From contig CACWNQ010000020.1 in assembly GCA_902762385.1 (NCBI GenBank), positions 1 to 46,975 on the forward strand: DNA of 46,975 nucleotides. The letters are read 5' to 3'. Of this stretch, positions 1 through 46,975 are shown piece by piece. Every line of letters begins with the position of its first letter. Position 1 is the first letter of the stretch. A model generated the notes under the pieces. The model ran no database searches. It was not told where the DNA came from and saw only the letters and a list, made by a program, of their open reading frames with translations. The DNA is from an uncultured Bacteroidales bacterium. Its GTDB lineage: Bacteria > Bacteroidota > Bacteroidia > Bacteroidales > Muribaculaceae. Position numbers and translations under genes: made by a program.

Positions 1-822
1 CATTAATTGTCGTTTAAGAAAAAAAACGCAAAACTGTCCCAAAACTTCCGTTTTTGACCAGAAAACCGCCATTCCTTGGTCCATTTTTCCAGAAAAAAAT
101 TAAAAACTGTCCCACACGTCAGCTTTGTGAGATCAACAAAGCATCCGCGCGCAGCCCCCATTGTGCATTATGCATTATGCTTTGTGCATTGATTAAGGGC
201 TTTTCGACACCATAGGTGCAACTTTGTGAGATTAAATATTTTTTTTCGATTTTGTCCCACACTAAAGACACAGTTGTTGTTCCCGTTGTTTATGGGTTGT
301 GTGGGTTGTTTGATTGTTTAGCAGCATGCACCCACTGAGTCAGGTGAGTCCATTATTCAGCGTTTTTTATGCCTAAATTGGGCCTTTTTTCGGGATTTCT
401 GTTACTTTTTTCCTATAAAACTTGTCAATTTGTGACAAAATACCCATTACCAGCAAGCAAAGAGTAAACCATCACAATGGCGTCACGTCTAACCGATACA
501 AGTTGCCCACAACTGATTGCTGGGCAAAACAAAAAAGCTATGGTTTCTTTTGCCGAAACAGAAAAACGGTAAAAAACATCTAATTTGACGTCAAAAAATG
601 TGAGGTATCATTTCAATTCATTAACTATAAAACACTATTGCTATGTGAAAATTTGGTTAATTTTGCAAAACTACAGCATCGTTTCGGATATTTAACTATT
701 AAAGTTCTTTAAATCCTTTTGTGGTTGAGAAAAAGGTAGTACTTTTACACGCTTTTTTTCACAAAGCGCAATAAAAAGAGACAATAAACTAGATCAAAAA
801 AGATAACATTAATTTATTTACT
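1..822. other. Non-coding leader region with short dispersed repeats
   Basis: No supported gene lies in these 822 bases. The stretch is AT-rich and holds short direct repeats: TGTCCCACAC at 108-117 and 253-262 (with a partial TGTCCCA at 35-41), and CTTTGTGAGAT at 123-133 and 222-232. A short tandem of TGCATTA units lies around 165-190. The last 100 bases are the probable promoter and leader of the inositol-phosphate synthase gene. I see no convincing RNA gene or inverted-repeat mobile element. Confidence 0.5.
718..747 (+). promoter_or_regulatory. Possible promoter of the inositol-phosphate synthase gene
   Basis: TTTG at 718-721 followed after 18 nt by TACTTTTA at 740-747 resembles the Bacteroidota -33/-7 pair (TTTG, TAnnTTTG). 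The -7 box deviates in its final base, and the spacing is slightly short. It would give a leader of about 70 nt. Confidence 0.35.
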
Positions 823-2130
823 ATGAGTAATTCAAATGTAAAACCCGCTACCGGTAAATTGGGTATTATGGTAGTTGGTCTGGGTGCAGTGAGCACCACA
901 TTCATGACTGGTGTCATGATGGCACGCAAGGGTCTGGCTAAGCCTGTTGGCTCAATGACTCAGTACGACAAAATCCGCGTTGGTCGCGGCGAAAACAAGA
1001 AATATCTACATTACAAAGATATCGTGCCTCTGGCAAAGCTCGACGACATCGTATTTGCTGCTTGGGACGTATATCCAGCAAATGCCTATGAGAGCGCCAT
1101 CAACGCCGAGGTGCTTAAAGAGAAAGACATCGAGCCAGTAAAGGACGAGTTGCTTAAGATTAAGCCTCTCAAGGCTGCTTTCGACAAGAACTATGCAAAG
1201 CGCCTCGATGGCGACAACGTAAAGCAGTGCAAGGACCGCTGGGACATGATGGAGCAAGTGCGTGAGGACATCCGCAACTTCAAGAAAGAAAGTGGCGTTG
1301 ATCGCGTTGTAGTGCTCTGGGCAGCATCAACCGAGATTTACGTTGCTCCCGACAAGAACGTACATTATAAACTTGACCAGCTCGAGGCAGCCATGAAGGC
1401 TAACGATGTTGACCACATCTCACCTTCAATGTGCTATGCTTATGCAGCACTCAAGGAGGACTGCCCATTCATCATGGGTGCTCCTAACACTACAGTCGAC
1501 ATCCCAGCAATGTGGCAACTGAGCGACGAGACTAAGGTGCCCATCGCAGGTAAGGACTTTAAGACTGGCCAAACTCTCGTAAAGAGTGGTTTCGCTCCTA
1601 TCATCGGCGCCCGCATGCTCGGTATGAGCGGTTGGTTCTCTACCAACATCCTGGGTAACCGCGACGGTCTCGTGCTCGACGAGCCAGCCAACTTCCGCAC
1701 CAAGGAGGTTAGTAAGCTCTCTACCCTCGAGTCGATTCTAGTGGCCGACGATCAGCCCGACCTCTACAGCGACATCTTCCACAAGGTTCGCATCAACTAC
1801 TATCCACCTCGCAACGACAACAAGGAGGGCTGGGACAACATCGATATCTTTGGTTGGATGGGCTATCCAATGCAGATTAAGATCAACTTCCTGTGCCGCG
1901 ACTCTATCCTCGCAGCTCCTCTGTGTCTCGACCTGTGCTTGCTCATGGACCTCGCTCACCGCGCCGGCCGTTATGGCACTCAGCGCTTCCTGAGCTTCTT
2001 CCTGAAGAGCCCACAGCACGACTACACTGTTGACGAGGTTCCTGTTAACCACCTGTTCCAGCAGCACACAATGCTCAAGAACGCCATCCGTGAGATGGGC
2101 GGTTACGAGGCCGATGAGGAAATCGACTAA
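823..2130 (+). CDS. ino1: myo-Inositol-1-phosphate synthase (inositol-3-phosphate synthase)
   Basis: This 435-residue protein should convert glucose 6-phosphate to myo-inositol 1-phosphate in an NAD-dependent reaction. In Bacteroidota this feeds inositol-containing phospholipids and sphingolipids. A Rossmann NAD motif, V-G-L-G-A-V-S-T, lies near residues 18-25. The family-typical central segment follows (W-A-A-S-T-E around 165, then P-S-M-C-Y-A and G-A-P-N-T-T-V-D near 200-225). The C-terminal catalytic region includes K-S-G-F-A-P and L-C-R-D-S-I-L-A-A-P. Length fits the bacterial/archaeal members. The gene stands alone: the phosphatidylinositol-phosphate synthase and phosphatase genes often beside it in Bacteroides are absent here. 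A strong terminator follows. Family assignment is firm; the product's fate in lipids is inferred from relatives. Confidence 0.93.
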   Translation: MSNSNVKPATGKLGIMVVGLGAVSTTFMTGVMMARKGLAKPVGSMTQYDKIRVGRGENKKYLHYKDIVPLAKLDDIVFAAWDVYPANAYESAINAEVLKEKDIEPVKDELLKIKPLKAAFDKNYAKRLDGDNVKQCKDRWDMMEQVREDIRNFKKESGVDRVVVLWAASTEIYVAPDKNVHYKLDQLEAAMKANDVDHISPSMCYAYAALKEDCPFIMGAPNTTVDIPAMWQLSDETKVPIAGKDFKTGQTLVKSGFAPIIGARMLGMSGWFSTNILGNRDGLVLDEPANFRTKEVSKLSTLESILVADDQPDLYSDIFHKVRINYYPPRNDNKEGWDNIDIFGWMGYPMQIKINFLCRDSILAAPLCLDLCLLMDLAHRAGRYGTQRFLSFFLKSPQHDYTVDEVPVNHLFQQHTMLKNAIREMGGYEADEEID

Positions 2131-2185
2131 TCTAAGCTGATTTCTTTAGAGAAAAACTAACTTCCTAAATATTGATATCCCTTGG

Positions 2186-2221
2186 GTGAGCCTCCACTCC
2201 ACAGTGCGAGGCTCACTTTTT
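2186..2221 (+). terminator. Intrinsic terminator after ino1
   Basis: An 8-bp stem (GTGAGCCT at 2186-2193 with AGGCTCAC at 2209-2216) is followed by a run of five T. It sits 55 nt after the ino1 stop. Confidence 0.8.
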
Positions 2222-2276
2222 CAAAAAACAACGGCAAGACCAGATAAGTTGCAATGCCAGTGGAAGAAAAACTTCT

Positions 2277-2308
2277 AACATCTGATATCTAACATCTGAA
2301 ATCTGAAA
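2277..2308 (+). repeat. Short degenerate tandem repeat before the TerB-like gene
   Basis: Repeats of the form ATCTGAWAT / AACATCTGA occur about four times directly upstream of the ATG at 2310, occupying the ribosome-binding region. They could be slippage-derived. No function is evident. Confidence 0.4.
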
Positions 2309-2309
2309 T

Positions 2310-2639
2310 ATGAATTTCACCGACCAAGAAAAGATTGCCATAGTGAGCCTGTTGATTGAGATGGCTAATGCCGACGGCAAAATTGCCTATGAGGAGATGA
2401 TAACCTTCAATCTCATGTGTCGAAGGCTTGAAATTGACCACAACTCGTTTGTTGTCGCACATGGCCTAAAGTGTGAGCATGCCATCGAGGTGCTTAAAAC
2501 CATGAGCGACGACAAGAAAATAGAGCTTGCAAAGCTCATGGTCGAGCTCATCGACAGCGACAACCAGGTTACCGATGGCGAAATTGCACTGCTCAACCAT
2601 GCCTGCCGAGCAGTTGGTATCGACCAGCTTTTACAATAG
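2310..2639 (+). CDS. TerB-like helical domain protein
   Basis: A 109-residue soluble, all-helical acidic protein. Two internally similar halves, A-N-A-D-G-K-I-A-Y-E-E near 18-28 and I-D-S-D-N-Q-V-T-D-G-E near 80-92, show the D-x-D/N-G/Q-x-(I/V)-x-x-x-E pattern of the TerB/DjlA-type domain. That fold binds metal and is found in tellurite-resistance TerB and many stress proteins. No tellurite cluster is nearby, so a resistance role is not supported. The start is the first ATG after the ATCTGA repeats. It stands between the ino1 terminator and a canonical promoter for the next gene, so it is probably monocistronic. The family call rests on pattern only. Confidence 0.6.
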   Translation: MNFTDQEKIAIVSLLIEMANADGKIAYEEMITFNLMCRRLEIDHNSFVVAHGLKCEHAIEVLKTMSDDKKIELAKLMVELIDSDNQVTDGEIALLNHACRAVGIDQLLQ

Positions 2640-2691
2640 TCGCAACGACCAAGTTGATTTTTTACTTTTTGTGAAATTAGGCTAGTGATTG

Positions 2692-2723
2692 TTTGCCGTT
2701 TTCAACAAAAAGCAATAATTTTG
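2692..2723 (+). promoter_or_regulatory. Bacteroidota-type promoter
   Basis: -33 TTTG at 2692-2695 and -7 TAATTTTG at 2716-2723, with exactly 20 nt between, a canonical spacing. It drives the lipoprotein gene at 2756 with a leader of about 26 nt. Confidence 0.7.
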
Positions 2724-2755
2724 CATCCTGTTACTTGACAATATATTTAGATATA

Positions 2756-3154
2756 ATGAAGAAGATTCTACTGGCAATATCATCAATGCTTTTAATGTCG
2801 ATAGCTTTTACGTCGACATTCACTAGTTGCAAGACCGAGGGTAACCATGCCGACACTTTGCTCGACACCACAGTCATCACACCCGAGTCTCAAGTGGCCG
2901 ACAGCACTCAAGACACCACTCAGGCCGATGTGAAGAGTGTTACTGGCAAGGTGGTTGATGGCGCTATGAACAGTGTGTTCGTTGAGGTTGAACCGGGCAA
3001 TGCCATAGAGTTTTCTTATTCGCAACTTGACCGAAACGACAGTGAAGTGTTCTACAACTGGTCAATCGACGACGAGATTACAGTCAAGTATGTCGAGACC
3101 AATCACGACGGCGAGCAAGTCGATAGCGTTGTCAGCATCCAGAAGGCCGAGTAA
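2756..3154 (+). CDS. Small putative lipoprotein, function unknown
   Basis: A 132-residue exported protein. The start at 2756 is chosen because MKKILL begins a classic signal peptide; an in-frame extension upstream would overlap the promoter. The hydrophobic core ends in T-F-T-S-C, a Bacteroidota lipobox, so Cys is probably residue 25 of the precursor. A Thr/Asp/Gln-rich linker (about 35-60) follows. A compact C-terminal domain (about 60-130) begins S-V-T-G-K-V-V-D-G-A-M-N and contains V-E-V-E-P-G-N and W-S-I-D-D-E-I-T-V-K-Y, suggesting a small beta barrel. I do not recognise a named family. It has its own promoter and the tRNA-Gly gene follows. Confidence 0.7.
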   Translation: MKKILLAISSMLLMSIAFTSTFTSCKTEGNHADTLLDTTVITPESQVADSTQDTTQADVKSVTGKVVDGAMNSVFVEVEPGNAIEFSYSQLDRNDSEVFYNWSIDDEITVKYVETNHDGEQVDSVVSIQKAE

Positions 3155-3196
3155 CTTTTTACTCGCCTGTACCAACAGACAAAAAACAATAGAATT

Positions 3197-3269
3197 GCGG
3201 TAGTAGCTCAGTTGGTAGAGCATCAGCTTCCCAAGCTGAGGGCCGCGGGTTCGAATCCCGTCTACCGCT
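3197..3269 (+). tRNA. tRNA-Gly (anticodon CCC)
   Basis: A 73-nt cloverleaf. The acceptor stem pairs GCGGTAG (3197-3203) with CTACCGC (3262-3268), discriminator T at 3269, and CCA is not encoded. The D-arm is AGCTCAGTTGGTAGAGC, and the T-arm contains GGTTCGAATCC. The anticodon stem TCAGC/GCTGA encloses the seven-base loop TTCCCAA, so positions 34-36 read CCC, decoding GGG glycine codons. Confidence 0.92.
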
Positions 3270-3362
3270 CAAGAGAATAATCGACGTTGAAAAGCGACAG
3301 TTTTCAAAAGCTTATCAACTTTGTGTAAGCACTAGAAAAACACACACTCACCTCACTACGAC

Positions 3363-3569
3363 ATGAAAACTAATAGAAAAATAACATTGATTGGCCTGCT
3401 CATCGCAATCCTGGCGTTGACAGTAATGCCCGTTGCCACAAGTTGCAACCGTGCTGTTACCTACGAGGATGGCATGTTTGATTACGACGACATCTATGCC
3501 GATGATGCCAACAGCGACACTTTCCAGCTTAATAGCGAGATTGAGAATGATGATCAAGAGCGCTACTAG
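3363..3569 (+). CDS. Tiny acidic lipoprotein, function unknown
   Basis: A 68-residue protein. The N-terminal signal (MKTNRKITLIGLLIAIL...) ends in V-A-T-S-C-N, a lipobox with Cys at residue 28. The remaining 40 residues are very acidic (repeated D-Y-D-D, D-D-A, N-D-D) and probably disordered. There are no catalytic motifs. It sits alone between the tRNA and a convergent dehydrogenase gene. The lipidation call rests on the signal and lipobox only; the biological role is unknown. Confidence 0.6.
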   Translation: MKTNRKITLIGLLIAILALTVMPVATSCNRAVTYEDGMFDYDDIYADDANSDTFQLNSEIENDDQERY

Positions 3570-3680
3570 CATAATCGCCAATAGCGCCCCAATTTATTCT
3601 TAGTTTTTAAAAACCTGTTTTTTATTCCGATAGTCTTGATCTGCGTGTCGAGACCTCTTGCTTTGTGTGAGTTGGCCAAA

Positions 3681-4640
3681 TTAGGGATTGACAACGTTGA
3701 TGGGGTGACCTTCCATGAAGGTGCGAACGTTGTCGACTACAACATCCATCAGGCGCTGACGCGCTTCGGCACTTGTCCACCCGATGTGCGGCGTGAAGTA
3801 GCAGTTGTCGAGAGCGAGCAATGGGTTATCGGCAGCTGGAGGCTCTTGGCACAGCACATCGACAGCAGCACTGGCAATTACACCATTCTTTAATGCGGCA
3901 GCGAGGTCTTCCTCAACAATGAGTGGTCCACGGCTCGTGTTGATTATCATCGCATTGGGTTTCATCAGTGCCAGTCGGCGTGCATTGACGATGCCGCGTG
4001 TTTCGGGTGTGAGTGGGCAGTGCAAGCTCACAACGTCGCACTTGCTGAACAACTCATCGAGCGAGTCAACGCGAGTGACATAGGGTGGCAGTGCCTCTTG
4101 GGGTTTACTGGTGAAGGCAAGCACCTTCATGCCCATGGCTGCAGTGATGCGTGCCACTGTGCCACCTATATTTCCAAGTCCCACTATTCCCATGGTCTTT
4201 CCATCAAGTTCGATAAACGGCGCGCTGCAATAAGTGTAGTCGATGCTTCGGCTCCACACGCCTGCGCGTGCTTCGCGGGTGTAGTGCTCGGCATGGGTGG
4301 TCATGTTGAGCAGGTGGGCTATAGCCACTTGGGCAACTGAGGCAGTGCTGTAGGCCGGCACATTGGTTACAATAATGCCATGCTCGTTGGCAGCATCCAA
4401 ATCCACGATGTTGAAACCAGTGGCAATTACACCTATATATTTAAGGTTAGGCAGCGCCTCGATGAGCTTGCGGTCAAATACTACCTTGTTCGTTAGTAAT
4501 GCATCGGCTGGCAAAGCTCTCTCAATTAACTCCTCTGGTTTGCTTCGTGGATAAACTGTAACATCGCCCAGTCTTTCGAGTGGCTCCCACGACAAGTCGC
4601 CAGGATTTCCCACATATCCGTCAAGAACTACAATTTTCAT
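3681..4640 (-). CDS. D-2-hydroxyacid dehydrogenase (glycerate dehydrogenase-like)
   Basis: A 319-residue NAD(P)-dependent dehydrogenase of the D-isomer-specific 2-hydroxyacid family, probably reducing hydroxypyruvate or another 2-oxoacid in the cytoplasm. The nucleotide-binding motif G-L-G-N-I-G lies near residue 153. The catalytic set is complete: Arg in N-T-S-R-G-P-L near 236, Glu in C-Q-E-P-P near 265, and His in T-P-H-I-G-W near 285. The exact substrate cannot be read from sequence; glycerate dehydrogenase is the usual annotation for this subfamily. The gene is monocistronic with its own canonical promoter upstream on the minus strand. Confidence 0.88.
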   Translation of the reverse strand: MKIVVLDGYVGNPGDLSWEPLERLGDVTVYPRSKPEELIERALPADALLTNKVVFDRKLIEALPNLKYIGVIATGFNIVDLDAANEHGIIVTNVPAYSTASVAQVAIAHLLNMTTHAEHYTREARAGVWSRSIDYTYCSAPFIELDGKTMGIVGLGNIGGTVARITAAMGMKVLAFTSKPQEALPPYVTRVDSLDELFSKCDVVSLHCPLTPETRGIVNARRLALMKPNAMIINTSRGPLIVEEDLAAALKNGVIASAAVDVLCQEPPAADNPLLALDNCYFTPHIGWTSAEARQRLMDVVVDNVRTFMEGHPINVVNP

Positions 4641-4678
4641 GATTTAAGTTTTGTTTTATTATAAATTATATTCTAGCG

Positions 4679-4709
4679 CAAATGTAGTGACTTTTAATTA
4701 AAAAAACAA
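4679..4709 (-). promoter_or_regulatory. Promoter of the dehydrogenase gene
   Basis: On the minus strand, -33 TTG (complement of 4707-4709) and -7 TACATTTG (complement of 4679-4686) are separated by 20 nt. The -33 box overlaps the stem of the neighbouring terminator. Confidence 0.6.
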
Positions 4710-4738
4710 CCATCCCAAGTGAAAAACTCAGGATGGTT
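4699..4738 (-). terminator. Intrinsic terminator of the calycin/dockerin cluster
   Basis: An 8-bp stem pairs AACCATCC (4708-4715) with GGATGGTT (4731-4738). Read on the minus strand it is followed by G and a run of seven T (4700-4706). It lies just after the stop of the gene ending at 4776. Confidence 0.75.
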
Positions 4739-4775
4739 AGTTTTCTGTTCAGTTATTATATCAACCTGGATGCTA

Positions 4776-6311
4776 TTAAGAACCAAGTAGGATGTTATAA
4801 ACTGTTGTCACATCGGCACTGGTGATGCTGCCGTCGCTATTCTGGTCACCGTTGACTAATGAGCTGCTGTCGCTGTTGAGCAGGTAGTTGTAAAGGGCAG
4901 TGATGTCGGCGCTGGTCACCGATCCATCACCGTTCACGTCGCCAGGAACGGCAGTGCTAGCTTTGGTGTAGTTGATAGTGTATGCCTTAACGGTGTTGAG
5001 GTCATTGCTGATAACGGCAACAATTACTTTGTAACCCTCGCTGGTCTCAATAACTTTCTTAACCAGGTAAGCATGCTCGCTGATGAAAGTAGCGTCAATA
5101 TCACTGTCGGCAATGGTCTCGCCATCGGCAAGCTCGAAGTTGTACTCATACACATCTTGTGCGAAGCCCTCAAGGGCAGTGCCCTTAACGGTGATGCCAG
5201 TGATGGCGGCATTATAGACCATAGCGATGTCATCAACCCATACTTTGTCGCCGTCGCTACCTTGTCCTGGGGTGGCATTAGTAGAAATTGTTATCAATAG
5301 TCCTTTGCCATCAACGCTCTCGTCGATGTAAGAAACTGGGATGGTAAGTTCTCGCCAACCACCAGTTGTGATGGTGGTATTTTTGGCTGTGGCAAGTTTG
5401 TTGGTATAATTCTTGTCTTCTGGATCTTGATAGTAGGTGCCGTCAGTGATGATAGCGCTAAAGCTGGCATAGGGGTGATTCGCGTTGGCTGTACCCTGGG
5501 AGAACTTCATCCACACGGTAATTGCATCGGGGCGACCGTGCATAATAGTGTAAAATGGGTCGTCATTAGCATCAGTATCAGTATTACTTAAGTCCATCTT
5601 GCTGCAGTTGGCAGTGTTGGTGGGGAACATGCTGCCTGCATTTAGACGGCCGGTAGTCATAGTTCCATTGTTGATGAACCCCATAACAGAGCCTGATGTA
5701 ATCACAGCGCTTGTTCCAGTGGCTCCCTGGCGCACATCGTCGCTTGAACCGAGTTGTCCTTGAGCAGCGCCTGCCCAACTTCCAGTGGCGGTCTTGAAGC
5801 CGTGCCAAGCAAGGGGCTCGCCATTGTCCTTGTAGTTCTCAAAGCCGCTGTTCTTGATTTGATAGCCAGTGATTTCACCATCTTGAACGAATTTTACGTT
5901 GATGGTTTGTCCAAGCTCGGCCATATAGATATCGATATTGGTGGTCATGGCATATTGATTGAATGCCAGCACCATGTTGATGGGTACATTACCCAACATG
6001 GGGCCAATCCAACTGCCATAGTTAGGATCGTTGCCTTCGGCAATAGTGATATCTTGGCTGGTAATGATGCTTGTCAAGCCATTGCTGGTAGTGCCAGGCG
6101 CTGTTACCACGATATTTCCCACGGGAATTCCTCCCATTACGAAATTGTTAATACTCAATGTGTAGTCATCTCCATTTGGGATGACACTAATGGTTGACTC
6201 GGCACTAGTGCTTTCTCCGTTAACTGTCACAGTGAGTGTGCCGGTGTAGTCGGTTGCCAATGCTGCCAGTGCAGTCACTGCAGCGAGCATTGTAGAAAAT
6301 AGTTTTTTCAT
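4776..6311 (-). CDS. Secreted calycin-like / PCMD protein with dockerin-type C-terminus
   Basis: A 511-residue exported protein. It has a signal peptide (MKKLFSTMLAAVTALAALAT), then a calycin-like beta-barrel domain (about 20-145, with Y-T-G-T-L-T-V-T-V and G-P-M-L-G-N-V-P-I). A PCMD-type jelly-roll (about 150-370) begins I-K-N-S-G-F-E-N-Y and contains W-V-D-D-I. A short Ig-like linker follows. The C-terminal dockerin-type pair (about 452-511) has two Ca-binding loops, G-D-V-N-G-D-G-S-V-T-S-A-D and G-D-Q-N-S-D-G-S-I-T-S-A-D. It is last in a minus-strand surface-protein run and shares its first domain with the next gene upstream. PCMD is named for putative carbohydrate metabolism; the ligand is unknown. 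Confidence 0.8.
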   Translation of the reverse strand: MKKLFSTMLAAVTALAALATDYTGTLTVTVNGESTSAESTISVIPNGDDYTLSINNFVMGGIPVGNIVVTAPGTTSNGLTSIITSQDITIAEGNDPNYGSWIGPMLGNVPINMVLAFNQYAMTTNIDIYMAELGQTINVKFVQDGEITGYQIKNSGFENYKDNGEPLAWHGFKTATGSWAGAAQGQLGSSDDVRQGATGTSAVITSGSVMGFINNGTMTTGRLNAGSMFPTNTANCSKMDLSNTDTDANDDPFYTIMHGRPDAITVWMKFSQGTANANHPYASFSAIITDGTYYQDPEDKNYTNKLATAKNTTITTGGWRELTIPVSYIDESVDGKGLLITISTNATPGQGSDGDKVWVDDIAMVYNAAITGITVKGTALEGFAQDVYEYNFELADGETIADSDIDATFISEHAYLVKKVIETSEGYKVIVAVISNDLNTVKAYTINYTKASTAVPGDVNGDGSVTSADITALYNYLLNSDSSSLVNGDQNSDGSITSADVTTVYNILLGS

Positions 6312-6408
6312 TTTTTTCTTAATATGTAATTTTATTACCTAAATTGAATTAAAGAAAAAGACGTTAAGCGCCACGTATAAATTTGACACTTAACACTGGT
6401 GATTTAAC

Positions 6409-6954
6409 TTAGTTTCCTAAAAGGATGTTGTATATTGCTGTTACGTCAACACTAGAGACATGTCCGTCGCCGTCAACGTCGCCATATTTGCCATTGTAGT
6501 CGGGAGTCTCAAACTTCACGTAGATGAACTGATCAAGAATGTTTCTCATGTCGATGTCAATGTTGGCTTTGCACTTTGTGTCGTTGAATTCAGCAGCCAG
6601 GATGATGGGAACATTACCCAGCAATGGGCCCATCCAGAAACTAATGTTGGGGTCGTTGCCTTCAGCGATGGTAATGCTTTGGTCGGCAACTATGGTAGTA
6701 ACACCATTGATAGTGTAACCTTTCATGTTGTCGAGCACGATGTTACCTACGCCCATAGGACTACCGTTGTTATCAAGCGTAAAGTTGTTGATGCTCAACT
6801 TGTAGGTTTCATCTTCGTTTTGAACAATGCTGATGGTAGTTTCTTGTGCTCCACCTACGCCATTGATCAGCACGGAGATTTTGCCGGCATAATCGGTAGC
6901 AAAAGCACTCAATGCAAGAGCAGCAGCTGCAAAAACAGTAAAAAATTTTCTCAT
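6409..6954 (-). CDS. Secreted calycin-like protein with a half dockerin-type repeat
   Basis: A 181-residue exported protein with a signal peptide (MRKFFTVFAAAALALSAFAT). The calycin-like domain (about 20-150) closely parallels that of the 511-residue neighbour: D-Y-A-G-K-I-S-V-L-I-N-G versus D-Y-T-G-T-L-T-V-T-V-N-G, and G-P-L-L-G-N-V-P-I versus G-P-M-L-G-N-V-P-I. A single dockerin-type loop, G-D-V-D-G-D-G-H-V-S-S-V-D, is followed by Y-N-I-L-L-G-N. It looks like a short paralogue lacking the central PCMD domain. A 97-nt gap separates it from the downstream gene. Confidence 0.78.
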   Translation of the reverse strand: MRKFFTVFAAAALALSAFATDYAGKISVLINGVGGAQETTISIVQNEDETYKLSINNFTLDNNGSPMGVGNIVLDNMKGYTINGVTTIVADQSITIAEGNDPNISFWMGPLLGNVPIILAAEFNDTKCKANIDIDMRNILDQFIYVKFETPDYNGKYGDVDGDGHVSSVDVTAIYNILLGN

Positions 6955-6955
6955 G

Positions 6956-6971
6956 ATTTAAACGTTTAAAT
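6956..6971. repeat. Perfect 16-bp palindrome at a gene start
   Basis: ATTTAAACGTTTAAAT is perfectly self-complementary and lies immediately upstream of the start codon at 6954. It could be an operator or a chance AT-rich palindrome; no second copy was noticed in the window. Confidence 0.4.
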
Positions 6972-7003
6972 TATAGTTGTTTTAATATGTTTCAAATTAT
7001 GCA

Positions 7004-7789
7004 TTATTTAAACTTATAAGCGATGCCTATTGTTGCATAGATGGGGTAGAGGGTCTGGTCGAGAGTCTTGAAGCTGCTTTTGAAGAAGCCGCTTAGTCCC
7101 CAGTTGAGGTCGGCATAGATGCCAAATCGGCGTGCAAAGAAGTAGTCAACACCAATACCCATTCCCCACTGCACTTTGCGAATGTCGTCTTTGAAGTCAT
7201 AGTTACCACGTTCATTCTCCTCGTTACCTAACAGCACCTTTGCTCCTGTTGGGTCATTTACGCGAATATATCCGTCGTAAGCAAATCCGTCGAAGCCACA
7301 ACTTGTGACATAAGAGAAATAAGGTCCGAACTTGAGCTTCCACTTGTCACTGATTTTGTACACTGCCTGAATGGGAATGGTGAAAGTCCACTGAAAAGCA
7401 TGGCTGTCGTTCTTGCCGGTAAATACGCCCTCCATCGATTGTCCGTCTTGTGTTACCTGCATGTGGTAGTTCTTCACAGTGGCGTCGATGTGCATCGCCT
7501 TGTTTTCGAAGTGGATGCCGGCAAGGATGCCCCAACGCTGACTGGTGGGCTTGATTAAGTCGGCTCCAAATGCCACATTGGGTTGCAGGATAAACTTGTT
7601 GAGCTTCCTAATCTCGGCAGGCATGCCCATAGGAGCTGTGCCGCCAATTGAGTAACCTAAACGACCATACCCTTCCACGTTGTGGAAGAAGTTCTTAAGA
7701 TTTTGGCAACCTCCATCGTCGGGCATGATTGCCCAGGCACTCATTGAAGCTATTAAAGTGATTAAGAGTGATGTGATATATCGTTTCAT
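7004..7789 (-). CDS. Outer-membrane beta-barrel protein
   Basis: A 261-residue exported protein. The start at 7789 (MKRYITSLLITLIASMSAWA) gives a clean signal peptide; a longer in-frame reading overlaps the upstream gene. The mature part has alternating hydrophobic strands, including W-G-I-L-A-G-I-H-F, L-K-F-G-P-Y-F-S-Y-V and G-M-G-I-G-V-D-Y-F-F. It ends in I-Y-A-T-I-G-I-A-Y-K-F-K, a C-terminal aromatic strand typical of Bacteroidota PorT/OmpW-like barrels. It follows the PCMD lipoprotein by 26 nt, so the two are probably co-transcribed. Its cargo or function cannot be read. Confidence 0.75.
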   Translation of the reverse strand: MKRYITSLLITLIASMSAWAIMPDDGGCQNLKNFFHNVEGYGRLGYSIGGTAPMGMPAEIRKLNKFILQPNVAFGADLIKPTSQRWGILAGIHFENKAMHIDATVKNYHMQVTQDGQSMEGVFTGKNDSHAFQWTFTIPIQAVYKISDKWKLKFGPYFSYVTSCGFDGFAYDGYIRVNDPTGAKVLLGNEENERGNYDFKDDIRKVQWGMGIGVDYFFARRFGIYADLNWGLSGFFKSSFKTLDQTLYPIYATIGIAYKFK

Positions 7790-7815
7790 CTTAAAGTCTG
7801 GTAACTGATTAGTTA

Positions 7816-8982
7816 TTATTCTTTCTCTTCGCAAGTGAGTTTCACCATGTCGACCTTCAAGGTACTGCCAACAGCACCTTCAAAGCTTGCTCCCTCAATG
7901 CTCGACGAGAACACAATAGTTAGGTTGTAGCCTCGGTTGGCAAGCATTTCGGGGTTAATATCTTTCTTGTATTCATACTCGATGTCAAACTTTACCCACT
8001 GTCCGTTGGTCTCATTTACATTTTGGACGCGTGCCACAGCCACAATGTTCTCGCTTGAGAGCACGTTGTCGCCATAGAGAACTAGAGGATTGCCGTTGCG
8101 GTCGTGGTTGATGTAGAGCACCGAGTAGATGTCACCTGCATCGATACGTTCAGGATGCTCAACAAAGTTCTTGTCGGTAAATGGAGCGCTTGGGCTGTAT
8201 TGATAGTAGCCCGAGAGCCTTACTGGTTTTTGAGTGAAGGGGATACCGAATTCGGTGGCTTTCAATGGCTGCATCAAGCCGGCAAGCATGTTGAATTTAC
8301 CTAAGAACAGGTTGCCGGCGGCAATGGGTTTGTTAAAATTGTGTCCCATAGGGCCGGTGTCTCTTGTTACAAACTGAACTCCATGACCATCATATCCGTT
8401 CTCCAAAACGAATGTTGGATAATCATTTGCGGCCGAATTGCTATTTGCAATATAGAAACCATAGTTGCCTGTAGCCCAGTCGTCGCCTAGACTTCCATCG
8501 GGCAAGACGTTGTGCCACACATAGAACTTGTGGTAATCTTTGTCAAGCTCGAAGTGCTCAAAGTCGAAGTCGATTACCGATGTGGTGTAACGTGCCATGC
8601 GGTTGCACGAAACTAGGTATTTGCGGCTCCACTTGCCATCCTCCGAGGTTACAGTGTAGGTCACGGGGCCATCGCTGAAGTCGTGCGCCGATCCGCTGGC
8701 AGGGGTGATTGTGGCGCCAGCAGTGATTTTGAATTGTGGTGCAAAAGCCGTAACGTCGGCATCGTCGCGCATTGTGAACACAACTTTGTTCTCATTGCTA
8801 AGGACATTGATGAGTGTGTCGTTGGCGTTGTAAAAACTGGCTTCCAGATCATTCACATGTACCCATGCCTGCTCAATGTCGCATTCGGCGTTGAGTGGCT
8901 CTTCCTTAAAGCACGATGTGGAAATAACCGCAAGTGCTATAACTGCCACAGCAACAACTGTTTTGTGATTGAAAAATCTCAT
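7816..8982 (-). CDS. PCMD-domain lipoprotein
   Basis: A 388-residue putative surface lipoprotein. The signal peptide ends in V-I-S-T-S-C-F (Cys near residue 24). An Ig-like domain (about 35-130) contains V-T-Y-T-V-T-S-E-D-G-K-W-S-R-K-Y, a hallmark of Bacteroidota cell-surface Ig modules. The PCMD-type beta-sandwich (about 135-388) starts I-D-F-D-F-E-H-F, contains L-S-G-Y-Y-Q-Y-S-P and ends with S-S-I-E-G-A-S-F-E-G-A-V-G-S-T-L-K-V-D. It is first in the minus-strand run with the barrel protein and two calycin proteins, and a TAACTTTG -7 box lies upstream. A carbohydrate-related role is inferred from the domain name only. Confidence 0.8.
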   Translation of the reverse strand: MRFFNHKTVVAVAVIALAVISTSCFKEEPLNAECDIEQAWVHVNDLEASFYNANDTLINVLSNENKVVFTMRDDADVTAFAPQFKITAGATITPASGSAHDFSDGPVTYTVTSEDGKWSRKYLVSCNRMARYTTSVIDFDFEHFELDKDYHKFYVWHNVLPDGSLGDDWATGNYGFYIANSNSAANDYPTFVLENGYDGHGVQFVTRDTGPMGHNFNKPIAAGNLFLGKFNMLAGLMQPLKATEFGIPFTQKPVRLSGYYQYSPSAPFTDKNFVEHPERIDAGDIYSVLYINHDRNGNPLVLYGDNVLSSENIVAVARVQNVNETNGQWVKFDIEYEYKKDINPEMLANRGYNLTIVFSSSIEGASFEGAVGSTLKVDMVKLTCEEKE

Positions 8983-9023
8983 TTCAATTATATCGTTTTT
9001 TTCTTTAAATCAATTTCAAGTTG

Positions 9024-9031
9024 CAAAGTTA
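9024..9031 (-). promoter_or_regulatory. -7 box for the PCMD lipoprotein operon
   Basis: The complement reads TAACTTTG, a perfect TAnnTTTG element, 42 nt upstream of the start at 8982. No clear -33 box was found. Confidence 0.5.
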
Positions 9032-9124
9032 GTATATTTTTTTTATATATAATAATTTATTTATATAATTTAGTTCTTGTGAATTTTAGTGTTCAATTTT
9101 TTCTTCTTTTTGAAATATAAATTG

Positions 9125-9132
9125 TATATTTG
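9125..9132 (+). promoter_or_regulatory. -7 box for the CapD-like gene
   Basis: TATATTTG, a match to TAnnTTTG, lies about 90 nt upstream of the start at 9221. It is divergent from the lipoprotein promoter at 9024-9031. Confidence 0.5.
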
Positions 9133-9220
9133 CGCCACAAAAAAGTAAGACTGCATTTTGCTGCTTGTTTTTGTGGCATAATGTTGGTCGTTATGCTGTT
9201 TTACTAAGCTTGTTTACTGG

Positions 9221-11224
9221 ATGTTTGACACATTAATACGACAGTTATTTGAACTGAAATGGTTTAAGAGCCTGAAGACCAATACAGTTCCCCGATGGAT
9301 GATTTTGCTTATCGACATGTTTCTCGTGGCGTGCAGCTACGGTGTGTTTGTCGTTTCAAGCCTAAACCCCCAATTGGCTCATAGTGCATTTGCACTCATT
9401 CGCAACTTGATTTTAATTGTGGCCGTTTATGGTCTAGTGACCTACTTATCAAAGAGCTATACTTGCGTTATCCGCTTGTCTGTAATTGAAGATTTGTATC
9501 GTGAGTTTGTTGTGGTATTTGTTTCAACAGTCATACTCATTGTTATAAATCTTGTATACTCGGCGGTTACTCAAACTGTTCTCTTCAGCTATTGGGGAGT
9601 GGTTTATGTGGGTGTGCTGTCGTTTGCCATGCTCACCATTGAGAGGCTGGTAATCAAGTATATGTATGCTCGCATCACAGCCACCGACAGCAATCGTCGC
9701 AAAGTGCTTGTGCTTGGTACCTCGCTCGACTCGCTGATTCTTGCCAATGCTCTAAAGAATGAGATAGGTGGAAAATATGAGCCAGTTGGCTTGTTGAGTA
9801 TCAAGAAAGGCAAGGATAAAGATGAAATCAATGGTTTCAAGGTATACAAGTATCAGCCTGAGGATATAGAGAGAATCTTTGTTGGCGGTGGCATTCATGC
9901 GTTGATTTTTGATTCATCGGCAATCAAGTTGATGCGTAACGGTTTTGCCGATCCATTCATTGAGAATAATATAGCTCTGCTGGCAATCAATAAGGTTGAG
10001 GAGTTTGAGCTTGATGATGAACGTGAAGGTTCTAATATCTCGACCTACATCAAGGAGGTGCAGATTGAAGATCTGTTGGGCCGTGATCCCATTGTGCTGA
10101 ATAACACGCTGGTGCGTTCTCACATTAAGGACTCGGTTGTTCTTATCACCGGCGCTTGCGGTTCAATAGGCAGTGAGATTGTTCGTCAGGTGGCAAGTTA
10201 CAAGGCACGTCGCATTATCCTTGTCGATCAGGCCGAGACTCCAATGCACGACATGAGCCTTGAGATGAAGAAAGATTTCCCCGAGGCCGATGTGGTGCTC
10301 TTTATGGGCGACGTTCACAACCATGCACGCATGGAGACTGCCTTCAGGGAGTACAAGCCTAAATATGTGTTCCACGCTGCTGCCTATAAGCATGTGCCCA
10401 TGATGGAGCTTAACCCCACCGAAGCTGTAATCACTAACGTTGAGGGTACTAAGAACATTGCCGACCTGGCATTGAAATATGGTGTGTATAAATTTGTGAT
10501 GGTTTCGACCGATAAGGCTGTGAATCCCAGCAATATTATGGGCTGCACTAAGCGATTGGCCGAGATTTACTGTCAGTCATTGTTCTTTGATGCTCAGAAG
10601 ATGGGCAAGAACACTCAGTTCATAACCACACGCTTTGGCAATGTGCTTGGCAGTAATGGTTCGGTAATTCCATTGTTCCGCAAGCAGATTGAGAATGGTG
10701 GCCCTGTTACTGTGACTCACCGCGATATTATTCGCTACTTTATGACTATACCTGAAGCGTGCTCATTAGTGCTTGAGGCAGGATGTATGGGTCATGGTGG
10801 TGAGATTTATATCTTCGATATGGGTCAGCCAGTGCGCATTTACGATTTGGCAACTCGCATGATTTCACTGGCAGGTCTGCGCCCGCATGTCGACATCGAG
10901 ATTAAGGAGATTGGTCTGCGCCCAGGCGAGAAGCTCTATGAGGAACTGCTCAACGACAAGGAGAATACCATCAAGACCGATAACGAGAAAATCATGATTG
11001 CCAAGGTGCGCAATTACGACTACATTGATGTGTGCAATAACATTGACAACATCATTGAGCTGGCGCAGAGTGGTAATATTCACGACATGGTCAAGAGCAT
11101 GAAACAGTTTGTGCCTGAGTACAAGAGCATGCATAGCGAGTATGAGAACATTGACCATGAGCTAGAGCAAGGCGACAAGCGCGACAACTATTATTTCAAT
11201 CCCACTGCACCGGTAGGAAAGTAA
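9221..11224 (+). CDS. Membrane-bound UDP-sugar 4,6-dehydratase/epimerase (CapD/FlaA1/WbpM family)
   Basis: A 667-residue surface-polysaccharide biosynthesis enzyme. Four N-terminal transmembrane helices (about 25-145) precede a CoA-binding-like Rossmann segment (about 160-270; V-L-V-L-G-T-S). The catalytic short-chain dehydrogenase domain (about 300-600) has the NAD motif T-G-A-C-G-S-I-G-S-E-I. Its active-site region is S-T-D-K-A-V-N-P-S-N-I-M-G-C-T-K, where Met replaces the usual catalytic Tyr, as in FlaA1/PglF-type dehydratases. R-P-G-E-K-L-Y-E-E-L marks the C-terminus. It likely makes a 4-keto-6-deoxy sugar nucleotide for capsule, LPS or O-glycans. No glycosyltransferases adjoin. It ends at a bidirectional terminator. 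Confidence 0.9.
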   Translation: MFDTLIRQLFELKWFKSLKTNTVPRWMILLIDMFLVACSYGVFVVSSLNPQLAHSAFALIRNLILIVAVYGLVTYLSKSYTCVIRLSVIEDLYREFVVVFVSTVILIVINLVYSAVTQTVLFSYWGVVYVGVLSFAMLTIERLVIKYMYARITATDSNRRKVLVLGTSLDSLILANALKNEIGGKYEPVGLLSIKKGKDKDEINGFKVYKYQPEDIERIFVGGGIHALIFDSSAIKLMRNGFADPFIENNIALLAINKVEEFELDDEREGSNISTYIKEVQIEDLLGRDPIVLNNTLVRSHIKDSVVLITGACGSIGSEIVRQVASYKARRIILVDQAETPMHDMSLEMKKDFPEADVVLFMGDVHNHARMETAFREYKPKYVFHAAAYKHVPMMELNPTEAVITNVEGTKNIADLALKYGVYKFVMVSTDKAVNPSNIMGCTKRLAEIYCQSLFFDAQKMGKNTQFITTRFGNVLGSNGSVIPLFRKQIENGGPVTVTHRDIIRYFMTIPEACSLVLEAGCMGHGGEIYIFDMGQPVRIYDLATRMISLAGLRPHVDIEIKEIGLRPGEKLYEELLNDKENTIKTDNEKIMIAKVRNYDYIDVCNNIDNIIELAQSGNIHDMVKSMKQFVPEYKSMHSEYENIDHELEQGDKRDNYYFNPTAPVGK

Positions 11225-11241
11225 TTAGAAAAAAAGAATTT

Positions 11242-11283
11242 AAAAAAGCTCAAATTGGCATTTCGCACAATTTGAGCTTTTTT
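11242..11283. terminator. Bidirectional terminator
   Basis: The arms AAGCTCAAATT and AATTTGAGCTT pair perfectly, flanked by A6 on the left and T6 on the right. It serves both the plus-strand CapD-like gene and the convergent minus-strand propeller gene. Confidence 0.85.
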
Positions 11284-11301
11284 GTCTTGTAGAGGTGGTT
11301 G

Positions 11302-12795
11302 TTATTTCCTGCGGCGCTTCATGCTCACAGGCACGGCCACTGCAGCGATGAGCACTGCAGCAATTGCTCCTGCAGTCACTTGGCCAGTTGTGGTGCTAAG
11401 CCATTTCATGATGCTGCTTTGAGAAATTGAACTTCCGTTATCGGCAGCCGGGGCTGCTATAGAGTCACTGTCGGCAGCAGCTGGCTCTTTTTTTACTGGC
11501 TCAGGTTCGGGGTAATCTATCTGATAGATGTTGACAGCATTGCCGCCACCGTTCTTGCGTCCCTGCGATGTCACAAGCACATATCGGCCGTCGTTGCTTA
11601 TGTCGAGCCCCACTGGATAGGAGTCGACAGCAATTTCGGCAATCATCTGCATGGTGCGCGTGTCGACAACGCACAGCCTGCTGGCATTGTTGCAAGCTGC
11701 AAAGATGTACTTGCCACTGGGTGAAATCTCGATGGTGCGAGCTCCAGCGCCCACTTTGCAGTTTTCCCAACCGTCGATGCGTCCATGCTCATTGGTCATG
11801 TGTTTGGCAGCTTCCATAAACTTGTCGAGCTTGATGCGCTGCACATATCCGCTGCTGTTGATGCTCAGGTATATGTAACCATCGTTGAGCAATATGTGTC
11901 GCACGTTTCCCATCATTCCTTGCATGCGACCCAGGTATTTCTGGTTCTTCACATCAATCACGGCGAGTCCGCCAGCGCCACCCATGCAGCACACTATAAG
12001 ATATTGGTCGTCGGGGGTGAATACCGTGCCTCTCAGGCAGTATCCGCTTTCGGTGTCACGATTCACATGCCTGTTGCCGAAGTTCAATGGCAGCTCGTAG
12101 TCGACTATGAGCAGTTTTGTGTAATGCCAATCGTCGGGGTTGGAGCTTGAGATGTCGATGAGTCCCACAGTGTTGTTGCCCCAGTGGGTCACTGCCAGCG
12201 TCTTGCCATCGTGCGAGGTGGCCACCATCTTGGGCAATGGGCCAGTCTCCATCAGTTTCACTATTTTGTCTTCGCGAGTGTTGATAATCGCCATAGCCGA
12301 TGGTTCAACGGCATTATTGTCGTAGGTTCGGCGATAGTATGGCACCCACAGGTAGCGGCCTGCGTGCGAGAATGTTGCCTCAACGGGCTTGCCCATGAAG
12401 GTGTTAGGGTTGTTCCACTGCTTGTGCCACTTGAACAACCCGCTTGGTTTTGCCCACAGGTTTTTAGAACCCTCGTCGGTGAAGTTGTGGTTTATGGTTT
12501 TGAGTTTGCGGTTTGTTCCCATTTCAAATACCACGGTCTTTCCACCCTCAAGTGAGTTTACATAGTATTTCTTGCCGTCGGGCGAAACGTTTACCGACTT
12601 GGGCGAGTTGATGTCCGGGTCGTGGCTGTCTTTCATTGCCACACTGTAGTTTTGCTTCTTTGCCACAAGGGCTATGTTCATCTTGCCGTCTTTTGATGTT
12701 GCTGTTGTGCCCACCTTGGGATGGATGATGCCTTGTGCCAGGCTCGACACAGCAACCAGAGCTGCCAGGATGAGGGTTGTGATTCGTGATTTCAT
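11302..12795 (-). CDS. Exported YVTN/YncE-like beta-propeller protein with C-terminal membrane anchor
   Basis: A 497-residue protein. A signal peptide (MKSRITTLILAALVAVSSLAQ) precedes a propeller of about 7 blades (40-430) made of repeats such as V-S-P-D-G-K-K-Y-Y-V-N, A-T-S-H-D-G-K-T-L-A-V-T and I-S-P-S-G-K-Y-I-F-A-A. This is the YVTN-repeat pattern seen in periplasmic/surface propellers. A Pro/Glu/Ala-rich linker leads to one C-terminal helix (about 470-490) and a basic end, M-K-R-R-R-K. This tripartite tail resembles processed sorting signals, but no cognate transpeptidase is visible. It lies 9 nt after rlmN on the same strand, so probably co-transcribed. Substrate unknown. Confidence 0.75.
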   Translation of the reverse strand: MKSRITTLILAALVAVSSLAQGIIHPKVGTTATSKDGKMNIALVAKKQNYSVAMKDSHDPDINSPKSVNVSPDGKKYYVNSLEGGKTVVFEMGTNRKLKTINHNFTDEGSKNLWAKPSGLFKWHKQWNNPNTFMGKPVEATFSHAGRYLWVPYYRRTYDNNAVEPSAMAIINTREDKIVKLMETGPLPKMVATSHDGKTLAVTHWGNNTVGLIDISSSNPDDWHYTKLLIVDYELPLNFGNRHVNRDTESGYCLRGTVFTPDDQYLIVCCMGGAGGLAVIDVKNQKYLGRMQGMMGNVRHILLNDGYIYLSINSSGYVQRIKLDKFMEAAKHMTNEHGRIDGWENCKVGAGARTIEISPSGKYIFAACNNASRLCVVDTRTMQMIAEIAVDSYPVGLDISNDGRYVLVTSQGRKNGGGNAVNIYQIDYPEPEPVKKEPAAADSDSIAAPAADNGSSISQSSIMKWLSTTTGQVTAGAIAAVLIAAVAVPVSMKRRRK

Positions 12796-12804
12796 TGTGA
12801 AAAC

Positions 12805-13890
12805 TTATTCTTTGGTTGGTTTTTTGGTTCTCTTGCCGGGGGTTTCATTCTCATCGTCCTTCACCTTGCCGGCAAGCATGCCGCAAGCTGCGCTTATGTC
12901 CTCGCCACGACTGCGCCTGATGGTGCAAGTGATACCCTTGCTGTTGAGGTAGTCGCGGAAGTAGGCCATTCGCTCATCGCTCGAGGTGCGCAGTTTAGCA
13001 ACTCCAGGAATCATATGGTAGCGAATGAGGTTGACGCGCACGTGCTCGTTGGGCAGAATTTCGCGCAGAGCCTCGGCATGTTTGATGTCGTCGTTGAACC
13101 ATTGCCACATGATATATTCAACCGAGAGACGGCGCTGGTGGGCAAAGTCATACTTGCCTAGGAGTTCCATCACTTCCTTGATGTGGTAGGCGTTCTCGAT
13201 GGGCATGAGTTGACTGCGTTCGTCCTCGATGGCATTGTGAACACTCACGGCGATGTGCACACTGGTTGTCTCGCACAGCACTTTCAGGGCGTTTTTCACG
13301 CCCACGGTCGACACTGTGATGCGCTTGGGGCTCCAAGCTAGTCCCCATGGTGCAGTCAAAATCTCAATGACCTTGAGCACATTGTCAAGGTTGTCGAGAG
13401 GTTCGCCCATTCCCATAAACACGACGTTGGTCAAGTCTTGGCTCTGCGGAACGCTGAGCACTTGGTTGATAATCTGGTTGGATGTGAGGTTGCCATGGAA
13501 ACCTTGGCGTCCAGTCATACAGAAATAACAGTTCATGCGGCATCCCTTTTGTGACGAGATGCACAATGTGGCTCGGTCGTCCTCGGGGATAAACACACTC
13601 TCAATCGACTTGTCGCCACCAGCATCGAAGAGAAACTTAACAGTGCCATCTTCGCTCGATTGTGCGCTCTGGGGTGCATAGAGGCCCACGCAGTATTGCT
13701 TCGAAAGCAGCTGCTTGTTGGCATTGGAGATGTTTCTCATTTCGTCGAACGAGTTCACACGCTTGTTGTAAATCCAGTCGGCGAGTTGAGTGGCGACAAA
13801 CTTGGGCATTCCCAGCTCTGCTGTTACTTCACGCAGCTCTTTCAGGTTCATACCTGCTAGTGGCTTGAGTTTCTTGCTCTTGATTTCCAT
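12805..13890 (-). CDS. rlmN: Dual-specificity RNA methyltransferase RlmN
   Basis: A 361-residue radical SAM enzyme that methylates C2 of A2503 in 23S rRNA (and A37 in some tRNAs). The [4Fe-4S] motif C-R-M-N-C-Y-F-C is near residue 120. The conserved G-M-G-E-P-L-D-N lies near 162, and R-R-S-R-G-E-D-I-S-A-A-C-G-M near 330-343 carries the second catalytic Cys. The short basic tail (T-P-G-K-R-T-K-K-P-T-K-E) is lineage-specific. It leads the operon that continues into the propeller gene. A TAACTTTG -7 box is on the minus strand at 13928-13935. Confidence 0.95.
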   Translation of the reverse strand: MEIKSKKLKPLAGMNLKELREVTAELGMPKFVATQLADWIYNKRVNSFDEMRNISNANKQLLSKQYCVGLYAPQSAQSSEDGTVKFLFDAGGDKSIESVFIPEDDRATLCISSQKGCRMNCYFCMTGRQGFHGNLTSNQIINQVLSVPQSQDLTNVVFMGMGEPLDNLDNVLKVIEILTAPWGLAWSPKRITVSTVGVKNALKVLCETTSVHIAVSVHNAIEDERSQLMPIENAYHIKEVMELLGKYDFAHQRRLSVEYIMWQWFNDDIKHAEALREILPNEHVRVNLIRYHMIPGVAKLRTSSDERMAYFRDYLNSKGITCTIRRSRGEDISAACGMLAGKVKDDENETPGKRTKKPTKE

Positions 13891-13927
13891 ATTTTCCTTG
13901 TGATTTGTTGATTGCTTTAAAAGTATG

Positions 13928-13935
13928 CAAAGTTA
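13928..13935 (-). promoter_or_regulatory. -7 box upstream of rlmN
   Basis: The complement reads TAACTTTG, about 38 nt before the rlmN start. No clear -33 element was found. Confidence 0.45.
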
Positions 13936-13968
13936 CACATTATTTTTTATATCCTTTAATATCAACCG

Positions 13969-14007
13969 AAAAAAATGCCCATGCACTCTAGTCGAGTCAT
14001 AGGCATT
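13969..14007 (-). terminator. Terminator after the DUF4251 gene
   Basis: The stem AATGCC...GGCATT is extended by ATGACTC/GAGTGCAT with one bulge, and on the minus strand a run of T follows. It sits just below the stop at 14037. Confidence 0.75.
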
Positions 14008-14036
14008 ATGGTTGATATGTTGTCGTCACCGAGCTG

Positions 14037-14648
14037 TTATGGCTCGATGCGCAGGTCTTCGTTCAAGTATGGCACCAGTCGCCCCCGCAACGAGATGCGC
14101 CCGTTGCCCAGCGTGGGGTACACGTCGGCAATAGCCTGATCACTCTCTTTGAAGATTGTAATGGTGACCGTGGCGTTCATTCGTCGTCCCACCATTGTGT
14201 AAGTGATGATTGCATTGCCTTTCTTGTCGTGCTTGAATTGCTTATTGCTGATGCGTCCGTGCAGGGTAATGCCCCCAAGACCATTGGCTCCAGCATTCAT
14301 GTTGTTGAAAGCAACCTGGAAGATACCTTTGTCGCCTTGCATGAGCATGAAGTTGGTGTTGTCGTTGAGCCCTAATTCATAGTGTCCACGGGAGTTGCTC
14401 ACCTGGGTTGCCTGCAGCACAAAGTAGCCATCGAAGGCAGCTCTTTCGGCTTTGAGGTGGAATATAGAGTCGACAATCTGGTGGTCTTTCTTGATGCGCT
14501 CTTTGCGCTCTTTCTTAGTCTCGTTGGCAGGTATTGGATCGGTTTCCTCAATGACATATACATCGTCGTAGTTTTGTGCTACAGCAACGTTGGGCAAACT
14601 AATTAGCGCTAACAGAATAAGTGAAAATATAAAATTAAAAGTCTTCAT
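14037..14648 (-). CDS. DUF4251 family exported protein
   Basis: A 203-residue exported protein: a signal peptide (M-K-T-F-N-F-I-F-S-L-I-L-L-A-L), then a charged helical stretch (K-K-E-R-K-E-R-I-K-K, about 45-55). A DUF4251-like beta-rich domain follows (about 70-200, with H-Y-E-L-G-L-N-D and I-T-L-H-G-R-I-S). It ends R-L-V-P-Y-L-N-E-D-L. The family is confined largely to Bacteroidota and has no known function. It is monocistronic with a TAATTTTG -7 box (minus, 14677-14684) and divergent from the CPBP protease gene. Confidence 0.75.
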   Translation of the reverse strand: MKTFNFIFSLILLALISLPNVAVAQNYDDVYVIEETDPIPANETKKERKERIKKDHQIVDSIFHLKAERAAFDGYFVLQATQVSNSRGHYELGLNDNTNFMLMQGDKGIFQVAFNNMNAGANGLGGITLHGRISNKQFKHDKKGNAIITYTMVGRRMNATVTITIFKESDQAIADVYPTLGNGRISLRGRLVPYLNEDLRIEP

Positions 14649-14676
14649 AACTGATGAGTTTTTTATATAAGTTTTG

Positions 14677-14684
14677 CAAAATTA
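14677..14684 (-). promoter_or_regulatory. -7 box of the DUF4251 gene
   Basis: The complement reads TAATTTTG, 28 nt upstream of the start at 14648. A CAA (TTG on minus) at 14708-14710 could serve as -33, but the spacing of 23 is long. Confidence 0.4.
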
Positions 14685-14724
14685 CACAAACTAAACACCA
14701 CAACCATCAATTTACTGCATCAAT

Positions 14725-14758
14725 TTTGAAATTTTTTTTCAAGAAAATGTTATTTTTG
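14725..14758 (+). promoter_or_regulatory. Promoter of the CPBP protease / glycerophosphodiesterase pair
   Basis: -33 TTTG at 14725-14728, 22-nt spacer, -7 TATTTTTG at 14751-14758. The predicted leader is only about 13 nt before the ATG at 14778. Confidence 0.55.
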
Positions 14759-14777
14759 CAAAAAATTGATTTTTATT

Positions 14778-15662
14778 ATGGAAAACGTGAAACAAATGTC
14801 TTGGTTCGTCAAGTTTTTATTGCTGGCAGCCTTTTCGATGATGATGCTCATTGTTGTGTCGCTTATCATCTTGATGGCCTATGGCGGCCGATACACTGCG
14901 ATAAATGCTCAGCTCGCTACGATTGCCTTGCAGAATGTGCTCATTTTCATGGCTCCAGTCTTTATCTTGGCACTGATAAGCCGCCACACCGAGCAGCGCC
15001 CTGTAGCACAAACTCTGTGGATGACCAAGGGACCGTCGCTCAAGTCGATTGCACTGGTGGTGCTAGTCTATATTGTTGCTCTACCTGCAATGAACTGGCT
15101 TGTGGAGTGGAATCAGGGCTTGCATTTGCCACAGTCGATGCGCAGCATTGAGAGCGTGCTACGTGATATGGAAGACACGGCTCAGGGTGTTACCAGCGAT
15201 ATGCTCATGACCAAGACTTGGAGTGGCATGTTGCTGAGGCTCCTGCTGATTGGAGTTCTCACTGGCGTGGGCGAGGAGCTTTTCTTCCGCGCTGGGATGC
15301 TTGGCTCGATGCACTTTAGCCGTGTGCAACGTCACGTGGCGGTTTGGACGGTGGCATTCATCTTCAGCGCTATCCACATGCAGTTCTTTGGCTTTGTGCC
15401 ACGCATGTTGCTGGGTGCTTGGTTTGGTTATGTGATGTTGTGGTGTGGTGAGGTGTGGACTCCCATAATAGCTCACTCTCTTAACAACGGCCTTGTGGTA
15501 CTGTTCACATTCCTTGCCAATAATCACTATATCGACGGCAATGTGATTGAAACTCTGGGCGTGCCCGAGCAGGGCGAGCAGCCATTGCTTGCCATGGGCA
15601 GTGCTTTTGCTACAGTGATCATTATATGGCTATTTATGAGAAAAAAGAAAACCGAAATATGA
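14778..15662 (+). CDS. CPBP family intramembrane glutamic protease
   Basis: A 294-residue polytopic membrane protein (about 8 helices) of the CAAX-protease/bacteriocin-processing (CPBP/Abi) family. Motif 1 is G-E-E-L-F-F-R-A-G near residue 170, motif 2 is F-S-A-I-H-M-Q near 200, and motif 3 is H-S-L-N-N near 238; these hold the catalytic Glu pair, Arg and His. The start at 14778 (MENVKQ) is preferred over an in-frame ATG 4 codons earlier because of the very close promoter. It overlaps the next gene by ATGA (15659-15662). The substrate is unknown; no bacteriocin is nearby. Confidence 0.88.
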   Translation: MENVKQMSWFVKFLLLAAFSMMMLIVVSLIILMAYGGRYTAINAQLATIALQNVLIFMAPVFILALISRHTEQRPVAQTLWMTKGPSLKSIALVVLVYIVALPAMNWLVEWNQGLHLPQSMRSIESVLRDMEDTAQGVTSDMLMTKTWSGMLLRLLLIGVLTGVGEELFFRAGMLGSMHFSRVQRHVAVWTVAFIFSAIHMQFFGFVPRMLLGAWFGYVMLWCGEVWTPIIAHSLNNGLVVLFTFLANNHYIDGNVIETLGVPEQGEQPLLAMGSAFATVIIIWLFMRKKKTEI

Positions 15663-16414
15663 TTATGAGAAAGGTGTTATTAATGGCTATGCTAGCCATG
15701 GCTCTCACAGCGGGAGCGCAGGAGGTGATTTGTCATCGTGGATATTGGGATACCGATGGCTCGGCACAGAATTCGATTCGTTCGCTGGTTAAAGCCGACT
15801 CGATAGGGGCTTGGGGATCGGAGTTTGACGTGTGGATGACGGCCGACGGCGTGCTGGTTGTTAACCACGACGAGACATTTAACGATGTAGTGATTGAGAC
15901 AGCCAAGTGGAAGCAGCTCAAGAACATGCGTCTAGAGAACGGTGAGCCGTTGCCCACGCTTGACCACATGCTGGAATGTGGCAAGCAGCTTAAAACTCGT
16001 CTCATTCTCGAGATGAAGCCTCACACCAGCAAGGAGCAGGAACTGGAGGCAGTGCGCAAGATTGTGAAGATGGTTAAGCAGAAAGGATTGGAGGAGCGCA
16101 TAGAGTATATCACTTTCTCCTATGCCGGGATGAAAAACCTCAAGGAGATGGCCCCCGCCGGAACTCCTGTGTATTACCTCAATGGTGAACTTTCGCCAGC
16201 GCAACTTGCCGAGCTGGAAGTTGCTGGCATAGATTACAGCATTGGTGTGATGCGTGAGCATCCACAGTGGATTGACGAGGCCCATGAGCTGGGCATGAAG
16301 GTGAACGTGTGGACCGTGAACAGTGACCGCGATATGGATTGGTGCATCAACTATGGTGTTGACTTTATAACTACTAATGCCCCTGAGCGATTGCAACAGA
16401 AACTGGCCCGATAA
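15659..16414 (+). CDS. Exported glycerophosphodiester phosphodiesterase
   Basis: A 251-residue protein of the GDPD TIM-barrel family, hydrolysing glycerophosphodiesters to glycerol 3-phosphate and an alcohol. A signal peptide (MIMRKVLLMAMLAMALTAGAQ) precedes C-H-R-G-Y-W near residue 24. The metal-binding E-F-D-V-W near 53 and the catalytic N-H-D-E near 68 follow. E-M-K-P-H near 120 and V-N-W/V-W-T-V-N near 220 complete the family pattern. The ATG at 15659 overlaps the stop of the CPBP gene, indicating translational coupling. It probably acts in the periplasm on membrane lipid head-group products. Confidence 0.88.
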   Translation: MIMRKVLLMAMLAMALTAGAQEVICHRGYWDTDGSAQNSIRSLVKADSIGAWGSEFDVWMTADGVLVVNHDETFNDVVIETAKWKQLKNMRLENGEPLPTLDHMLECGKQLKTRLILEMKPHTSKEQELEAVRKIVKMVKQKGLEERIEYITFSYAGMKNLKEMAPAGTPVYYLNGELSPAQLAELEVAGIDYSIGVMREHPQWIDEAHELGMKVNVWTVNSDRDMDWCINYGVDFITTNAPERLQQKLAR

Positions 16415-16460
16415 ATCACGAAAAAACTCATAGATTGATGTATTAATTAAAAGTTTTTCC

Positions 16461-16468
16461 TAACTTTG
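16461..16468 (+). promoter_or_regulatory. -7 box of the mlaE-mlaF operon
   Basis: TAACTTTG, a perfect TAnnTTTG, 35 nt upstream of the mlaE ATG at 16504. The -33 region is T-rich without a clear TTG at ideal distance. Confidence 0.5.
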
Positions 16469-16503
16469 CAAGTTATTCAATAAAATGGAATAATTTTACT
16501 TAT

Positions 16504-17253
16504 ATGGCATTAACAAGCTCATTAGAAAAATTAGGCTCTTATTGCATGCTCATGTGGCGCAGCATAGGAATTCCCGATAAATGGAAGGAGTTCTTCAAGC
16601 GCTACATGGGAGAGATATATAAACTGGGCATCGACTCGATCCCCTTGATATTGATAGTATCGCTATTCATTGGCGCCCTGTGCACGCTGCTCATCAAGCT
16701 CAATATCAGCAATCCGTTGCTGCCGCGCTACACTGTGGGCCTGACTACCCGCGAGATTATCCTGCTGGAATTCTCGTCGTCGATATTGTGCCTGATTCTC
16801 TCAGGTAAGATAGGTAGTAACATTGCCAGCGAGATAGGCACAATGCGCGTGACCGAGCAGATTGATGCTCTCGACATTATGGGCATCAATAGCGCCAATT
16901 ACCTGATAATGCCCAAGATAGCAGGACTGGTGACCATTATGCCTTTCTTGGTGATAATATGTATGGCAACTAGCCTCTTTGGTGGTTATCTGATATGTGT
17001 GATAACGGGAATCATCGATACCGACACCTATGTATATGGTATACAGACGCTCTTCATTGAGTGGTATGTGTGGTTTGCGCTCATTAAGTCGCTGTTCTTT
17101 GCCTTCATTATTTCGAGTATTTCGTCGTTCTACGGCTACACCGTGAAGGGCGGCTCCATCGAGGTGGGTAAGGCAAGTACCGATGCTGTGGTGATGAGCA
17201 ACATCATGATTCTGCTCACCGATGTGCTCCTGACCAAGTTATTAATGATGTAA
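16504..17253 (+). CDS. mlaE: MlaE family ABC transporter permease
   Basis: A 249-residue inner-membrane permease of the Mla phospholipid transport family, with 5-6 hydrophobic segments. The conserved core is L-S-G-K-I-G-S-N-I-A-S-E-I-G-T-M-R-V-T-E-Q-I-D-A-L near 100-125, where E-I-G-T-M and E-Q-I-D-A-L are the MlaE signature that contacts the ATPase. It pairs with MlaF encoded 14 nt downstream. The MlaD substrate-binding subunit is not in the immediate neighbourhood. The complex keeps the outer-membrane lipid asymmetry in model species; direction of transport here is inferred. Confidence 0.9.
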   Translation: MALTSSLEKLGSYCMLMWRSIGIPDKWKEFFKRYMGEIYKLGIDSIPLILIVSLFIGALCTLLIKLNISNPLLPRYTVGLTTREIILLEFSSSILCLILSGKIGSNIASEIGTMRVTEQIDALDIMGINSANYLIMPKIAGLVTIMPFLVIICMATSLFGGYLICVITGIIDTDTYVYGIQTLFIEWYVWFALIKSLFFAFIISSISSFYGYTVKGGSIEVGKASTDAVVMSNIMILLTDVLLTKLLMM

Positions 17254-17267
17254 AACAACACACGACA

Positions 17268-18071
17268 ATGATTGAAGTTAAGAATGTTGAGAAATCGTTC
17301 ATGGACGGTGATGAGCGCAGGCAGATTCTCTTTGGTGTCAATGCCAAGTTCTATGACGGCAAGGTGAACCTGATAATTGGTCAGAGTGGTTCGGGAAAGA
17401 CAGTGCTCGTGAAGAACCTTGTGGGCCTGTTTAAGCCCGATAGCGGCGAGATTCTCTATGACGGTCGCGATATCACTAAGCTCGATGACAAGGCGATGAA
17501 AGAGCTTCGCAAGGAGATTGGAATGCTGTTTCAGGGGTCGGCTCTCTTCGATAGCGAGACGGTGATGGGAAATGTTATTTTCCCGTTGAAGATGTTCTCA
17601 AAGATGAGTCCAGCCGAGCAGCGTGAGCGTGCGCAGTTCTGTATCGACCGCGTGAATCTCACTGGTAGCGAGAACAAGTACCCGAGCGAGCTGAGTGGCG
17701 GCATGCAGAAGCGAGCTGCTATTGCGCGTGCCATCTCTCTGAATCCCAAATATCTGTTCTGCGATGAGCCCAACTCGGGTCTCGACCCCAAAACGTCGAT
17801 TGTGATTGATGAGTTGCTCTATGACATCACTCACGAGTTTGGTATCACCACTATCATCAACACTCACGATATGAACTCGGTTATGGGAATTGGCGAGAAC
17901 ATTGTGTTCATCTACAAAGGCCATGTAGGCTGGGTGGGCAATAAAGACGAGATTTACAATGTCGATAACGAGAACCTCAACAATTTCGTCTATGCTACCG
18001 ACTTGTTTGCCGATGTGCGCAAATACCGCCTCAAGCATGGTTACAATCGCACGAGAATAACACAGGAGTAA
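17268..18071 (+). CDS. mlaF: MlaF-type ABC transporter ATPase
   Basis: A 267-residue ATPase. Walker A is G-Q-S-G-S-G-K-T near residue 38, and the Q-loop lies at L-F-Q-G-S-A near 88. The signature L-S-G-G-M-Q-K-R is near 143; Met-Gln replacing Gln-Gln is typical of MlaF. Walker B is Y-L-F-C-D-E-P near 165 and the switch His is in N-T-H-D-M near 200. It energises the MlaE permease encoded just upstream; the two form an operon. A C-terminal extension of about 40 residues after the switch fits MlaF, which uses it for dimer contacts. Confidence 0.9.
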   Translation: MIEVKNVEKSFMDGDERRQILFGVNAKFYDGKVNLIIGQSGSGKTVLVKNLVGLFKPDSGEILYDGRDITKLDDKAMKELRKEIGMLFQGSALFDSETVMGNVIFPLKMFSKMSPAEQRERAQFCIDRVNLTGSENKYPSELSGGMQKRAAIARAISLNPKYLFCDEPNSGLDPKTSIVIDELLYDITHEFGITTIINTHDMNSVMGIGENIVFIYKGHVGWVGNKDEIYNVDNENLNNFVYATDLFADVRKYRLKHGYNRTRITQE

Positions 18072-18112
18072 ATTTTTATAAACCAATATATTCTACTAAT
18101 AATTTTACAACT

Positions 18113-18625
18113 ATGAAGAAATCATTTTTCACATTAATGCTGATTATTGCATCGACTCTGGTAATTAATGCCCAAAGTTTGACAGGCAAGAATTGGTGCA
18201 CCGTTATAAATGATGAAGACGGCGAACCTATTACTATGGTAATGAAATTTGAAAGCAATGGGGATTGTGAGGTTATTATGGCAGCTGAGCAACAGTTAAA
18301 AGAAGATGGCGTGCCCTATGCTATTGCCTTTGGCGTCAATATTCCTGGCAATTACACCTATAACGACAAGAACCTTGACGTGAAACTCAACAAGGGTAAC
18401 GCCACCGTTACAGTCGACTATGAATTTAAAGGTATGGATGCCAAGACTAAGGCATTGATGGATAAACAGGTTCGTCCAGAGCTCGATGGCATGAAAGGTG
18501 AAATTAAGAAAATGGTGCTCGATGGCATGCCAAGTCTTGAGAACATGAAGGTCGTTTCGCTCGACAGCAAGAAGCTAGTAGTCACCCTTAGCGTGGGCGC
18601 CGAGGTGCCTTTCTATGCAAAATAA
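18113..18625 (+). CDS. Small exported protein, tandem paralogue 1
   Basis: A 170-residue protein with a signal peptide (M-K-K-S-F-F-T-L-M-L) and a mature start near A-Q-S-L-T-G-K-N-W-C-T. It alternates short strands and helices and ends V-P-F-Y-A-K. It is clearly homologous over its whole length to the next gene: S-L-T-G-K-(N/D)-W-C-T, I-P-G-(N/T)-Y, N-M-K-V-V-S-L-D and F-Y-A-K are shared. The layout resembles lipocalin-like or DUF-type Bacteroidota secreted proteins, but I cannot name the family. It lies downstream of mlaF without a visible terminator between. Confidence 0.65.
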   Translation: MKKSFFTLMLIIASTLVINAQSLTGKNWCTVINDEDGEPITMVMKFESNGDCEVIMAAEQQLKEDGVPYAIAFGVNIPGNYTYNDKNLDVKLNKGNATVTVDYEFKGMDAKTKALMDKQVRPELDGMKGEIKKMVLDGMPSLENMKVVSLDSKKLVVTLSVGAEVPFYAK

Positions 18626-18659
18626 TGATTTCTCGCTAAGATATAAGAATGACATTGTT

Positions 18660-19172
18660 ATGAAGAAAACATTTTTCACATTGATGCTGATGCTAGCATC
18701 GGCGCTTGCTATTAATGCTCAAAGCCTTACTGGCAAAGATTGGTGCACCATGGTTCCTGATGAAGATGGACAACAGATTGCACTCGAAATGAAATTTGAA
18801 AACAACGCTGCTTGTGAAATCACAATTGCCACTGTACAAGATATGAAAGAAAGTGGAATGAAGATGTCTATCGCAATTGAACTTGATATTCCTGGAACTT
18901 ACAAGCTCGATGGTCAGGATCTTAGTGTAAACCTAAATAACGAAAAGGCAAAAATTGATTTCGACGTCGATATTGAAGGCGTGGACGCTCAAACCAAGGC
19001 TATGATGATTCAGATGATAAAACCAGAGCTCGAGAAAGGTAAAGCCGAGGCTAAGAAAGAATTGATTAAGATGCTTCCAAACATGGGCAACATGAAGGTT
19101 GTTTCTCTCGACAACCATCGCCTCATTCTTGCCGATAGCACTGGCACCGAGATGACTTTCTATGCAAAATAA
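18660..19172 (+). CDS. Small exported protein, tandem paralogue 2
   Basis: A 170-residue protein, the same length as its upstream neighbour and evidently a tandem duplicate. The start at 18660 is chosen because it restores the matching signal peptide (M-K-K-T-F-F-T-L-M-L); the longer open frame begins inside the previous gene. It keeps the single Cys pair W-C-T and A-C-E-I of the paralogue. The central region (about 60-130) has diverged and is richer in Met and Glu. A strong terminator closes the unit. Function unknown. Confidence 0.65.
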   Translation: MKKTFFTLMLMLASALAINAQSLTGKDWCTMVPDEDGQQIALEMKFENNAACEITIATVQDMKESGMKMSIAIELDIPGTYKLDGQDLSVNLNNEKAKIDFDVDIEGVDAQTKAMMIQMIKPELEKGKAEAKKELIKMLPNMGNMKVVSLDNHRLILADSTGTEMTFYAK

Positions 19173-19201
19173 AGACTTCTGGGTTATAATTACTTTATAG
19201 G

Positions 19202-19239
19202 GAGTGCGAGATGATTGGAGTCTCGCACTCTTGTTTTTT
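19202..19239 (+). terminator. Terminator after the tandem paralogues
   Basis: A 10-bp perfect stem, GAGTGCGAGA (19202-19211) with TCTCGCACTC (19221-19230), is followed by TTGTTTTTT. Confidence 0.85.
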
Positions 19240-19309
19240 GATTATCGAGGCTCGAATAAATAATCTTATAAAAATCGTCTTTTCGTTAGGAAAGTTTGAC
19301 GGAATTTAT

Positions 19310-19317
19310 TAACTTTG
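19310..19317 (+). promoter_or_regulatory. -7 box of the deoxynucleoside kinase pair
   Basis: TAACTTTG lies 25 nt before the ATG at 19343; no clear -33 box at the standard distance. Confidence 0.5.
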
Positions 19318-19342
19318 CCGTCAAGAAATATCTACTCGCCTT

Positions 19343-20011
19343 ATGCACATCGTCATAGCAGGAAATATTGGCTCGGGCAAGTCCACACTCACAAAGTTGC
19401 TTGCGCAACATTACGGGTGGACACCACGCTATGAATCGGTAGCCCATAACCCCTATCTCGAAGATTATTACCACGACATCCAGCGCTGGTCGTTCAACCT
19501 TGAGGTCTATTTCCTCAAGGAGCGATTCCGCGACCTGCTTGCTATTTCTAAAGCAAAGGATGTTGTTCTTCAAGATCGCTCAATCTTTGAGGGAGTGTAT
19601 GTGTTCGTGGCCAACAACCGTGCTATGGGCAACATCTCGGAGCGCGATTTCGAGACCTATATGGAGCTCTTTGAGCACATGCTCTCGATAGTTAAGCTGC
19701 CCGACCTGATGATTTATCTGCGCTCGTCGGTTGAGCATTTGGTGGCAAATATTCAAAAACGTGGACGCGACTATGAGCAAACCATGCAAATCGAGTATCT
19801 CGACAACCTCAACCGCCGCTATGAAGATTTCATCACCAATCATTATAAAGGCCGTGTGATGATTGTCGATAAAGATAATCTTGACTTTGAGAACCGACGC
19901 GAGGACTTCATCGGCATCACCAACCGCATCGACAGTCTCCTCTATGGACTCTTCCCAATGAAGAAAGATGAGGGATTAGAGATAAGAGAAAAACTAAATA
20001 CTGAAAACTAA
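19343..20011 (+). CDS. Deoxynucleoside kinase 1 (dAK/dGK-like)
   Basis: A 222-residue kinase that phosphorylates deoxynucleosides for salvage. The P-loop G-N-I-G-S-G-K-S-T is near residue 7. Substrate-site motifs R-Y-E-S-V and N-P-Y-L-E-D-Y-Y lie near 29-42, the D-R-S-I-F-E-G segment (equivalent of the E/D-R-S motif) near 78-84, and the lid R-G-R-D-Y-E-Q near 140. It is followed after 12 nt by a close paralogue, an arrangement reminiscent of the heterodimeric deoxyadenosine/deoxyguanosine kinases of lactobacilli. Which nucleoside each prefers cannot be read. The C-terminal tail (K-K-D-E-G-L-E-I-R-E-K) is absent from the second copy. Confidence 0.85.
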   Translation: MHIVIAGNIGSGKSTLTKLLAQHYGWTPRYESVAHNPYLEDYYHDIQRWSFNLEVYFLKERFRDLLAISKAKDVVLQDRSIFEGVYVFVANNRAMGNISERDFETYMELFEHMLSIVKLPDLMIYLRSSVEHLVANIQKRGRDYEQTMQIEYLDNLNRRYEDFITNHYKGRVMIVDKDNLDFENRREDFIGITNRIDSLLYGLFPMKKDEGLEIREKLNTEN

Positions 20012-20023
20012 AAACTTACAATC

Positions 20024-20644
20024 ATGCATATAGCAATATCAGGAAACATCGGTTGTGGCAAGACCACTTTGACCCGAATGCTCGCCGAGCATTACGGCTG
20101 GGAACCGCGCTTTGAATCTGTGACTAACAATCCCTATCTTGCCGACTTCTACGACGATATGGAGCGTTGGTCGTTTAACCTTCAAATCTACTTTCTCAAC
20201 AAGCGTTTCAAGGACGTGGTGGAAATCTCCAAGAGTGACCAGGTCATAATCCAGGACCGCACAATCTTTGAGGACGCGTGCATCTTTGCCCCTAACCTTC
20301 ACAATCAGGGCAAAATGAGTGACCGTGACTTCGAGACTTATCAGGATCTTTTCCAGCTCATGATGTCGCTGGTCAACAAGCCCGACCTGATGATTTACAT
20401 TCGTTCGAGCATCTCGACACTGGTTGGACAAATTCAGAAACGTGGACGTGAGTACGAGCAGACTATCCGCCTTGACTATCTACAGGGTTTGGAGCGTCTC
20501 TATGAAAAGTGGATTGAAGGCTACGATGGCAAACTCATCATAATCGATGGTGATAATTGCAAGTTTGGCGACCGTCCCGAGGATTTTGCCAAGGTGACCG
20601 AGCGCATCGACGGTCTCCTCTACGGTCTGTTCCCAATAATGTAA
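20024..20644 (+). CDS. Deoxynucleoside kinase 2 (dAK/dGK-like)
   Basis: A 206-residue paralogue of the upstream gene. The P-loop G-N-I-G-C-G-K-T-T is near residue 7, with R-F-E-S-V and N-P-Y-L-A-D-F-Y near 29-42, D-R-T-I-F-E-D near 78-84, and the lid R-G-R-E-Y-E-Q near 140. The P-loop Cys and the D-R-T change are the main differences from copy 1. Same operon, ended by a long palindromic terminator. The pair may form a heterodimer or split purine and pyrimidine substrates; both are inference. Confidence 0.85.
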   Translation: MHIAISGNIGCGKTTLTRMLAEHYGWEPRFESVTNNPYLADFYDDMERWSFNLQIYFLNKRFKDVVEISKSDQVIIQDRTIFEDACIFAPNLHNQGKMSDRDFETYQDLFQLMMSLVNKPDLMIYIRSSISTLVGQIQKRGREYEQTIRLDYLQGLERLYEKWIEGYDGKLIIIDGDNCKFGDRPEDFAKVTERIDGLLYGLFPIM

Positions 20645-20732
20645 TCACAAGGTATATTGTCACCCAAGTTCACAAGCAAAGCCAGCAATCTCGATACAAG
20701 ATATTAAAAGGAATTATATTATAAATAATTAA

Positions 20733-20766
20733 AACGCCACAAGAATTCTTGTGGCGTTGTTGTTTT
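20733..20766 (+). terminator. Long palindromic terminator
   Basis: A 26-nt perfect palindrome (20733-20758) centred on GAATTC is followed by a T-rich tail. It lies between the plus-strand kinases and the convergent DUF4298 gene. Confidence 0.75.
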
Positions 20767-20798
20767 TGCTGCCCATGAATGAATTATGCGCTAGAAGT

Positions 20799-21104
20799 TT
20801 ACTCGTTGCGAAGGTGGGTTGCGACGATTTCTAGCATTTGTGCGTTGAGTTCTCGATTAGTGTCGATTACATTCCAAATACCATCCTCGCTTAGTACTCC
20901 ACATTTGAGATCTTTGGGCAGATTTCCGGCTTCGCTATCGGCAAAATCTTGCTCCCACTCATCGCTTGCCAGATAATCGTCGATGATTTCAATCGATTCT
21001 AGTGACTCGGTGTAGAGGTCAAGAGCATCGCTTAATGCTTTAACAGCTTGAGAAGCCTTGTTTAGATGCTCCTCCATCGATTTGATTCTTTCAATTTGTT
21101 CCAT
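20799..21104 (-). CDS. DUF4298 domain protein
   Basis: A 101-residue helical protein. The N-terminal coiled-coil-like half (M-E-Q-I-E-R-I-K-S-M-E-E-H-L) is followed by the acidic Y-L-A-S-D-E-W-E-Q-D-F near 44-55. The family hallmark G-N-L-P-K-D-L-K-C-G-V-L-S-E-D-G-I-W lies near 60-77. DUF4298 proteins are small cytoplasmic proteins of unknown function in Firmicutes and Bacteroidota. The adjacent upstream ORF ends 2 nt away, so the two genes are likely coupled. Confidence 0.75.
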   Translation of the reverse strand: MEQIERIKSMEEHLNKASQAVKALSDALDLYTESLESIEIIDDYLASDEWEQDFADSEAGNLPKDLKCGVLSEDGIWNVIDTNRELNAQMLEIVATHLRNE

Positions 21105-21106
21105 AA

Positions 21107-21430
21107 TTATAATTGGGTAAATGTGTTATGGGCAAAGTCGAGTCTCAGCACAACAACATTGTCTCCTTGTTGTGCGCTGTATGTGTTGATTGTAGCAAGT
21201 CGTTGTTTCAACTGCTGTCGCGAAACACTCTCGATGAAAGCTTCCTGAATAATTTCTAAGCAGCTAGTTGTGGCTACACACAATGGTTGAGGTACATAGA
21301 TGGTGTTGCCCAACTCGCGATCGAAAGGTTGGATTGAAATCAGCCTGCCATCATCGGCCACAGTTGTTATGTGGTTGATAACCTCATTGCCATCGGCAAG
21401 AATCGTGTAGTTTGAGATAAATCGCTTCAT
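21107..21430 (-). CDS. Hypothetical protein coupled to DUF4298
   Basis: A 107-residue cytoplasmic protein. The start at 21430 (MKRFIS) is preferred to an in-frame ATG 7 codons upstream because the peptide from there is compact and the upstream part is atypical. Its opening F-I-S-N-Y-T-I-L-A-D-G-N, then R-L-I-S-I-Q-P-F-D-R-E, resembles small Bacteroidota proteins with a beta-sheet start, but I cannot name a family. It is last but one in a minus-strand unit that begins at the acyltransferase. Confidence 0.5.
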   Translation of the reverse strand: MKRFISNYTILADGNEVINHITTVADDGRLISIQPFDRELGNTIYVPQPLCVATTSCLEIIQEAFIESVSRQQLKQRLATINTYSAQQGDNVVVLRLDFAHNTFTQL

Positions 21431-21460
21431 ATAGTGGATTTGATATTGCAAAACAAAAAA

Positions 21461-22468
21461 TCAATATTTCTTTTTCTCATGGCCAGGCTTCTTGTATAGT
21501 TTGCAAACTATGTGCAATAACCATGCCGTGATAATTGTTATTGCTAGTGTGGACAAAAGGTAGACCGACCAATGAATGTCGGCAGTGACATATAGGGTGT
21601 GACGCCATATGCATTGCATGATGTATATTTCGTAAGAAATTGTTCCCAGGAAAGCAAGCACCCTTGATTGCCATGTCCCCATTGCATAGATTGCAAAAAC
21701 AATTAGCAACGGCAATAGATATATAATGGGCTTTATAAATGATGTCAATATACACACAACAATCAATACTGCTGTTGACACAGAAGCACAAGGCAGTGAG
21801 GCCTGATGCGCGTTTAAATAGTCTTTTATCTTATTTTCAAGCAGAACATATGTTGTGCCCAAGTTGAAAACGCACACAGTGTTATACCAGTAACTGCCCC
21901 ATCCCAAGTAATACAATAATGCAATGTAGGCAAAGCTAGTCATCCACAGACCTATTACTATCCTCACAGGATTGCGAAGCAAACGGGCAACTACATAAAA
22001 AAGCAAATAATATACTATAATAGTGATTATAAACCACGAGTCGGGAAGCACAGTTCCACCATGGACTATAGACATCAGGCTGTCAAGTGTGCTATGCTTA
22101 GGAAATGTTGACTTATATATCTCATAACCTATGGCTGCAATCAAGAATGGTGGTAGCAATCGAGCGAACCGGCGCCCCAGAAAGCCATGCAGATAATGCT
22201 CGCCTTTGTTAATATAAGATAGCATCAATCCGTAGCCCGACATGAAAAAGAATATTGACACCATAAGAGGGCCTGTGCTGTTGAACAAGTTTAGGAATTG
22301 TGACTCAGGCACATTTAGCGATACATGATAGAACACAATCATTATTGCGGCTAAACCACGCACAGGCAAAGTAGCCCGATTGTCGAAGTCGTGCAATTGG
22401 TTTTTGCCCCTGCTTGAGATGACTACTCCGACTGCAAGAGCAATAACGATTATGGCAATCAATATCAT
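21461..22468 (-). CDS. Acyltransferase 3 family membrane protein
   Basis: A 335-residue integral membrane acyltransferase (OafA/YrhL type) with about 10 hydrophobic segments. The motif R-G-L-A-A-I-M-I-V-F-Y-H near residues 37-48 carries the catalytic His. F-F-M-S-G-Y-G near 74 and the basic loop G-R-R-F-A-R-L-L-P-P near 97-106 are also family features. It likely O-acetylates or acylates a surface glycan or lipid. Length is near the family norm (about 350). No glycan genes adjoin, so its acceptor is unknown. Confidence 0.85.
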   Translation of the reverse strand: MILIAIIVIALAVGVVISSRGKNQLHDFDNRATLPVRGLAAIMIVFYHVSLNVPESQFLNLFNSTGPLMVSIFFFMSGYGLMLSYINKGEHYLHGFLGRRFARLLPPFLIAAIGYEIYKSTFPKHSTLDSLMSIVHGGTVLPDSWFIITIIVYYLLFYVVARLLRNPVRIVIGLWMTSFAYIALLYYLGWGSYWYNTVCVFNLGTTYVLLENKIKDYLNAHQASLPCASVSTAVLIVVCILTSFIKPIIYLLPLLIVFAIYAMGTWQSRVLAFLGTISYEIYIMQCIWRHTLYVTADIHWSVYLLSTLAITIITAWLLHIVCKLYKKPGHEKKKY

Positions 22469-22524
22469 AGAGAGTTGTTAAAGCAAAGTATACTCTTACT
22501 TAAATAGTAGCAAGTGATAAGGTG

Positions 22525-23640
22525 TCACCTGATAGGAGGTCTTGGCACATGGTCGCCATTGGGGTTGGGTATGCGATCGCGTGACGGGATTACTGGATTA
22601 TTGAGGCCTGGTTTAGGGCGGAATGATCCGTCTTCATTTCGCCGTCTTTCGATGGCTGGTGGCAGCTTGGTTGGTTGATTAGGCCGCTGTAGGTCGCGCA
22701 CAGGTTCATCGCCTGCTGGCCTACCGGGAAATCTAGGGCTGATTTCCACTGGTTTGGTGTCGACCGCTTGTTGCACACTATCTTTCTTTAGCACATCCTT
22801 TGGTCCTGCTAAGCGTTGAGTGCTTAAGCGGTAGTAGTTGTCGGGATTAAGGTGAGTGCGCAGCAGATATATGCTATCGATGAATGCCACACGCTGAGGC
22901 TTGATGTCGTATTGCAGGAAGCCATATATTCGCTTCACGTTGCGAGTGGAGTCGGCCTGAATATCGAATGTTGACCATCCATTAACGTTGAGAGTGCGGT
23001 TAATGTAACTTGTGACGCCATCGGTATAATCGATGGCCATCATAATCTTAATGTTGTTGCCGCTAGCGTTAATGGCTTTCATGTTAAGAGCATAGGAGTC
23101 GCCTCGGCGACTTTCTTTATCAGGCTTGTAGTCGTAGGTGATATACCCCTTGTGCATTGCGCTCGTGAGAATCCATTGTTGTGGCTCGTTCCAAATGTTG
23201 GCGCTGTCACCAGTGGTGGGGAACACACGTTTTATGTTGCCAAGTGCGTTAATGTCCTTTCCTGCATTATTAATCCACTGGTTGCCTGGTGTGTTTCCAT
23301 CGGGCTTGATGTTTCCTTCTTTTTCAAGAATCGAGATTGCTTTATCATGAAGTTGCGAGTAGAGCTTTAGGTTGTGAGCATACCACACTAGCGAAGAGTC
23401 GTACATGGCAAGGTCGGCATCATACTTCATTAGAATCGACTGCTTAAGGGCCATTTTGGAGGAATCATCAGGAAACTTGTCGGGGTATTGGTCGATTATG
23501 GCTTCGGCCTTAGCAAAGTCGACTAGCACATGCACCATGTCGCTTTCAGGAATGACACCGCTTGGCGCCTTGTCGCATCCCACAAGAATTGATGCTGTAA
23601 GGGCCAGTATAGCGGTCAGTGCTATAGTCGTTCTTGCCAT
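22525..23640 (-). CDS. DUF4296-domain lipoprotein with a Pro-rich tail
   Basis: A 371-residue lipoprotein. The signal peptide ends S-I-L-V-G-C (Cys near 22). The DUF4296 domain (about 25-115) contains I-P-E-S-D-M-V-H-V-L-V-D and A-L-K-Q-S-I-L-M-K-Y-D. A beta-rich middle domain follows (about 120-275). The C-terminal 90 residues are Pro/Arg-rich and disordered (R-P-N-Q-P-T-K-L-P-P, P-N-P-N-G-D-H-V-P-R-P-P). It starts 11 nt after lspA, the conserved Bacteroidota order, so its lipidated form may depend on its neighbour. Role unknown. Confidence 0.78.
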   Translation of the reverse strand: MARTTIALTAILALTASILVGCDKAPSGVIPESDMVHVLVDFAKAEAIIDQYPDKFPDDSSKMALKQSILMKYDADLAMYDSSLVWYAHNLKLYSQLHDKAISILEKEGNIKPDGNTPGNQWINNAGKDINALGNIKRVFPTTGDSANIWNEPQQWILTSAMHKGYITYDYKPDKESRRGDSYALNMKAINASGNNIKIMMAIDYTDGVTSYINRTLNVNGWSTFDIQADSTRNVKRIYGFLQYDIKPQRVAFIDSIYLLRTHLNPDNYYRLSTQRLAGPKDVLKKDSVQQAVDTKPVEISPRFPGRPAGDEPVRDLQRPNQPTKLPPAIERRRNEDGSFRPKPGLNNPVIPSRDRIPNPNGDHVPRPPIR

Positions 23641-23651
23641 AAATCGTCGCT

Positions 23652-24323
23652 TTATTGTGCAGAGTCTTTGTCGTGAGAGTCGTCGCTTTCGGTTGCTTGT
23701 TCTGCTTTTTTTGGTTTGTCGCTAGCTAAGTACTTGTTGTAGAAAATGACAAGCACTAGAATGCTGGTTGTTAGGCACGCATCGGCAACATTGAATATTG
23801 GCTCAAAAAACAGGAAGTGCTTACCACCAATGCCAGGCATCCATTGTGGCCAGTCCCACTCAGCAAGCGGGAAGTAGAGCATATCGACAACCTTGCCATT
23901 GAAGAGTGAGGCATATCCCCCCTCACTGGGCAGGAATTGAGCCACCTCGGGAGGCATAGGGTCGTTGAAGAGTTGGCCGTAGGCAATGCAGTCGAGTACG
24001 TTGCCTATTGCTCCAGCAGTAATGAGTGCGACACAAGCCACAAATCCCTTTGGCAAGTCGGTCCTTTTTCTGATTTTAATCAGGTAGTAAATGAACAGAA
24101 TCGAGAAGATTATTCTCAACCATGTGAGAATAGCCTTACTGCCTAACTCCATGCCGAATGCCATGCCGTTGTTCTCGATGAACGCAATCTTGAACCACGA
24201 TGCAATCTCGACCTGCTCGCCATAGAAGAAATGGGTCTTGACCCAAATCTTGGTGGCTTGGTCAATAATGATGGCTAAGGCAATGATGATAGTTGCCAGC
24301 CAACCGTTAGATATTTTCTTCAT
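23652..24323 (-). CDS. lspA: Lipoprotein signal peptidase LspA
   Basis: A 223-residue signal peptidase II with four transmembrane helices. It cleaves signal peptides of diacylated prolipoproteins. Catalytic aspartates lie in G-N-V-L-D-C near residue 112 and in N-V-A-D-A near 180. The N-terminal D-Q-A-T-K and the N-N-G-M-A-F-G motif (about 51-58) also match. Compared with E. coli (164 residues) it has an insertion between helices 3 and 4 and an acidic cytoplasmic tail, as in other Bacteroidota. It is in the operon dksA-like / lspA / DUF4296. Confidence 0.93.
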   Translation of the reverse strand: MKKISNGWLATIIIALAIIIDQATKIWVKTHFFYGEQVEIASWFKIAFIENNGMAFGMELGSKAILTWLRIIFSILFIYYLIKIRKRTDLPKGFVACVALITAGAIGNVLDCIAYGQLFNDPMPPEVAQFLPSEGGYASLFNGKVVDMLYFPLAEWDWPQWMPGIGGKHFLFFEPIFNVADACLTTSILVLVIFYNKYLASDKPKKAEQATESDDSHDKDSAQ

Positions 24324-24338
24324 TGTGAAGTGGTCGCC

Positions 24339-24725
24339 TTAACGTTTCTTCTTGCGTTCTTGCTCAATTTCCTTACCCTCAACCGAGAGAGTTGCGTGGG
24401 GAACGGCAAGAAGTCGTCCTTTAGGAATGAGCTTGCCAGTGACACGGCACACGCCGTAAGTCTTGTTCTCGATGCGCACCAGAGCTGCTTGAAGCTTCTT
24501 GATGAAGTCAAGCTGACGTGCTGCGCGCTGGCTGGCCTCTTCCTGCTCAAGAGTTGCAGCACCTTCCTCAAGCATGTTGAAGCTATTTTTTGACTCATCG
24601 GTCTTTATCTTCTCCATGAGCTGTTCATAGGTAGCCTTGGCTACTTCAATCTTCTCAAGGATGATAGTCTTGAACTCCTGTAGCTCTTCGTCGCTGTAGC
24701 GAGTTTTTTCTTGTTCTGTTGCCAT
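24339..24725 (-). CDS. TraR/DksA family protein with degenerate zinc finger
   Basis: A 128-residue protein of the DksA family, which in proteobacteria modulates RNA polymerase with ppGpp. A coiled coil occupies about 10-85, and the C-terminal finger region has Y-G-V-C-R-V-T-G-K-L-I-P-K-G-R-L near 91-106. Of the usual four Cys ligands only one is visible, so zinc binding is probably lost, as is common in Bacteroidota homologues. It lies between ileS (72 nt upstream) and lspA (15 nt downstream), a conserved order in this phylum. Confidence 0.85.
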   Translation of the reverse strand: MATEQEKTRYSDEELQEFKTIILEKIEVAKATYEQLMEKIKTDESKNSFNMLEEGAATLEQEEASQRAARQLDFIKKLQAALVRIENKTYGVCRVTGKLIPKGRLLAVPHATLSVEGKEIEQERKKKR

Positions 24726-24797
24726 AATATTGATGGTTTTATGTGTTATCTTGTTATGAAGGTTGGCAAGGCCAGCCTTACCAACCTTGTGGTGTTA

Positions 24798-27700
24798 TTA
24801 AGCTTTGTCGACTTTCACGTTGAGGTTCCAGCCATCCATGTCGAGAACGATAGCATCGTCGCCCTCAACTGGTTCTAGCTTGATGTCCAGTGCAAGAACC
24901 TGATGTGCGATGTAGTCGCCATAGGCCTCAACGGCATCGTTGATGCGCTCGTCGGGACTGATGGAAACAAGCACCTTGTCGGTAATGTCGAAATTCTTGC
25001 TCTTGCGCACATTTTGGATACGGTTAACAAGTTCGCGTGCCATACCTTCTCGACGTAACTCGTCGGTGACAGTAATGTCGAGTGCTACGGTAAGGTTGCC
25101 CTCGTTCGAAACAAGCCATCCTGGGATGTCCTCGCTGATGATTTCGACGTCGGTGGTGTCAACCACTGCTTCTTGATCGCCAACCATGAGTTTGATGCTT
25201 CCTTCCTGCTCAAGTTTTAGAATGTCGGCTTGTGACATTGTGGTGAGTTGTGCAGCAAGGGCCTTCATGATTTTGCCATATTTAGGACCAAGTTTCTTGA
25301 AGTCGGGTTTCACCTTCTTGACAAGGATGCCTTCGTCGTTACCCACAAATTTAATGCCCTTGACATTCACCTCACTAGTGATGAGGTCGCTCACAGCCTC
25401 GATTGCAGTGCGTTGAGCATCGTCGATTACGGGTATCATAATTGAGGTAAGTGGTTGGCGCACCTTGAGGTTCTTCTTGCGTCGCAGTGCTAGTACCATT
25501 GAGGTCACTTTTTGTGCCATTGCCATGCGGTGCTCAAGGTCGCTGTCGATAACGCTCTCGCAAGCAGTGGGGTAGGGCATGAGGTGTACCGACTTGATAC
25601 TGCCTGTGAGGTCGCGATAGAGCATGTCGCTATAGAATGGTGAAACTGGTGCCATGAGGCGTGCTATGGTCTCAAGGCACTGGTAGAGGGTTTGGTAGGC
25701 GGCGAGTTTATCGTCGTTCATCTCTCCACCCCAGAAGCGCTTACGGTTCAAGCGCACATACCAGTTACTCAGGTTCTCGCTCACGAACTCGTTGATAGCT
25801 CGGGTAGCTCGGGTGGGCTCGTAGTCGTTGAACTGCTCGATAACCTCCTTGACAAGAGAGTTAAGCAGTGAGATTATCCAACGGTCAATTTCAGGACGCT
25901 TCTCGATGGGCACTTGAGGAGTTGCAGGGTCGAAACCGTCGACGTTGGCATAGAGCGCAAAGAACGAGTAGGTATTGTAAAGGGTCCCGAAGAATTTGCG
26001 TGCAACCTCTTCAACTCCTGCAGTGTCGAATTTCAAGTTCTCCCAAGGTGACGAGTTGCTTATCATGTACCAGCGCAGTGGGTCGCTTCCATAGTCCTCG
26101 ATGGTCTTGAATGGATCGACAGCATTGCCTAAGCGTTTACTCATCTTATTGCCGTTCTTGTCGAGCACGAGGCCATTAGAGATAAGCCCCTTATAGGCCA
26201 CACTGTCGAATACCATAGTGGCTATAGCGTGTAGCGTGAAGAACCATCCACGAGTTTGGTCCACACCCTCGGCAATGAAGTCGGCTGGGTAGAACTTGTG
26301 CTCGTCGACAAGTTCTTTGTTCTCGAATGGGTAGTGAAGCTGTGCGTAAGGCATAGCACCACTGTCGAACCACACGTCGATAAGGTCAAGTTCGCGCTTC
26401 ATGGGCTTGCCTGTGTCGCTCACGAGAGTGATATAGTCGACATAGGGGCGATGGATGTCAATCTTGTTATAGTTTTCCTCACTGTAGTCGCCAGGCACGA
26501 AGCCTTTGTCCTTGAATGGGTTGCCACCCATTATGCCAGCTGCAACAGATTTTTCAATCTCGTTATAAAGCTCTTCGATACTGCCTATGCACTTCTCCTC
26601 ACCATCCTCGCTGCGCCATATGGGTAGTGGGGTGCCCCAGTAGCGGCTGCGGCTCAGGTTCCAGTCATTGAGGTTCTCAAGCCACTTGCCAAATCGGCCG
26701 GTGCCGGTGTGCTCTGGTTTCCACTTGATGGTCTTATTGAGCTCAACCATGCGCTCTTTGCGAGCGGTAGAGCGGATGAACCAGCTGTCGAGTGGATAGT
26801 AGAGCACTGGTTTGTCGGTGCGCCAGCAGTGTGGATAGTTGTGCACGTGCTTCTCAATCTTGAAGGCAGTGCCATCTTGCTTCATGCGAATGCACATGTA
26901 AATGTTGAGGTCCTCGGCCTTGCTGGCAGCTTCCTCGTCATATTTTCCGTTGACAGTGAACTTGGGATCGTAGGCATTCTTTACCCATGCGCCGGCATAT
27001 TCCTTGTAGAGTTCTACATTCACGAAGTCCTCAACAAAGTGGGGGTCAAGGTCATCGATATTATAGTACTTACCAGTGAGGTCGACCATTGGGCGGGTCT
27101 CAAGCTTCTTGTTGATCATGTATAGAGCTGGAATGCCAGCAGCCTTGGCCACATTGGCATCGTCGGCACCAAAGGTTGGTGCGATGTGCACGATGCCGGT
27201 ACCGTCGTCGGTGGTAACATAGTCGCCTGGGATAACGCGGAAGCCGTTGTCGTTGCCCACTATCTTGTCGTCGATCTTATCGACTGGTTTAACCCATGGG
27301 AATAGTTGCTCATACTTGATATCGAGCATGTCGTTGCCACTGAATTCAGCTATAACCTTGTAAGGTATAATCTTGTCACCGGGAGTGTACTCGTCGAGAG
27401 GCTTCTCGGCACCTTCGGGCTTGAAATAGGCATCAACACGGGCCTTGGCCATCAGGTAGATGGCTGGGTTGCCGTTGTAGGGGTTGTAGCTCTCGATGGC
27501 CACATAGTCAATCTTGGGACCAACGCACAATGCAGTGTTGCTTGGGAGGGTCCAGGGGGTAGTAGTCCAGGCGAGAATGCGCAGGTTGTCGCGGAACTTT
27601 TCGTCGGCAGCAGCCTTGACGGCCTCGAGTACCTTGTGGCCGTTGTCTACTACAGTGAACTCGGCAGTAACTGTCTGGTCCTTCACGTCGCGGTAGCATC

Positions 27701-28295
27701 CAGGCTGGTTGAGCTCGTGTGAGCTAAGTCCGGTTCCTGCTGCTGGTGAGTAAGGCTGAATAGTGTAACCCTTGTAGAGCAGGCCTTTGTTGTAGAGCTG
27801 CTTCAGTAGCCACCACAGCGACTCGATGTAACTGTTCTTGTAGGTGATGTAAGGGTGTTTCATGTCAACCCAGTAACCCATCTTGTGAGTGAGGTCTTCC
27901 CACTCTTTGGTATATTTCATTACCTCCTTGCGGCAGGTGGCGTTATACTCATCGACGCTTACTTTCTTGCCAATGTCTTCCTTGGTGATGCCTAGAGCTT
28001 TCTCAACAGCGAGCTCTACTGGCAGTCCATGAGTGTCCCAACCGGCCTTGCGCAGCACTTGATAGCCTTGCATAGTCTTGAAGCGGCACACGATGTCCTT
28101 GATGGTGCGGGCCATCACATGGTGGATTCCTGGCATGCCGTTGGCGCTGGGAGGACCTTCATAGAAAACAAAGGCAGGTGCTCCGTCGCGTTCCTCGATA
28201 CTCTTACTGAACACGTTTTCTTCGTCCCATTTCCTAAGGACTTCCTTATTGATGTCCGAAAGGTTGAACTTGTTGTATTCGTTAAATTTCTTCAT
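24798..28295 (-). CDS. ileS: Isoleucyl-tRNA synthetase
   Basis: A 1165-residue class I synthetase charging tRNA-Ile. The HIGH-type motif is in G-P-P-S-A-N-G-M-P-G-I-H-H near residues 48-60. The editing CP1 domain spans about 200-420 (W-T-T-T-P-W-T-L-P-S-N near 252 is its start), and K-M-S-K-R-L-G-N near 690 is the KMSKS loop. A tRNA-anticodon-binding helical domain and a long C-terminal extension follow. The length and the P-S-A-N-G signature place it with the longer eukaryote-like IleRS2 type, often linked to mupirocin tolerance (known of the type, not tested here). Confidence 0.95.
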   Translation of the reverse strand: MKKFNEYNKFNLSDINKEVLRKWDEENVFSKSIEERDGAPAFVFYEGPPSANGMPGIHHVMARTIKDIVCRFKTMQGYQVLRKAGWDTHGLPVELAVEKALGITKEDIGKKVSVDEYNATCRKEVMKYTKEWEDLTHKMGYWVDMKHPYITYKNSYIESLWWLLKQLYNKGLLYKGYTIQPYSPAAGTGLSSHELNQPGCYRDVKDQTVTAEFTVVDNGHKVLEAVKAAADEKFRDNLRILAWTTTPWTLPSNTALCVGPKIDYVAIESYNPYNGNPAIYLMAKARVDAYFKPEGAEKPLDEYTPGDKIIPYKVIAEFSGNDMLDIKYEQLFPWVKPVDKIDDKIVGNDNGFRVIPGDYVTTDDGTGIVHIAPTFGADDANVAKAAGIPALYMINKKLETRPMVDLTGKYYNIDDLDPHFVEDFVNVELYKEYAGAWVKNAYDPKFTVNGKYDEEAASKAEDLNIYMCIRMKQDGTAFKIEKHVHNYPHCWRTDKPVLYYPLDSWFIRSTARKERMVELNKTIKWKPEHTGTGRFGKWLENLNDWNLSRSRYWGTPLPIWRSEDGEEKCIGSIEELYNEIEKSVAAGIMGGNPFKDKGFVPGDYSEENYNKIDIHRPYVDYITLVSDTGKPMKRELDLIDVWFDSGAMPYAQLHYPFENKELVDEHKFYPADFIAEGVDQTRGWFFTLHAIATMVFDSVAYKGLISNGLVLDKNGNKMSKRLGNAVDPFKTIEDYGSDPLRWYMISNSSPWENLKFDTAGVEEVARKFFGTLYNTYSFFALYANVDGFDPATPQVPIEKRPEIDRWIISLLNSLVKEVIEQFNDYEPTRATRAINEFVSENLSNWYVRLNRKRFWGGEMNDDKLAAYQTLYQCLETIARLMAPVSPFYSDMLYRDLTGSIKSVHLMPYPTACESVIDSDLEHRMAMAQKVTSMVLALRRKKNLKVRQPLTSIMIPVIDDAQRTAIEAVSDLITSEVNVKGIKFVGNDEGILVKKVKPDFKKLGPKYGKIMKALAAQLTTMSQADILKLEQEGSIKLMVGDQEAVVDTTDVEIISEDIPGWLVSNEGNLTVALDITVTDELRREGMARELVNRIQNVRKSKNFDITDKVLVSISPDERINDAVEAYGDYIAHQVLALDIKLEPVEGDDAIVLDMDGWNLNVKVDKA

Positions 28296-28321
28296 TGTGG
28301 TTTTATAGAATGTGAGTTTTA

Positions 28322-28810
28322 TTATTTTTTCTTGTCAAAAAGGTTGGCCACACTGTTAACACCAAGCACTAGCACATAGGAGAATGCTGTGAATAGCATC
28401 AGCAGCATTCCAGCTTCGAGCGAGAAGTGGGCTGTGAATAGCGAAATTGCGCAACCTGCAACTACTGCCATGATGGTGAGCAGGATTGCAGTGGTGCGCT
28501 TGTCGCACTGCAGCAGTTCCTTGCGCTTGCCAAGTAGGAGCGTTGTTGCAAGTGCGGCCATTGCAATGGCAATGAGCAGGACCACCATCCACGACTCGCG
28601 TGCCCAGGGTGTGGCACAGGCAACCAAAGCTGCCATGGGCACAATGCGCTTTGTACTATAGCTCTCGTCGCTTTCTTGCAACCAGGCCATGAACTGCTTG
28701 TTGCTGTAGTCTTTGCCCTTTAGAGTGAGCAAATCCCCCTTAAGCATCACAACTAGTGCGTAGAAGCTCGAGAATGCTAGTAATATGTTGGCTATCAATT
28801 GATAATCCAT
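28322..28810 (-). CDS. Small integral membrane protein, function unknown
   Basis: A 162-residue protein with four hydrophobic segments (about 5-25, 55-75, 78-98 and 118-155). The start at 28810 (MDYQLIANIL) is the first Met after a -7-like element TATATTTG (minus, 28843-28850); an in-frame ATG 22 codons upstream would run through that promoter. It ends L-F-D-K-K-K. It lies 26 nt before ileS in the same direction and is probably co-transcribed. No family recognised. Confidence 0.6.
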   Translation of the reverse strand: MDYQLIANILLAFSSFYALVVMLKGDLLTLKGKDYSNKQFMAWLQESDESYSTKRIVPMAALVACATPWARESWMVVLLIAIAMAALATTLLLGKRKELLQCDKRTTAILLTIMAVVAGCAISLFTAHFSLEAGMLLMLFTAFSYVLVLGVNSVANLFDKKK

Positions 28811-28916
28811 AACTTTAGATGGTTGGTCCCTAAAATAATTTGCAAATATACAAATTTCGCTCGAATTACAGCGCACTTACACATCTATAAATAAAGAAAA
28901 ACTTGTTAACAAGGCT

Positions 28917-29795
28917 TTAACGATTGTGGCGCACCGAGAGTGGGGTGGTGCCGCGCATGCGCTTGTAGAATTTGTCAAACGAGGCACTGGTAGCGAAGTG
29001 CAATTGGTCAGCAATCTGCTCGACGGTGAGAGCTGTTGATTTGAGCAGACGGGTGGCCTCCATTGCAAGCAATTCGTTGATGCATTCCATCACTGTGCGG
29101 CCTGTTATCTGCTTAACTATTCTAGATAGGTAGGTGGTGGTGATGAAGAGACTGTCGGCGTAGAATTTCAGGGTGCGATGCTCAAGATAGTTGTTTGTGA
29201 GTAGAGTGTAGAATGAGACAAAAATCTCTTCGCTCTGTCGTGACATAGAGAGTCTGGTTTTCTCAAATGACTGGATGCTGATGAGATCGTTGATGAAAAC
29301 CGAGTAGAGGTGCTCCAAAATCTCACTTTTTAGTGATAAAGGTTGCATGATATATTGCCTGATGAGGAGCATGAGCGACTGTAGCCGCTGGGCGTCATCA
29401 GGTAATAGACTGACCTTGGAATTTCCATAATTAGAAAGATGTATTACCGAGGCCTTGATGAGGTTTCGGAAGGCTTGCGTGTCGTGTGCCATTTGCTGGT
29501 CTATAATGAGGCAAATGCCTTTATAATCATCGCTTGCCTCATAAATGTAGATGGGACTTCCAGGGTAGAAAACAAACATCTCGTTAGGGGTGAAAATCAT
29601 TTCGCCGCCTCCGTTGTCAAGGATGATGTGCCCCTCGGTCACAAGGGTGAAACTGTATATTTTCAGCTCTCCAGTCATTTCGTTGGTGAGCATTGTGAGC
29701 TGCTTGTTAGTGAGAGCGCAGGTGAGTTTGTTGTCCCATGTCTCTCGCTCGAGCATCTGTAGATGTGTTGTGCTTATTTCGTTTAGATTTGGCAT
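28917..29795 (-). CDS. AraC family transcriptional regulator
   Basis: A 292-residue regulator. A cupin-like effector domain (about 1-150; F-T-P-N-E-M-F-V-F-Y-P-G) is followed by two helix-turn-helix units (about 190-290). The second carries the AraC signature: A-D-Q-L-H-F-A-T-S-A-S-F-D-K-F-Y-K-R near 260-278, then G-T-T-P-L-S-V-R. The start at 29795 (MPNLNE) is preferred since the next Met upstream falls within the -7 element TATCTTTG (minus, 29814-29821). Regulated genes are unknown; it is not divergent from an obvious transporter or enzyme operon. Confidence 0.85.
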   Translation of the reverse strand: MPNLNEISTTHLQMLERETWDNKLTCALTNKQLTMLTNEMTGELKIYSFTLVTEGHIILDNGGGEMIFTPNEMFVFYPGSPIYIYEASDDYKGICLIIDQQMAHDTQAFRNLIKASVIHLSNYGNSKVSLLPDDAQRLQSLMLLIRQYIMQPLSLKSEILEHLYSVFINDLISIQSFEKTRLSMSRQSEEIFVSFYTLLTNNYLEHRTLKFYADSLFITTTYLSRIVKQITGRTVMECINELLAMEATRLLKSTALTVEQIADQLHFATSASFDKFYKRMRGTTPLSVRHNR

Positions 29796-29896
29796 ATCGT
29801 GATATTTTTGTTGCAAAGATAATAAAAAATATCGTTTGTTTCGTTTGGGATAATCATTGGTTTTTAAAAAATAGTGTTTATCGAAGAAAAACGCTT

Positions 29897-29904
29897 TAAT
29901 TTTG
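29897..29904 (+). promoter_or_regulatory. -7 box of the small winged-helix gene
   Basis: TAATTTTG, perfect TAnnTTTG, with a predicted leader of about 45 nt before the ATG at 29955. Confidence 0.5.
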
Positions 29905-29954
29905 TAGCATCAAATTAAACAAACAATTTTATTAACATAAAAAATCAAATAAAA

Positions 29955-30134
29955 ATGGAAGCAAAAGAGCAAGTATTGGAAGCTATGCGCAAGGCAGGTG
30001 TGCCTTTGGCGGCTGGCAAGGTGGCAGAGCTCACTGGTCTCGACCGCAAGGTTGTTGACAAGGCATTTGCCGAGTTGAAGAAAGAGGGCGCTATCACATC
30101 GCCCGTGCGTTGCAAGTGGGAGCCTGCTAAGTAA
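29955..30134 (+). CDS. 59-residue winged-helix (MarR-like) small protein
   Basis: A short gene with a clean ATG after an AT-rich leader and a good terminator after it. The protein (M-E-A-K-E-Q-V-L-E-A-M-R-K-A-G-V-P) has helix-turn-helix spacing: A-A-G-K-V-A-E-L-T-G-L-D-R-K-V-V-D-K-A as helices 2-3, then F-A-E-L-K-K-E-G-A-I and a basic wing ending C-K-W-E-P-A-K. It matches the small MarR/HTH-domain proteins common in Bacteroidota, probably DNA binding. Own promoter and terminator make it monocistronic and likely abundant. Confidence 0.8.
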   Translation: MEAKEQVLEAMRKAGVPLAAGKVAELTGLDRKVVDKAFAELKKEGAITSPVRCKWEPAK

Positions 30135-30159
30135 GGCTGCTTGCGATTTTCAAGATTTA

Positions 30160-30213
30160 ATGGTTGGGTTATTGTGATTGCATTGCTGCAACCATAATGC
30201 CCAATCATTTTTT
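30160..30213 (+). terminator. Terminator after the winged-helix gene
   Basis: A 9-bp stem (ATGGTTGGG with CCCAATCAT, one G-T pair) closes a large loop and is followed by six T. Confidence 0.65.
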
Positions 30214-30239
30214 CAAAATTGAAAATAGTCTAGATTGAT

Positions 30240-30719
30240 ATGGAAACAATATATGACTTTAAGGCATTTACTAGCAAAGGAAAGGAACTGGACTTCGCTC
30301 AGTTTAAGGGTAAGGTGTTGCTCATTGTCAATACAGCAAGCAAGTGTGGTTTCACTCCTCAGTTCAAGGGGCTTGAGGAGCTGAACCAGAAGTATAAGGA
30401 TCTTGGATTGGTGATTATAGGGTTCCCTTGTAACCAGTTCAACCATCAGGACCCAGGCACCGATAGCGAGATTGAGGACTTCTGCCAGCTCAACTATGGC
30501 GTGACGTTCCAGATTATGAAGAAAATCGATGTCAACGGTGATGATGCCCACCCCATCTTCAAGTTCTTGAAGAGCAAGACTAAAGGTCTGCTGGGTAGCG
30601 CCATCAAGTGGAACTTCACCAAGTTCCTTATTTCGCGCGACGGTGAGGTGATAAAGCGTTATGCACCCATCACAGCGCCCGAGAAAATAGTTAAGGACAT
30701 CGAAGAAATGTTAGGATAA
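30240..30719 (+). CDS. Glutathione peroxidase family thiol peroxidase
   Basis: A 159-residue peroxidase reducing hydroperoxides, usually thioredoxin-dependent in bacteria. The peroxidatic Cys lies in V-N-T-A-S-K-C-G-F-T-P-Q near residue 36. The second motif, G-F-P-C-N-Q-F, lies near 61-67 and W-N-F-T-K-F-L near 123. The Cys in place of selenocysteine is normal for bacteria. It is the first gene of a three-gene redox unit: its TAA overlaps the next ATG (TAATG at 30717-30721). Confidence 0.92.
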   Translation: METIYDFKAFTSKGKELDFAQFKGKVLLIVNTASKCGFTPQFKGLEELNQKYKDLGLVIIGFPCNQFNHQDPGTDSEIEDFCQLNYGVTFQIMKKIDVNGDDAHPIFKFLKSKTKGLLGSAIKWNFTKFLISRDGEVIKRYAPITAPEKIVKDIEEMLG

Positions 30720-31375
30720 TGAAGAGGATTATAATTATTGACGGAGGCCCTCGCAAGACTTTCAACACGGCCTCGATGTTGCAGAAGATTGCCGAGGGTG
30801 CTGCCTCGGTGAGTGAAGAAATTGAAGTGAAGACCGTGCGCCTTTATGGCATGGACTACAAGGGCTGCATGTCGTGCTTGGCTTGCAAGATTAAGGACAA
30901 GGCAGTTAACGTGTGCAAGTTCCGTGACGACCTCACTCCAGTGCTAGAAGAAGTGGCTCAGGCTGACGGACTTGTGATGGGGTCTCCCATCTACTTCAGT
31001 GAGGTGACAGCGCAGCTGCGCGCATTCCTCGAGCGCCTGATATTCCCATGGCTGTCATATAACGACTACAGCCTCACCGCACCCAAGCGCATCCCCGTGA
31101 TTCTCACCTACACAATGAATGCCAATGCCGAGATGGCCAAGGGCGTTTATCAGGCTATGGGAATTATTGAGAGTTGCCTCAACAGGGCGATGGGCGATGT
31201 GGAGCACGTGGACGCCCTTAACACCTATCAGGTGAAGAACTACGACCGCTATGAGCTTGCTGGTTTCAGCGAGGAGGCAAAGCGTGAGTACCGCGAACAG
31301 AACTGGGAGAACGACCTGCAGCGAGCCTACGATGCAGGCCGCCGCATGGCCGAGAAAATTTTAAAAAACCAATAA
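30719..31375 (+). CDS. Iron-sulfur flavoprotein / NAD(P)H-dependent FMN reductase
   Basis: A 218-residue flavodoxin-fold protein of the NADPH-dependent FMN reductase/iron-sulfur flavoprotein type. The FMN loop G-G-P-R-K-T-F-N-T lies near 9-17. The compact Cys motif C-M-S-C-L-A-C near residues 50-56, with a later Cys (V-C-K-F), likely binds a [4Fe-4S] cluster. A second FMN-contact motif, G-S-P-I-Y-F, is near 88-93. Such proteins move electrons during peroxide or oxygen stress in anaerobes. One-base overlap with the peroxidase gene implies coupling. Confidence 0.82.
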
Positions 31376-31389
31376 TTAAAAATAAAACT

Positions 31390-32331
31390 ATGGAAATAAA
31401 AGCAGTAAAATTCCGCAAAAACGGATTCTATGGACAGCCATTTGCCTTTGGTGGCGAGGAAGGGCTGGATAAATTCGATAAAAACATTCGCTATCGTGGC
31501 AGCTTGCAGAACTACTTAATTGATACTGGCGACGAGGTGATTTTGGTAGATACTGGTCTTCCTGCAGGAACACCCGAGGAGGTGCCCGATGAGAACTCGC
31601 CAGCCTACACCGGTGAGGACATCTGTACCTACATGGAAGCCTTCGCGGCTCTGGGTTACAAGCCTGAGCAAGTGACTAAAATATTGCTCACTCATCGCCA
31701 CAGCGACCACTCGGGCGAGTTGCGCTCGTTCCCCAATGCCAAGATTTATGTGAATGAGGATGAACTTGCTGCCGAAGAATTACAAGGCCTCGACAACATC
31801 GTGCCTGTGAGCTTCACCGATGGGGCCTACTACAACTTCCCTGAGTGCCAGAAAATTCAAGAAGGCATTTTTTACATCAAGGCTAAGGGCCACACCCGCG
31901 GCAACAGCATCATCATCGTTGAGATGGACGGCTTGTTCTACATGATTCACGGCGACATTACTTACGTTGACGAGGCTCTTTATGAGAACAAACTCTCGGT
32001 AGTCTACGACGACCTTGAGGCAGCCCGTGAAACCCTCGACCGCGTGCGCGAGTTTGTTCGTAATCATCCCACTGTTTACATCTCAACTCACTCGCCACAA
32101 GGCTATGAGAACCTTGAGGCAAAGCGTGTTATGGACCTCGACAACCCTGTAGAGACCATCTTTGATGAGATTGACTTCACCAAGAAAGAAGCCTCGGGCA
32201 AATATGTGTGCTCAATCTGCGGCTACGTCTACGACCCCGCCGAGCACGACGGCGTTGCCTTCGAAGACCTCCCCGACGACTGGCGCTGCCCCCGCTGCAA
32301 GCAAGCCAAGGACAAGTTCAACAAAGCATAA
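31390..32331 (+). CDS. Metallo-beta-lactamase-fold hydrolase fused to rubredoxin
   Basis: A 313-residue two-domain protein. Residues about 1-260 form an MBL fold with the metal motif L-T-H-R-H-S-D-H near 97-104, a third-ligand region K-G-H-T-R-G-N near 163, and M-I-H-G-D-I near 180. The C-terminal 50 residues are rubredoxin: C-S-I-C-G-Y near 274-279 and W-R-C-P-R-C-K near 300-306. The classical flavodiiron protein has a flavodoxin between these; it is missing here and may be supplied by the neighbouring flavoprotein. It is third in the redox operon. A role in O2 or peroxide reduction is inference. Confidence 0.85.
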
Positions 32332-32356
32332 GCCTGCATAGCCGTTCTATATTAAA

Positions 32357-32396
32357 AATGCCATTGAGGTTACCTTACCTCGATGGCATTGATTTT
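32357..32396 (+). terminator. Terminator of the redox operon
   Basis: A 14-bp stem with one G-T pair (32357-32370 with 32377-32390), six-base loop, then GATTTT. Confidence 0.8.
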
Positions 32397-32478
32397 AGCT
32401 TGATAGGTCTTTATCCGTTTTTTAAGTCTTTATCAAGAAAAAAACTCAAAAAATATTTTCCGATTGGAAAAAATAGTT

Positions 32479-32486
32479 TACCTTTG
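32479..32486 (+). promoter_or_regulatory. -7 box upstream of the long-hairpin RNA
   Basis: TACCTTTG is a perfect TAnnTTTG and predicts a start near 32493. The -33 region has only TTTTC at the ideal distance, so the promoter is probable rather than certain. Confidence 0.5.
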
Positions 32487-32492
32487 CATTTG

Positions 32493-32700
32493 GTTTAGTG
32501 GCAATAGTCACTAACGACATTGTCGGAAAAAAGCGTTATGCTCATTTTGTAAATCGAGAACCTAGGAAATTTTCGAACTTACTACAAGAGATGGCATAGC
32601 GGCTCTACGCTCATAGCGTGGTGCTTGCTGTATCACATCTGTAGTATAGGTACTCCTAGGACCTTCGATTTAGTGTGGTATAGTAGTTCCACGCTTTTTT
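32493..32700 (+). ncRNA. Structured RNA, 6S-like long hairpin
   Basis: An imperfect hairpin spans 32527-32700. From the base: AAAAAAGCGT/ACGCTTTTTT (32527-32536 with 32691-32700), AAATCGA/TCGATTT (32551-32557 with 32665-32671), CCTAGGA/TCCTAGG (32561-32567 with 32654-32660), ACTACA/TGTAGT (32581-32586 with 32640-32645), GATG/CATC, then a terminal hairpin ACGCT-CAT-AGCGT (32607-32619). An unpaired bubble (32568-32580 opposite 32646-32653) sits mid-helix. It ends in six T and no frame is open. A single near-200-nt helix with a central bubble is the architecture of 6S RNA, which binds RNA polymerase; Bacteroidales 6S is a good candidate. The 5' end is inferred. Alternatively it is an island-specific RNA. 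Confidence 0.55.
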
Positions 32701-32738
32701 AATTTGTAATTGGGTTTGGAGCTACCCTATATTATATT

Positions 32739-33071
32739 GTGATGGGCGAGAGAATAAAATTCCCGATTTTTGAAATAGATGGAAACACATTTCAGGTAAA
32801 AGTTTCTACTGAAATATACTCTGTAGAAGCCATAAACGCTTCTTGCTATAAATTCTCAGGTGACTTCTACATCCACCAGGAACAAAACAAGCAAGAAAGT
32901 ATTGTTATTGTAACCTTGCAGTCTAAGGATGATAAAGCTATTAATGAAACAGTCTGCAAAGAGTTTTGTAACGATTTGATTGACCAACAACTTCGTGTTA
33001 CTACAAACGACCGCTTCGGCCATATCCGCGATTTAATTGTAGAAGAAGCATTTAAGCCTGTAAACAAATGA
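32739..33071 (+). CDS. hxsD: His-Xaa-Ser system protein HxsD
   Basis: A 110-residue soluble protein. It fits HxsD, the small partner of the HXS radical SAM pair. A mixed alpha/beta N-terminal part (F-E-I-D-G-N-T-F-Q-V-K-V) leads to the helical C-terminus, L-I-D-Q-Q-L-R-V near 80-87 and I-R-D-L-I-V-E-E-A-F near 97-106, the most family-like part. A second ATG one codon in could be used. Its TGA overlaps the next ATG (ATGA, 33068-33071). The protein may present the substrate leader to the maturases, like other RiPP recognition partners; that is inference. Confidence 0.75.
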   Translation: MMGERIKFPIFEIDGNTFQVKVSTEIYSVEAINASCYKFSGDFYIHQEQNKQESIVIVTLQSKDDKAINETVCKEFCNDLIDQQLRVTTNDRFGHIRDLIVEEAFKPVNK

Positions 33072-33565
33072 AAAAAACAATAATATTTCTTGCTATGTTG
33101 GCTTGTGTATCAGTAGCATCTGGTCAAGGCTATTTTTGTAACGAGAAGTCGTTAAAACTTTCAGTTTCAAAAGTTAAAAGAATATGTCGTATTATCAATC
33201 AGAACTATGAAAAGAATGGAAATGTATCTGACTTGCAGATAACAATTTCATTTTTAGAATCTTTTCATGAGTTTTTAGATAGCGGACCTTACCAAGACCG
33301 AGGTACAGTTCGAGTCGATAAAAAAGGTTATAAAATATCTTACAAAAGCGTTCAACATAGGGATGGGTATTGTCATTTTCACAAACAAAATGATGATTGC
33401 TGCTCGTCTAAAGATGAAACTGAAATCTTTATCCCATATGATTTATCGAAATGCTACCATTACCATATGATGTATTGGGGGGTTCCTACTAGTGTTGGTG
33501 GTTCTGCAATTATTAAATCCATAGAGCCTTGGCATAAAGAACTTATTAAAGCAATAAAAAGATGA
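33068..33565 (+). CDS. Unknown exported protein inside the HXS operon
   Basis: A 165-residue protein with a signal peptide (MKKTIIFLAMLACVSVASGQ). The mature part has several Cys (G-Y-F-C, R-I-C-R, Y-C-H-F-H, D-D-C-C-S-S) and a His/Tyr cluster (C-Y-H-Y-H-M-M-Y-W-G-V-P) near 143-155, hinting at disulfides or metal binding. It is coupled on both sides by ATGA overlaps (33068-33071 with hxsD, 33562-33565 with hxsB), so it is an integral operon member. I do not recognise the family. It could be a periplasmic partner or handler of the modified HxS proteins; it has no HxS tail itself. Confidence 0.7.
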   Translation: MKKTIIFLAMLACVSVASGQGYFCNEKSLKLSVSKVKRICRIINQNYEKNGNVSDLQITISFLESFHEFLDSGPYQDRGTVRVDKKGYKISYKSVQHRDGYCHFHKQNDDCCSSKDETEIFIPYDLSKCYHYHMMYWGVPTSVGGSAIIKSIEPWHKELIKAIKR

Positions 33566-34989
33566 ACCATCATTATACTATACTGCCATTTCGGTTTTCT
33601 CTTTTCAACGATAACGAATATTTGCTTACAAATGATGTAGGTGAATACATTTTCCTTAGTGCTGAAGATTTCAAAAGCTTTATTAACTATAATCTTGATA
33701 TACAGTCGCAGATTTTCCAAGATATTGCATCTAAGCAAATTGCAACGACTGATAAGGTTGAAGATGTCGTGAATATGCTTGCCACCAAGTTTCGAACTAA
33801 GAAAAGTATTCTTAGAGACTTCACGACACTGCACATGGTTGTGCCCACATTGCGCTGCAATTCAAGCTGCATTTATTGCCAAGTCGCTCGTAAGAACATG
33901 GATGACCGCACGTCTGACATGACAAAAGAGACGGCAAAAAAAATCATTAAAACCATCTTTCAATCACCTTCGCCATGCATTAAGATTGAATTCCAAGGAG
34001 GCGACCCTTCAACCTATTTCGAAATGGTTGAATATATGATTGAGGAAGCAGAGTTACAAAACCTGTTCAAGAAGAAAGAACTTGAATTTGTAATTTGCAC
34101 TAATATAACGCTTTTAGACGAGAGTAAAATCAAGTATCTTAAAAAGCATAATTGTTTTATTTCTACCTCTCTCGATGGTCCAAAAGCTATCCATAATGCG
34201 AACCGGCCTCTACAAACCACAGCCGAGACCTTCGAAATCTTTGAAGAAAAGCTAAAATTAGTTCGTGAAGTTTGGGGAGACAATAATTGCGTTTCTGCGC
34301 TCATGACAACATCGAAATTTGCCTTATGGCATTTCAAGGAAATTGTTGACGAATATGTGCGATTAGGTTTTAATAGTATCTTCTTGCGCTCGCTTAACCC
34401 TTATGGCTTTGCAAAACAATATAAAGATAAGATAGCATACCCGATTGAGGATTTCATAGAAAATTATAAGATTGGTCTTGATTATATTATAGATCTCAAT
34501 AAAAAAGGGACATTTTTTATTGAGGGTTTTGCTGCATTGCTCTTGAGAAGAATGCTAACGCCTTTTGCAACCGGCTTTGTCGATTTACAATCTCCAGCAG
34601 GTGTTGGTATTGCCGGGGCAATATACGACTATGATGGTAACGTATATGTTTCAGATGAGGGAAGAATGATGGCAAGATTTAAGCGCTATGATTTCAAACT
34701 TGGAAACGTGAACGAAAACACTTATCAAGAAATATTTAATGGCGAGCACCTTCACAATATCATAAGCAATGCATGCAACGAATGCCTTCCAGGGTGTGCC
34801 ACTTGCGTTTTCCAGCCTTATTGTGGAGCAGACCCTGTCCGCAATATGTCTGAACAAAACGATATGGTAGGCTTCAGACCAACAAACGAGATGTGTAAGA
34901 AGACCAAAGCCATTATAAGATATTTATTTGAACTTATTAAGCAAAATGACCCTGAAACAATTAACGTTTTTTGGTCATGGATTAGATGA
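33562..34989 (+). CDS. hxsB: His-Xaa-Ser system radical SAM maturase HxsB
   Basis: A 475-residue radical SAM peptide maturase. An N-terminal region of about 90 residues precedes the cluster motif C-N-S-S-C-I-Y-C (Cys 99, 103, 106). G-G-D-P-S near 148 is the SAM-binding glycine motif, and T-N-I-T-L and S-T-S-L-D-G-P near 190-210 continue the barrel. A C-terminal Cys-rich SPASM-like region (C-N-E-C-L-P-G-C-A-T-C-V-F-Q-P-Y-C near 417-433) should hold auxiliary Fe-S clusters, typical of enzymes that modify peptides. Predicted cytoplasmic. Probable substrates are the HxS tails encoded in this operon. Confidence 0.85.
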   Translation: MNHHYTILPFRFSLFNDNEYLLTNDVGEYIFLSAEDFKSFINYNLDIQSQIFQDIASKQIATTDKVEDVVNMLATKFRTKKSILRDFTTLHMVVPTLRCNSSCIYCQVARKNMDDRTSDMTKETAKKIIKTIFQSPSPCIKIEFQGGDPSTYFEMVEYMIEEAELQNLFKKKELEFVICTNITLLDESKIKYLKKHNCFISTSLDGPKAIHNANRPLQTTAETFEIFEEKLKLVREVWGDNNCVSALMTTSKFALWHFKEIVDEYVRLGFNSIFLRSLNPYGFAKQYKDKIAYPIEDFIENYKIGLDYIIDLNKKGTFFIEGFAALLLRRMLTPFATGFVDLQSPAGVGIAGAIYDYDGNVYVSDEGRMMARFKRYDFKLGNVNENTYQEIFNGEHLHNIISNACNECLPGCATCVFQPYCGADPVRNMSEQNDMVGFRPTNEMCKKTKAIIRYLFELIKQNDPETINVFWSWIR

Positions 34990-34993
34990 TGAT

Positions 34994-35467
34994 ATGAAAC
35001 GAATATTAATATCAGTAGCAGCATTTTTAATATCTATTTTTGCATTCTGTCAAGATAGATATATGAACGCTTATGCAAAATTTTCTGGTAAAGTTAATAA
35101 GGACGTTGTAGGTAAACTTGATATTAACAAGCGCGGTCGACTTGTCCTCTATCTTGGAAGCAAATCCATTGAAGTCTATCCTGAAGAATGGACAGTCAGC
35201 TCTGACTTATACATTATTATTGGAAACGAAAAGTTTAAGATTAGCAGAAAACAACGCGATTCCTATGGTTCGTATCTCCTTATTAACAAAGAGGGCGAAA
35301 AATATTATGTAACATTTAGAGGAGGTGATTTTATTAGAATCAACGCCAACGCTTCGGAAAAGGCAAACGAATACTTCTTAAAATATTCTTCTCCTAGCCA
35401 TGCTGCTCACACCTCTCATTTTTCGGGACATAATTCACATGTTTCACATTATTCGGCTAATAAATAA
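34994..35467 (+). CDS. Second His-Xaa-Ser tailed exported protein (candidate HXS substrate)
   Basis: A 157-residue protein. The start at 34994 (MKRILISVAAFLISIFAFCQ) gives a signal peptide; an earlier in-frame ATG lies inside hxsB. The folded part (about 22-130) is a small beta-rich domain. The last 22 residues read as H-x-S units: HAA, HTS, HFS, G, HNS, HVS, HYS, then A-N-K (His at 136, 139, 142, 146, 149, 152). Its position between the two radical SAM genes and the matching H-Y-S last unit in HxsA support it as a second substrate. No substrate of this size and layout is part of the basic HxsABCD definition as I know it. Confidence 0.75.
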   Translation: MKRILISVAAFLISIFAFCQDRYMNAYAKFSGKVNKDVVGKLDINKRGRLVLYLGSKSIEVYPEEWTVSSDLYIIIGNEKFKISRKQRDSYGSYLLINKEGEKYYVTFRGGDFIRINANASEKANEYFLKYSSPSHAAHTSHFSGHNSHVSHYSANK

Positions 35468-35469
35468 TT

Positions 35470-36591
35470 ATGAAACAAATTTATGGCAAACAAAATAACA
35501 TCACTGACTATGTTTTAGGTCGAATATCGACACAAAATAGGTTCTTTCTGAATCGCCAAGATTGTATTCTTGTTGATGAAAATGCCTCCTGTTGTCCGCG
35601 TGGCTATATTGCAACCATAACCACTAAAACAGAAACTAAAGGTTCGCGTCCAATAGTTACAGTTGAATCTGTTTCTGATTTTGTCGAGGGTGACGTTGTG
35701 CTTATAAATAAAAAAGGCGAAGTTATTTTTCTTTTTGAAATTCGTTCAATACATAACGCTATATTTGCAACGGAACGGTGCAACCATAGATGCATCATGT
35801 GCCCTCAACCACCAGTCGTAGATGAAATTGATAAAACACCTTTTAATCTTAAGCTGATTTCTTTAATTGATAAAAACGCTTGTGAAATTGGAATTACTGG
35901 AGGCGAACCAACACTTATAGGCGACAAACTTTTTGATTTAATAAAACAAATCCAAAAATATCAACCTAAAGCAGCAATTAGCTTACTCTCAAATGGTGTA
36001 AAATTTGCTGATAAAAGCTATGCAATGAAACTTGCCCTCTGCAAGCATCATGACTTACAAGTTGATGTTCCTATATTCTCTGACATAGCAGATGAGCATA
36101 ACCGTATAGTGGGTGCAAAAACTTTCTATAAAACGGTTCAAGGCCTTTATAATCTTGCACTTTTCAGACAAAAGATTGGTATTCGTATAGTTGTTCACCG
36201 TCAAACTTATAAAAGACTTCCTCAATTTGCTGATTATATATATCACAACTTCCCTTTTGTGAGTCAAGTTGCTTTCTTGCAAATGGAAACGACTGGTAAC
36301 GCTAGCGATAACATTAATGAAATTTGGATTGACCCGTTTGATTACAATGAGCAGCTCCAAGAGGCCGTTAATATATTAGACCAAAGAGGTATCAGAACCT
36401 ATATCTATAATGCTCAACTTTGTGTCTTGCCTGAATCTTTGTGGCCTTTTGCTCAAAATGCAATTTCAGATTGGAAAGATACATATTTACCATTATGTAA
36501 TGATTGCAAACTAAAAGAAAGATGTGGCGGACTTTTTGAGTCAAATCAGACTCATCACAGTTCTCACATTAGACCATATAGAGAGAATTAA
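35470..36591 (+). CDS. hxsC: His-Xaa-Ser system radical SAM maturase HxsC
   Basis: A 373-residue second radical SAM enzyme. It has an unusual N-terminal beta domain of about 90 residues, then the cluster motif C-N-H-R-C-I-M-C-P-Q-P-P (Cys 104, 108, 111). The following G-I-T-G-G-E-P-T near 140-147 is the SAM motif. The C-terminal C-N-D-C-K-L-K-E-R-C-G-G near 345-356 may bind another cluster. The last residues read T-H-H-S-S-H-I-R-P-Y, a short His-Ser stretch reminiscent of the substrates. Two nt separate it from the previous gene. The chemistry is unknown; HxsB and HxsC probably act in sequence or on the same peptide. Confidence 0.85.
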   Translation: MKQIYGKQNNITDYVLGRISTQNRFFLNRQDCILVDENASCCPRGYIATITTKTETKGSRPIVTVESVSDFVEGDVVLINKKGEVIFLFEIRSIHNAIFATERCNHRCIMCPQPPVVDEIDKTPFNLKLISLIDKNACEIGITGGEPTLIGDKLFDLIKQIQKYQPKAAISLLSNGVKFADKSYAMKLALCKHHDLQVDVPIFSDIADEHNRIVGAKTFYKTVQGLYNLALFRQKIGIRIVVHRQTYKRLPQFADYIYHNFPFVSQVAFLQMETTGNASDNINEIWIDPFDYNEQLQEAVNILDQRGIRTYIYNAQLCVLPESLWPFAQNAISDWKDTYLPLCNDCKLKERCGGLFESNQTHHSSHIRPYREN

Positions 36592-36620
36592 TTTATTGTT
36601 TAACAATTAAATGCAGTAGA

Positions 36621-36893
36621 ATGAAAAAATTAGCATTTGTATTAATCTCATTTGTTATGGGATGTGCTGGTTTTGTTTCATCAGCTGGGAACAACATTGC
36701 GACAAGATTTGTTCGCACTTCTAGTGAAGAACAGATTGCTTCGCAAAATGACCAGCCGTTGATACTGGAACTACCTACTATTGGGCAGACATCTGCGACG
36801 TGGCATAGTTCACACTCGTCACATAGCTCGCACTCGTCACACAGCTCACATAGTTCGCACAGTTCTCATAGCTCTCACTATTCAGGTTTCTAA
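36621..36893 (+). CDS. hxsA: His-Xaa-Ser repeat protein HxsA (predicted precursor)
   Basis: A 90-residue precursor. An N-terminal signal-like hydrophobic segment (M-K-K-L-A-F-V-L-I-S-F-V-M-G-C-A-G) could be lipidated at Cys 15 or cut after S-S-A. A linker of about 35 residues follows. The tail is eight tandem H-S-S units and one H-Y-S, ending G-F (His at 62, 65, 68, 71, 74, 77, 80, 83, 86). The repeated codons vary (His CAT/CAC, Ser AGT/AGC/TCA/TCG/TCT), so the protein pattern is under selection rather than fresh slippage. It is the target expected for HxsB/HxsC; modification would precede export. A terminator follows. Confidence 0.85.
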   Translation: MKKLAFVLISFVMGCAGFVSSAGNNIATRFVRTSSEEQIASQNDQPLILELPTIGQTSATWHSSHSSHSSHSSHSSHSSHSSHSSHYSGF

Positions 36894-37173
36894 TGTAATT
36901 TTTGAACTTGAAAAAGGTCGGACCTCAGTAATCCTATGGGTTGCTGAGGTTTTTCTTTTAAAACCAACATTCTGTGGTGGCTCTCTCATTGGTAAGGATT
37001 GAGACGGATTACATCATTCAATCCTTGCTTAGTTTTGGCTTCGCCCACCATTGGGCTACTGTTTGGCATAGAAATCAGATGAGTTTGGTTCTGTCCTCTC
37101 TTCTTACCATGCACTAATTGTGGTTTGCTTTGATGTGGGTATAGAATTTATATTTAAATGATTAAAAGATGTT
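36894..37173. other. Intergenic tail of the HXS operon
   Basis: No gene in these 280 bases. It contains the HXS terminator (36922-36959) and a weak inverted repeat, GGATTGA/TCAATCC, near 36997-37024 without a T tail. The rest shows no open frame or RNA that I can support. Confidence 0.5.
36922..36959 (+). terminator. Terminator of the HXS operon
   Basis: A stem of about 12 bp (CCTCAGTAATCC with GGGTTGCTGAGG, two G-T pairs) with a three-base loop, followed by TTTTTCTTTT. Confidence 0.85.
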
Positions 37174-38272
37174 TTAGTCAAAGAATTGCTGGCGGTTTAT
37201 CCAGAGCTTGAAGAAGGAGTCGTTGATTGTCACGGTTTGCCCTTCAATGTCGATTATGTCTTTCTTAAGCAGGGCTTTCTTTATAGCATTCACGTTTGCC
37301 GATGATTCGAGCCTGTATCTCTTGATGACTTCCTTGCTGCTGTGACCAGTAGTAATACCGCTGGCAACAGCCCTGAGAAAATTCATTTGCAATTCAGAGA
37401 GCTGTTCTACTTCTCGTTGAAAGAAAATCCTATTCTTTGGTGACAACTTTCCCTGATTTGTACCAAATAATCCATGCTAAATGTTGGACGTATGAGGAAA
37501 GATTGTCGGTTGTCTGACAAATCTTAGTCGCTTGTTCCGTGGTGATTACCTTTCCTGTTTCCTTGAACTTGTCGCAAATGAAAGGTACCCATTCGCTTGT
37601 GGGGATTTTCTTCAAGAACATCATGTCGCCAAATTTGAAGAATGGCATACTCTTGTCATTGAAGAACTGCTCCATCAGGTGTTTCTTACTGCCAAACATA
37701 CAATAAGTTACATGCTGCTGATGTTGCCATGCGGAGCGCAATTTTTTTTGAAACTTTATTGAGTCAGGGAAGTCACCAATCTGCTGGAACTCGTCTAAAC
37801 ATATAACGAGCCTGATGTTCTTCTTTTGTGCGATTTTTTCAGGTAATTGCAGTATGTCTAAATCGGAGTCATCTTTTGGATTCCAGTCAAATGACATTGA
37901 GAAATCGCTCATGGGGTCGGGGCCAAAAGAGAATTTGGGTGACACCCGTGAAAGAAAAGTCTTCGCCATCTCGGCCCATTCTTCAAGCTTTGATGAGGTC
38001 TGTTTTATGATTGTTGAAGCAAAGGCATGATAGAATTCATTCTCCGACTTGCATTGAAAAATATCGATGTAGATAGGTTTTATTCTGGGATTGCTAATTT
38101 CAGAAATCACTTTCTTGACGAGTGAAGTCTTTCCCCATCGACGAGGGGAAATCAAAATGGTATTGATACCGTGAGTTAGGTTGGCATTCAGACGTCTCGC
38201 ATCTTCTTGCCTGTCGGTGAAATACTCTCCCTCCGCGGCTTTTCCAAAAACAAAAGGATTAATCTCGTTCAT
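37174..38272 (-). pseudogene. AAA family ATPase, frameshifted
   Basis: Two overlapping frames together make one ATPase of the family with an N-terminal P-loop and a C-terminal winged-helix domain. The upstream frame (38272 to 37430) has Walker A, S-P-R-R-W-G-K-T-S, near residue 42 and Walker B, L-V-I-C-L-D-E-F, near 158, and ends ...G-K-V-V-T-K-E-stop. The downstream frame (37446 to 37174) resumes N-R-I-F-F-Q-R-E-V-E-Q-L-S, the normal family continuation, but its only start is a TTG. Relatives have some 12-15 more residues between these points, so a small deletion with frameshift is likely. The ATPase core may still be made. Confidence 0.75.
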
Positions 38273-38301
38273 AATTGTAGGTGGTTAAGTTGTTACTTTT
38301 T

Positions 38302-38514
38302 TCAATTTGTTTTCTCGACGATTAGTTCGGTGGAGCTTTCCTCAAGGGCGTTGTGCTTATCAAGGTGGATGTGTGCGCCTGGCGTATTGTCCAGTGCCAA
38401 AGCCGTCAAGTGGTTTGCAAGCGATAGCAATCCTTCCTTGTTTGCGGTTATTGTCACGGCATCATTCTCAACTTTCACGGCAATCGAAAATCCGTCAATC
38501 CATTTCATTTCCAT
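38302..38514 (-). CDS. Imm32-like immunity protein
   Basis: A 70-residue protein. The pattern N-K-E-G-L-L-S-L-A-N-H-L-T-A-L-A near 25-40, then H-I-H-L-D-K near 48-53 and E-E-S-S-T-E-L-I-V near 58-66, fits the Imm32 immunity family, which neutralises polymorphic toxins. No toxin gene with a recognisable nuclease or other toxin domain is present within the window, so it is an orphan or protects against neighbours' toxins. It lies 29 nt upstream of the broken ATPase, same strand. Confidence 0.65.
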   Translation of the reverse strand: MEMKWIDGFSIAVKVENDAVTITANKEGLLSLANHLTALALDNTPGAHIHLDKHNALEESSTELIVEKTN

Positions 38515-38547
38515 TGCGCTAAGTTTTGTATAAATGTGAATTGTAGA

Positions 38548-39357
38548 TTATGGTGATAGCAGTAACTTGGCAATCTCGGCGACTTCTTCTTCGCGTTTAG
38601 TGCGCTTTATGAAGATGGCGATGGGGTAGTAGTCGCCATTGGGCATAATTACGATGCCCACATCGTTGATGCCTCTAAGCGTTTTGCCTTTAGAGAATCC
38701 AGTACCGGTCTTGTGGGCGAGTTGAGCGCCTGGTGGAAGTGCTGCTTTGATGCGGTTGTTGCCCGTTTCGCAGTTGAGCATCAAGTCCCATATATACATC
38801 AACACAGGACTTGATTGTCGTTCGCAGTAGAACCAATTGAGCAGTTCGGCCATATCGCGAGGCGTGCACCAATTGTCGTGTGATTGTCGTGGCTTGCTGT
38901 GCATCTGTTTTTCGGTCCATTTCAAGCGTATGTTTTTGAATCCCAGGCTACGCAAATAGTTCTGGACATCTCGTGGACCACCACACAATTTGAATAGCAG
39001 GTCGCAAGCGTTGTTGTCACTCTGCTGCAGCGACAGGGCAAGCAGTTCGCCATAGCTGAATTCTCGCTCCTCGTCAATAATCTTAAGCATTGGCGACCAA
39101 GTGTTCTGGTCTAAGTCCTGCTTTTTCACAGTCACTCGCTTGTCGAGACTGATGCAGCACGAATCAAGATAATGGGCGACATAGATGGCTTGCGGAAACT
39201 TCATCACGCTGTTCATCTCATAGCGCTTATCAGCAGTGCCCTTATAACTGATATCAAGGTCTCCCTTAATGATGTGGGCACCACAACGTTGCGCCTGCAC
39301 TTGAAAGCCGAGCAAAATAACGAGGAGAAAGAATAATAACTTTTTTATGCTCTTCAT
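38548..39357 (-). CDS. Class A beta-lactamase (subclass A2-like)
   Basis: A 269-residue exported serine beta-lactamase. The start at 39357 (MKSIKKLLFFLLVILLGFQVQAQ) gives a signal peptide; the longer open frame runs into msrA. All class A motifs are present: S-V-M-K near residue 50 (catalytic Ser), S-D-N near 110, an omega-loop Glu in K-W-T-E-K-Q-M near 147, and K-T-G-T near 225. The lineage resembles CfxA/CepA-type enzymes of Bacteroidota, which hydrolyse cephalosporins; substrate range here is not known. It sits 10 nt after msrA and is probably co-transcribed. Chromosomal context with no mobile genes beside it suggests a resident gene. Confidence 0.88.
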   Translation of the reverse strand: MKSIKKLLFFLLVILLGFQVQAQRCGAHIIKGDLDISYKGTADKRYEMNSVMKFPQAIYVAHYLDSCCISLDKRVTVKKQDLDQNTWSPMLKIIDEEREFSYGELLALSLQQSDNNACDLLFKLCGGPRDVQNYLRSLGFKNIRLKWTEKQMHSKPRQSHDNWCTPRDMAELLNWFYCERQSSPVLMYIWDLMLNCETGNNRIKAALPPGAQLAHKTGTGFSKGKTLRGINDVGIVIMPNGDYYPIAIFIKRTKREEEVAEIAKLLLSP

Positions 39358-39367
39358 TGTTGTGTTT

Positions 39368-39880
39368 TTATCGCGACGGCTTCGCGCGGCGGGCGAGCTC
39401 AAAGAGGCCCAGGGGTAAGTGACAATAGCCGTCGGGGTTCTTGTCGAGGTAGTCTTGGTGGTATTCCTCGGCGGGGTAGAAGCAGTTGAGTGGCAATACC
39501 TCGGTGACAATGGGCTTGAAGTAGCGTTCGGCCTCGTTGGCTACACGCTTTTCGATAACTTGCAGGTCGGCGGTATCGGTGTAGTAGATGCCAGTGCGGT
39601 ATTGCGGACCCACGTCGTGCCCTTGCTGATCTTGGAGAGTGGGGTCAATAGCTTTGAAATACATGTCGAGTAGGAACTCGAGGCCAATCTTTTCGGGGTC
39701 ATATACTACCTTCACGGTCTCGGCATGCCCTGTCTTGTGAGTGCACACTTGTTCGTAAGAAGGGTTCTCGACAGTGCCATTGGCATATCCTACTTGCGTC
39801 TCAACCACGCCATCAATCAACTTGAAAAAATGCTCGGTGCCCCAAAAGCATCCTCCAGCCAAATAAATTTCTCGTGTCAT
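39368..39880 (-). CDS. msrA: Peptide methionine-(S)-S-oxide reductase MsrA
   Basis: A 170-residue enzyme that reduces Met-S-sulfoxide. Catalytic G-C-F-W-G near residue 10 and G-Y-A-N-G near 33 match MsrA, as do H-A-E-T-V near 54 and Y-H-Q-D-Y-L near 141. The start at 39880 (MTREIY) is preferred to an in-frame ATG 10 codons upstream because it begins at the family N-terminus. No signal peptide, so cytoplasmic. It leads the short operon with the beta-lactamase. Confidence 0.93.
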
Positions 39881-39957
39881 AATTATGTATTTTTTTATAA
39901 CATAACGCATTAAAATGCTATGAAATTATGTGAAGTATAATAAAATGTAGTTTATGG

Positions 39958-39988
39958 TTGCAAAATCGTTAGATTTTCACTATTTTTG
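39958..39988 (+). promoter_or_regulatory. Promoter of the acyl-CoA synthetase gene
   Basis: -33 TTG at 39958-39960, 20-nt spacer, -7 TATTTTTG at 39981-39988. This makes a leader of about 18 nt and places the start at 40013, ruling out the TTG at 39986 as a start codon. Confidence 0.7.
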
Positions 39989-40012
39989 CAAATTCAAATA
40001 AACAGAAATACT

Positions 40013-41878
40013 ATGCAGAACGAATTTGTGAGCCTGATAAGTAACCAGGCAAAGAAATATGGCAACCGTGAGGCGTTGCGATACCGTGATTACCTTACCG
40101 ACCAATGGACGTCGATGTCGTGGAATAGCTTCAAGCAAGACATTGAGCGATGCGCCAACGCACTGTTGCACGCTGGTGTTGAGCCACAGGGCAAGGTAGC
40201 GGTGTTTTCACAAAATTGTCCCGAGATACTTATAACTCACTTTGCGTCGTTCTACAATCGCGCAATTCCTGTGCCTATCTATGCCACAAGCAGCAAGGAG
40301 GAGGCCGCCTATATTATCAACGACTCAGGCGCTACGGTGCTCATGGTGGGCGAGCAGACGCAATATGAAATTGCACTTCAGCTCTTTGACGAGTGCCCCT
40401 GCCTGAAGCTCGTGGTGGTGCTGAACACCAAGGTCGAGGTTGATAAGCAGCTGAAGAATGTTACCACTTGGCGCCGTTTCTTGAGCGATGGAGGTCAGGC
40501 AGGTGATTTGGCCCGCAGTGCTCTTGCCAAGCGCATGGATGAGGGACGTCCTGATGACTTAATGTACTTGATTTACACTTCGGGCACCACAGGTCAGCCC
40601 AAGGGCGTGATGCTCACCCACAGCAATTTTAATGCAGCGATGATGGCACACGGCATGCGATTGACCTATGTAGATGACAATGACGTGTCGTTAAGCTTCT
40701 TGCCTTTAAGCCACATCTTCGAACTTGGATGGACGATGTATTGCCTGATTCATGGTCTGGTTGTCGCCATCAACTATAACCCTCACGACATTCAGCGATC
40801 GGTGAAAGAGGTGAGCCCTAACTGCATGTGCAGTGTTCCCAGATTCTGGGAAAAGGTCTACACTGCAATTATGGACAATGTGAGTGGTGCAAAACCTGTT
40901 GTAAAGACGCTGTTCAAGACTGCTATACGCATTGGCAAGGTCCGCAACATAAAGTATGCTCGCAACGGCCAGAAGGCGCCATATCTTATCGAGAAGCAGT
41001 ATCAGTATTTTGAGAAGAAAGTATATTCACGACTGCGCAGGGCTATCGGTGTGGAGAACGGCAAACTCTTCCCAACGGCTGGTGCTATGCTGAGCGACAA
41101 CATCACCGAGTTGCTTCATGCTGTGGGCATTAACATCGTGATTGGCTATGGCCTGAGCGAGACCAATGCTTCGGTGTGCTTCTATCCAAACACAGGTTGG
41201 GAACTCGGCACCATAGGCGAACCTATCCCTGGTGTAAAGGTTAAGATTGGCGACCAGAACGAGATTCTCGTTAAGGGCCCCACGGTGATGCGTGGCTATT
41301 ACAACAAACCCGAAGAGACGGCGCAGGCTATTGATGCCGACGGATGGTTCCACACAGGCGATTGTGGTGAACTTACCGAGAAGGGACATCTTGTGATGAC
41401 TGAGCGTCTTAAAGATTTGTATAAGACAAGCAACGGTAAGTACATAGCACCTCAGCAGCTCGAGTCGTTGCTTGCACAGGATAAATACATGGCTCAAGTG
41501 GCAGTAATAGGTGATGGACGCAAATATGTGAGTGCGCTCATCGTGCCCGATTTCGATGAATTGGGAGCTTGGGCCATAAAACATAAAATTCAGTTCAAGA
41601 ACAACGAGGAGCTTGTCAATGATCCTAAGGTTCATGAGATGCTTGATAAACTCATCAACGAGTATCAGAAGGATCTTGCCAGCTATGAGCAAATCAAGCG
41701 TTTCGTGTTACTGCCACGTCCATTCTCAATGGAGAATGGCGAGCTTACCAACACCCTGAAAATCAAGCGAGCAGTTGTCAACAAGCGTTATGCCAAGCTG
41801 ATCGACGCAATGTATGCTGTTGACTATCGCCCAAAGGGAAAGAAAGACATGACACTCGACGTGGACTTAAGCATTTAG
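40013..41878 (+). CDS. Long-chain fatty acid-CoA ligase (AMP-forming)
   Basis: A 621-residue ANL-superfamily enzyme that activates fatty acids with ATP and CoA. The AMP-binding motif Y-T-S-G-T-T-G-Q-P-K-G lies near residue 187. G-Y-G-L-S-E-T near 376 and the W-F-H-T-G-D motif near 445 also match, with the lysine loop I-K-R-A-V-V near 584. The start at 40013 follows the canonical promoter. It feeds lipid synthesis or beta-oxidation-independent recycling; specificity for chain length is not readable. Monocistronic; no terminator is evident before prfB. Confidence 0.9.
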   Translation: MQNEFVSLISNQAKKYGNREALRYRDYLTDQWTSMSWNSFKQDIERCANALLHAGVEPQGKVAVFSQNCPEILITHFASFYNRAIPVPIYATSSKEEAAYIINDSGATVLMVGEQTQYEIALQLFDECPCLKLVVVLNTKVEVDKQLKNVTTWRRFLSDGGQAGDLARSALAKRMDEGRPDDLMYLIYTSGTTGQPKGVMLTHSNFNAAMMAHGMRLTYVDDNDVSLSFLPLSHIFELGWTMYCLIHGLVVAINYNPHDIQRSVKEVSPNCMCSVPRFWEKVYTAIMDNVSGAKPVVKTLFKTAIRIGKVRNIKYARNGQKAPYLIEKQYQYFEKKVYSRLRRAIGVENGKLFPTAGAMLSDNITELLHAVGINIVIGYGLSETNASVCFYPNTGWELGTIGEPIPGVKVKIGDQNEILVKGPTVMRGYYNKPEETAQAIDADGWFHTGDCGELTEKGHLVMTERLKDLYKTSNGKYIAPQQLESLLAQDKYMAQVAVIGDGRKYVSALIVPDFDELGAWAIKHKIQFKNNEELVNDPKVHEMLDKLINEYQKDLASYEQIKRFVLLPRPFSMENGELTNTLKIKRAVVNKRYAKLIDAMYAVDYRPKGKKDMTLDVDLSI

Positions 41879-41972
41879 TTAATGCATAATTAGAATCTAG
41901 ATTGTCTGAAATTTCAAGGAAATTGACAACTAACAAAACTATATTTATTAACCCCTAAATCATTGAGCTCAG

Positions 41973-43086
41973 ATGATTACAACCGACCAACTAAAAGAGA
42001 TACAAGAACGCAAGGATGCGTTGAGGAGGTATCTTTGACGTCGATAACAAGAAAATCCAACTAGAAGAAGAAGAATTGCGCACCCATGTGCCCGATTTCT
42101 GGAGTGACCAAAAGAAAGCCGAACAACAGATGCGCAAAATCAAGACACTGAAAATGTGGATTGAGAAATGCGCCGAAGTAGAGGATGCAGTGGGTGAAGT
42201 GGAAGTGGGCTTCGACTTCGTGAAAGAAGGAGTGCTCACCGAGGACGAACTCGATGCTCTCTATGCCGATGCTCTCGACAAAATCGAGAAACTCGAGCTT
42301 CGCAACATGCTACGTCGTGAGGAAGACAAGCTAAGCGCAATCATGAAGATAAACTCGGGAGCCGGTGGCACCGAGAGTCAGGATTGGGCGTCGATGCTCA
42401 TGCGCATGTATCTGCGATGGTGCGAGAAGCATGGCTACAAGACTGCCATCCAGCACATGGTCGATGGTGATGAGGCAGGAATCAAGAGTGTAACGATAGG
42501 CATCGAGGGTGATTTTGCCTACGGCTATCTCAAGAGCGAGAATGGCGTGCATCGCTTGGTTCGCGTGTCGCCCTATAATGCCCAGGGCAAGCGCATGACC
42601 TCGTTTGCATCGGTGTTTGTTAGTCCTATGGTTGACGACACCATCGAGATTGTTCTTGACCCGGCACGCATCTCGTGGGACACATTCCGCAGTGGTGGCG
42701 CTGGAGGACAGAACGTTAACAAGGTTGAGAGTGGTGTGCGTGTTCGTTACCAGTACAAGGACCCCTACACTGGCGAAGAGGAGGAAATCCTCGTTGAGAA
42801 CACCGAGACGCGCGACCAGCCCAAGAACCGTGAGAACGCTCTGCGCAACCTCAAGTCTATCCTTTACAACAAGGAACTCGAACACCGCCGCGAGGAGCAG
42901 CGCAAAATCGAGGACAGCAAGAAGAAGATAGAGTGGGGCAGCCAGATTCGCAGCTACGTCTTCGACGACCGACGCGTCAAGGACCATCGCACCAACCATC
43001 AGACTAGCAACGTGGGTGCCGTCATGGACGGCGACATCGACGACTTCATCAAAGCCTACCTAATGGAATTCTCCACCGACGAATAA
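41973..43086 (+). CDS. prfB: Peptide chain release factor 2 (programmed +1 frameshift)
   Basis: RF2 ends translation at UGA and UAA. The zero-frame part (41973-42038, 21 codons) stops at an in-frame TGA after CTT. The main frame starts by reading GAC at 42037, giving 370 residues in all. The frameshift signal is complete: an internal Shine-Dalgarno AGGAGG at 42024-42029, then CTT-TGA-C at 42033-42039, the classical autoregulatory site. The catalytic G-G-Q (S-G-G-A-G-G-Q-N-V-N-K) is near residue 247. Low RF2 promotes the shift, so the gene controls its own level. Confidence 0.95.
42024..42039 (+). promoter_or_regulatory. RF2 programmed +1 frameshift signal
   Basis: AGGAGG at 42024-42029 is followed after three bases by CTTTGAC (42033-42039), with the TGA in frame zero. 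The Shine-Dalgarno-like stimulator is notable because ordinary genes here lack such sites. Confidence 0.93.
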
Positions 43087-43099
43087 CACTTTATAACAA

Positions 43100-43879
43100 A
43101 TGCGGAAGAAACTTACTATAGTAAATGTTGAGGGCATTGTGGTTGAGGACCCTGAGAATCTGCGCAGGCTAATTCGTGACTTTGCTGCTATCGAGGGACT
43201 CAAGCTCTTTGTCCATGGCGAGGGCACTATGGCCACTATGGTCGCCGAGAAGATGGGTATCACCATTCGCCAGACTAATACTGGTCGTGATATTATCGAC
43301 GACCGAGTAATGGATCTTGTGACTATGGTGTATGGTGGACTTGTCAATAAGCGCCTCGTTGCCATCATGCAGTGGCGAGGGCTTAATGCGGTAGGTCTCA
43401 CTGGTGTTGACTTGAACTTGGTGCTTAGCAATAAGGTGCCAGTCAAGCCTGTGAATGTGGGAAGAGTGGGTACCGTGCGCCGTGTAAACTCATCGATGCT
43501 TATCAATCTCCTTGAAGAGGGTGTGGTGCCGGTGATTGCTCCTATCACTCACGACGGCAAAGGAACTCTTTTGAATGGTGATGTTAAGATGTTTGCCTAT
43601 GAGATAGCGCGCACACTCACAATCGCTTACGATGTCACCATCATCAATGTGCTTTCTGAGGAGAATGGGGTGCTTACCAATGGAAAAAGCCCCGACAGCG
43701 TTATTCCTGTGTTGCGTCGTGCGCAATATAAGTTGATGTGCGAGAGTGGCGAAATAGATCCTGTCGCCTATCCCAATATCAATAATGCCTTCTCGGCTAT
43801 TGACCATGGCGTGAAAGAGGTCGTCCTTATCAATGCTGCCCGCTTCAGTGACCTAAACGGAGGTACACACATAAAATAG
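43100..43879 (+). CDS. Acetylglutamate kinase homologue lacking catalytic residues
   Basis: A 259-residue amino-acid-kinase-fold protein. The overall match to NAGK (ArgB) is clear: L-R-R-L-I-R-D-F-A-A-I-E-G, V-T-M-V-Y-G-G-L-V-N-K near 75-85, and N-A-V-G-L-T-G-V-D. Key positions are altered. The catalytic Lys (I-K-x-G-G) is Asn in I-V-N-V-E-G. V-H-G-G-G is V-H-G-E-G. The substrate Arg of G-x-R-(V/I)-T is Asp in T-G-R-D-I-I. The catalytic Asp of N-x-N-A-D is Lys in N-G-D-V-K. The C-terminal Lys of G-M-(I/V)-x-K is Asn. These losses argue for a pseudoenzyme. It starts 13 nt after prfB and may be co-transcribed; no other arginine gene is nearby. Role unknown. Confidence 0.72.
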   Translation: MRKKLTIVNVEGIVVEDPENLRRLIRDFAAIEGLKLFVHGEGTMATMVAEKMGITIRQTNTGRDIIDDRVMDLVTMVYGGLVNKRLVAIMQWRGLNAVGLTGVDLNLVLSNKVPVKPVNVGRVGTVRRVNSSMLINLLEEGVVPVIAPITHDGKGTLLNGDVKMFAYEIARTLTIAYDVTIINVLSEENGVLTNGKSPDSVIPVLRRAQYKLMCESGEIDPVAYPNINNAFSAIDHGVKEVVLINAARFSDLNGGTHIK

Positions 43880-43937
43880 TTTTTGATGTAAATTGAGAAT
43901 GGAGAGAGGTTAAGTCTGTTCTCTTAATGTTCAATAT

Positions 43938-43973
43938 AAACTGGGCTGAGCATGATCTTGCTCAGCCCAGTTT
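43938..43973. terminator. Terminator after the ArgB-like gene
   Basis: A 14-bp perfect stem pairs AAACTGGGCTGAGC with GCTCAGCCCAGTTT around an eight-base loop. A weak T tail follows. Confidence 0.75.
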
Positions 43974-44049
43974 GTGTATTTCTTGCTGCCATAATATTTG
44001 GTGAAATAAATGGTTTTTTTAATTTTTTCGTTGAAATTTTGACAATTTG

Positions 44050-44081
44050 TTTGTTTATTTAATAATTGTTGTGTAATTTTG
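44050..44081 (+). promoter_or_regulatory. Promoter of the dockerin-tailed protein gene
   Basis: -33 TTTG at 44050-44053, 20-nt spacer, -7 TAATTTTG at 44074-44081. The leader is about 70 nt. Confidence 0.7.
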
Positions 44082-44160
44082 TTAGTTGAAATGCCATATT
44101 TATTAAAAATAATAGTTTCAAATCATAAATTCAATTTTTTACTAACTAAAACTTAATGCA

Positions 44161-46092
44161 ATGAAGAAATTTCTACTATTGTTAACATTGTGTGTGTCAT
44201 TTAGCATGATGGCACAGGAGACCGAGGTTATCAAGGGCATCCTCCCTAGTGGATTAAACTCAAGCGTTACCGATGGAAATGTTACTTTTAAATTCTATTC
44301 TAACAGTAATGCTGAGAGTGCTCAGCTCATTTTCTATGACGCTACTACTGGCGATGAGGTAGGTACATATGACTTGACCGGTGTTGTAGAAGGCAACAAC
44401 GAGTTTGTTGTTCCTTGCACTGACCTGCCAGGCACCGATGGGCAAGTGATGAACTGGGCAGTGAAACTTGTGGGTAAACCCATCACTGAGTATACTCTCA
44501 TCAACAACCTGGACGACTTCAACTACAGCTACACGTTCAGTACTGTTGACAATAATCCTGAGAGTGACTTCTTCGGACGCATCTATGTTGGGCACCGTCC
44601 AAATACTGCCGACCCCAACAACGGCCTCTGGATCTATAATCCCGACTACACTAAAGTTAACGAGACAGTGATCAAGACTCGTAACGACGGTTTGGCCTTC
44701 CGCAGCAACTACCGTCTTGGCATTGACCCTGAAGGCAAAGTTTATATGCCCGATTGGGGTGATGGACCTTCGGGAGTGTTTGTGTTCAATCCTGCTGAAC
44801 CCGATGCTGGCTTCAAAGCATTCTATGCCAACGAGGACGGCACATTCTTGGATCGTAACGCAGACGGTTTGCTTACCAATGCAGCAGGCGAAGCAGTGGG
44901 AGGATCTACTACTCATGTGGCTTTTGCTGGAACTGGCGCTAATTGCAAGATGTATGTATACAACGAGGACATTATTGTTAATGGAAAAGGCAACAACGTG
45001 AGCATCCTCAACATTGGACAGGAGGATGGCACTCTTGCTACTATCTGGAACAAAGCTCCCGATGTAACCTATGCAGTAGGTGCTTATGAAGTTAATGGCA
45101 ATGGCAATATCTGCCCCGACGTAGAGCGTGGTGGTGTGTGGATTGGTCAATATCGCTCTACTGGTCAGAATACCCATGCCGTTCCTTCGTTGCTTTATCT
45201 CAATGCTGCGGGTGAGATTCTTTATAACTCAGGCGACCATGCTGATATCATAAATGGCTCTATGGGTGCAGGTTTTACTTTGTCTCCTGATGGCAAGCAA
45301 CTTGTGTTAAGCGACGGCAACACCAACATTAGCTTCTATAACATCATTTGGGATGAAAATGGTGCTCCCTCTTTGGAATATGTTACTCAGTTCACACCTG
45401 CGGCAGGCATTGCACGCACGGGTTTGATTTATCAGATTCACTTTGACTATGCTGGTAACCTCATTCTGAGTGGTGCTAAGGTTGGTATATATTCAATTCC
45501 TACTGAGGAGAATGTTACAACAGTTCCTGCAAAGAAGGCTTTGACAGTACAGAAAGTTGGTGCCCAGCTTCCTAGCGAGTTCTATTTGGTAGGATCTTTC
45601 AACGAGTGGAATACAACCGAGACTGGTGGCCGCTTGGTATTTGAAGCTACCGAGACTGAAGGTGTTTATGAGACAACAGGCACTCTTGCTGCCAATGACG
45701 AGTTCAAGGTTATCACTCCTAATGGTGATGGTTGGACATGGTATGGTGGCATTGACGAGTTGGGTGGTGGCTACTTCTTGATCAACAGTAACCTACTCAA
45801 CGTTCCATTGCAAATGGTTGACGGTTCTAACTTCCGCATGGAAAATGGTGGCGAGTTCACATTCAGTATTAACGTTAACGCCATGACTCTCACTGTTATT
45901 CCTGTGGGCACTCCTATTATTCCTGGCGACGTTAATGGCGATGGCGAAATAACAAGTGCCGACATTACCGCTCTCTACTCATTCCTGCTCTCTGGTGATG
46001 ATGCCGACATTGTTAATGGAGATCAAGATAACGATGGGCAAATCACTTCAAGCGACATTACAACAGTTTATAGCTTTATATTAGGAAATTAA
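44161..46092 (+). CDS. Secreted beta-propeller / starch-binding-like protein with dockerin-type C-terminus
   Basis: A 643-residue exported protein. The signal peptide is MKKFLLLLTLCVSFSMMAQ. An Ig-like domain (about 20-110) precedes a propeller-like region (about 115-455, repeats such as L-G-I-D-P-E-G-K-V-Y-M and L-S-P-D-G-K-Q-L-V-L-S). A SusE/F-like carbohydrate-binding module follows (about 475-580), with F-Y-L-V-G-S-F-N-E-W-N and D-E-F-K-V-I-T. The dockerin-type pair (about 588-643) has loops G-D-V-N-G-D-G-E-I-T-S-A-D and G-D-Q-D-N-D-G-Q-I-T-S-S-D. Likely surface located and glycan binding; substrate unknown. It has its own promoter and terminator. Confidence 0.8.
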   Translation: MKKFLLLLTLCVSFSMMAQETEVIKGILPSGLNSSVTDGNVTFKFYSNSNAESAQLIFYDATTGDEVGTYDLTGVVEGNNEFVVPCTDLPGTDGQVMNWAVKLVGKPITEYTLINNLDDFNYSYTFSTVDNNPESDFFGRIYVGHRPNTADPNNGLWIYNPDYTKVNETVIKTRNDGLAFRSNYRLGIDPEGKVYMPDWGDGPSGVFVFNPAEPDAGFKAFYANEDGTFLDRNADGLLTNAAGEAVGGSTTHVAFAGTGANCKMYVYNEDIIVNGKGNNVSILNIGQEDGTLATIWNKAPDVTYAVGAYEVNGNGNICPDVERGGVWIGQYRSTGQNTHAVPSLLYLNAAGEILYNSGDHADIINGSMGAGFTLSPDGKQLVLSDGNTNISFYNIIWDENGAPSLEYVTQFTPAAGIARTGLIYQIHFDYAGNLILSGAKVGIYSIPTEENVTTVPAKKALTVQKVGAQLPSEFYLVGSFNEWNTTETGGRLVFEATETEGVYETTGTLAANDEFKVITPNGDGWTWYGGIDELGGGYFLINSNLLNVPLQMVDGSNFRMENGGEFTFSINVNAMTLTVIPVGTPIIPGDVNGDGEITSADITALYSFLLSGDDADIVNGDQDNDGQITSSDITTVYSFILGN

Positions 46093-46113
46093 TAAATTCG
46101 TAATATAACAATA

Positions 46114-46150
46114 TTAGGCGGACTCCTAGTGGGGGCCGCCTAATTTATTT
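46114..46150 (+). terminator. Terminator after the propeller protein gene
   Basis: An 8-bp stem, TTAGGCGG (46114-46121) with CCGCCTAA (46136-46143), is followed by a T-rich tail. Confidence 0.75.
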
Positions 46151-46274
46151 CCTGCCTTATATGTCAAGAACAAATTGTAGCACATTAAGGCATCGTGCGT
46201 GAGGGTGTTTTTCGCTTAAAAGCAAATAAAAGTTAAATATATATTAATAAATTATTTATTTTAATTAAAAATTA

Positions 46275-46282
46275 TAACTTTG
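46275..46282 (+). promoter_or_regulatory. -7 box of the terminal partial gene
   Basis: TAACTTTG, a perfect TAnnTTTG. The -33 region is AT-rich without a clear TTG. It would give a leader of about 90 nt. Confidence 0.5.
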
Positions 46283-46378
46283 TATCCATTAAAAAGAGCT
46301 CTGAATTGGGTAGCGGGTTCGACCCATTTTCGACTCAAAAACTGATTAACCTGAACCTTACTTTTGTGATATTACTTT

Positions 46379-46975
46379 ATGATTAAAAAATTACTATCAT
46401 TAGCAGCAATATTGCTCGTTTCGGTGTCCGCACTTGTGGCACAGACTTTTGAGTTCCGTTATCATGGGGAGTCGCTTGCCGATGGTGCAACAGTTACAAT
46501 TCAATCTATAGAGGACGATTGGGGATTTGGAGAGATGTGGTGCTATACAAATCCTAGTGATAATCCCAACAATGGTCTTGTGCTAGATTTGCTTTCAGGC
46601 AATCAAGCTAATGGTACAGCAACATTAACAATTGATGAGAACACGTTGAATGCAACAAATATCACCTGGTGCATGGGTGGAACTTGTATGCCTTTTGGTA
46701 ATAAGACATCACTCACTAAGGACTTCACAGTGACAAATGGCAACTGTTTGGTTCAGTTTGAAGCTGAGAACATTAAAGCCGATGACAGCTATCTTCTTGC
46801 CACCCTCACTGCTACTATTGCCGGTGAAACTCACACAGTGAAGATAAAATTCGTCAATGGTGATGTGATAGATGTGGTTCCTGGCGATGTGAGTGGCGAC
46901 GGCACTGTGGGCAGTGTTGATATTACTATTCTCTACAACTACCTGCTCAATGGTGATAGCAGTGATATCGTCAAT
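46379..46975 (+). CDS. Secreted protein with dockerin-type C-terminus (partial, runs off window)
   Basis: The first 199 codons of an exported protein; the 3' end is beyond the window. A signal peptide (MIKKLLSLAAILLVSVSALVAQ) precedes a single beta-sandwich domain (about 24-160) containing a W-C-Y and a W-C-M-G-G-T-C-M cysteine region. A dockerin-type loop then begins, P-G-D-V-S-G-D-G-T-V-G-S-V-D near 165-178, followed by Y-N-Y-L-L-N-G-D. Only the first of the expected two loops is complete. It is the fourth protein of the window with this tail. Function unknown. Confidence 0.75.
   Translation, partial: MIKKLLSLAAILLVSVSALVAQTFEFRYHGESLADGATVTIQSIEDDWGFGEMWCYTNPSDNPNNGLVLDLLSGNQANGTATLTIDENTLNATNITWCMGGTCMPFGNKTSLTKDFTVTNGNCLVQFEAENIKADDSYLLATLTATIAGETHTVKIKFVNGDVIDVVPGDVSGDGTVGSVDITILYNYLLNGDSSDIVN

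Follow-up and report, generated by a model that had tools for sequence, protein, structure and literature searches.

The His-Xaa-Ser (HXS) system is described by the family models TIGR03976-TIGR03979, NF038296, NF038309, and NF038313. HxsB and HxsC are named putative maturases, after Haft and Basu, in one article (PMC9062424), and the four HXS genes are listed for a Pseudomonas genome in another (PMC8446631). No HXS product was found in the literature searched, which left subscription journals and most preprints outside, and a published one may exist.

The operon analyzed here almost certainly belongs to this system. It lies in a window of 46,975 nucleotides, positions 1 to 46,975 of contig CACWNQ010000020.1 (assembly GCA_902762385.1) of an uncultured gut Bacteroidales bacterium of the Muribaculaceae, and comprises six ORFs on the + strand, as the original prediction described. 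As in the known system, a protein with a tandem H-x-S tail is encoded directly 3' of hxsC. The window differs, however, by an additional gene at each of the D/B and B/C junctions and by a second tail-bearing protein that matches no HxsA model. It thus has a genuine HXS operon in which one of the presumed precursors is unusual and one passenger is an untailed orphan. Its features are the following, with the basis of each assignment in brackets:

32739..33071, + strand: hxsD, small partner protein, 110 aa (TIGR03976)
33068..33565, + strand: D/B-slot orphan of 165 aa, rich in Cys and His, exported-looking but lacking an H-x-S tail (no NCBIfam or Pfam family above cut-off)
33562..34989, + strand: hxsB, radical SAM/SPASM maturase, 475 aa (TIGR03978; seven invariant cysteines)
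34994..35467, + strand: B/C-slot protein of 157 aa, ATG at 34994, presumed to be a second substrate (sequence, H-x-S units, codons)
35470..36591, + strand: hxsC, radical SAM maturase with a four-cysteine tail, 373 aa (TIGR03977; seven invariant cysteines)
36621..36893, + strand: hxsA-type presumed substrate, 90 aa, with nine C-terminal H-x-S units (homology to the HxsA2 protein of locus L027)
36920..36952, + strand: terminator-like hairpin 3' of hxsA (five found vs 3.1 expected in shuffles; weak alone)
32395..37034, no strand: segment absent from the syntenic site of G040, a genome of the same genus (flank alignments, genes of its locus L122)

The predicted ATGA overlaps (33068-33071 and 33562-33565) and gaps of 4 nt (34990-34993), 2 nt (35468-35469), and 29 nt (36592-36620) are all borne out by the sequence; hxsD starts with GTG, the next ATG being at 32742. 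The HMM check proposed with the prediction places HxsD (84.2 bits, cut-off 50), HxsB (622.6 bits, cut-off 370), and HxsC (367.1 bits, cut-off 267.9) above their NCBIfam curated cut-offs, and the Pfam radical SAM domain is found in both HxsB and HxsC, in agreement with the two different radical SAM proteins that had been claimed. A SPASM-like Cys tail had been assigned to one enzyme only: Pfam does recognize SPASM in HxsB, but a Cys tail is not peculiar to it, since HxsC also has an invariant four-cysteine tail.

The operon had also been called complete. All of D, B, C, and A are indeed present, although HxsA is recognized by homology and by its repeats and not by a model cut-off. The 36621-36893 protein reaches the cut-off of none of the four HxsA models (HxsA, HxsA2, HxsA3, and HxsA4), HxsA4 coming closest with 33.9 of 55. 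Nevertheless, it is homologous to a protein of L027 (phmmer E 8.7e-16) which passes HxsA2 (60.7 bits, cut-off 48), and we therefore attribute the missed cut-off to sequence divergence scored against short, low-complexity models.

Core gene order and passenger slots in relatives

We compared 42 loci, and the search used detected HxsB or HxsC in 41 of them, all but L115; L090 duplicates L032, while L017, a duplicate of L037, and L038, where HxsB is partial, were left out. Within this set, 22 distinct contigs of the window's order carry an hxsD-hxsB pair. The two genes overlap or lie at most 65 nt apart in 20 of them, the exceptions being L035, which has two HxS-tailed proteins at this junction, and L037, which has a 71-aa membrane-like ORF without H-x-S units. 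hxsB and hxsC are both visible in 20 contigs and overlap or lie within 10 nt of each other in 18. In the two exceptions, the genes are separated by one for an 82-aa HxS protein (L028) and by one for an exported-looking protein of 145 aa that carries three H-x-S units (L096). Of the 19 contigs long enough to show what lies after HxsC, 18 have HxsA there and L091 does not. The extra tails and the listed HxsA proteins of the D-B-C-A type end in SHYS[SAG] followed by zero to four residues.

Since the relatives share this core order and a few of them have extras at the same two junctions, we read the window, from gene order and sequence, as a core D-B-C-A operon carrying passengers at two recurrent junctions, namely the untailed orphan between D and B and the 157-aa protein between B and C. 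Passengers are the minority state among these loci.

Several further candidates were considered and set aside. The slot protein of L096 was examined as a domain homolog of the 34994-35467 protein, and the match (BLASTP E 5e-4 in a one-sequence search) falls mostly in the tail. In genome G386, the 21 pattern matches that might have indicated dispersed tail-tagged proteins of diverse kinds occur at six sites, which are six near-identical short HxsA copies. The end of HxsC was considered as a substrate mimic, the window's HxsC ending in THHSSHIRPYREN and many close relatives having HSxHI at that place. More distant HxsC proteins carry FSNHI, YSENI, YSRAI, or ARSRGI there, and those of the L020-L024 type have none of these. 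Because this end varies or is absent in more distant HxsC, we see in it no sign of self-modification, an idea which we discarded.

The tail proteins and their serine codons

Two exported-looking proteins with H-x-S endings had been predicted, and both are present, with nine units in the 36621-36893 protein and five in the 34994-35467 protein; export signals were judged by eye from the N-termini. The latter protein has an N-terminal hydrophobic segment, then a domain of about 110 aa, then the tail, in which x is T, F, N, V, and Y across the five units while His and Ser are constant. This tail terminates in SHYSA and is irregular, with one H-A-A unit and one inserted Gly. The protein shows no NCBIfam or Pfam match above cut-off and only weak matches in 297 sampled genomes of the window's family (E 9e-4 and 7e-3), and its fold prediction without alignment is poor (pLDDT 45.7). 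The 33068-33565 orphan likewise has only weak matches in these 297 genomes (E 3e-4 to 8e-3). HxS blocks fused to a folded domain are already known from an Adhaeribacter HxsA-like protein that is annotated as peptidoglycan-binding; TIGR03979 aligns to most of this protein, and the 65.8 bits fall short of the cut-off.

Searched as DNA, the pattern S-H-x-S-H-Y-S occurs twice in this genome, both times inside this operon, and it turns up in one of the 12 relatives that lack HxsB; the reversed pattern, used as a control, matches in none of the 24 genomes. Confined in this way within the genome, and with an empty control, the tail repeats are not a product of chance.

Serine is encoded by two codon sets, TCN and AGY, and no single-base change leads from one to the other without leaving serine. 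The count covers all H-x-S units of 31 distinct HxS proteins, which were taken as mechanical ORFs, so that a few units outside tails are included. The third residue is encoded by TCN in 216 of 243 units, and by TCN in all five units of the 34994-35467 protein, whereas Ser at x is TCN in only 35 of 140 cases. Control serines, from 273 mechanically called ORFs of at least 250 aa in the window and 33 loci (hxs genes included), are TCN in 118/183 cases before His, 105/183 after His, and 5,051/7,570 overall. Fisher tests of the third Ser against Ser before His (p = 2.6e-9) and of Ser at x against Ser after His (p = 5.6e-9) give p-values which are too small, because the repeat units, like the proteins themselves, share ancestry. 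Per protein, with the two that lack Ser at x left out, the third Ser is richer in TCN than x in 26 of 29, less rich in one (L109), and equal in two. Many AGY third serines are found in L109 (5/8), L114 (3/7), L112 (7/12), L037 (4/10), and L092 (3/10).

Judged from these codons, the third Ser looks fixed by long-standing selection while x drifts, the pattern needed if His and this Ser react with each other; a bias from unit duplication could account for part of the contrast. The proposal that the tails are substrates is supported both by this codon evidence and by the occurrence of HxS tails on otherwise different exported proteins in such operons, and we consider it highly probable that both tails of the window are modified.

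The maturases and the candidate chemistry

Seven cysteines of HxsB (C99, C103, C106, C412, C415, C421, and C445) are invariant in 40/40 sequences, as are D365, E366, and R368. Its closest solved relative is the anaerobic sulfatase-maturating enzyme, anSME (4k36 and 4k37, E 3.3e-13), whose auxiliary-cluster ligands are listed in PMC5682303 and PMC5715301. The Aux-II ligands C317, C320, C326, and C348 of anSME pair with C412, C415, C421, and C445 of HxsB. In contrast, all four Aux-I cysteines are missing, C276 pairing with S364 and C330 with P425, while nothing corresponds near C255 and C261. Of the two auxiliary clusters and eight cysteines of anSME, HxsB has therefore kept the Aux-II four and not the Aux-I four. 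D365 of HxsB aligns with Asp 277 of anSME, a residue proposed to act as a base. The two enzymes also differ in what they act on, a sulfatase for anSME and, presumably, a repeated tail for HxsB. Compared with cyclophane-forming families, HxsB scores far below the cut-offs (AmcB 58.4 of 425, GrrM 55.7 of 310, YhhB 53.5 of 445, and XyeB 41.8 of 450), and its scores to PapB (96.6) and to the anaerobic sulfatase maturases (87.8, cut-off 349.45) are higher.

HxsC also has seven invariant cysteines (C104, C108, C111, C318, C343, C346, and C352, in 39/39 sequences), and the last four, located in the tail, suggest that it probably binds one auxiliary cluster. It has no PDB match by sequence at E<=0.001 and is weakly similar to several radical SAM maturases, e.g. 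the YydG epimerase (15.2 bits). HxsD is predicted to fold as beta-beta-alpha-beta-beta-alpha with a last helix of 35 residues (pLDDT 87.5, 20 sequences). A Foldseek search with this model returns nothing from the PDB at E<=0.001; of its first 33 rows, 29 are RNA polymerase chains (Rpb11-like or fused) or similar weak matches, and no PqqD appears among the best 50 of 1180 rows. In this weak test, the HxsD model looks unlike the common PqqD-like recognition element.

In the scheme that we infer, which covers the substrate status of both tails, the order of events, and the chemistry, HxsB, with its SPASM domain, and HxsC, with one probable auxiliary cluster, would act in the cytoplasm with the help of HxsD on the tails of the short HxsA (36621-36893) and of the orphan-domain protein (34994-35467). 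A beta-hydrogen would be abstracted from the third Ser, and that carbon would bond to the His two residues upstream. The outcome would be a series of three-residue rings of the triceptide type, each linking His C2 to Ser C-beta, and both proteins would be exported after modification. Known i/i+2 crosslinks made by radical SAM enzymes include Phe C4 to Ser C-beta (MscB), His C2 to Ala C-beta (HaaB and ScaB), and His C2 to Arg C-beta (YhhB) (PMC11002830), and anSME takes a C-beta hydrogen (PMC5682303). Because H-x-S has the spacing of these crosslinks, with His first and Ser last, and anSME abstracts at C-beta, we favor His C2-Ser C-beta rings.

The triceptide or cyclophane enzymes (XncB, OscB, MscB, HaaB, and YhhB) likewise rely on a SPASM radical SAM enzyme and join an aromatic residue at i to a partner at i+2, His and Ser each being used in known members (PMC11002830). 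The H-x-S unit keeps such a pair with a free middle residue, His and the third Ser being fixed by the definition of the motif search. The HXS system differs from triceptides by its two maturases and third protein and by its long tandem units. The low scores to cyclophane families count against the crosslink, as does the need for two radical SAM enzymes, which it leaves unexplained. The His(i)-Ser(i+2) crosslink, drawn by analogy, is thus a tentative assignment, and we give a probability of roughly 0.4 to the full reading, in which an HXS operon modifies both tails by this crosslink before export.

The kinship of HxsB with anSME, its best solved relative, raises another route, in which formylglycine would arise from the third Ser through oxidation by HxsB, and the aldehyde would then be used by HxsC or spontaneously, for example in a condensation with His or an attachment to a surface partner. 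The position of the invariant D365 opposite residue 277 is in line with it, and anSME substrates are themselves Cys or Ser (PMC5682303). Nevertheless, the Aux-I cysteines are gone, the score of HxsB is well under the anSME family cut-off, and the strict His at i-2 would need a separate reason, all of which makes formylglycine formation unlikely. Radical SAM maturases perform many kinds of chemistry, and HxsB or HxsC might alter a single His or Ser in some other way, for instance by C-alpha epimerization, thioether-free C-alpha chemistry, or hydroxylation, and the repeats would merely multiply this change. Two enzymes do suggest two reactions, and the weak similarity of HxsC to the YydG epimerase is also in favor of this reading, but such a change alone does not account for a fixed i, i+2 pair with a variable x, and we find it doubtful.

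It might also be that the short HxsA alone is modified, the 34994-35467 tail being a look-alike, e.g. a metal-binding His tail. Its repeat is indeed shorter and irregular, and the protein has no strong homolog in the 297 family genomes. This is quite improbable in view of its five TCN third serines out of five, of an SHYSA end which resembles the SHYS[SAG] ends in close relatives, and of the similar B/C-slot genes in L028 and L096. A broader extension of the crosslink reading would treat the HxS block as a transferable tag and HXS operons as platforms with two passenger slots, which unrelated exported proteins would enter by gaining an H-x-S tail, HxsB and HxsC building a rigid chain of repeated His-Ser rings by which the passenger would be anchored to the cell surface or displayed on it. 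We regard this extension as a long shot.

Genomic site, distribution, and significance

The GC content of the operon is 35-37% in 1-kb windows, against mostly 45-52% in the flanks, with local minima of roughly 42% around 29-30.5 kb and 37-38.5 kb. In 13 of the 14 contigs found, HxsB shares 76-79% identity over almost its full length; in the fourteenth (L038) it is partial. These contigs are labeled Prevotella, Paraprevotella, Butyricimonas, Phocaeicola, Paludibacteraceae, Muribaculaceae, and others, although such labels can be mistaken, the source being a metagenome bin in most cases. Within the window's family, HxsB occurs in 9 of the 297 sampled genomes, this one included. The flanks align with G040 up to 32394 and again from 37035, weakly, and from 37175, strongly; G040 has its own hxs operon at another place. 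We conclude that the operon is horizontally acquired. G135 was rejected as a clean empty site, its flanks being on different contigs, and both flanks are found together in G040 only. No RNA family matched at gathering score within 32200-37300, and among the repeats reported within 32250-37250 no pair marks both ends of the exchanged segment.

At the syntenic site of G040, a type II methyltransferase and a restriction enzyme stand in place of the operon, a single case of a restriction-modification system at this site. Separately, PADLOC was run on eight flanking proteins out of 148 listed (three from L018 and one each from L028, L035, L093, L094, and L096), and four of the eight match some family at E<=0.001; in the absence of a control set, we draw no link to defense from this.

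HXS systems are widespread, HxsC matches (E<=1e-15) being present in 429 of 72,556 plasmid records and in 14 of the 393 genomes sampled from the Bacteroidales. A repeated His-Ser ring chain, if true, would to our knowledge be a new peptide architecture. The operon offers a compact test bed, with two presumed substrates that differ in their x residues and are served by one maturase pair, and the codon argument points to which serine to mutate first.

HxsA copies and variant HXS loci

In the 1.2-Mb genome G386, the locus comparison showed that HxsA is absent beside the hxsD-B-C operon (L091). The same genome has six short, near-identical HxsA genes of 70-76 aa, at loci L144, L145, L146, L147, and L148, and these copies are dispersed through repeat-rich DNA.

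A second HXS type occurs at loci L020-L024 and L098-L101, where HxsC is shorter (291-297 aa) and where HxsD was not found by the search used for the locus comparison. At two of these loci, L020 and L021, Pfam assigns a peptidoglycan-binding domain to a protein encoded nearby. Irregular ORFs were seen at two further compared loci:

L030, 3160-4818: HxsC ORF, extended and reaching 552 aa
L092, 3640-5054: HxsB, broken into two ORFs of 348 and 85 aa

HXS on plasmids

HxsC matches (E<=1e-15) were found in 429 of the 72,556 records of the plasmid collection, 330 of them from Klebsiella, and 344 of the 429 were typed as conjugative.

Surroundings of the window's hxs operon

The operon adjoins an ATPase gene in the window, and its site is occupied differently at L122, the syntenic site in a same-genus genome:

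Window, 37174-38272, - strand: AAA-type ATPase, divided between two ORFs of 90 and 280 aa that overlap and differ in reading frame
L122, 8418-10777: type II restriction-modification pair, in the place that the hxs operon takes in the window

The syntenic ATPase copy at L122 is, in contrast, a single ORF of 378 aa. DNA alignment of the two ATPase copies gives 93.7% identity, with lower values, about 78-86%, in the nearby flanks. Because a restriction-modification pair stands where the window has its hxs operon, this site may be an exchange hotspot.
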